From the NCBI GenBank assembly GCA_019694735.1, contig JAIBBJ010000007.1, positions 1 through 32,640 on the forward strand: DNA of 32,640 nucleotides, written 5' to 3'. This stretch comes from Gemmatimonadaceae bacterium. Its GTDB lineage: Bacteria > Gemmatimonadota > Gemmatimonadetes > Gemmatimonadales > Gemmatimonadaceae. A program made the position numbers and the translations under genes. The notes beneath the pieces were generated by a model. That model saw only the letters and a list, made by a program, of their open reading frames with translations, did not search any database and had not been told where the DNA came from. Of the stretch, positions 1-32,640 are shown in pieces. The stretch's first letter is position 1, and each line of letters opens with the position of its first letter.

Positions 1-1
1 G

Positions 2-559
2 GGGCGGGCGGCGCTCCTCGCGGCGGCGGGGCTGTTCGCGATCGGCGGCGTGCTGGTGGGCGCGCGGGTCGCGCGCGCGCAGGAGGGGCCGGACCTCGCG
101 GGCACGTGGGCGGGCACGCTGGAGAACCACCCCGCGCGTCCCGGGGCGCCGCGGGTGGACGTGACGATCGAACTCGGCGCGCTCCCGACCGCTGATTCGA
201 CCTGCGTGCCGTGGCGCACGACGTACCGCGAGCAGGGGACCGTGCGGATGGTGAAGGACTACCGGCTCTGCCGCGGCCAGGGTGCGGCGGACCTGTACGT
301 GGACGAGGGCGAGGGCCTCCGGCTCCGCGCGGACCTCATCGGCGGGCTGCTGCTCTCGACGTTCAAGGCCGGCACGGTGCTACTCACCACGCGGCTCGCG
401 GTGCGTGGCGACACGCTGGTGGAGGAGATCATCACGGCGGAGGACGCGCCGGCGACGGACGGCGTCGTGTCGCTGCGGACGCGGGGGGTGCAGCGGTTGA
501 CCGTCGTCCGGCGGAGCCGTGCGCCCGCCGGCGCGCCGGCACGGTGGACTCCTCGCTGA
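2..559 (+). CDS. Secreted hypothetical protein, 5'-truncated by window edge
   Basis: The frame is already open at the window edge and reads a hydrophobic Ala/Leu/Gly stretch ending in ARAQ, so this is the tail of a signal peptide and the true start lies upstream. The mature part begins near EGPDLAGTWAGTLEN, a small beta-rich domain of about 155 residues. It has two cysteines, in STCVPW and YRLCRG, that could form a disulfide outside the cytoplasm. The GTWAG opening resembles lipocalin-like or secreted beta-barrel families, but I do not recognise the family. It ends convergently, 21 bp from the stop of the M20 peptidase. Function unknown; export is the only supported statement. Confidence 0.75.
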   Translation, partial: GRAALLAAAGLFAIGGVLVGARVARAQEGPDLAGTWAGTLENHPARPGAPRVDVTIELGALPTADSTCVPWRTTYREQGTVRMVKDYRLCRGQGAADLYVDEGEGLRLRADLIGGLLLSTFKAGTVLLTTRLAVRGDTLVEEIITAEDAPATDGVVSLRTRGVQRLTVVRRSRAPAGAPARWTPR

Positions 560-580
560 ACCCCGGTCACGCCCGTCCGC

Positions 581-2035
581 TCACATCCCCGGGCCGGCGG
601 TCACCTTCCGCACCAGCCGGTACATGAACTCGAGCCCGTCGTAGAACGCCTGCGCCGAGACGTGCTCGTTCATGCCGTGCGCGTTGGGATTGTCGTAGAA
701 GAGCCCGGAGATGCCGTAGACGGGCACGCCGGCGTTGCGGAGGAAGCGCGAGTCGGTGGCGCCGGTGCTCATCGTCGGCACCACGGGCATGCCGGGCCAG
801 AGCTCCTGCGTCGTCTGCTCCATCATCCGCAGCAGCGAGGCCTCCAATGGCGACGGCGGGCTGTCGGCGGCACCGCGCTTCACGGTCACCTTCACGCCGG
901 TGTCATTGACCGCGGCGATGAGGCGGTCGCGCACGCTCTCGGTGGTCTCGTCGGGGAGGATGCGGCAGTTCACCGTCGCGGTCGCCCGCTGCGGCAGCGC
1001 GTTCTCGGCGTGCCCGCCGGTGAGCATCGTCGCGACGCAGGTGGTGCGCATGCGCGAGTTGTTCGCGGGGTCCTTCGCGATCACCGCCGCCGCCGCGGAG
1101 TCGCGCTCGTCGGCGACGAGCCGGCGCATCGCGGCGCCGGTCTCCGGACCGACGAGCGACGCCTGGCGGCGGAAGTACTCGCGCGTCACCTCGTTGAGGC
1201 GCACGGGGAAGTGGTAGGTCCCGATCCGCGAGAGCGCGGCCGAGAGCTGGTAGATCGCGTTGTCGGGGCGGGGGACCGAGCTGTGGCCGCCCGGGTTGGT
1301 CGCCTCGATGGTGAAGTTCGCGACCTTCTTCTCGCTCGCCTGCACGTCGTTGGAGACCTTCTTCCCCTCCTCGATCCGGCCGCCGCCTCCCTCGTTGAAG
1401 CCGAACTCGACGTTGGCGAACAGCTCGGGGCGGTTGCGGAGGATGAAGTCCACGCCGTTCGCCGGCCCACCCTCCTCGTCCGCGGTGAGCGCCACGATGA
1501 TGTCGCGGTCGGGCACGTAGCCCTCGGCGCGCATCCGGAGGAGGATGGTGAGGTGGATCGCCCCCTCGTCCTTGTCGTCGGCGACGCCGCGGCCGTAGAA
1601 GACGCCGTCGCGCTCGATGAACTCGAACGGCGGCAGCGTCCAGTCCTTCGGGTCGGCCTCGACCACGTCGAGGTGCGAGAGGAGCAGGATCGGCTTGCGG
1701 GTCCGGTTCCGGCCGCGGTAGCGGACGATGAGGTTCCCCTTGCGGTCCGCGTTCTTCACGACGATCACGTCCTCGGCCGGCCAGCCGGCCTCGCGCATCC
1801 GCGTCGCCATCGCCTCGGCGGCGGCGTGCGAGTCGCCGACCGAGTGGGTGGTGTTGATCTCGGTGAGCTCCTCGAGCAGGGCGCGCGCCTGCGTCTCCCA
1901 GCGGGTGCGGGGCGGGCGGTCCTGGGCGCCGGCGGTCAGCGGCACGAGGGCGGCGGCGAGGGCTGCGCCGGCGAGCGCAGCGCAGCGGAGGGCGCGGGGC
2001 GCGGCGCCCGTGCGCGAATGGACGGAGGAGGTCAT
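581..2035 (-). CDS. Secreted M20 family metallopeptidase
   Basis: A 484-residue zinc-type hydrolase with an N-terminal signal peptide (Ala/Leu core about 16-37, ending TAGAQ). Metal-site motifs of the M20/M28 clan are in order: SHLDVVEAD (H121, D123), YGRGVADDK (D153), TADEEGG (E187 as general base, E188), and a C-terminal NAHGMNEHV that supplies the last histidine. The dimerisation domain lies between, starting near ATNPGGHSS. The family cleaves C-terminal or N-terminal residues from peptides or acylated amino acids; the substrate cannot be told here. The ATG at 2033-2035 is chosen because it opens the signal peptide; there is no clear Shine-Dalgarno. Divergent from the DUF4350-like gene, 54 bp away. 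Confidence 0.92.
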   Translation of the reverse strand: MTSSVHSRTGAAPRALRCAALAGAALAAALVPLTAGAQDRPPRTRWETQARALLEELTEINTTHSVGDSHAAAEAMATRMREAGWPAEDVIVVKNADRKGNLIVRYRGRNRTRKPILLLSHLDVVEADPKDWTLPPFEFIERDGVFYGRGVADDKDEGAIHLTILLRMRAEGYVPDRDIIVALTADEEGGPANGVDFILRNRPELFANVEFGFNEGGGGRIEEGKKVSNDVQASEKKVANFTIEATNPGGHSSVPRPDNAIYQLSAALSRIGTYHFPVRLNEVTREYFRRQASLVGPETGAAMRRLVADERDSAAAAVIAKDPANNSRMRTTCVATMLTGGHAENALPQRATATVNCRILPDETTESVRDRLIAAVNDTGVKVTVKRGAADSPPSPLEASLLRMMEQTTQELWPGMPVVPTMSTGATDSRFLRNAGVPVYGISGLFYDNPNAHGMNEHVSAQAFYDGLEFMYRLVRKVTAGPGM

Positions 2036-2044
2036 GCGCGCCAA

Positions 2045-2072
2045 GTTGCGGGCATCGTCCCCGCGCCGCAAC
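2045..2072. promoter_or_regulatory. 7-bp inverted repeat between divergent starts
   Basis: GTTGCGG (2045-2051) and CCGCAAC (2066-2072) form a perfect inverted repeat with a 14-base spacer. It sits in the 54-bp gap between the starts of the M20 peptidase and the DUF4350-like gene. The layout would suit an operator shared by both genes, but seven GC-rich bases can pair by chance. Confidence 0.25.
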
Positions 2073-2089
2073 GCCTGTCCGGAGCCTCC

Positions 2090-3088
2090 ATGTCCCCGTC
2101 GTCCCGTCTCCTCGCGCGGCTCGTGTCCTCCGCGACCGCTGCAGCCGCGCTGCTCGCGATGCCGCTTGCCGCGCCGCTCGCCGCACAGCAGGTGCCGGAC
2201 CGCGCCTTCAGCCCGCCGGTGCCACGGCCGGCGTTCGCCGCGGGGGCCGGGCCGCGCCTCTGCCTCGACGAGGCGCACCACAACTTCCACACGCTCGACA
2301 ACCGCTTCTGGGCGTTCGGCGAGCTCGCGCGGCGCGACGGCTATCGCGTGATGCCGTCGCGCGCGTCGTTCAGCGCGAGCGCGCTTGCCGGCTGCGACCT
2401 GCTGGTCATCTCGAACGCGCAGTGGAACGACACGCCGTGGGACCGGTACCCGACCCCCACGCCGTCCGCGTTCACGCCCGAGGAGATCGCCGCGGTGGCG
2501 CGGTGGGTCGAGGGCGGCGGGCAGCTGCTGCTGATCGCCGACCACATGCCGCTCGCCGGCGCGGCCATGGCCCTCGCCGCCGCGTTCGGCGCCGAGTTCA
2601 CCGACGGCTTCGCGTACAAGGGCGTGGATCCCGCGGCGAAGCCGGACTCCATCCAGCGCGTGCGCGGGACGCCGACGATGTTCACGCGGGCGGAGGGGAC
2701 GCTCGCGGCGCACCCGATCGCGATGGGCCGCGACTCGACGGAGCGCGTCGGCGCGGTGCGGAGCTTCACCGGCCAGGCATTCCGCATCCGCGGCGACGGG
2801 ACGGCGCCGGTGATGGTCCTCCCGGCGGACTTCGTCGTGATACGCCCGCGCTACGCGTGGCAGTTCGATGCCCGCACGCCGCAGGACCCCGTGGGCGGCT
2901 GGCTCCAGGGCGCGACGCGGCGCGTCGGGTCCGGGCGGGCGGCGTTCTTCGGCGAGGCGGCGATGTTCAGCGCGCAGGTCGCGGGCGCGAACCGGAACCC
3001 GATGGGAATGAATGCGCCGGGGGCGGAGCAGAACGCGCAGTTCGTGCTCAACACGCTGCACTGGCTCTCGGGGCTCCTCGACCGCTGA
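2090..3088 (+). CDS. Secreted DUF4350-like protein
   Basis: A 332-residue protein with a signal peptide (Ala/Leu core 8-30, cleavage near LAAQQ). The mature part has the glutamine-amidotransferase-like Rossmann pattern of DUF4350 proteins: LCLDEAHHNFHTLD near the start, then CDLLVISNAQ, a helix with EEIAAVARWVEGGG, and the strand QLLLIADHMP. It ends with a buried strand containing GRAAFFGEAAMF. This family is usually not catalytic as a GATase, and no Cys-His-Glu triad is visible. The ATG at 2090 is preceded by GGAG at 2081-2084, a good ribosome site. Followed by a perfect hairpin terminator. Function unknown; probably periplasmic. Confidence 0.8.
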   Translation: MSPSSRLLARLVSSATAAAALLAMPLAAPLAAQQVPDRAFSPPVPRPAFAAGAGPRLCLDEAHHNFHTLDNRFWAFGELARRDGYRVMPSRASFSASALAGCDLLVISNAQWNDTPWDRYPTPTPSAFTPEEIAAVARWVEGGGQLLLIADHMPLAGAAMALAAAFGAEFTDGFAYKGVDPAAKPDSIQRVRGTPTMFTRAEGTLAAHPIAMGRDSTERVGAVRSFTGQAFRIRGDGTAPVMVLPADFVVIRPRYAWQFDARTPQDPVGGWLQGATRRVGSGRAAFFGEAAMFSAQVAGANRNPMGMNAPGAEQNAQFVLNTLHWLSGLLDR

Positions 3089-3109
3089 GCGCGCGGACCC
3101 CGGAAGCGC

Positions 3110-3142
3110 CGAAGGGGGCCCCGCGACCCGGGGCCCCCTTCG
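3110..3142. terminator. Bidirectional hairpin terminator
   Basis: A perfect 14-bp stem, CGAAGGGGGCCCCG (3110-3123) pairing with 3129-3142, closes a 5-base loop. It lies between two convergent stops (3088 plus, 3163 minus). There is no strong T-tract on either side, so it may act as a GC-rich pause or a bidirectional insulator. Confidence 0.75.
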
Positions 3143-3162
3143 AGCGCCGCGCCGGTCCCCGA

Positions 3163-5127
3163 TCAGGGGTCGTCGTGGTCGTCGTGGTCGTCCCAGGCGA
3201 AGCCCTCGGCGCCATTCGCCCCGCGGCTCATCTGCGCCGCCGCGAGGTCGGCCACCTTGTAGAGGCGGCCGCCACGGATGACCGTCTCCAGCTTGGCGAG
3301 GTCGCCGATCCGCGTCGCCGGCGCGCCGTTGACGATGAGGAGGTCGGCGACCTTTCCGGCGCTGACCGAGCCGTAGTCCCGCTCCTCGCGGAGGAAGCGC
3401 GCGGCCTCGATGGTCGCGATCTGCAGGATCCGCGCCTGCGGGATGCCGGCGAGCTCGTACATCTCGAGTTCGCGGCGGTAGGTGGTGCTCGCGAAGTTGT
3501 CGGTGCCCGCGACGAGCGGGATCCCCATCGCGTAGAGCCGCCGGATGAGCCGCATGTACGCGCTGTCGGCCTTCTGCTGGTCCGGCGAGCCGCCGGCGCC
3601 GACGAGCGCGCCGCCGCCGCCGATCCAGAGGTTGAAGGTGCCGTCCACCGTCGTGCCCTTCGCCTTCAGGAACTCGAGCAGCTTCGTCATGCCGGGCGCG
3701 TCCACGTCGAAGGTCGGGGCGACCGCCGTCGCGACCTGCGAGTAGGCGCGCATGCGCGGCAGGTAGAGCGAGTCCGGGAAGAAGTTCGAGAAGAAGAAGG
3801 CCGCGTGCTGGATCTCGTCGAAGCCGAGCGCGACCGCCGCCTCGATGCTCATGCCGCGCGGGATGTGCCCGCTGAGGCGCATCCCCTGCCGCTTCGCCTC
3901 GGCGGCGATCGTCGGGACGAGGTCGGGGTGGACCACATTGTAGAGCTTGATCTGCTTGTAGCCGAGCTCCGCGTAGCGCTGCACCCAGCGCCGCGCCTCG
4001 GCCTCGTCGCGCGCGATCGAGCCGCTCGGGCCGGCCCAGGCGAGGGGTCCCTCGATGAAGCCGGCGAGCACCGCGCGTGGCCCGGCGAGCTTCCCCTGCG
4101 CCTCGCGGTCGCGGAACGAGGTCGCGATGTCGATGTCGGAGGCGAGGTCGCGGACCGTGGTGATCCCGTTGGCGAGCTGCACGGCGCCGATCCCGCCCTG
4201 GGAGGACACCTGCAGGTGGCCATGCATGTCCCACATGCCGGGCATCACGGTCTTGCCGGCGGCGTCGATGACCGTGGCGCCGGCGGGGACCGGCACCGCG
4301 TCGGCCGATCCCACGGCGACGATGCGGTCGCCGCGGACGATGACCGTCTGCCGCGGCCGCATCACGCCGGCCTCGGCGTCGAAGAGGTCGCCGTTGACGA
4401 TCGCGATCGTGCCCGCGGTCGGCGTGACGAGCCGCTTGGCGAGCGCCTCGGCCTGCACGTCGCGCCACCGGAGCTCGATGGCGCGCAGCGCGGGGAGCAG
4501 CGCCTCGCGCCCTTCGCGCACGGTGATGAACCACTGCACGTCGGTGGCGAGGAGCTCACCGCGGTCGTCGAGCCAGATGCCGGTGGGGTAGGCGGCCGCG
4601 CCGCGGTAGAGCATCACGAGCCGCGCCCGCACGCGCTGGGCGCCGAGCCGGAGCGTGGTGTCGGCGATGACCTCGGCGCGGGCGGCCGGGCCGCCGGCGA
4701 CGGGCGCGCGGCGGTCGGGGCGCGCGAGCAGGTGCCGCGCGAGCGCCGCCTGCTCGAACGGCGTGCCGCCGCGGACCGCGACGAACGCGCCCGGCGCGAG
4801 CGCGAAGGCGATGGGATTCCCGCGGCCGACGCTCGTGCGCAGGCTGTCGCCGCTCACCTCGTAGCGCTCGGTCGGGTCGCCTGCCGTCCCGTCCGCGAGG
4901 ACGGGTCGCGCCTCGCCGGCGACCCAGCGGCCGTCGCGCGTGACGTGGCGCGTCTCGACGCGCGTGCCGCGGTTGCGGTCGGTGAAGACCCAGCGGGCGA
5001 CGGTGGTGTCGCCGCGGGTCACGACGACGAGGTCGCCGGCGCGGCGGCCGTGGTTGTCCACGACCCAGGTGGTGGAGTCGGCCGGCAGGGCGGCGGCCGC
5101 GGCGAACGCGAGGAGCGGAAGGAGCAT
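3163..5127 (-). CDS. Secreted metal-dependent amidohydrolase
   Basis: A 654-residue amidohydrolase-superfamily enzyme with an N-terminal extension. Residues 1-16 are a short hydrophobic signal with no clear basic N-region. Residues about 17-240 are a beta-rich domain of unknown role. The TIM-barrel follows: MHGH (about 302-304) gives the first metal histidines, GYKQIKLYN a candidate bridging lysine, LSGHIPRG and DEIQHAAF two more histidines, and VAGTDNF the catalytic aspartate. Such enzymes hydrolyse cyclic amides, dipeptides or similar; the substrate is not evident. The last residues are DDHDDHDDP, an unusual Asp/His tail. The ATG at 5125-5127 is the only standard start that leaves the hydrophobic N-terminus. 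Divergent from the CopZ-CsoR run. Confidence 0.9.
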   Translation of the reverse strand: MLLPLLAFAAAAALPADSTTWVVDNHGRRAGDLVVVTRGDTTVARWVFTDRNRGTRVETRHVTRDGRWVAGEARPVLADGTAGDPTERYEVSGDSLRTSVGRGNPIAFALAPGAFVAVRGGTPFEQAALARHLLARPDRRAPVAGGPAARAEVIADTTLRLGAQRVRARLVMLYRGAAAYPTGIWLDDRGELLATDVQWFITVREGREALLPALRAIELRWRDVQAEALAKRLVTPTAGTIAIVNGDLFDAEAGVMRPRQTVIVRGDRIVAVGSADAVPVPAGATVIDAAGKTVMPGMWDMHGHLQVSSQGGIGAVQLANGITTVRDLASDIDIATSFRDREAQGKLAGPRAVLAGFIEGPLAWAGPSGSIARDEAEARRWVQRYAELGYKQIKLYNVVHPDLVPTIAAEAKRQGMRLSGHIPRGMSIEAAVALGFDEIQHAAFFFSNFFPDSLYLPRMRAYSQVATAVAPTFDVDAPGMTKLLEFLKAKGTTVDGTFNLWIGGGGALVGAGGSPDQQKADSAYMRLIRRLYAMGIPLVAGTDNFASTTYRRELEMYELAGIPQARILQIATIEAARFLREERDYGSVSAGKVADLLIVNGAPATRIGDLAKLETVIRGGRLYKVADLAAAQMSRGANGAEGFAWDDHDDHDDP

Positions 5128-5186
5128 CGGATGGGGGCGGGAGACCGCGGGAATGTACGGCCGCGCGGGGCGGGCGGCGCGGGAAC

Positions 5187-5214
5187 TTGCGTATAGGGGA
5201 GGGGGGTATGAGAT
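5187..5214. promoter_or_regulatory. Candidate CsoR operator/promoter region
   Basis: The 115-bp divergent gap upstream of the metallochaperone holds a G-rich element, GTATAGGGGAGGGGGGTATG (5191-5210). CsoR-type operators are typically GC-tracts bounded by TA-rich ends, and the right half GGGGGTATG resembles known copZA operators. The left half is not a clean mirror. A TTGCGT at 5187-5192 could be a -35, but the nearest TATGAG (5207-5212) gives only 14 bases of spacing, so promoter placement is uncertain. Confidence 0.4.
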
Positions 5215-5242
5215 TGCAGGCGCACCCCAGCCCGAGGCCCTG

Positions 5243-5452
5243 ATGTCGAACGCCACGCTCACCATCACCGGGATGTCCTGCGGCCACTGCGTCGCGGCCG
5301 TCTCCAACGCCCTGAAGGCCGTCGACGGCGTGACCGTCGAGGACGTGCGGATCGGCTCCGCGACCGTCGCGTTCGACGCGGCGAAGGTGACGCCCGCGCA
5401 GCTCGCGCAGGTGGTGACCGACGAGGGGTACGCGGCGACGGTGGCCGGCTGA
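5243..5452 (+). CDS. Heavy-metal-associated (CopZ-like) metallochaperone
   Basis: A 69-residue single HMA domain. It carries the metal loop GMSCGHC (C13, C16) at the end of the first strand, followed by the expected helix VAAVSNALKAVDGV and the beta-alpha-beta pattern to the C-terminus. Family members carry Cu(I), less often other soft metals, in the cytoplasm. GAGG at 5234-5237 supports the ATG at 5243. The stop overlaps the next ATG by one base (TGATG), so it is translationally coupled to the CsoR-like gene. No copper-exporting ATPase is found in this window, so the usual delivery partner must be elsewhere. Confidence 0.92.
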   Translation: MSNATLTITGMSCGHCVAAVSNALKAVDGVTVEDVRIGSATVAFDAAKVTPAQLAQVVTDEGYAATVAG

Positions 5453-5808
5453 TGGCGACCGCGCTCCGGACGTTGCCGGCCGCCAGCTGCGGCTGTGGGG
5501 TACAGGAGGAGACCGGCGGCCGGAAGGCGGCCGGGGTGGACGCGGACATCAAGGACCGCAACCTCAAGCGGCTCCGCCGCATCGAGGGGCAGGTCCGCGG
5601 CCTGCAGAAGATGGTCGAGGAGGACCGCTACTGCGCCGACGTGATGACGCAGATCTCGTCGGTGCAGGAGGCGCTGCGCAGCGTCAGCCGGGAGCTGATG
5701 CGCAACCACCTGAAGCACTGTGCGGCCGGCGCCATCCAGGCGGGGCCGCGGGAGGCCGAGGCGATGTACGACGAGCTGGTGGACCTGATGTACAAGCACA
5801 GCCGATGA
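5452..5808 (+). CDS. csoR: CsoR-like metal-sensing repressor
   Basis: A 118-residue all-helical DUF156/CsoR-family regulator. Core motif RLRRIEGQVRGLQKMVEEDRYC is at about 40-61. The Cu(I) triad of CsoR is intact: C61, H86 and C90, with the exact 25- and 4-residue spacings of the family, and Y60 precedes the first cysteine as in copper sensors. In formaldehyde (FrmR) or persulfide (CstR) types the histidine pattern differs, so copper is the best guess. A 30-residue N-terminal extension with SCGCG adds two further cysteines. It starts within the stop of the metallochaperone and ends in an ATGA overlap with the dehydratase. It likely represses its own operon through the G-rich element upstream. 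Confidence 0.9.
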   Translation: MATALRTLPAASCGCGVQEETGGRKAAGVDADIKDRNLKRLRRIEGQVRGLQKMVEEDRYCADVMTQISSVQEALRSVSRELMRNHLKHCAAGAIQAGPREAEAMYDELVDLMYKHSR

Positions 5809-6803
5809 GCGTCTCGCGCGGGGCGGCGCTCGCCGCGGTGCTGCCGGTGACCCTCGACGACGTGCGGGCGGCGGAGGCGCGCCTGCGCGCGCACCTCGCG
5901 CCGACGCCGCTGCGCCGGTACGCGCAGCTCGACGCGCTCGTGGGGCACGGCGTGCAGCTGCACGTGAAGCACGAGAACCACCAGCCGACGCAGAGCTTCA
6001 AGATCCGCAACGGGCTGAACGCGATCCTCGGGCGGACGCCGGAGCAGCGCGCCCGCGGCGTGATCGCGGCGAGCACCGGCAACCATGGCCAGGGCGTCGC
6101 CTTCGGCGGGCGGCTGACCGGCACCCCGGTCACCATCTGCGTTCCGGTGGGCAACAACCCCGAGAAGAACGCCGCGATCCGGGCGCTCGGCGCCGAGCTG
6201 GTGGAGGTGGGCGCGACGTACGACGAGACGGTGCAGGCGTGCGGGCGGATGGCGGACGAGCGCGGCCTCGCCGTGCTGCACTCGACCAACGACCCGCTCG
6301 TCGTGGCGGGCGCCGGGACGATGACGCTGGAGATCCTCGCGCAGGAGCCGGGGATCGAGGCGGTGGTGATCGCGCTGGGCGGCGGGTCGCAGTCGGTCGG
6401 GGCACTCACGGTGCTGAACGCGCTCAAGCCCGACGTGAAGGTCTACGCGGTCGGGGCGGCGGGCGCGCCGGCGCAGTACGACAGTTGGGTGCGGGGCGCG
6501 ATCCAGCGCGGCCAGCCGGTGGAGACCTTCGCCGAGGGGATCGCGACCGGGTCGGCGTACGACCTCACGTTCCCGGCGCTGCGCGAGGGGCTGAGCGACT
6601 TCATCAAGGTGAGCGACGCGGAGATGTACCAGGCGATCCGCGACCTGCTCCGCATCACGCACAACGTCGCGGAGGGCGCGGGGGCCGCCGGGTTCGCCGG
6701 CGTGCGCAAGCTCGCGCCGCGGCTCGAGGGGAAGAAGGTCGCGGTGATGATCTGCGGCGGGAACCTCTCGGAGAAGGACCTGAGGGTCGCCGTCTGCGGC
6801 TGA
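5805..6803 (+). CDS. Threonine/serine dehydratase-like PLP enzyme
   Basis: A 332-residue fold-type II PLP enzyme without an ACT domain, so of catabolic rather than IlvA length. The Schiff-base lysine is K66 in QSFKIRNG, the phosphate/substrate loop is STGNHGQG, the glycine-rich cofactor loop is GGGSQSVGA, and the C-terminal ICGGN motif is present. Family enzymes deaminate threonine or serine to 2-oxo acids, or racemise serine. GGGSQSVGA is a variant of the common GGGGLxxG, so exact substrate is open. It overlaps csoR by four bases (ATGA), placing an amino-acid enzyme in a metal-response operon. The same run continues into the plug protein, whose start lies inside this gene's end. Confidence 0.88.
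   Translation: MSVSRGAALAAVLPVTLDDVRAAEARLRAHLAPTPLRRYAQLDALVGHGVQLHVKHENHQPTQSFKIRNGLNAILGRTPEQRARGVIAASTGNHGQGVAFGGRLTGTPVTICVPVGNNPEKNAAIRALGAELVEVGATYDETVQACGRMADERGLAVLHSTNDPLVVAGAGTMTLEILAQEPGIEAVVIALGGGSQSVGALTVLNALKPDVKVYAVGAAGAPAQYDSWVRGAIQRGQPVETFAEGIATGSAYDLTFPALREGLSDFIKVSDAEMYQAIRDLLRITHNVAEGAGAAGFAGVRKLAPRLEGKKVAVMICGGNLSEKDLRVAVCG
6782..6796 (+). promoter_or_regulatory. Shine-Dalgarno and CTG start deciding the next gene
   Basis: GAGGG at 6782-6786 stands seven bases before CTG at 6794-6796. No ATG, GTG or TTG is in frame near the start of the following signal peptide. The CTG lies inside the end of the dehydratase gene (stop 6801-6803), as in coupled translation. Confidence 0.6.
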
Positions 6804-8149
6804 CGCTGGCCGCCGCGGCGCTCGCGCTGGCCGCCGGGGCGCACCCGGCGGTGGCCCAGACGGGGCGCGTGCTCGGAGTCGTCGTGGATTCGCTGCTCGT
6901 GCGGGACGCGATCCCGGGCGAGCCGTTCCGGCGCCTCGCGGACGCGAGCGTGTCGCTCGGCGGCGGGGCGCGCCGGGTGCGCACCGACTCGCTCGGTCGC
7001 TTCGCGTTCGACAGCGTGCCGCCCGGCGTGCATCGCGTGCAGTACTGGGACGCGTGGCTCGACCGCGTCGGGCTCGGGCCGCTGGTCGGCGAGGTGGAGG
7101 TGCGCGCCGATTCCACGGTGGGGCTCGTGCTGGCGACGCCGTCGTTCGCGACCTACCATCGCCTGCAGTGCGACGGCGCCGAGCCGGCGCCCGAGTTCGG
7201 CGTGCTGATCGGCGAGATCACGCGCGGCGCCGGGCTGCCGTTCGCGGGCGCGCGCGTGGAGGTGGCGTGGCAGGAGACGTTCGTCGCGGCCAACCGGCCG
7301 GTCACGCGGATCGAGCGCCGCTCCGGGCTCGCCGAGGCGAGCGGACGCTACGTGGTGTGCGGCGTCCCGCGCGACGTCGAGGTGGACGTGACGGTCACCG
7401 GCAGCGAGCCGCCGCCGATCCAGCTCGTGCTGCCGATGCAGGCCGTGGTGGAGCGGCGCGACTTCCGGCTCGCGGCGACGCGGACGCCGGCGGTGATCAC
7501 GGGCACGGTGACGGACTCCGCCGGGCGCGCGTTGGCGGGCGCGGAGGTCGTGGCCCGCGGGGACACGGTGGTGGCGCGCAGCGACTCCGCGGGGGGCTTC
7601 ACGGTGCGCGTGGTCGGCTGGGGACCGCGGCAGTACCGGGTGCGCGCGCTCGCGCACGAGCCGCAGCGGCTCGACGTGGAGGTGCAGGGCGAGGCGGTGG
7701 ACGTCGGTGCCGTGCGGCTGACGCCGACGGCCCAGTCGCTCGACACCCTCAAGGTCACGGCGCAGGGGGATGCGTTCGCGTGGCAGCCGGACTTCGACCG
7801 GCGGCGCGCGCGCGGCGTGGGGGCGTTCATCACCACCGAGATGCTCGACCGGATGCCGCGGCGCACCGGGAACCAGATCGCGCAGTTCGCGCGGCGGATC
7901 CGGGTGGACCGCGGCCTGATCAAGCTCACGTACGGTACCGGCGGCTGCTTCCCGCGGTGGTTCGTGGACGGCGTACTGCTCGGGCGTGAGGCGAACCCAC
8001 CGGGCGAGCGCGGGCCGGTGATGGACCGCGGCGAGGCGCAGCTCGCGCTCGACCGCGCGAAGGCGGTGGAGGTCTACAGCGCCGCGCAGGCGCCGCCGCA
8101 GTTCAACGACAACAACGGGTGCGGCGCGATCGTCGTCTGGACCCGCTGA
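6794..8149 (+). CDS. Carboxypeptidase-regulatory/TonB-plug-like secreted protein (CTG start)
   Basis: A 451-residue exported protein. Read from CTG 6794 it begins (M)RLTLAAAALALAAG and ends its signal peptide at AVAQ, a textbook Sec signal; the first in-frame GTG (at 6851) would delete it. The mature part has three beta-sandwich units of the carboxypeptidase-regulatory type (about 25-110, 125-215, 235-305). After them comes a TonB-receptor plug-like region (about 315-451) with TEMLDRMP, WFVDGVLL and VEVYSA. There is no outer-membrane barrel after the plug. Two cysteines, in GGCFPRWF and NNGCGAIV, may form a disulfide. Similar barrel-less proteins are common in Gemmatimonadota, but their role is unknown. 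Confidence 0.82.
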   Translation: MRLTLAAAALALAAGAHPAVAQTGRVLGVVVDSLLVRDAIPGEPFRRLADASVSLGGGARRVRTDSLGRFAFDSVPPGVHRVQYWDAWLDRVGLGPLVGEVEVRADSTVGLVLATPSFATYHRLQCDGAEPAPEFGVLIGEITRGAGLPFAGARVEVAWQETFVAANRPVTRIERRSGLAEASGRYVVCGVPRDVEVDVTVTGSEPPPIQLVLPMQAVVERRDFRLAATRTPAVITGTVTDSAGRALAGAEVVARGDTVVARSDSAGGFTVRVVGWGPRQYRVRALAHEPQRLDVEVQGEAVDVGAVRLTPTAQSLDTLKVTAQGDAFAWQPDFDRRRARGVGAFITTEMLDRMPRRTGNQIAQFARRIRVDRGLIKLTYGTGGCFPRWFVDGVLLGREANPPGERGPVMDRGEAQLALDRAKAVEVYSAAQAPPQFNDNNGCGAIVVWTR

Positions 8150-8156
8150 GCGGCGC

Positions 8157-8597
8157 TCACTTCGCGGGCATCGCCGCCATGCACTCGATCTCGAGCTTCG
8201 CGTTGGGCACGACGAGCGCCTTCACGACGACGGTGGTGCGGGCGGGCGGCGCCGAGGGCCAGAACTTCGCGTAGGCCTCATTCATGCCGCGGAAGTCGGC
8301 GCCGTCCACGAGGAAGACGGTGCACTTCACGGCGTTGTCGATCGTGGTGCCCGCGGCCTCGAGGCTCGCCTTGATGTTCGTCAGGGCGCTCGCGGTCTGG
8401 CCCTGGATGGTGGTGTCGGCGCCGGCCGTGCGCGTGTCGGGGAGCGCGCCGGACGCGAAGACGAGGTTCCCGACGCGGATCGCGGGCGTGAGCGTCGGTG
8501 TCGAGCGGCCGATCGGTTCGCGGGCCTGGGCGAGCGCCGGGAGCGCGGTGAACGCCACGAGGGCGGCGGCGCGGAGCAGCGAGGGGGCGAGGCGCAT
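8157..8597 (-). CDS. Exported RidA/YjgF/UK114 family protein
   Basis: A 146-residue Rid-family protein preceded by a clear signal peptide (residues 1-24, ending ALPALAQA). The Rid core keeps VGNLVFASG, the substrate-carboxylate arginine in PPARTTV, and the LEIECMAA strand with its glutamate. The tyrosine of the enamine site in E. coli RidA is replaced near TLTPAIR. Cytoplasmic RidA hydrolyses 2-aminoacrylate and related enamines/imines. An exported form cannot protect cytoplasmic PLP enzymes and more likely acts on imines made by a secreted amine oxidase. It is 11 bp downstream of the cytochrome c gene in the same run, and opposite a sarcosine-oxidase-like enzyme, which would produce such imines. 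Confidence 0.9.
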   Translation of the reverse strand: MRLAPSLLRAAALVAFTALPALAQAREPIGRSTPTLTPAIRVGNLVFASGALPDTRTAGADTTIQGQTASALTNIKASLEAAGTTIDNAVKCTVFLVDGADFRGMNEAYAKFWPSAPPARTTVVVKALVVPNAKLEIECMAAMPAK

Positions 8598-8608
8598 CGA
8601 GGTCTCGG

Positions 8609-9019
8609 TCAGCGGAGGGTGGAGGGGAACACGAGCTTCACGGTCGCGAGCGCGGTGCTGTCGGACGGGAGCGGCGTGGTGCCGGACGGCATCCCGTTGA
8701 GCTTCATCAGGTACGCGGTGAGCGCGAGGTAGGTCTCGTAGGTCAGCGAACCCGGATCGGAATCGGGCATCGTGTTGCGCATCCGGTCGAACAGGTCGTA
8801 TGCGGTGCGGCCGTTCCACTTCGCCTTGAAGTCGGCGTCGGCGACGTTGTCGGCGTGGCACTCGAAGCAGACGGAGGAGAACCACTGCTGGCCCGCCTCG
8901 AGCTGGCGGGTGACGGCGGCGGTGTCGGCCGGGGTGGGTTCCTGCGCGGCGAGCGGGACGGCCGCCAGGAGCGCGACGGCGCCGAGGAGCCGGCGGAGGG
9001 CGGGAGCGCGGGAGGGCAT
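8609..9019 (-). CDS. Secreted monoheme cytochrome c (module A)
   Basis: A 136-residue periplasmic electron carrier. A signal peptide (RRLLGAVALLAAVPLAAQ) is followed by one class I cytochrome domain with CFECH as haem site. The distal methionine candidates are in NTMPDSDPG and NGMPSG. It shares a string of identities (FKAKW-GR, MP-SDPGSL, NGMP-G-T-LP-D) with the cytochrome at 15959-16378, so the two are paralogues. It is divergent from the Tat-exported flavoprotein, 123 bp away, and cotranscribed with the exported RidA. It is the natural electron acceptor candidate for that flavoprotein. No Shine-Dalgarno precedes the ATG. Confidence 0.93.
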   Translation of the reverse strand: MPSRAPALRRLLGAVALLAAVPLAAQEPTPADTAAVTRQLEAGQQWFSSVCFECHADNVADADFKAKWNGRTAYDLFDRMRNTMPDSDPGSLTYETYLALTAYLMKLNGMPSGTTPLPSDSTALATVKLVFPSTLR

Positions 9020-9062
9020 CGGGAGGGGAAGCTGTCCGGCCGGGTCAACGCGTGCAAGGCGG

Positions 9063-9078
9063 CGGACGTTGGCGTCCG
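9063..9078. promoter_or_regulatory. Short inverted repeat in divergent gap
   Basis: CGGACG (9063-9068) and CGTCCG (9073-9078) flank TTGG. The element sits in the 123-bp gap between the cytochrome c and flavoprotein starts and could be an operator shared by both. I see no convincing -35/-10 pair in this gap. Confidence 0.25.
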
Positions 9079-9142
9079 GCGATTGCGGCCCCCTGCCGTG
9101 GGCGGCATCTTCGCCCTCGTCCCCAGCCCCCGATCCACCGCG

Positions 9143-10642
9143 ATGACCGAGCCCAGCGCGCCCCGCGACCCGTTCCCGGTCGCTCCCCCCCCGGCCGACG
9201 CGGCCGATGACCTCCCGCGCCGCGACTTCCTGCGGCTCGCGACCCTTGGCGCCGGCGCGGTCCTCGCCGGGGCCGCGCCGCTGGCGCTGGAGGCGCAGGA
9301 GCGCCCGACCTTCCCGGTGCGCACGGGGCGGGGGCGCCGCGCCGGCCCGACGATGCACGTGGTGGTGGTCGGCGGCGGCGTGTGGGGCGTGAACATCGCG
9401 CGCCACCTGCGGAAGGCCGGCCACCGCGTGACGGTCATCGAGCAGTACGGCATCGCGAACTCGCGCGCGACGAGCGGCGACGAGACGCGCGGCATCCGCT
9501 CCTCGTACGGCGACCGCACCATCACCCCGGAGCTCTGGGTGAGCTGGGCGCGCGAGTCCATCAAGCGCTGGCGCGAGTTCGACGCCGAGCATGGCAAGCG
9601 CTTCGGCACGCGCTTCTTCTACACGACGGGCGACCTGCTCATGCGGCAGGCGCCGGAGAACTTCTCCTCCAAGTCCCGCGAACTCTGGGACAAGCTGGGC
9701 GTGCGATACGAGGTGCTGGACGAGGCCGAGGTGCGCAAGCGCTGGCCGCAGATCGACGCGAGCGACCACCAGGTGCTGCTCTACGAGCCGGACGCCGGCG
9801 TGGCGCGCGCGCGCGACTCGGTGCAGGCGATGGCGACGCTGGCGCGCGACGAGGGCGTGGAATTCCGGGTCGGGCGCGCGGCGCCGGGGCCGATCGCGGG
9901 GGGCCGGATGCGGCAGGTGTCGCTGCCGGACGGCACGGTCGTGACCGGCGATGCCTTCGTGTTCGCCACCGGGCCCTGGATGCACAAGACGCTGCCCGAC
10001 GTGATGGGGAACCGCACGCTGCGGCCGCTCGGGCACGTGGTCTACTTCGGCACGCCGGTGGACGACGCGCGGTTCACCTACCCGAACATCCCGACGTGGA
10101 ACGTGCCGGGCGTCACCGGATGGGCGGCGCTCCCGGCGGACAGCTACGGGTTCCGCGTGCGCGGCTCGCTGCGCGCGCCGACGCCGCCGAACACCGGGCA
10201 GCCCGCGGGTGGCGCTGCGCCCGGTGCTCCGGCCGGGGCGGCGCCCCCGCCGCCCCCACCGCCGGCGGCGGCGAATCCCGCGGACACCGATCCGGACCTC
10301 AGTTCGCGCTGGACGACCGAGCGCCAGATCGACGGCTCGCGCAACGTGCTCCGGCGCTACTTCCCGGCGATGGCCGAAGCGCCCGTGCTCGCGACGCGCG
10401 CCTGCCACTACGAGATCAGCGTGAACCGCAACTTCATCGTGGACCGCATCCCCGGCGCGGAGAACGCGTGGATCACGGGGCAGGGCCAGGCGGAGGGCTT
10501 CAAGTTCTCGATCGTCATCGGCGAGTACGCCGCGTGGCGCGTGATGGGCGACGCCGGGGACCCCGCGCTGGCCGAGGCGTTCAAGTATCCGACCAACGAG
10601 TATCCGGCGAACGCGCGGCCGTTCGGTGGAGGGGACGAGTGA
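9143..10642 (+). CDS. Tat-exported sarcosine oxidase/SolA-like flavoprotein
   Basis: A 499-residue DAO-family enzyme. The Tat signal is at 26-50 (RRDFLRL, then a hydrophobic core ending LEAQ). The FAD Rossmann motif VVVVGGGVWGVNIA follows near 72-85, then the family's ATSGDETRGIRSSYGD. C421 in RACHYE aligns with the cysteine that binds FAD covalently in monomeric sarcosine oxidase, and GFKFSIVIGE with its GHGFKF segment. The lysine that activates O2 in that enzyme aligns with R338 (YGFRVRG). A Pro/Ala-rich insert of about 40 residues follows at 344-385. The family oxidises secondary amines such as N-methyl amino acids. The neighbouring cytochrome c suggests a dehydrogenase rather than an oxidase; this is inference. 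Confidence 0.88.
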   Translation: MTEPSAPRDPFPVAPPPADAADDLPRRDFLRLATLGAGAVLAGAAPLALEAQERPTFPVRTGRGRRAGPTMHVVVVGGGVWGVNIARHLRKAGHRVTVIEQYGIANSRATSGDETRGIRSSYGDRTITPELWVSWARESIKRWREFDAEHGKRFGTRFFYTTGDLLMRQAPENFSSKSRELWDKLGVRYEVLDEAEVRKRWPQIDASDHQVLLYEPDAGVARARDSVQAMATLARDEGVEFRVGRAAPGPIAGGRMRQVSLPDGTVVTGDAFVFATGPWMHKTLPDVMGNRTLRPLGHVVYFGTPVDDARFTYPNIPTWNVPGVTGWAALPADSYGFRVRGSLRAPTPPNTGQPAGGAAPGAPAGAAPPPPPPPAAANPADTDPDLSSRWTTERQIDGSRNVLRRYFPAMAEAPVLATRACHYEISVNRNFIVDRIPGAENAWITGQGQAEGFKFSIVIGEYAAWRVMGDAGDPALAEAFKYPTNEYPANARPFGGGDE

Positions 10643-11805
10643 TGCGGTCTGGCAGTGAAGGGCTCAAGCGCGTCGACCGCGCCGGCCGCGCGGCCCTGGT
10701 GGCGGCGCTCACGGTGGTCGCGGCCGCGACCGCGTCGGCGCAGTCCGGGGCGCCCGGGGTGGCGCCGGTGAACGACCGGCCCAACCCGTTCCGTACGGTC
10801 GAGGGCTGGGCGAAGCTCCCGGCCGGTCGCACCTGGGGCTCCACGAGCGCGGTGGCGATCGACAAGGACGGCGAGAGCGTGTGGGTCGCGGAGCGCTGCG
10901 GACAGAACAGCTGCGTAGGTTCGGACCTCGACCCGGTGCTGCTGTTCGACCGCACCGGCACGCTCGTCCGCTCGTTCGGGCGCGGCCTGATCAACTGGCC
11001 GCACGGCATCCACGTGGACCGCGACGGCAATGTCTGGGTGGTGGACGGCCGCGACAACCGTCCGGTGCCGGCGCGTCCGGCGGCGGGGGGCGCGGCGGCC
11101 GCCACGCCTGGCGCGCCCGCGGCCGCGGCGCCGACGCCTGCGCCGGCGATGCCGGAGCGGATCTTCGGCCATCAGGTCATCAAGTTCTCGCCGACCGGCC
11201 AGGTGCTGCTGCGCCTCGGCGCTGACGGCGGCGGGCGCGAACCCGGGTTCTTCTTCCAACCCAACGCGGTGATCACCGCGCCGAACGGCGACATCTACGT
11301 CGCCGAGGGCCACGCGAGCGGCCCGACCGCGAATGCGCGCATCCTGAAGTTCGACCGCACGGGGACGCTGCTCGCGACGTGGGGCCGGAAGGGCACGGGC
11401 CCGCTGGAGTTCGACCAGCCGCACGCGCTCGCGTTCGACTCGCAGGGGCGGCTCTTCGTCGCCGACCGGTCGAACAACCGCATCCAGATCCTGTCGCAGG
11501 ACGGGCGGCTGCTCGACACGTGGACGCAGTTCTCGCGGGTGAGCGGGTTGTGGATCGACGCGCACGACGTGCTCTACGCGGCGGACTCGGAGTCGGGATC
11601 GATCGCGCCGGACCGTCCGGAGTGGAAGCGCGGCATCCGCATCGGCAGCGCGCGCACCGGCGAGGTGACGGCCTTCATCCCGGACCCGGTGGAGACGACG
11701 CGCAACACCAGCGCGGCCGAGGGCGTGGCGGTGGACGCGCGCGGGACCATCTACGGGGCGGAGGTCGGGCCCCGGGCACTCAAGCGATACGAGAGGAAGC
11801 CGTGA
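10642..11805 (+). CDS. Secreted NHL-repeat six-bladed beta-propeller (module A)
   Basis: A 387-residue exported propeller. The signal peptide ends at TASAQ (about 33). NHL-type blades repeat the pattern PHGIHVDRDGNVWVVDG, NAVITAPNGDIYVAEG, PHALAFDSQGRLFVADR and GVAVDARGTIYGAE, each followed by an LLxFDRTG-like strand. A Pro/Ala-rich insert of about 33 residues interrupts one blade at 140-173. Two cysteines, in AERCGQNSCVG, may be paired. Such propellers in the periplasm bind ligands or partner proteins; some resemble peptidyl-amidoglycolate lyases, though I see no proof of catalysis. A strong GGAGGGG stands seven bases before the ATG, which overlaps the flavoprotein stop (TGATG), so the two are coupled. 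Paralogous to the gene at 17826. Confidence 0.87.
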   Translation: MRSGSEGLKRVDRAGRAALVAALTVVAAATASAQSGAPGVAPVNDRPNPFRTVEGWAKLPAGRTWGSTSAVAIDKDGESVWVAERCGQNSCVGSDLDPVLLFDRTGTLVRSFGRGLINWPHGIHVDRDGNVWVVDGRDNRPVPARPAAGGAAAATPGAPAAAAPTPAPAMPERIFGHQVIKFSPTGQVLLRLGADGGGREPGFFFQPNAVITAPNGDIYVAEGHASGPTANARILKFDRTGTLLATWGRKGTGPLEFDQPHALAFDSQGRLFVADRSNNRIQILSQDGRLLDTWTQFSRVSGLWIDAHDVLYAADSESGSIAPDRPEWKRGIRIGSARTGEVTAFIPDPVETTRNTSAAEGVAVDARGTIYGAEVGPRALKRYERKP

Positions 11806-13613
11806 CCGACGGTAATGGTGGGCAGGGACATCGGCGTGGGGCGTGCGGGCGCCGGACGTGGCCGGCGCGCGGGCGTGCGGCGGGGCTGGCCGTCGGCGCG
11901 GCGCTCGCCGCGCTGCTCGCGACAGGCGCGCCGGCGGGGGCGCAGCGGCGGATCGGCATGCTGCCGGTCGGCGCGAGCGAGCTGCGCGACACCGTGGCGC
12001 TCTTCTCGACCGACCGGGCCGCGCTCGGGCGCCGCTGGACCGTCGAGTACTCGGCGGCGCGGCGCGCGCGCTTCGCGCGCTTCTACCAGGACTGGCAGGG
12101 GCGGCTGCGTCGGATCGACTTCGACCGGCTGGGCCAGGAGGGGCGCATCGACTACGTGCTCCTCGAGAACCGCCTCCGGTCGGAGCTCGCGCAGCTGCGC
12201 CGCGAGGAGCGGTTCGCGACGGAGATGGCGCCGCTCGTGCCGTTCGGCGGCGTGATCACCGCGTTCGAGGAGGCGCGCCGCCGGTTCGAGCCGGTGGATG
12301 CGCCGGCGACGGCGAAGCAGCTGGCGGCGCTCGCCGCGACCGCGGACTCGCTGACCAAGGCCGTGCGCGCGCGGCAGGCGGCGAGCATCACGCGGCCCGA
12401 GCGGATCGTCGCGGCGCGTGCGGTGGGGTACCTCGACGACCTGCAGGGCACGCTGCGCGACTTCAACCGCTTCTACTCGGGCTACGACCCGATCTACTCG
12501 TGGTGGACGGCCGACCCGTACCGGCGCGCCAGCACGGCGATGACCGCGTACACGCGGGCGCTGCGCGAGGTCATCGTCGGCATCCGCGAGGGGCAGCCGG
12601 AGCCGATCATCGGCGACCCGATCGGCGCCGAGGGGCTGCGCGAGGACCTCGAGGCGGAGATGATCGCGTACACGCCGCAGGAGCTCATCGCGCTGGCCGA
12701 GCGCGAGTTCGCATGGATCGACGCCGAGAAGCGCAAGGCGGCGCGCGAGATGGGATTCGGCGACGACGCGGCCGCGGCCCTGGAGAAGGTGAAGCAGGCC
12801 TACGTGCCGCCGGGCGAGCAGCCGGAGCTGATCCGCCGGCTCGCGCGCGAGGCGGTCGCGTTCATCACCGAGAAGGACCTGGTGAGCGTGCCGCCGCTCG
12901 CCGACGAGATCTGGCGGATGGAGATGATGACGCCGCGGGCGCAGCTGGTGTCGCCCTTCTTCCTCGGCGGCGAGGTCATCCAGGTCTCGTACCCGACGGA
13001 CTCGATGGCGCACGACGACAAGCTGATGTCGATGCGCGGCAACAACCCGCACTTCTCGATGGCGACGGTGCACCACGAGCTGATCCCCGGGCACCACCTG
13101 CAGGGGTACATGACGTCGCGCTACCAGACGCACCGCAACGCGTTCGGCACGCCGTTCTGGACCGAGGGATGGTCGCTCTGGTGGGAGATGCTGCTCTGGG
13201 ACCAGGGCTTCCCGAAGACCCCCGAGGACCGGATGGGGATGCTCTTCTGGCGCTCGCACCGGCTCGCGCGGATCATCTTCTCGCTCAAGGTGCACCTGGG
13301 CGAGATGACGCCGCAGGAGGCGGTGGACTTCCTCGTCACGCGCGTCGGCCACGAGCGCGCCAACGCGGAGGCCGAGGTGCGCCGGTCGTTCAACGGCACC
13401 TACTCGCCGCTCTACCAGGCGGGCTACATGCTCGGCGGCCTGCAGATCCGCTCGCTGTACCGCGAGCTCGTGGGCGGCGGCCGGATGACGGCGCGCGAGT
13501 TCCACGACGCGATCCTGCAGGGCGGCCGGATGCCGATCGAGATGGTGCGGGCGCGGCTCACGGGGGCGCGGCTGACGCGGGACTACCGCGCGGCGTGGAA
13601 GTTCATCCAATGA
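11802..13613 (+). CDS. Secreted DUF885 family metallohydrolase
   Basis: A 603-residue DUF885 protein. The N-terminal region is basic, then a hydrophobic signal core (about 31-45) ending PAGAQ. The family's zinc signature HHELIPGHH is at 424-432, followed by FWTEGWSLWWE, the second conserved block that supplies a glutamate. The helical scaffold contains YLDDLQGTLRDF and LIALAEREFAWID. DUF885 is related to M3/M32-type peptidases, and members are annotated as peptidases of unknown substrate. The GTG start at 11802 overlaps the propeller stop (GTGA) and follows a GAGAGGAA site, making a three-gene coupled run of flavoprotein, propeller and this gene. It ends at a perfect hairpin. Confidence 0.9.
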   Translation: MTDGNGGQGHRRGACGRRTWPARGRAAGLAVGAALAALLATGAPAGAQRRIGMLPVGASELRDTVALFSTDRAALGRRWTVEYSAARRARFARFYQDWQGRLRRIDFDRLGQEGRIDYVLLENRLRSELAQLRREERFATEMAPLVPFGGVITAFEEARRRFEPVDAPATAKQLAALAATADSLTKAVRARQAASITRPERIVAARAVGYLDDLQGTLRDFNRFYSGYDPIYSWWTADPYRRASTAMTAYTRALREVIVGIREGQPEPIIGDPIGAEGLREDLEAEMIAYTPQELIALAEREFAWIDAEKRKAAREMGFGDDAAAALEKVKQAYVPPGEQPELIRRLAREAVAFITEKDLVSVPPLADEIWRMEMMTPRAQLVSPFFLGGEVIQVSYPTDSMAHDDKLMSMRGNNPHFSMATVHHELIPGHHLQGYMTSRYQTHRNAFGTPFWTEGWSLWWEMLLWDQGFPKTPEDRMGMLFWRSHRLARIIFSLKVHLGEMTPQEAVDFLVTRVGHERANAEAEVRRSFNGTYSPLYQAGYMLGGLQIRSLYRELVGGGRMTAREFHDAILQGGRMPIEMVRARLTGARLTRDYRAAWKFIQ

Positions 13614-13650
13614 GGTGACCGGCCGGTCGCCGACTGACGGACCGGGCAGA

Positions 13651-13687
13651 CGGAACGGGGTGGGCGCGCAGCGCCCACCCCGTTCCG
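13651..13687. terminator. Bidirectional hairpin terminator
   Basis: A perfect 17-bp stem: CGGAACGGGGTGGGCGC (13651-13667) pairs with 13671-13687 around loop GCA. It lies between convergent stops at 13613 (plus) and 13710 (minus). The plus side is followed by a weak pyrimidine tract (CTTCCCTCGTC). Confidence 0.85.
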
Positions 13688-13709
13688 CTTCCCTCGTCGC
13701 ACCGCCGCC

Positions 13710-15962
13710 TCAGGGCAGCCGCAGCGCCACCAGCTTGGTGTCGGACCCGGCGCCGACCGCGAAGACGATGTACTGCCTCCCCTTGTGGAGGAAGGTCATC
13801 GGTACGGCCGTGGTGCGCGCGGGGATCTCGACGGCGCCAACCTGCTCGCCGGTCCGCTTGTCCACCGCGAAGAGCATCGGCTTGGCGTTCGGGACGCCGC
13901 CCGAGCGGCCGGTGCCGTAGATGACGAGCGACTTCGTGGTGATGATCTGGGCCTGGCCGCCTGCCGGACGCGGCGGCAGCGTGACGCCTTCGAAGAGCGG
14001 GCTCGTGGTGCGCACCGGGATCCAGCCGCCGTTGGGGATCCACCAGCGCTTGTCCCCCGCGTTCATGTCGTAGGCGGTGATGCCGCCGAGCTGCTTCGGC
14101 TTGAGGATGCTGACGCCGCCGATCACCGAGCCGGCGCTGCGGCCCTCGAAGCCGCCCCCCCGCGCCTCCGGCGCGCGGTAGCCGGCGGGCGGCTCGAGGG
14201 CGCCGATGAGCCCGCAGTTGTCGCGCGGCGAGCTGTAGCGGAACTCGGAGCAGGGATCCTTCTGCAGCGTCATCGTCGAGAGGCCCGAGAGTGCGGCGAC
14301 GTAGATCATCCCCGTCTCCGGGTCCACGGCGGCGCCGCCGTCGATGTTCACGCCGCCCGACGCACCGGGCGCGTACCACGCGCAGCGCGTGCCGGTCGGG
14401 CTCGAGCCGTCGCTCGTGACCGCCGGGATGAAGTACGGGCCCATGCGGCACTTCCGCGCGAGCGCGAGCGCCGAGTCGCGGATGGCCGGGGTGTAGTCGA
14501 TGAGGTCGCTCTCCATCAGGCCCTGGTGCGCGTACGGCGCCGGGCGCGACGGGATGGGCTGGGTGGGCCAGCTGTGCTCGCCGGGCACGTCGCTCTGCAG
14601 CACCGGCGTCTCCGGCATCGGCCAGATCGGCTCGCCGGTCACGCGGTCGAAGGTGTAGAGCCAGCCCTGCTTGGTCCCCTGCGCGATGACGCGGCGGCGC
14701 TGCCCGTTCACGGTGACGTCCATGAGGTTGGGCGCCATCGGCGTGTCGTAGTCCCAGATATCGTGGTGCACCATCTGGAAGTGCCACTTCCGCTGGCCCG
14801 TGCGCGCGTCGAGCGCGACGAGCGAGTTGCCGTACAGGTTCGCGCCCGGGCGGTGACCGCCGTACTCGTCCATCAGCGGCATCCCGACCGGGATGTAGAC
14901 CATGTTGAGTTCGGGGTCGCCCGAGTAGGTCGCCCACGCGTCGTTCTTGCCCACGCCCTCGGTGCCGATGCGCGAGCCGCGCTCCCACGTCTCGGCGCCC
15001 GGCTCGCCGGGCTGCGGCACGAGGTTGAACTTCCAGATCTGCCGCCCGGTGCGCACATCGAAGCCGCGGACGAAGCCCGGGATGTTGCGGACGCGGATCG
15101 GGTAGTAGCCGTGGATGGACGAGTTCCCCACCACGACGACGTCATTGATGATGATCGGCGGCGAGCTGTTGGCGATCTGCCCGTTCACGGGGTCGATGCC
15201 GACGGTGCCGTCGGCGCCGACCTTCTTGACCGGATCCCAGGTCTCGCCGGGGCGCGCCCGGCGCGCCGGCGCGGCGTCGGAGATGATGAGCGGTCCCGAG
15301 TCGTCCACCGCGAGCGGCACGAGCGGGTAGCCGAGGCCGTCCATCAGGTCCACGACGCCGTCGCGGCCGAAGCGCGGGTCGGGGCGGCCGGTCCGCGCGT
15401 CGAGCGAGACCATGTGGTAGCCCGGCGTCACGACGAGCACGCGCTCCTCGCGCCCGTCGGTCCAGTAGGCGAGCCCGCGGCCGGCGAACTGGCGCGGCGC
15501 CTTCTGCCACCGGATCCCCTCCTCGAGCCGGTACATCCAGAGCGTCTCGCCCGTCTCCGGGTCGAGGGCCATCGCCACGCGGCGCGTGGACGCGACCGTG
15601 AAGAGGCGGCCGTTGGCGTAGAGCGGGGTCGTCCGGTAGTACTCGTCCGGGCCGAAGGCGCCGGCGTTCCACTGCCAGGCCACCGTGAGCGAGTCGAAGT
15701 TGCGCGCGTTGATCTGGTCGAGCGGCGAGTAGCGGGTGCTCCACGCGTCGCCGCCCCAGAAGCGCCACTCGCCGAAGGCGTTCCCGCGGACGAGGTTCGC
15801 GGTGACGGGGGCGCCGCCCCCGGGCGCGCTCGCCGGGCGCGCGGTGGCGCGGGCGGGCGGCGGGGGCGTCGCGGGGCGGGCCTGCGCCGGTGCTGCCGGG
15901 CGCGCCTGCGCCGCGAGCGCCGGCGCCACGGTGAGGAGGAGGGCCAGCTGCTTCAGGGTCAT
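13710..15962 (-). CDS. Periplasmic PQQ-dependent dehydrogenase
   Basis: A 750-residue quinoprotein. A signal peptide (residues 1-18) is followed by a Pro/Ala-rich linker (about 20-50). The eight-bladed propeller then starts with the GEWRFWGGDAWSTRYSPLDQIN block typical of membrane-type glucose/quinate dehydrogenases. VHHDIWDYDTP at about 398-408 matches the PQQ-contacting histidine region of that family. Repeated DARTG and DPETG tryptophan-docking turns mark the blades. It has no membrane anchor and no fused cytochrome domain; the partner cytochrome c is the next gene upstream. That gene's stop overlaps this ATG by four bases (ATGA). It oxidises an alcohol or sugar, substrate unknown. PQQ synthesis genes are not in the window. 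Confidence 0.93.
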   Translation of the reverse strand: MTLKQLALLLTVAPALAAQARPAAPAQARPATPPPPARATARPASAPGGGAPVTANLVRGNAFGEWRFWGGDAWSTRYSPLDQINARNFDSLTVAWQWNAGAFGPDEYYRTTPLYANGRLFTVASTRRVAMALDPETGETLWMYRLEEGIRWQKAPRQFAGRGLAYWTDGREERVLVVTPGYHMVSLDARTGRPDPRFGRDGVVDLMDGLGYPLVPLAVDDSGPLIISDAAPARRARPGETWDPVKKVGADGTVGIDPVNGQIANSSPPIIINDVVVVGNSSIHGYYPIRVRNIPGFVRGFDVRTGRQIWKFNLVPQPGEPGAETWERGSRIGTEGVGKNDAWATYSGDPELNMVYIPVGMPLMDEYGGHRPGANLYGNSLVALDARTGQRKWHFQMVHHDIWDYDTPMAPNLMDVTVNGQRRRVIAQGTKQGWLYTFDRVTGEPIWPMPETPVLQSDVPGEHSWPTQPIPSRPAPYAHQGLMESDLIDYTPAIRDSALALARKCRMGPYFIPAVTSDGSSPTGTRCAWYAPGASGGVNIDGGAAVDPETGMIYVAALSGLSTMTLQKDPCSEFRYSSPRDNCGLIGALEPPAGYRAPEARGGGFEGRSAGSVIGGVSILKPKQLGGITAYDMNAGDKRWWIPNGGWIPVRTTSPLFEGVTLPPRPAGGQAQIITTKSLVIYGTGRSGGVPNAKPMLFAVDKRTGEQVGAVEIPARTTAVPMTFLHKGRQYIVFAVGAGSDTKLVALRLP

Positions 15963-16378
15963 CGCCGTGGTCCGGTGGAGGTGGGGGCGGAACGGACGGA
16001 ATCGAAGCGGATGCGCGCGAGCGCGGCCTGGTCGGCCGGGAGCGCGGTGGCGCCGGCGGGCATGCCGTTCGCGCGCATGAGGAACGCGATCGCGCTGGCG
16101 ACCTCGTCCTCCGAGAGCGAGCCCGGGTCGGACTTGGGCATCTCGTTCATGGTGTACTCGAAGAGCTGGCCGAGGTCGCGGCCCATCCACTTGGCCTTGA
16201 AGTTCGGGCCGTTGTGGGGCTGGTGGCAGCTCTGGCAGCGCATCACCCAGAGGTCCTTCCCCGCGTCGGCCTGCTGCGGCGTGTAGACGCCGTCGGCGGT
16301 GGTGCGAGGGGCTTGCTGGGTGGCGGCGATCGCGGTGGCGACGCCGAGGGGGAGCAGGGCGAGGAGACGGAGCGGCAC
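15959..16378 (-). CDS. Secreted monoheme cytochrome c (module B)
   Basis: A 139-residue exported cytochrome c. The haem site is CQSCH, and candidate distal methionines are in NEMPKSDPG and NGMPAG. It is paralogous to the cytochrome at 8609-9019 (shared FKAKW, MP-SDPGSL, NGMP-G-T-LP-D-A-LA). No ATG opens the signal peptide; GTG at 16376-16378 gives VPLRLLALLPLGVATAIAA, which is a good one, but no Shine-Dalgarno precedes it. It overlaps the PQQ dehydrogenase start, so it is probably its electron acceptor, passing electrons towards an oxidase. Confidence 0.9.
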   Translation of the reverse strand: MPLRLLALLPLGVATAIAATQQAPRTTADGVYTPQQADAGKDLWVMRCQSCHQPHNGPNFKAKWMGRDLGQLFEYTMNEMPKSDPGSLSEDEVASAIAFLMRANGMPAGATALPADQAALARIRFDSVRSAPTSTGPRR

Positions 16379-16422
16379 GACGGGGCGGGGGGTGCGAGAT
16401 GCGGAGACGGGCGGGGCGGTCG

Positions 16423-17757
16423 TCAGGGGGCGGGGCCGGGACCCTCGACCCGCCGGAGAATGTGCCGCAGCGCGAGGGCCGCGGCCAGCGCGACGGTGAG
16501 CAGGAGGGCGGAGCGCACGGCGGCGAGGGCGAACACGGCGTCCATCGCCGGCCACCCCACCCGGCCGCGCCACTCGGCCAGGGTCGCGGCGCGCGCGGTC
16601 ATCCAGTGCCACGCCGTGTGCGCCACGAGCACCGAGCCGACGAGGGTCACCACCCGCTCGCGCCCGCCGCCCACGTAGCGGTGGAGGAGGCCCAGCAGCG
16701 GCAGGGCGAGCGCGAGCACCAGCAGCTGGCCCGCCTCGACGCCGAGGTTGAACGACGCGAGCGCCATCACGAGGTGGCCGCCGGCGAACTGCAGGCGGTC
16801 GGCGAGGGCGAACGAGAAGCCGAAGCCGTGCACGAGCCCGAAGGCGAAGGCGATCGCCCACCGCCGCTCCAGCCGCTCGGCGGGGAGCACCACGTTCTCG
16901 ATCGTGAGCCAGACGATGGAGGCCGCGATCAGCACCTCCACCAGCGGCGGGAACCAGCCGGCGGACGGCGCGAGGCCGAGCGCCGACGCACCGAGCGTGA
17001 TGGAATGCGCCACCGTGAACGCGGTGACGATCGCGACCAGCGACCGCCAGCGGCGCACCGGCAGCACGAGGCACAGCACGAAGAGCAGGTGGTCGATGCC
17101 GCCGAGGATATGGCGGAAGCCCTCGACCGCGAACTGGCGCGCGGCGTCGGTCCAGCGCGGCTCGAGTGCGATGCGGTCGGGGTTCCCCTCGTAGATGAGG
17201 AGCCGGTCGCGGCCGTCGGCGCCGATGAGGTGCAGTACGGTACTGGTGCGGAGCCCGAGGTGCGCGAGCCGCGGATGGAGGACGAGGCGGGCTCCCGGGC
17301 GGGGGAGCGCGACCTCGAGGCGCACGTCGAGCAGCGCGCTGCGCCACTGGAGCCCCGGGACCGAGTCGAGGAGCGGGGCCTCGAAGTGCGCGCGCGCGGC
17401 GTCCCACGCCTCGAAACTCCGGTCGTTCGGCAGGGCGATGCGGGCGTCCGCCACCCGCAGCGCGCCGAGCGGGACGCCGTCGGCGTCGAGCGTGAGGTAG
17501 TCGGCGACCCAGAGCTGGGCGGCCTCGGGGAGGAGTGCGCGCAGGCGCACGAGGTCGAGCGACCCGTCGGCGGTGAGCGGGAAGTCGAGGTCGCGCATCG
17601 CCTCGAGCGGCACACGCACGAGCAGCTCGGCGCGCGGGCCCTCGGCGCGCACGAAGCCGAGCACGGCGACGCGCGCCGGGATCTCGTGCGCGACGAGCGG
17701 GGTCGGGACGGCGAGCGCCAGCGCCAGGGCGCCGGCGAGGATTCGTCTCTGGTGCAT
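16423..17757 (-). CDS. HupE/UreJ-like membrane protein
   Basis: A 444-residue protein with a signal peptide (1-24, ending VAHE). A periplasmic domain of about 180 residues follows. The C-terminal membrane part begins with the family signature FRHILGGIDHLLFVL (about 214-228). Six or seven further segments follow, with conserved histidines in FTVAHSITL, FGLVHGFGFSF and HTAWHWM. Related HupE/UreJ proteins are metal transporters (nickel, possibly cobalt). This two-domain form is widespread and its cargo is unknown. It is 44 bp upstream of the cytochrome c and PQQ genes, so it could serve the redox module. Alternative ATG at 17776-17778 would add seven residues. The start at 17757 gives the cleaner signal peptide. 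Confidence 0.85.
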   Translation of the reverse strand: MHQRRILAGALALALAVPTPLVAHEIPARVAVLGFVRAEGPRAELLVRVPLEAMRDLDFPLTADGSLDLVRLRALLPEAAQLWVADYLTLDADGVPLGALRVADARIALPNDRSFEAWDAARAHFEAPLLDSVPGLQWRSALLDVRLEVALPRPGARLVLHPRLAHLGLRTSTVLHLIGADGRDRLLIYEGNPDRIALEPRWTDAARQFAVEGFRHILGGIDHLLFVLCLVLPVRRWRSLVAIVTAFTVAHSITLGASALGLAPSAGWFPPLVEVLIAASIVWLTIENVVLPAERLERRWAIAFAFGLVHGFGFSFALADRLQFAGGHLVMALASFNLGVEAGQLLVLALALPLLGLLHRYVGGGRERVVTLVGSVLVAHTAWHWMTARAATLAEWRGRVGWPAMDAVFALAAVRSALLLTVALAAALALRHILRRVEGPGPAP

Positions 17758-17825
17758 CACGGCTCGGAGATATAGCATTTCCCGCGGTCGGGCACACGAC
17801 CTCCCCCCACTCCGCGGAGCGGACG

Positions 17826-19016
17826 ATGGCGCGCACGGGTACGCTGGTCACGGTCACGGTGTTGGCGGCGGTCGGGCTCTCGCTCGGGTGGGGCCAGCGT
17901 GAGCTCGAGGCGAAGCTGGAGCGCCAGGTGCAGGCGCCGTTCTTCGAGGTCGACCCGCTCTGGCCGAAGCCGCTGCCCAATGGCTGGCTGCTCGGGATGG
18001 TGATCGGGGTCGGCGTGGACGCGAACGACCACGTGTTCATCGTGCACCGCGGCGCCGCGACCCTGAACGCGCGCACCGAGGGCGGCTATCCGCTGGTCGG
18101 GCCCTGCTGCAGTGCCGCGCCGCCGGTCCTGGAGTTCGACCCCGAGGGCAACCTCGTGCGCGCGTGGGGCGGCCCCGGTGAGGGGTACACCTGGCCGGGG
18201 TCCAACCACGGCATCACGATCGACCCGCTCGGCAACGTGTGGATCGGCGGCAACGGGGCCCGCGACTCGGTGAACGCGGCGGACTCGCACATCCTCAAGT
18301 TCACGCACGACGGGAAGTTCCTGCAGCAGATCGGCGTCCCGGGGCGGCCGGCGAACTCGCGGTCCATGGACTCGTTCGGCCGCGTCGCGAAGATCAGCTT
18401 CGATGCGGCCGCCAACGAGGCGTACGTCGCCGACGGCTACGGGAACAAGCGGGTCGCGGTGCTCGACATCGCGACCGGGGCGATCAAGCGCTACTGGGGC
18501 GCGTACGGCAACGCGCCGAGCGACTCGAACTACGGGCCGTACGACCCCGCGAAGCCGCCCATCCCGCAGTTCCGCAACCCGGTGCACTGTGCCGAACCGA
18601 CTGCGGACGGGCTCGTGTACGTCTGCGACCGCCCGAACGACCGCATCCAGGTCTTCACCAAGGCGGGGGCGTTCGTGAAGGAGGTGCAGGTCGCGCCGCT
18701 GACCCGCGGCGACGGGTCGGTGTGGGACATCGCGTTCTCGCGCGACCCGGAACAGAAGTACCTCTATCTCGCCGACGGCAAGAACGAGCGGGTGTACGTG
18801 ATGGACCGTCGCTCGCTGGAGATCCTCACGATGTTCGGCGACGGCGGCCGTCAGCCCGGCCAGTTCTTCGCGGTGCACTCGATCGCGACCGACTCGCGGG
18901 GGAACATCTTCACGACCGAGACCTATGAAGGGAAGCGCGTGCAGCGCTTCGTCTACAAGGGGATCCGCCCGGTGTCGCGCCGCGACCAGGGCGCCCCGTG
19001 GCCGGGCCGCAACTGA
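17826..19016 (+). CDS. NHL-repeat propeller, amidating-lyase-like (module B)
   Basis: A 396-residue protein with an N-terminal hydrophobic segment (6-22) that is a signal or anchor, then a linker rich in charged residues. NHL blades follow: NHGITIDPLGNVWIGG, ADSHILKFTHDGKFL, NEAYVADGYGNKRV, DGLVYVCDRPNDRIQVF and HSIATDSRGNIFTTE. The set resembles bacterial relatives of peptidyl-alpha-hydroxyglycine amidating lyase, but the lyase activity is not established here. An unusual vicinal cysteine pair, C94-C95 in VGPCCSA, sits near the first blade. GGAG at 17816-17819 supports the ATG. It is 68 bp from the divergent HupE-like start, and coupled (TGATG) to the next gene. Confidence 0.87.
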   Translation: MARTGTLVTVTVLAAVGLSLGWGQRELEAKLERQVQAPFFEVDPLWPKPLPNGWLLGMVIGVGVDANDHVFIVHRGAATLNARTEGGYPLVGPCCSAAPPVLEFDPEGNLVRAWGGPGEGYTWPGSNHGITIDPLGNVWIGGNGARDSVNAADSHILKFTHDGKFLQQIGVPGRPANSRSMDSFGRVAKISFDAAANEAYVADGYGNKRVAVLDIATGAIKRYWGAYGNAPSDSNYGPYDPAKPPIPQFRNPVHCAEPTADGLVYVCDRPNDRIQVFTKAGAFVKEVQVAPLTRGDGSVWDIAFSRDPEQKYLYLADGKNERVYVMDRRSLEILTMFGDGGRQPGQFFAVHSIATDSRGNIFTTETYEGKRVQRFVYKGIRPVSRRDQGAPWPGRN

Positions 19017-19324
19017 TGGCGCCCGACTTCCTCAACCGCCGCAGCGGGGAACGCCGCATGGAGCCGGATCGTCGCGAGGTGGAGGTGCGGCTCGGCGGGC
19101 GCCGCGTCGCGGATCGCCGGGGCGACGACCGGCGCCGCACGGAGCGCCGGTCGCGCCAGTGGACGAGCTGGGTGGCCGCGGGCGGCGTGTACCAGGAGCC
19201 CGGGATGCCCGGCGCCGAGCGGCGGGTGGAGGAGCGCCGGCATGACGAGCGACGCGGCGGCGACCGACGTCTGACCGAGCGGCGGGGGTGGCACCGCCGC
19301 TCCGGCCCGCGCCGCGCCTTCTGA
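19016..19324 (+). CDS. Arg-Arg pentad-repeat small protein
   Basis: A 102-residue, extremely basic protein: I count 31 arginines, mostly in RR pairs preceded by Asp or Glu. From residue 19 on, every RR pair falls in the same five-residue register. Residues 26-45 hold four tandem pentads (LGGRR, VADRR, GDDRR, RTERR). Residues 66-100 hold seven (GAERR, VEERR, HDERR, GGDRR, LTERR, GWHRR, SGPRR). The linker between them is 20 residues (four pentads' worth), so register is kept. No known domain is recognised. The mixed acidic/basic pattern suggests nucleic-acid, polyphosphate or membrane-surface binding, but this is a guess. The ATG overlaps the propeller stop (TGATG), which argues for real expression. 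Confidence 0.75.
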   Translation: MAPDFLNRRSGERRMEPDRREVEVRLGGRRVADRRGDDRRRTERRSRQWTSWVAAGGVYQEPGMPGAERRVEERRHDERRGGDRRLTERRGWHRRSGPRRAF

Positions 19325-19335
19325 GTGCGCGGCGC

Positions 19336-19722
19336 ATGACGGACTCCATCCCGGTCGCCGGCACCGCCGCGCGGCGCACGGCCCTCGTGTGGATGCTCTA
19401 CACGGGCGGCCTCGGCCTCACGCTGAACGTCGCGCCGAACGCGCTGCTGCCGCTCTTCGGCCTGCCGCCCGCCCAGGAGGTCTGGGTCCGCGTCGTCGGG
19501 ATGTTCCTGCTCTTCATCGCCTGGCAGAACTTCGCGGCGTGGCGGAGCGGCAATGCCGAGCTGCTCCGCCTCAGCTACCAGATCCGCCTCACCGTGCCGC
19601 TCTTCTTCGGCGCGTACGTGGCGCTGGGACTCGCCCCGGCGATCCTGCTGATGTTCGCCGCGGTGGACGTGGCCGCCGCGCTCTGGACGCGGGCGGCGCT
19701 GGCGCGCGAGGGCCTCGCCTGA
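19336..19722 (+). CDS. Small multi-pass membrane protein
   Basis: A 128-residue hydrophobic protein with probable segments at about 17-36, 47-68 and 84-118 (the last possibly two). Short charged loops include WRSGNAELLR. The N-terminus is polar (MTDSIPVAGTAARR). I do not recognise a family. It is 11 bp after the Arg-rich gene in the same run and ends at a perfect palindrome, so it closes the propeller/Arg-pentad operon. A start 48 bases upstream is possible but would overlap the preceding gene. Confidence 0.72.
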   Translation: MTDSIPVAGTAARRTALVWMLYTGGLGLTLNVAPNALLPLFGLPPAQEVWVRVVGMFLLFIAWQNFAAWRSGNAELLRLSYQIRLTVPLFFGAYVALGLAPAILLMFAAVDVAAALWTRAALAREGLA

Positions 19723-19728
19723 CCCAGC

Positions 19729-19756
19729 GGCGGGGGCGGCGCGCGCCGCCCCCGCC
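19729..19756. terminator. Bidirectional palindromic terminator
   Basis: A perfect 28-base palindrome: GGCGGGGGCGGCGC (19729-19742) and its complement (19743-19756). It folds as a 12-bp stem with a GCGC loop, between convergent stops 19722 (plus) and 19762 (minus). No T-tract follows. Confidence 0.75.
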
Positions 19757-19761
19757 CGTGC

Positions 19762-20814
19762 TCAGGGCTCGATCGCCGTGCGCAGCGGGGCCGTCCACGC
19801 CTCGAGCGCGTCGAGCACCCCGTTCACCGCGTCGGCCTCGAGCGGTACGGTCCGCACCACCACGTCGCGCAGGTCGAGCCGTCCGGTGCGCGCGAGCTCC
19901 AGCAACAGCGGCAACTCGGCGAGCAGATGGTCGTTGGAGCCGATCAGCTCGGCTTCCGGTCCGAGGAGCTCGCGGTACGAGTCGAGTTCCATCGGTGTGC
20001 GCGAGAGGCCGGCGATCACCGCGCGCCCGTGGACGGCGCACATCTGCAGGGCCTGCCGCATCGTGCGCGGGGAGCCGACCAGCTCCAGCACCACGTCGCA
20101 ACCGCGGCCGCCGGTGGCGGCCCGCAGCCCGGCGACGGCGTCGGGTGCGTCGGTCCCGTCCGCGTCCGGCCGTGCGGCGCGGATCGGCACCGCGCCGTGA
20201 CGCGTCGCGGCCGCCAGCTTGGACTCGTCGAAGTCCACGGCGAACACCTCGAGCGCGCCGAGCGCGCGCGCCAGCTGCACCGCCGAGATGCCGAGCCCGC
20301 CGATACCGATGACCGCCACCGTCTCCCCCGGCGCGAGGCGGCCGCGTCGCAGCGCGTGCAGCGAGGTCGCGCTGGAGCACATCAGCGCGGCGCCGTGCGC
20401 GAACGGCACCTCGTCCGGCAGCGGCACCGCGTTCCGCGCCGGCACGACGATGTACTCCGCCTGGCCCCCGTCGCGGTGGTGCCCGATCATCGCGCCGCTG
20501 GTGCAGTACTGCTCGCGGCCGGCCACGCAGTGCGCGCAGTGGCCGCAGGTGACGAGATAGTGGAGGCAGACGCGCGTGCCGACCCCGGGACTCGTGACGC
20601 CGGGGCCGAGCGCCGCGACCTCGCCGGCCACCTCGTGGCCGAGGGTGATCGGCGCGCGCAGCGAGGCGGAGCGGCCGGCGCGGTAGTGGGCATCGGAGTG
20701 GCAGATGCCCGTCGCGCGCACCCGCACGAGCACCTCGCCTGGACCGGGCTCCGGCACCGGCAGGTCCCGCGCGACGAGCGGCGCGCCGACCGCCTCGAGC
20801 CGGAGGGCGCGCAT
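19762..20814 (-). CDS. Zinc-dependent alcohol dehydrogenase (MDR family)
   Basis: A 350-residue medium-chain dehydrogenase. The catalytic-zinc ligands are C in TGICHSDAHY and the GHEVAGEV histidine-glutamate pair. The structural-zinc lobe has four cysteines in CGHCAHCVAGREQYC. The NAD(P) Rossmann motif is VIGIGGLGISAVQLA, followed by an acidic FAVDFDESK, which favours NAD. It oxidises an alcohol or reduces an aldehyde; substrate is not deducible. It is 14 bp downstream of the lycopene-cyclase-like gene on the same strand, so probably cotranscribed with it, and may act on a terpenoid or carotenoid alcohol. The ATG at 20812-20814 is the natural start. Confidence 0.93.
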   Translation of the reverse strand: MRALRLEAVGAPLVARDLPVPEPGPGEVLVRVRATGICHSDAHYRAGRSASLRAPITLGHEVAGEVAALGPGVTSPGVGTRVCLHYLVTCGHCAHCVAGREQYCTSGAMIGHHRDGGQAEYIVVPARNAVPLPDEVPFAHGAALMCSSATSLHALRRGRLAPGETVAVIGIGGLGISAVQLARALGALEVFAVDFDESKLAAATRHGAVPIRAARPDADGTDAPDAVAGLRAATGGRGCDVVLELVGSPRTMRQALQMCAVHGRAVIAGLSRTPMELDSYRELLGPEAELIGSNDHLLAELPLLLELARTGRLDLRDVVVRTVPLEADAVNGVLDALEAWTAPLRTAIEP

Positions 20815-20828
20815 GCGGGTCGGCGGGC

Positions 20829-21806
20829 TCACGAGGCCCGGTCCGGCGCGCCGAGCAGGGCGTGGCGCACCGGCCGCTCCATGTGGAAGAACACGCGGAA
20901 GAGCTCGAACGCGATGATGCAGTCCCACGCGATCACGAGCCAGAGCAGCACCGCCTCCGCCGGGAGGTCCGCCCACGCGACCACGCGCAGCCCCAGCATC
21001 TGCTCGTGCTTGTAGTTCCACCAGTCGTACGGCACCCCGAGCGTGGCCTCCCAGATGAGGGAGACGAGGAGCAGGACGCCGAAGGCGAAGCCGAAGGCGC
21101 GCCAGTTCACGAAGTCCCGGATGGGGCGCAGGAAGAGGAAGGTCGGCAGGAAGCCGAGCGTCATCTCGAACAGGAAGTAGCCGGGGAAGCCGTCGGGATG
21201 CGGGCCGAGGCGCTTGACCGCGAAGCCGAGTCCGAGCAGCACGAGCCATGTCGCGAGCGCGCCCCACGAGAGATGGATGAGCTTCGGCACGGCCCGGGAC
21301 CGTTCCCGGTGCGCGTCCGGGTCGTAGTCGGCCAGCCACTCGTCGTTCGCCCAGAGGTAGACGGCGATCACGAAGAGGGACCCGAGGATGTAGAACGCGA
21401 ACTCCTCGACCGGCAGGTAGGCCGGGGCCCAGGCGAGGGTGGACCAGTCCCAGGCCGGGAGGCGGATGCCGAGCGTGGCGCCCGGGTTCTTGAAGGTGAA
21501 GAACGCGTGCCCGAAGACCGTGTCGAGCAGGAACCCGATGAGTGCGATCGCCCCGGCGGACCAGAGCAGCGCCCGCCGGTGCACGTTGGGGCGGTGCGCC
21601 CGCATGTGGAGGGCGGTCAGCACGAGGACCGGGAAGAGGAAGAGCAGCAGGGAGACCGTGTAGCCGTACGGTGAGACGTCCACCGTGTGCGACGCGTCCG
21701 CGGGCTTCGCCCGCACGGTCGCGAGCGTGAGAATCGCGGGAAGGCCGATGACCAGCACCATCGCGAGGAGGGCGCGGATGTCGCGTTCGGGGTCGGTCTT
21801 GCGCAT
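20829..21806 (-). CDS. Lycopene-cyclase-domain-like membrane protein
   Basis: A 325-residue polytopic membrane protein with about seven or eight segments. Two similar halves carry the hallmark of heterodimeric/fused lycopene cyclases (CrtYc/CrtYd): LPVEEFAFYIL at 131-141 and LPAEAVLLWLV at 281-291. Each follows a helix with an acidic or tryptophan-rich end (GFLLDTVFGHAFF; SLIWEATLGVPYDWW). Known members cyclise acyclic carotenoid ends without redox change; relatives act on other isoprenoids. The second half keeps only one acidic residue of the PxE(E) motif. The neighbours are an alcohol dehydrogenase downstream and, across the cyclase receptor, CruF- and CrtC-like genes. The fold assignment rests on motifs and topology alone. 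Confidence 0.6.
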   Translation of the reverse strand: MRKTDPERDIRALLAMVLVIGLPAILTLATVRAKPADASHTVDVSPYGYTVSLLLFLFPVLVLTALHMRAHRPNVHRRALLWSAGAIALIGFLLDTVFGHAFFTFKNPGATLGIRLPAWDWSTLAWAPAYLPVEEFAFYILGSLFVIAVYLWANDEWLADYDPDAHRERSRAVPKLIHLSWGALATWLVLLGLGFAVKRLGPHPDGFPGYFLFEMTLGFLPTFLFLRPIRDFVNWRAFGFAFGVLLLVSLIWEATLGVPYDWWNYKHEQMLGLRVVAWADLPAEAVLLWLVIAWDCIIAFELFRVFFHMERPVRHALLGAPDRAS

Positions 21807-21872
21807 CGGGGGCGGCGGGCGGGCGTGGGGAGTCGAGCGGACGCAGGGGGGCGCCACTATCTTAGCGTCTGC

Positions 21873-24296
21873 GTGACCGTCCCACAGCGCTCCCCCATCC
21901 ACCTGATCCACGACCTGCTGCAGCGCCACAAGCCGCGGGTCATCGTGGCGTTGCTGGTGCTCTGGGCGGTGGGGGCGGCCTTCCGCCTCCTCGAGCTGCG
22001 GACGCCGCCGGCGCCGGACCTGCGGGTGACGCGGAGCGCGGACGGCGGGGCGCCGAGCCTCCTGATGTTCTTCGACTCGACCGACGCCGTCGGGTCGCCG
22101 CTGCGGGTCGGGGACCGGCTCGTGCAGGTCGGCGACCGGCCGTTGGCGGGCGTGGGCCAGTTCGGCTTCCTCGTCGCCTGGCACGGGGCCTGGTGGGGAC
22201 GCGGCGATTCGCTCCCGATCGTCGTCGAGCGGGACGGCACCCGGATGACCGTGCAGGAGTCGCGCCGGTCGCCCAACATGGGGCGCTACGTGCAGACGTT
22301 CACGCTCTCGCTGCTGAACGTGCTGGTGGCCCTGCTCGTCCTCGCGCGCGGGCGTCCCTCCCTCGGATCGTCGGCGCTCGTGTTCGGCATGGCGGCGTAC
22401 GGTCTGATGTTCATGACGCGCTCGATGGTGCCGGGCTGGTATTTCCCGGTGCAGTTCCTCATCGCCGTCGTCACCGCCTGCTGCGCCGCGCCGGGGCTCC
22501 TGCTGCTGGCCCTCGGCTTCCCCGACGAGGCGGGCCGCCTGCGCGGACCGCACCTGTGGTGGCCGTGGGCGTTCACGGGCGTCAGCCTGGTGTGGGTCTC
22601 GATGGTCTACGGCCTGCCGATCCGGTCGGACGTGGCCGTCCAGCTGGGCCAGCCGCTGTCCGGCCTCTGGGTCGTGCTCCAGCCGATCATCTACACGCTG
22701 AACTTCCGCGCGAGCAGCGCGGCCGGCCGCCGCCGCGTGAAGTGGGTGATCGCGGGCGCGTACGCCGGCTTCCTCCTCACCCTGCTCGTGATCCTCGGGA
22801 CCGGTGAGATCGCGCAGAGCGAGGATTCGCCGCCGTGGGCCACCCTGACGATGGGGCTCGCGGGCGGCCTCTTCCCGCTGTCGCTGCTCGTCGCGATGCT
22901 GCGCGCCGACCTCTTCGACGTGGACCGGCTGCTCGGCGCGACCGTGTCGTACAACCTGCTCGCCGTCCTCGTGCTGGGGGCGGGGTTCGCGGTGGTGCCG
23001 GCGCTCTCGGCCGGCATCGGCGCGCAACTCGGTCTCGACCCGGCGATCGGCCGCACGGTGATCACGGTGACCCTCGCCGCGCTCGCGCTCGGCGCGGAGC
23101 GCCGTGTGCGGCCCTACGTGGACCGGTTCTTCTTCCGGGAGCGGTTCGCCCTGGAGCGCGCGATGGCGGAGCTGCCGGAGCACTTCGCCGGCGTCCGCCG
23201 CGCGGACGAGCTCTGGACGCTGATGACCGGTACGCTCGACGAGACGCTCCGGCCGGCGAGCAGCGCGCTCTTCCTCTCGGCAGGCGACACCTTCGTGCCG
23301 ATGCAGTCCGCCGATGGCGGCATCGCGAGCGCGCTGCCGGCACGCACGCCGCTGGTGGCGTGGATCGACGGGCTCCCCGGGGCCACGCTCGTGCGCCCCG
23401 GCATGCCCGGGCCCGGCGCCGAGGGACGCCAGCTCCTCGAGAGCCTCGGCGCCCGGGTCGTCATCCCGATCCATCGCGGTCGCGCGCTCGAGGCGATCCT
23501 CCTGCTCGGCGAGAAGCGGTCGGGCGACATCTTCACGTCCACCGACGTCACGCTGCTCACCTCGATCGCGAAGAGCGCCTCGAGCCACCTGCTGCGGTTC
23601 GACGAGCAGGAGCTGGTCGCGCGCGCCAAGGAGATGCAGGACAAGATGCGCCGCTACGTGCCCGGCGCGATCGCCGAGGCGATCGCGCTCGGCGACGACC
23701 TCGAGACCGGCGAGCGCGAGGTCTCGGTGCTCTTCGTGGACATCCGCGGCTACACGGCGTACGCGCACGGCCGCGACACCACGGACATCTTCTCGACCGT
23801 GAACCGCTACACGGAGACCGTGAGCGCGATCGTGAACCGCTGCGGCGGCGTGGTGGTCGAGTTCAACGGCGACGGGATGATGGCCGTGTTCGGCGCGCCG
23901 CGGCCGCTGCCCGCCAAGGAGGCCGCGGCGGTGCGCGCCGCGCGCGAACTGGTGAGTGCGGTGCCGCGGATGGCCCCGGCGGGCAGCGACACGACGCTCG
24001 GCGTGGGGGTCGGCGTCGCCACCGGGCTCGCGTTCGTCGGCAACATCGAGGCGGTCGACCGCACGATCTGGAGTGCGATCGGCAGCACGACCAACCTCGC
24101 CGCGCGGCTGCAGAACCTCACGCGGGAGCACGGGGCGAGCGTGCTCGTGTGCGAGACGACGTGGCAGCGGGCGGCGCAGGAGGCCGCGGGCTTCACGCGG
24201 CTGGCGGACATCGCGATCCGCGGGCGCCGCGGCACCGATACGCTCTACGCGCTGCCGCTCACGCCCGCCGGCGGAACGTCCCCAGCGACGGCATGA
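21873..24296 (+). CDS. PDZ/7TM/GAF class III nucleotide cyclase
   Basis: An 807-residue membrane receptor. There is a TM helix at 22-40, then a periplasmic PDZ-like domain (about 50-132, core PLRVGDRLVQVGDRPL). A multi-pass block follows at 142-410, ending in RVRPYVDRFFFRERF as in 7TM histidine kinases. A GAF-like region lies at 430-570 and a class III cyclase at 615-795. Metal aspartates are D623 (FVDIRGYT) and D667 (FNGDGMM). Transition-state residues N741 and R745 (NLAARL) are intact, so it should be active. The base-specifying position is E663 where adenylyl cyclases carry lysine, and S734 is at the partner position. The GTG at 21873 avoids overlap with the divergent gene. Its 3' end overlaps the CruF-like gene by 38 bp. 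Confidence 0.88.
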   Translation: MTVPQRSPIHLIHDLLQRHKPRVIVALLVLWAVGAAFRLLELRTPPAPDLRVTRSADGGAPSLLMFFDSTDAVGSPLRVGDRLVQVGDRPLAGVGQFGFLVAWHGAWWGRGDSLPIVVERDGTRMTVQESRRSPNMGRYVQTFTLSLLNVLVALLVLARGRPSLGSSALVFGMAAYGLMFMTRSMVPGWYFPVQFLIAVVTACCAAPGLLLLALGFPDEAGRLRGPHLWWPWAFTGVSLVWVSMVYGLPIRSDVAVQLGQPLSGLWVVLQPIIYTLNFRASSAAGRRRVKWVIAGAYAGFLLTLLVILGTGEIAQSEDSPPWATLTMGLAGGLFPLSLLVAMLRADLFDVDRLLGATVSYNLLAVLVLGAGFAVVPALSAGIGAQLGLDPAIGRTVITVTLAALALGAERRVRPYVDRFFFRERFALERAMAELPEHFAGVRRADELWTLMTGTLDETLRPASSALFLSAGDTFVPMQSADGGIASALPARTPLVAWIDGLPGATLVRPGMPGPGAEGRQLLESLGARVVIPIHRGRALEAILLLGEKRSGDIFTSTDVTLLTSIAKSASSHLLRFDEQELVARAKEMQDKMRRYVPGAIAEAIALGDDLETGEREVSVLFVDIRGYTAYAHGRDTTDIFSTVNRYTETVSAIVNRCGGVVVEFNGDGMMAVFGAPRPLPAKEAAAVRAARELVSAVPRMAPAGSDTTLGVGVGVATGLAFVGNIEAVDRTIWSAIGSTTNLAARLQNLTREHGASVLVCETTWQRAAQEAAGFTRLADIAIRGRRGTDTLYALPLTPAGGTSPATA

Positions 24297-25224
24297 GCAG
24301 GAGCAGGATGCCGTCGGCGATCACCGCCGTCATCAGGAGCGTCCCGGCGAGGCCGCTCGCTCCCGCGATGCCCATCGCGTAGAAGAGCACGCCCCAACTC
24401 GCGTAGGCGTACGCCGGCCAGGCCACGCGGCCCCAGGAGAAGGGCGTGTCGAAGCGCAGGTGCCGCCGCTGCGTCAGGATGAGCAGCCACGGGAGCGCGA
24501 CCACGACCGCGAGCGCCGTCCACTCGGCGGCCGGGCCCGACGAGCCCGGGATCCGGCTCAGCTGGCCGACGAGGGCGTCCATGCCGATCGCGAGCACGCC
24601 GAGCCCGACCAGCATGGCCGCCTGATGGAGCGCGCCGCGCGTCTCGCCCTTGCCCCACTGCCGGCCGGCGCGCACGGTGAAGGAGAGCATCGTGATGACC
24701 GTGAACCAGCCGAGGAAGTTCGCGGTGGGCACGGAGAAGAAGAGCGGGGTGGGGTCGTCCGGCGGGACGCACCAGACCCAGAGCTCGAGCCCGCCGCTGA
24801 GCGGTCCGGTCTCCTGCATGCAGGGCAGCACCGTATTCGGCGTGAACCGCGTCGCGCTCATCACCGGGTCGAGCATGAGGTCGATCGTCATCGCCAGCGC
24901 GCCGTCGAAGAACGGGCGCTGCCACCAGGGCAGGCCGAGCGCGTCGCTCGTCCGGCCGACGACGTAGAAGAGGCAGGCCCAGCAGACGCCGATCGTGTAC
25001 GGCACCCAGTCGGGCGGGGCGCCGAACATCAGCCAGAGGTCGGCGTAGTCGTAGTCGTGCGTCGTGTGCAGCGCGAGCGACTCGATCGCCATGCCGTACA
25101 CGAGCGCGACGAGGAGGGCGAGCATCAGGTAGCGGCTGTCGCGGCGCGCGTGGACGAGGTACCACGCGAAGATGAGGAACGGCGGGATGACCGCGAGCGC
25201 GACGAGCCAGGTGGGGATGGACAT
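24259..25224 (-). CDS. CruF-like carotenoid biosynthesis membrane protein
   Basis: A 321-residue polytopic protein resembling the DUF422/CruF family (1',2'-hydratase of carotenoid ends, such as bisanhydrobacterioruberin hydratase). Visible landmarks are MAIESLALHTTHDYDY (about 45-60), DLMLDPVM (115-122) and FFSVPTANFLGWF (about 162-174). The last matches the GVPxxNFLGW block of that family. Known members add water across a terminal double bond of acyclic carotenoids. It is 49 bp downstream of the CrtC-like gene, which performs the same type of chemistry with an unrelated fold. The convergent stop runs 38 bases into the cyclase receptor. Confidence 0.7.
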   Translation of the reverse strand: MSIPTWLVALAVIPPFLIFAWYLVHARRDSRYLMLALLVALVYGMAIESLALHTTHDYDYADLWLMFGAPPDWVPYTIGVCWACLFYVVGRTSDALGLPWWQRPFFDGALAMTIDLMLDPVMSATRFTPNTVLPCMQETGPLSGGLELWVWCVPPDDPTPLFFSVPTANFLGWFTVITMLSFTVRAGRQWGKGETRGALHQAAMLVGLGVLAIGMDALVGQLSRIPGSSGPAAEWTALAVVVALPWLLILTQRRHLRFDTPFSWGRVAWPAYAYASWGVLFYAMGIAGASGLAGTLLMTAVIADGILLLLMPSLGTFRRRA

Positions 25225-25273
25225 CAGGCGAGGGACGGTGGGAGGAGCGCGGTGCGCGGGCGGTGCCCCGGGA

Positions 25274-26314
25274 TCACTGGCCGACCCAGGGAAAGCGGCG
25301 CCAGAAGAACGCCTGCGCGCGCGCGCCGATCGCGGCGAGGCCGCGCGCCCAGGTCGGGAGGTGGAAGTACTCGACCCAGCCGGTGCCGGCCGGCCCCGCC
25401 TGCGGCGTCCAGGTGATCCCGGAGCGGTCGTAGATCAGCGTGTCGAGGAGCGCGCCGGTCGACACGGCGCGCCAGCTCATCCCCGGGACGCCGACCGTGA
25501 GCGCGTGCGGGTAGCGCAGGCCGTTCCACGCATCCTTGCGCCAGTCGCTGGCCTCGACCGTGAGGTCGGCGGTCACCGTGGGCTGGAAATCGCCCATCGG
25601 CGCGCGGTAGCAGAAGGTCAGGGCGCCCTCGAAGCCCTCGGCGGGCGTCACCTTCGCGAACATCACGCCCTCGGCCGGGGTGGCGGCGCGCGCCCAGTTC
25701 CATTCGTGGTGTGTCGCGAAGAGCTGCTCGGTGCCCCACGGGTGGTCGTGGTAGCCGCGGCCGCTGATCGGCGCCGTGCGCCCGCCGACGGTGATCGTGC
25801 CCGTGCCGCGCATCAACGGCGCCGCGAACGCGACGGCGGTGAAGCGGCGCGGGTCCTCGCGGTGCGTGAAGTAGCGGCCGTCGGCCGTCGGGAGGAAGCC
25901 GAGGTGCTCGGGGGTGAGGGTGAGGTCGGCGGAGAGCCACTCCGTGCGCACCGTGACCTCGTAGCGCAGCGTCTCGGGGCGGTCGCCGACGAGCCGCACC
26001 TGCGAGTCGGCCACGCGGAGCACGCGCCCGTCCGGCCCCTCCGCCCAGCTGAAGGCCGCCTCGGGATGGTTGCGCACGTGCTTGAACCCCGAGGCCCCGT
26101 CGTGGTACTCGACGTACACCGCGGACTTGCCCGGCGCGAACACGGGGTTGCGGCGGCTCAGCACCAGCACGAGCGAGCGCCCGTCGGCGGACGCGAGGTC
26201 GAAGTACCACCACTCGAACGCGTTCGTGGAGAAGGCGATCTCGTCGGCGGTGAGCTGCGGACCGTCCCAGGGGATCGCGTACGGCGCGAACGGCGCCGGG
26301 ATGCCGTCCGCCAC
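25274..26314 (-). CDS. CrtC-like carotenoid 1,2-hydratase family protein
   Basis: A 346-residue soluble protein of the CrtC/AttH lipocalin-like superfamily. The two diagnostic blocks are FEWWYFDL (33-40) and GRGYHDHPWG (185-194), with a further HHEWNWAR at 202-209. CrtC hydrates the terminal double bond of acyclic carotenoids such as neurosporene. Homologues also modify other isoprenoids or are of unknown role. There is no signal peptide. The GTG start at 26312-26314 directly abuts the receptor stop (TGAGTG), so translation is probably coupled to the TonB receptor. The pairing with the CruF-like gene supports isoprenoid hydration as the theme. Confidence 0.8.
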   Translation of the reverse strand: MADGIPAPFAPYAIPWDGPQLTADEIAFSTNAFEWWYFDLASADGRSLVLVLSRRNPVFAPGKSAVYVEYHDGASGFKHVRNHPEAAFSWAEGPDGRVLRVADSQVRLVGDRPETLRYEVTVRTEWLSADLTLTPEHLGFLPTADGRYFTHREDPRRFTAVAFAAPLMRGTGTITVGGRTAPISGRGYHDHPWGTEQLFATHHEWNWARAATPAEGVMFAKVTPAEGFEGALTFCYRAPMGDFQPTVTADLTVEASDWRKDAWNGLRYPHALTVGVPGMSWRAVSTGALLDTLIYDRSGITWTPQAGPAGTGWVEYFHLPTWARGLAAIGARAQAFFWRRFPWVGQ

Positions 26315-28822
26315 TCAGCGCCTCCAGCCGAGCGTGACCAGCGCGCGCCGCTCGATGGCCGAGCCGCCGAGCACCTGCACGCGGCGCTGGTCGAGGACGT
26401 TCGTGCCGGCCAGCGAAACGGACCACCGGTCCCCGAGCGGCAGCCGCGCGTGGAGGTCGATCGCGGTCGCGGCGGGCAGCGTCGCGACCCAGGCGCCGGT
26501 GCGCGCCGCGAACGCATCCTGGTAGCGCGCCCCGAGCCGCAGCCGGAGGCCGCGCGGGGCCTGCCAGGTCGCGGCCACGTTCGCCTGGTGCGCCGGCGCG
26601 TTCGCGCTGATGGTGTCGCCCGCGGCGAACGATCCCTGCTCGAGCGAGAAGTCGTAGAAGGTGTAGTTGGTCTCGAGCCGCACGCGGTCGGTGGCCTGCC
26701 ATGCGAGCGCGAGCTCGGCGCCGCGCTCGGTCGCGCGTCCCGCGTTCCCGAACGAGACGACCATCGCGGTGGAGCCGTCCGGCAGTCGCGTGATGAGGCG
26801 GCCGAGGGCGCCGATCACGGCCTGCGCGACGGCATCGCGCGCCGGCTCGGGCACCGCGTCGGGCGCGGTCCACGCGCCGTAGGCCGCATTGCGCCCGGGG
26901 AGGAGCGAGGTCGCGAAGTCGGTGATCGTGCTGGTGTAGACGTCGATCGTCGCATAGAGTCGCCCGCGCTGCAGCTTGTAGCCCGCCTCGATCCCGGTCA
27001 CCACCTCCGGCCGGAGGGAGGCGTTGCCGAGGGCGAACACCGGGACGGCGCTCGAGGTGGTGAAGAGCGTACCGTTGGCCACGCCGGCGAGCGCGGGCCC
27101 GAGCGGTGAGGCGCGCAGCCCGGCTTCGAGCGCGCTCAGGTCCTGCGGTGCGCCGGCGGGGAAGCGCAGGAACCGCTGGAACGGGCTCGCCGCGAGGTAG
27201 CCGCGGTTCCAGGTGAGGCGCAGCGTCTGGTCCGGCGCCGGGGTGTAGACCAGCCCGAAGCGCGGCGAGGCCTGCGGCTCGAACATCGTCCCGTCGTCGT
27301 ACCGGGCGCCGAGCACGGCCTTGAGGGTCGGCGTCACCGACCAGTCCACCTGCTGGAAGACCGCGAACACGTCGTCGCGGCGGTCGTCCTCCGCCGCGGC
27401 GAGCACGGTGCCCTCGGAGTCATTGCGCACCTGGCGCACCGACGCCCCCACGACCCAGCGGCCGCGGTCGCCCGCGAACCGGAAGGTGCGCTGCCCCTCG
27501 AGGTGCCAGACGCCACCCCTGTCGATGCCGGGCGTGCCGCTGGCGAGGGAGACCTGCTCGCCGTCGCGGCCGGTGTAGTAGGCGAACACGCTGTAGGCGC
27601 GCGCGGTGAGCGCCACCCGCGCCCACGGCCGGTCGGCGCGCACCACCTGCGAGCGGGACACGCCGGTGTTGATGACGGAGTTCTCGACGCGACTCGCGCC
27701 GCCCTCGACGGTCAGCACGGCGCCGTCCCGGCGGTAGCGGTCGGCACGCACGGTGCCGTACTGCACGCGCACCGGGTCCGGCGTGCCGCTCGCCTCGCCC
27801 GGGACGCCGAAGGCCCCGGCCTTCGTCTGGCCCGCGAGCGGCAGCACCTCGTAGCCCGGGGCCGGGTAGTGCACCGTCCCGGGCGCGAAGCCCGCCCGCT
27901 CGTACTCCGCGTCGACGTCGCCGAGGGCGGTGCGCGCGCGGTCCCACGCGCGGCTCTGCTGCCACCCGGCGGAGACCCGCACGCCCCAGCGCCCGTCGTC
28001 GGTGAGCCACGCCTGCCGCACGTCCGCGCGGAGCGCGCCGAGCATGCCCGTGGTGAGGTCCACGCGCGTGCCCGGCGTCTCGCGCACGCTCGGCGTCGTG
28101 ATCGCCAGCACGCCGCTGAACGCGTTCGCGCCGTAGAGCGCCGCGCCGGGGCCGCGGACCATCTCCACCTGCGTCGCGTCCTCGAACGCCAGGAGGTCGG
28201 CCCATTCCTGGTTCCCGAGCAGCGGGATGGAGACGTCGCGGCCGTCCACGAGCACGAGCGTGCGCCGATTGAGCGGCGTGTTGAAGCCGCGGGTGTTGAG
28301 GTTGAAGTCGAACAACCCCGCCTGTGCCGCGCGGACGCCGGGCTGGTCGGCGACGAGCATCGGGAGCTGGCCGGTCGCGGCGAGGTCGCGGACGCGGTCC
28401 GGCTCGACGCTGATGATCGCTGCCGGCGCATCCACCAGGCGTTCGGGGGTCCGCGAAGCGCCGCTCACGCGCACGAGCCCGAGCTGCACCGGATTCGCGC
28501 GCAGTGCGAGGTCGAGGGTCCGCGTCTCACCCGCCGCGAGCGTGACCGTCTCGGTGCGCGGCGCGTACCCCAGCCACCGGAAGCGCACGGTGTAGGTGCC
28601 GGCGGCGATCCCGGCGAGCCGATAGCGTCCGCTGCCGTCGGTGGAGGCCGCCCGTCCGTCGCTCACATCGATATGGATGCCCGCTAACGCCTTCCCCGAC
28701 GCCTCGTCGGTCACCGTGCCGGTCAGGATCGCCGCCCCCTGCGCACCGGCGAGGTGCGCGGTCGTGAGGGAGAGCAGGCACGCGACGCGGCGGGCGACAC
28801 GGGCGAACGACGGGATGGCCAT
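26315..28822 (-). CDS. TonB-dependent outer-membrane receptor
   Basis: An 835-residue receptor. A signal peptide (ending AHLAGAQG) is followed by a carboxypeptidase-regulatory-like domain (about 30-110: GTVTDEASGKALAGIHI, GRYRLAGIAAGTYTV). The plug is at 120-245 (TPERLVDAPAAI, LNTRGFN, LVLVDGRD, VEMVRGPGAALYGANAFSGV), then a 22-strand-type barrel to the end, with a terminal LVTLGWRR aromatic strand. Such receptors import metal chelates, sugars or hydrophobic compounds; the ligand is unknown. GAGGA stands about seven bases before the ATG. It abuts the CrtC-like start, an unusual partner for a receptor. The 84 bp upstream, to the kinase stop, hold only a weak hairpin (28853-28869). Confidence 0.93.
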   Translation of the reverse strand: MAIPSFARVARRVACLLSLTTAHLAGAQGAAILTGTVTDEASGKALAGIHIDVSDGRAASTDGSGRYRLAGIAAGTYTVRFRWLGYAPRTETVTLAAGETRTLDLALRANPVQLGLVRVSGASRTPERLVDAPAAIISVEPDRVRDLAATGQLPMLVADQPGVRAAQAGLFDFNLNTRGFNTPLNRRTLVLVDGRDVSIPLLGNQEWADLLAFEDATQVEMVRGPGAALYGANAFSGVLAITTPSVRETPGTRVDLTTGMLGALRADVRQAWLTDDGRWGVRVSAGWQQSRAWDRARTALGDVDAEYERAGFAPGTVHYPAPGYEVLPLAGQTKAGAFGVPGEASGTPDPVRVQYGTVRADRYRRDGAVLTVEGGASRVENSVINTGVSRSQVVRADRPWARVALTARAYSVFAYYTGRDGEQVSLASGTPGIDRGGVWHLEGQRTFRFAGDRGRWVVGASVRQVRNDSEGTVLAAAEDDRRDDVFAVFQQVDWSVTPTLKAVLGARYDDGTMFEPQASPRFGLVYTPAPDQTLRLTWNRGYLAASPFQRFLRFPAGAPQDLSALEAGLRASPLGPALAGVANGTLFTTSSAVPVFALGNASLRPEVVTGIEAGYKLQRGRLYATIDVYTSTITDFATSLLPGRNAAYGAWTAPDAVPEPARDAVAQAVIGALGRLITRLPDGSTAMVVSFGNAGRATERGAELALAWQATDRVRLETNYTFYDFSLEQGSFAAGDTISANAPAHQANVAATWQAPRGLRLRLGARYQDAFAARTGAWVATLPAATAIDLHARLPLGDRWSVSLAGTNVLDQRRVQVLGGSAIERRALVTLGWRR

Positions 28823-28906
28823 GCGGGATCCTCGCGGAACAGGGGCGCGGCGCGCCCGAATCCCGGGCGTCGCCGCGGGGAATCTGTCGCGGTCGCTCCC
28901 GTTCGG

Positions 28907-31180
28907 TCAGGGGACGGCTGACCCCGGGGCGTCGAGGAGTGCCCGGAGGGCCGGCAGGCCGAGGAGGGGCGCGAAGGCCGGGCGCACGCGCACCAGCGGC
29001 AGGTCCACGGCGCGGACGGCGCGGGCCTCGGCAAGGTCGGCGAGGGCCGCGGCGGTGTCCCCGAGGCCGACGCGCACCTGGGCGAGGAGCACCGGGGAGA
29101 TGAACTGCGTCGCCCGCAGCCGTTCGAGGTCGGCGAGCGTGGCGCGCGCCGCGTCCGCCCGCCCGGCGCGCGCCTGCGCGAAGCCGAGCGCGGCGCGGGA
29201 CTCCGCGCTGCCGTTCGAGAGCGCGACCGCGCGGTCGATCGCGGCGAGGGCGTCGTCGAGGCGACCGGTCTCGACCAGCGCGAGCCCACTGAAGAGGTGG
29301 GCCAGGCCGAACGCCGGGTGCTGCTCGAGCACGAGGTGCAGCTCGCGCACCGCCTGCTCGGCGTCCCCCTCGTAGAGGCGCAGGATGCCCCCGCTCGCGG
29401 CGATGCTCGGCGAGAGCGGGTCGAGCTCGCGGGCGCGCGCGACCTGGGCCCGCGCCTCCGCGAAGCGGCCGAGCGGGGCGAGCAGGTGCATCGCGTACCA
29501 CTGGTGCGTGAGCGGGTACTGCACCTGCCCGGCGAGCGCGGCGAGATAGTCCCCCTCGGCGCCGTCCCAGTCGCGGTCGTGCAGCGCGCGCACCGACGCG
29601 CGGGCCGTCAGCGCCTCGACGGCGTCGGCGCGGATCGCGAGCGCGCGGTCGGCGGCGGTCCGCGCCGCGCCCAGCGCCTCGGTCGGGGACGCGACGCCGT
29701 AGATCGCGCGTGTGACGTGGCAGTCGGCGAGGCCGGCGAGCGCGAGCACGAAGCGCGGGTCGAGGGCGATCGCGCGCTCGAGGTGCTCGAGGCAGCGCTG
29801 CAGCGATGCCGGCGTGCGCTGGCTCCACTCGAAGCGGCCGCGCAGGTACGACTCGTATGCGTCGAGGTTCGAGGTCGGCGTCGCGACGATGCGCGAGGTC
29901 TCGCCGAGGAAGCGCACGCGCAGAGTGTCCACGATCGCGTGCGAGATCTCGTCCTGCACCGCGAAGACGTCGGTGAGCTGCCGGTCGAAGCGCTCCGACC
30001 AGCGCTGGATCCCGCTCTCGACGTCGATCAGCTCGCAGGTGATGCGGAGCCGGTCGCCGGCGCGGCGGACGCTCCCCGAGAGGATCGAGCCGACGCCGAG
30101 CGTCGCGCCGACGGTGCGCGCATCCACCGCGCGGCCCTTGAAGGCGAAGGCCGAGGTCCGGGCGACGACGCGCAGCGCCGGGATGGCCGAGAGCGCGTGG
30201 CCGAGGTCCTCGGCGAGGCCGTCGCCGAGGTACTCGTCGGCCGGGTCGCCGCTCGCGTTCGTGAAGGGGAGCACGGCGATCGACTTGAGCACCGTGGCAC
30301 CGGAGCGGCGCGCCGCGGGCCGGACCGGGGCCGGCTGCGTGAGGGTGGTGATGAACTCCTCGATCGTCGCCGGCCGCTCGTCGCGGTCGCGGTGGAGTGC
30401 GCGCAGCAGCGCGCGCTCGACGTGCGGCGGCAGCGGCTCGAGCGTCCGCGAGGGCGCGAGCACGGTGCCGACCGCCTTCTGGGCGAGGATCGCGGTGGCG
30501 CTGGGGCCGCTGAACGGCGGGCGACCCTCGAGCGCCTCGTAGAGCACCGTCGCCAGGCCGTACACGTCGGCCCGCTCGTCCACGTCGCCCTCGCCGAACA
30601 TCTGCTCCGGCGCCATGTACGTGGGGGTGCCGACGAACATCCCCTCCTGCGTCGTCGTGCTCGCGTCGCCCTCGAGCGCCTTGGCGATGCCGAAGTCCAC
30701 GACGAAGGCGTGGCCGTGCTGGAGCAGGATGTTCTCCGGCTTCATGTCGCGGTGGACGACGTGGCGGCTGTGCGCGTAGCTGAGCGCCTCGCCCACCTCG
30801 CGGCCGTAGCGCAGCGCCTCGTCGAGCGCGAGCCGCTCCACCCGCGCGAGCCGCTCGCGCAGCGACTCGCCGTCCACGTACGGCATCACGAGGTACAGCA
30901 TCCCCGCCGCGTCGCCCGAGTCGTAGATCGGCACGATGTGCGGGTGCTGGAGGCGCGCGGCGGTGCCGATCTCACGGAGGAACCGCTCGGCGCCGAGCGT
31001 GAGCGCCACCTCGGGGCGCAGCACCTTCACCGCGACCGGCCGGTCGTGCCGGCGGTCATGCGCGAGCAGCACGAGCGACATCCCGCCGGCGCCGACCTCG
31101 TGCCCCAGCGCATAGCGGGTGTCGAGGGCCGCGCGCAGCGTCGCGATGGGGTCCGGCGGATCGTGGGACGGCGTGGACAC
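28907..31180 (-). CDS. Ser/Thr protein kinase with TolB-like and TPR regions
   Basis: A 757-residue protein. The Hanks-type kinase domain (about 20-280) is complete: GAGGMSLV loop, VAVKVL (K52), HRDMKPEN (D145), DFGIAKA (D162) and APEQ. A TolB/FlgO-like region follows at about 298-430 (KSIAVLPFTNASGDPADEYLGDGLAEDL, ILSGSVRRAGDRLRI). Tetratricopeptide-type helices then run to the C-terminus (repeated ALAxAD, LGFAQARAGRAD). No membrane segment is visible, so this is probably cytoplasmic. The architecture is typical of Gemmatimonadota and Acidobacteria and implies phosphorylation with protein-protein contact. The GTG start at 31178-31180 is 10 bp after the tgt stop, so the two are cotranscribed. 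Substrates are unknown. Confidence 0.92.
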   Translation of the reverse strand: MSTPSHDPPDPIATLRAALDTRYALGHEVGAGGMSLVLLAHDRRHDRPVAVKVLRPEVALTLGAERFLREIGTAARLQHPHIVPIYDSGDAAGMLYLVMPYVDGESLRERLARVERLALDEALRYGREVGEALSYAHSRHVVHRDMKPENILLQHGHAFVVDFGIAKALEGDASTTTQEGMFVGTPTYMAPEQMFGEGDVDERADVYGLATVLYEALEGRPPFSGPSATAILAQKAVGTVLAPSRTLEPLPPHVERALLRALHRDRDERPATIEEFITTLTQPAPVRPAARRSGATVLKSIAVLPFTNASGDPADEYLGDGLAEDLGHALSAIPALRVVARTSAFAFKGRAVDARTVGATLGVGSILSGSVRRAGDRLRITCELIDVESGIQRWSERFDRQLTDVFAVQDEISHAIVDTLRVRFLGETSRIVATPTSNLDAYESYLRGRFEWSQRTPASLQRCLEHLERAIALDPRFVLALAGLADCHVTRAIYGVASPTEALGAARTAADRALAIRADAVEALTARASVRALHDRDWDGAEGDYLAALAGQVQYPLTHQWYAMHLLAPLGRFAEARAQVARARELDPLSPSIAASGGILRLYEGDAEQAVRELHLVLEQHPAFGLAHLFSGLALVETGRLDDALAAIDRAVALSNGSAESRAALGFAQARAGRADAARATLADLERLRATQFISPVLLAQVRVGLGDTAAALADLAEARAVRAVDLPLVRVRPAFAPLLGLPALRALLDAPGSAVP

Positions 31181-31190
31181 GCCCGGAAAG

Positions 31191-32426
31191 CTACGGCGTC
31201 CCGGGGGTGCCGCGAAGAGCGCCGGCCCGGTACCGGTCGAGCCAGGCGACGCGCCAGCCGGGGAAGCTCCCGTCCGCGAGGGTCGTCCGCGCCTCCGCCA
31301 TGAGCTGGAGCAGGAAGGTCACGTTGTGCAGGGCGACGAGCCGGAGCCCCAGCATCTCCTCGGCCACGAAGAGGTGGCGGAGGTAGGCGCGGTCGTACCG
31401 GGTGCAGGCCGGGCAGGGGCAGCCGTCCACCAGCGGCCGCCGGTCGAACCGGTGCGGCGCCCGGCGGACCTGCACCGGGCCATCGGGCGTGAAGGCCGTC
31501 CCGTGCCGTCCCATGCGCGTCGGCGCGACGCAGTCGAACAGGTCGATCCCGCGCGCGACGGCCTCGACGAGGTCGTCCGGATGCCCGACGCCCATCAGGT
31601 AGCGCGGGGTGGCCCGCGGCAGTTCGGCATCGCAGACCTCGAGGGTCGCGAGCATCGCGGGCTTCGGCTCGCCGACCGAGAGCCCGCCGACGGCGATCGC
31701 GTCCCAATCCCCGGCCGCGAGGATCCCGCGCGCCGAGGCGCGCCGGAGCTCCGCGTGCACGCCCCCCTGGACGATCGGCAACAGCGCCTGCGCCGGGGCG
31801 GGGCGGTCGTCGTCCGGGTGGTGGGTCGCCAGCGGCGGCGCCCCGGCCGGCACCTCCATCGGCGGCGGCGCGTCGCGTCCCTCCCGGCCGATGCGCTCGA
31901 ACTCCGTGCGGCAACGGTCGAGCCAGCGGAGGGACCGTTCCATCGCCGCACGCGAGGCCGCGGCATCCGAGCGGCCCTCGATCAGCTCGTCGAGCTGCAT
32001 GATGCAATCGGCCCCGAGGTTCCGCTCGATCCGCATCACCAGCTCGGGCGTGTAGGCGTGCCGCGACCCGTCGAGGTGCGAGCGGAACGTGATCCCCGAC
32101 TCGGAGACCTCGCGGAACCTGGCGAGCGAGAAGACCTGGAATCCGCCCGAGTCGGTGAGCATCGGGCCGGACCATCGCGTGAACGCGTGCAGGCCGCCGA
32201 GGGCGCGGACGGCGTGGTCGCCGGGGCGCAGATACAGGTGGAACGCGTTGGACAGCATCATCCGCCCACCGGCGGCCGCGACCTCGTCCACGGAGAGGCC
32301 CTTGATGGTCCCCTGCGTGGCGACGGGCATGAAGGCCGGCGTCTCGACCGGCCCGTGCGGGGTGTCGAACCGTCCGCGACGAGCGGCGCCCGCGTGCGCG
32401 GACGTGGCGAAGGCGAAGTGGGGCAC
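31191..32426 (-). CDS. tgt: Queuine tRNA-ribosyltransferase
   Basis: A 411-residue TGT, exchanging guanine 34 for preQ1 or queuine in tRNA. Catalytic residues are D92 (TDSGGFQ) and D298 (FDCVAPTR). The zinc ligands are C336, C338, C341 and H367 (GCPCPAC...ALHN). IVQGGV and GGLSVGE build the base pocket. Deviations from the usual bacterial enzyme: DECTP is replaced by DELIEG near 146-151, PTRNARNG reads PTRMGRHG, and residues about 180-212 are a Pro/Asp-rich insert. These suggest a divergent orthologue. GTG at 32424-32426 is taken as start, because a longer reading would run antisense to the next gene. No queA or preQ1 genes lie nearby. Confidence 0.93.
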   Translation of the reverse strand: MPHFAFATSAHAGAARRGRFDTPHGPVETPAFMPVATQGTIKGLSVDEVAAAGGRMMLSNAFHLYLRPGDHAVRALGGLHAFTRWSGPMLTDSGGFQVFSLARFREVSESGITFRSHLDGSRHAYTPELVMRIERNLGADCIMQLDELIEGRSDAAASRAAMERSLRWLDRCRTEFERIGREGRDAPPPMEVPAGAPPLATHHPDDDRPAPAQALLPIVQGGVHAELRRASARGILAAGDWDAIAVGGLSVGEPKPAMLATLEVCDAELPRATPRYLMGVGHPDDLVEAVARGIDLFDCVAPTRMGRHGTAFTPDGPVQVRRAPHRFDRRPLVDGCPCPACTRYDRAYLRHLFVAEEMLGLRLVALHNVTFLLQLMAEARTTLADGSFPGWRVAWLDRYRAGALRGTPGTP

Positions 32427-32450
32427 GCTGAAAGGTAGGGCCCTCCCTGA

Positions 32451-32486
32451 GTGACCGCGCCGGCCGGTCGAGGGTATAGTTGAGCC
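32451..32486 (+). promoter_or_regulatory. Putative promoter for a leaderless gene
   Basis: GTGACC (32451-32456) and TATAGT (32475-32480) are separated by 18 bases and resemble -35/-10 boxes. Only six bases lie between TATAGT and the ATG at 32487, so transcription would start at or near the ATG. An alternative is that GAGGG at 32470-32474 is a far-spaced Shine-Dalgarno, which would need an upstream promoter. Confidence 0.45.
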
Positions 32487-32640
32487 ATGGACCTCACCAC
32501 CGCCGCCCTCGCCGCACTCGCGCTCTGCACCGCGCACCCGGACGTCCCGGCCGCCGCGCCCGGTCCCGTCCTGCCCGCCTCGCGCTTCGCGGCCGCCGCG
32601 CCGGCCGCGGCGCTGCCCGCGTGGCCCTCGGGACCGCTCC
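32487..32640 (+). CDS. Start of an Ala/Pro-rich protein, 3'-truncated
   Basis: An open frame begins at ATG 32487 and runs to the window end with no stop. The first residues MDLTTAALAALALCTAH look like a short signal peptide or lipoprotein-like segment, followed by an Ala/Pro-rich stretch. No family is recognisable from 51 residues. It is divergent from tgt, 60 bp away. Confidence 0.6.
   Translation, partial: MDLTTAALAALALCTAHPDVPAAAPGPVLPASRFAAAAPAAALPAWPSGPL

Follow-up and report, generated by a model that had tools for sequence, protein, structure and literature searches.

A TonB receptor gene run with CrtC-like and CruF-like genes in Gemmatimonadota: a possible module for isoprenoid uptake and end-group hydration or dehydration

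Introduction

What does an outer-membrane receptor gene do when it is joined end to end with members of two unrelated hydratase families? The question is raised by a 32,640-nucleotide stretch of DNA from a Gemmatimonadaceae bacterium (genome G000), referred to here as the window, in which a TonB-dependent receptor gene is followed directly by a CrtC-like and then a CruF-like gene. CruF orthologues have been described in carotenoid-synthesising bacteria without crtC, and the reason for the existence of two independent hydratase families has been called unknown (PMC6013536). A first-pass annotation of the window had proposed that the three genes serve the uptake and hydration of an exogenous carotenoid or other isoprenoid. 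We have examined this proposal through the layout of the locus, its recurrence in other genomes, the accompanying carotenoid genes and the family membership of the encoded proteins.

Results

Organization of the gene run

The receptor, CrtC-like and CruF-like open reading frames form, as first annotated, one run on the minus strand. The extent originally given to the run, 24259 to 28822, holds for these three genes and proved too narrow for the conserved block, since genes for a protein kinase, an adenylate cyclase and an LCD protein are further conserved neighbours:

20829–21806, minus strand: LCD (lycopene-cyclase-domain-like) membrane protein, sub-threshold match to TIGR03462
21879–24296, plus strand: membrane class III adenylate/guanylate cyclase (PF00211), presumed start in a frame open from 21687
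24259–25224, minus strand: CruF-like integral membrane protein with several long helices (PF04240)
25274–26314, minus strand: CrtC-like double-lipocalin protein with GTG start (PF07143; AlphaFold model; Asp190, Trp205/Trp207, EWWY at residues 34–37)
26312–26325, minus strand: receptor/CrtC-like junction (GGAGG 26321–26325, TGA 26315–26317, GTG 26312–26314)
26315–28822, minus strand: TonB-dependent receptor with CarboxypepD_reg-like N-terminus, plug and beta-barrel (Pfam PF13620, PF07715 and PF00593)
28907–31180, minus strand: Ser/Thr protein kinase with TPR repeats (PF00069)

The two junctions are those first described: the receptor stop touches the CrtC-like start with no bases between them (TGA followed by GTG), and 49 bp separate the CrtC-like from the CruF-like gene. 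A Shine-Dalgarno-like GGAGG lies six bases 5' of the GTG, and translational coupling from the receptor to the CrtC-like gene is likely, while the spacing of the genes suggests co-transcription of the run. The kinase gene lies 84 bp upstream of the receptor on the same strand, the cyclase gene is convergent with the CruF-like gene (38 bp tail-to-tail overlap) and the LCD gene is divergent from the cyclase gene. Plug and barrel of the receptor score far above the Pfam cut-offs (PF07715, 50.7 bits; PF00593, 123.9 bits). No dedicated inner-membrane transporter was found in the module, which weighs against a role in uptake. Contamination of the window contig is not supported: in tetranucleotide composition, the cluster correlates at 0.99 with the rest of the window and at 0.99 with contig C212 of the same genome.

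Recurrence of the module

The adjacency is not peculiar to this genome. The same order recurs in other genera at protein identities of roughly 40–60%, so that the arrangement is more than chance. Among 395 Gemmatimonadota genomes, mostly draft assemblies, it was found in four, belonging to three genera: the window's own genome, G126 of the same genus, G115, and G374 of a third genus. The full order (kinase, receptor, CrtC-like, CruF-like, convergent cyclase, and LCD gene divergent from the cyclase) is present in G000 and G115. G126 has the same order minus the CrtC-like gene and the kinase, the latter not being found beside its receptor. The G374 module is split over contig ends, with kinase and receptor reaching one contig end and two variant contigs holding the end of the CruF-like gene, the cyclase convergent with it and the start of the divergent LCD gene. 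These two contigs (L189:1–3309 and L190:1–3309), each of 3309 bp and covering the same module end, differ at 226 positions, as if they were two strain variants.

Conservation extends to every gene of the block. Identity to the window protein is 57%, 54% and 60% for the receptors of G115, G126 and G374, 57% and 65% for the kinases of G115 and G374, 49–54% for the cyclases found in the same position in G115, G126 and G374, and 62% and 51% for the LCD proteins in the same position in G115 and G126, the N-terminus of the G374 LCD protein being at a contig edge. The CruF-like gene is single in G000 and occurs as two tandem copies in G115 and in G126. The CrtC-like gene is present in G000 and G115 and absent from G126 (in G374 the module is split at contig ends); its absence from G126 marks it as dispensable for the module and counts against a combined uptake and hydration function. 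Stop/start contact at the receptor/CrtC-like junction occurs in both genomes that have the gene, in G115 as a one-base overlap (TAGTG) in a contig with an assembly gap nearby.

The distribution of the parts is patchy. Among 200 genomes of the phylum, a clear relative of the CrtC-like protein was detected in G115 only (52% identity), the CruF-like clade in G000, G115 and G126, and LCD profile matches in these three and in G039. That the three CruF-like genomes are all among the four with an LCD match would be expected with a probability of about 3e-6 if genomes were independent (four out of all possible triples of 200 genomes), a figure that overstates the case because the genomes are related. 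The identities of 57% and 54% between the G000 receptor and those of G115 and G126 compare with 62% and 80% for the squalene-synthase protein; module divergence thus does not track genome relatedness, and patchy inheritance or transfer is the likely history of the module. When the GTDB genome collection was scanned with the alignment of CruF-like proteins, no member of the module CruF-like clade turned up outside these relatives; the other matches there are 23–32% identical. A plasmid collection yielded one distant LCD match (Granulicella) and one distant CrtC-like match (Streptomyces), neither with the module; the former, on a Granulicella tundricola plasmid (L191:13998–14945), is a 36% LCD homologue annotated as hypothetical amid sugar-degradation genes.

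Two local features of G126 were also recorded: a short repeat of GTGGTGAACCC-like units where the receptor gene joins the first CruF-like gene (L015:11205–11272), and a small membrane-protein gene that overlaps the receptor start (L015:8234–8731) and has neither a family match nor an identified counterpart in the window.

Carotenoid genes in module-bearing genomes

The first-pass annotation pointed out that carotenoid core genes are missing from the window. This is correct for crtI and crtB within the window itself and does not extend to the genome, where crtI, crtB and a canonical cruF lie side by side on contig C20. The idea that the organism lacks crtB and crtI was therefore rejected, and the C20 genes indicate that it probably makes carotenoids. 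Carotenoid synthesis is known from Gemmatimonas species (PMC8342508).

A profile search of G115 and G126 returned no crtI above cut-off. Neither genome has a canonical CruF or a crtB of the phytoene-synthase type, and the single SQS_PSY gene of each is of the squalene-synthase type and syntenic with the squalene-synthase-type gene on C212 of G000. With completeness at 95% for G115 and 99% for G126, loss of crt genes in both through incomplete assembly is unlikely. The order is thus conserved in genomes with and without crtB and crtI, and the module is kept even where carotenoids are not made via crtB and crtI, hence independently of their synthesis. The rhodopsin profile PF01036 gave no match in three genomes, and the controls gave no match either.

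These observations bear on the possibility that the substrate of the hydratase-like proteins is an isoprenoid made by the cell itself (a carotenoid in G000; elsewhere squalene, hopanoid, menaquinone or polyprenol) and that the receptor takes up a different compound or serves some other purpose. The crtI-crtB-cruF genes on C20 and the squalene-synthase-type gene of G000, G115 and G126 speak for such a role, yet G115 and G126 retain the module while having none of crtI, crtB and canonical cruF; moreover, the receptor is part of every module copy and is stop/start-coupled to the CrtC-like gene wherever the latter is present. We regard action on a self-made isoprenoid as a serious, if rather unlikely, rival to the uptake reading.

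The CrtC-like protein

By sequence, the CrtC-like protein barely reaches Pfam PF07143 (22.8 bits, gathering cut-off 22.5) over profile positions 82–168 only, its G115 orthologue scores 24.3 bits, and the NCBIfam equivalog for carotenoid 1,2-hydratase, NF045922, gives it 15 bits against a cut-off of 400. Structure prediction places it in the CrtC/AttH superfamily: the AlphaFold model, which is moderately confident (pLDDT 69.4) and has a predicted C-terminal helix, shows the double-lipocalin fold of that superfamily. It matches AttH with a Z-score of 22.7, kievitone hydratase with 20.8, 25-phosphosteroid lyase with 17.9 and the Diels-Alderases Fsa2 and CghA with about 20, the next unrelated structure following at 7.6.

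Residues D190, W205 and W207 have a spacing identical to that of D268, W283 and W285 in CrtC of Rubrivivax (RgCrtC), a correspondence judged on spacing and not through alignment with RgCrtC itself, and W35/W36 fall within the EWWY motif at 34–37, the RgCrtC residue list including W110. In RgCrtC, D268, W110, W283 and W285 are required, as their mutation impairs or abolishes activity (PMC12402844). Because the same Asp/Trp residues are conserved in AttH-like proteins of unknown function, they support hydratase-type chemistry, short of proof. In addition, RgCrtC substrates include many C12–C20 terpenes beyond carotenoids, so that the substrate of the CrtC-like protein need not be a carotenoid. 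With the Rubrivivax gelatinosus enzyme, the CrtC-like protein has in common the superfamily, the double-lipocalin architecture, the Asp and WxW spacing and a predicted terminal hydration; unlike it, the window protein, of very low sequence similarity to CrtC, sits outside a carotenoid cluster and is coupled to a TonB receptor.

Of the proteins with the same fold, kievitone hydratase hydrates a double bond of a prenyl group (PMC5805349) and 25-phosphosteroid lyase has been assigned the elimination of phosphate from C25 in the side chain of sterols (PMC11061730), in each case with a tertiary centre made or removed at a prenyl or isoprenoid end. At 12–14% sequence identity to the CrtC-like protein, their substrates are not implied for it. 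Inspection by eye revealed no evident signal peptide, which makes a cytoplasmic location probable. A separate observation is a CrtC-domain protein fused in-frame with a region resembling a prenyl-diphosphate synthase in G144 (L101:1501–3624).

The CruF-like protein

The CruF-like protein matches Pfam PF04240 at 39 bits (cut-off 25) and gave no match at E <= 1 to the NCBIfam CruF equivalogs NF045693, TIGR03460 and NF041333; the canonical CruF copy on C20 matches all three, below their cut-offs. Among 38 PF04240 sequences, the residues invariant in the family are all kept by the CruF-like protein (E48, P75, D115, W149, W151, N169, G172 and W173). One row with a mis-called frame (L023) was left out of the first CruF alignment before modelling. 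In a tree, the module copies form their own clade of five (support 100/99), nearest to archaeal Methanoperedens/Salinigranum rows (89/89), and canonical Gemmatimonadota CruF, including the own copy of G000, forms a separate clade (100/99). The structural model is confident (pLDDT 93.8), and a fold search with it gave no PDB match at E <= 0.001 (best Z 5.4). In Bacillus, Pontibacter and elsewhere, PF04240 genes adjoin crtI, and no crtI match was found within the fetched flanks of the Methanoperedens relatives.

The window protein thus resembles CruF (gamma-carotene 1',2'-hydratase; bisanhydrobacterioruberin hydratase) in belonging to the PF04240 membrane family with invariant E, D, W, W, N and W; unlike CruF, it has no curated-model match, stands in a separate clade and belongs to a module with the gene duplicated in tandem in two of four genomes. 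Elsewhere in bacterial draft genomes, tandem arrays of PF04240-type genes were seen, one of about seven genes (L045:240–7667) and one of three (L061:9515–12539), with acyl-CoA dehydrogenase genes nearby and not crtI/crtB, and the family may therefore have roles outside carotenoid synthesis.

Cumulatively, the CrtC/AttH fold and PF04240 membership uphold the family placement first given to the two proteins and not their identity as carotenoid hydratases, given that the canonical CruF clade does not include the CruF-like protein and that enzymes acting on non-carotenoid prenyl ends share the CrtC fold. A narrower form of the isoprenoid-uptake reading, in which specifically an exogenous carotenoid is taken up and hydrated, draws on the fact that CrtC, CruF and lycopene-cyclase-type families act on psi-ends in known pathways (PMC11306087, PMC6013536). 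With no curated carotenoid-hydratase model reached, no crtI match in the fetched flanks of the closest CruF-like relatives and a characterised CrtC that also accepts short terpenes, we consider this form quite improbable; a carotenoid is a possible and not the favoured substrate.

The LCD protein and looser relatives of the receptor

The LCD protein and its orthologues match TIGR03462, the lycopene cyclase domain family, repeatedly over the C-terminal half and always below the cut-off of 39.4 (window 25.2, G126 21.6 and G039 31.1 bits); the G115 protein gave no match to this model. Our search of the literature on the lycopene cyclase/rhodopsin superfamily, and on TonB together with carotenoid uptake, found nothing on point.

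Two looser arrangements support, by their gene content, an isoprenoid theme. In G051, of another family, a receptor, a PF04240 gene, a different, AAA-domain cyclase and a large protein of FAD type lie in one run, and in G039 a homologous receptor is convergent with the LCD gene, with a cyclase-AAA gene behind. The G039 LCD gene also adjoins the only MPAB_Lcp (rubber/prenyl oxygenase family) gene of that genome, which directly precedes it and is separated by it from a gene for a DUF6989 protein weakly matching TIGR03462 (L106:8110–10945). As it was found in G039 only, MPAB_Lcp was rejected as a regular component of the module. In Steroidobacter cummioxidans, TonB receptors are among the possible routes of oligo-isoprenoid uptake (PMC5979037); unlike that organism, neither the window nor the rest of G000 has a rubber oxygenase.

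The receptor family matched in 41 genomes, mostly without such neighbours, and 37 further fetched stretches had mostly unrelated ones, so that genomic context does not mark the family overall as isoprenoid-specific. This variety would fit mere synteny without common function, the receptor serving a siderophore or similar ligand, as would the apparent abundance of TonB receptors, with dozens of first-look candidates per genome. Since the block is patchy (4/395 genomes) and its parts nevertheless travel together, and since module divergence departs from genome relatedness, we hold this explanation to be very improbable. Still less credible is a sensing module in which the CruF-like and LCD proteins bind a ligand without catalysis and the cyclase and kinase relay the signal: both are conserved neighbours and cyclases also flank the G039 and G051 relatives, but catalytic-type residues are kept in the CrtC-like and CruF-like proteins and the cyclase is convergent, outside the operon.

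Discussion

The explanation that we tentatively favour, while giving it somewhat less than an even chance, is that the core of the module serves TonB-dependent uptake of an isoprenoid and hydration or dehydration of its chain end. What is in hand is the gene order in four genomes, two of them free of crtI and crtB, the CrtC fold with its residue spacing, and the PF04240 invariants. From these we infer enzymatic activity, reaction direction, import, substrate identity, joint action and regulation; the element that points to uptake is solely the presence of the receptor. Given the recurrence, the CrtC fold with catalytic residues and PF04240 membership, the first-pass proposal can be faulted neither as peculiar to one genome nor as a wrong family assignment, and it gains from recurrence without crtI and crtB and loses on the curated carotenoid-hydratase models, none of which is reached.

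In the proposed isoprenoid uptake and end-group conversion, the receptor would carry an isoprenoid-containing compound across the outer membrane. Water would then be added to, or removed from, a terminal prenyl group by the membrane-embedded CruF-like protein and a CrtC-like partner located in the cytoplasm or at the inner face of the membrane, via protonation by Asp and a tertiary carbocation. The same kind of end group might be the target of the LCD protein; the kinase and cyclase are possible regulators.

A bolder claim appears to us rather doubtful: that the locus represents a dedicated outer-membrane route for an exogenous isoprenoid, with members of two unrelated hydratase families and the LCD protein processing the import, including in bacteria without carotenoid synthesis. 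Were CrtC-type and CruF-type proteins to work as a coupled pair outside carotenoid synthesis, this would suggest a wider isoprenoid chemistry for both families, would point to isoprenoid uptake via TonB receptors and would supply new candidate terpene hydratases.
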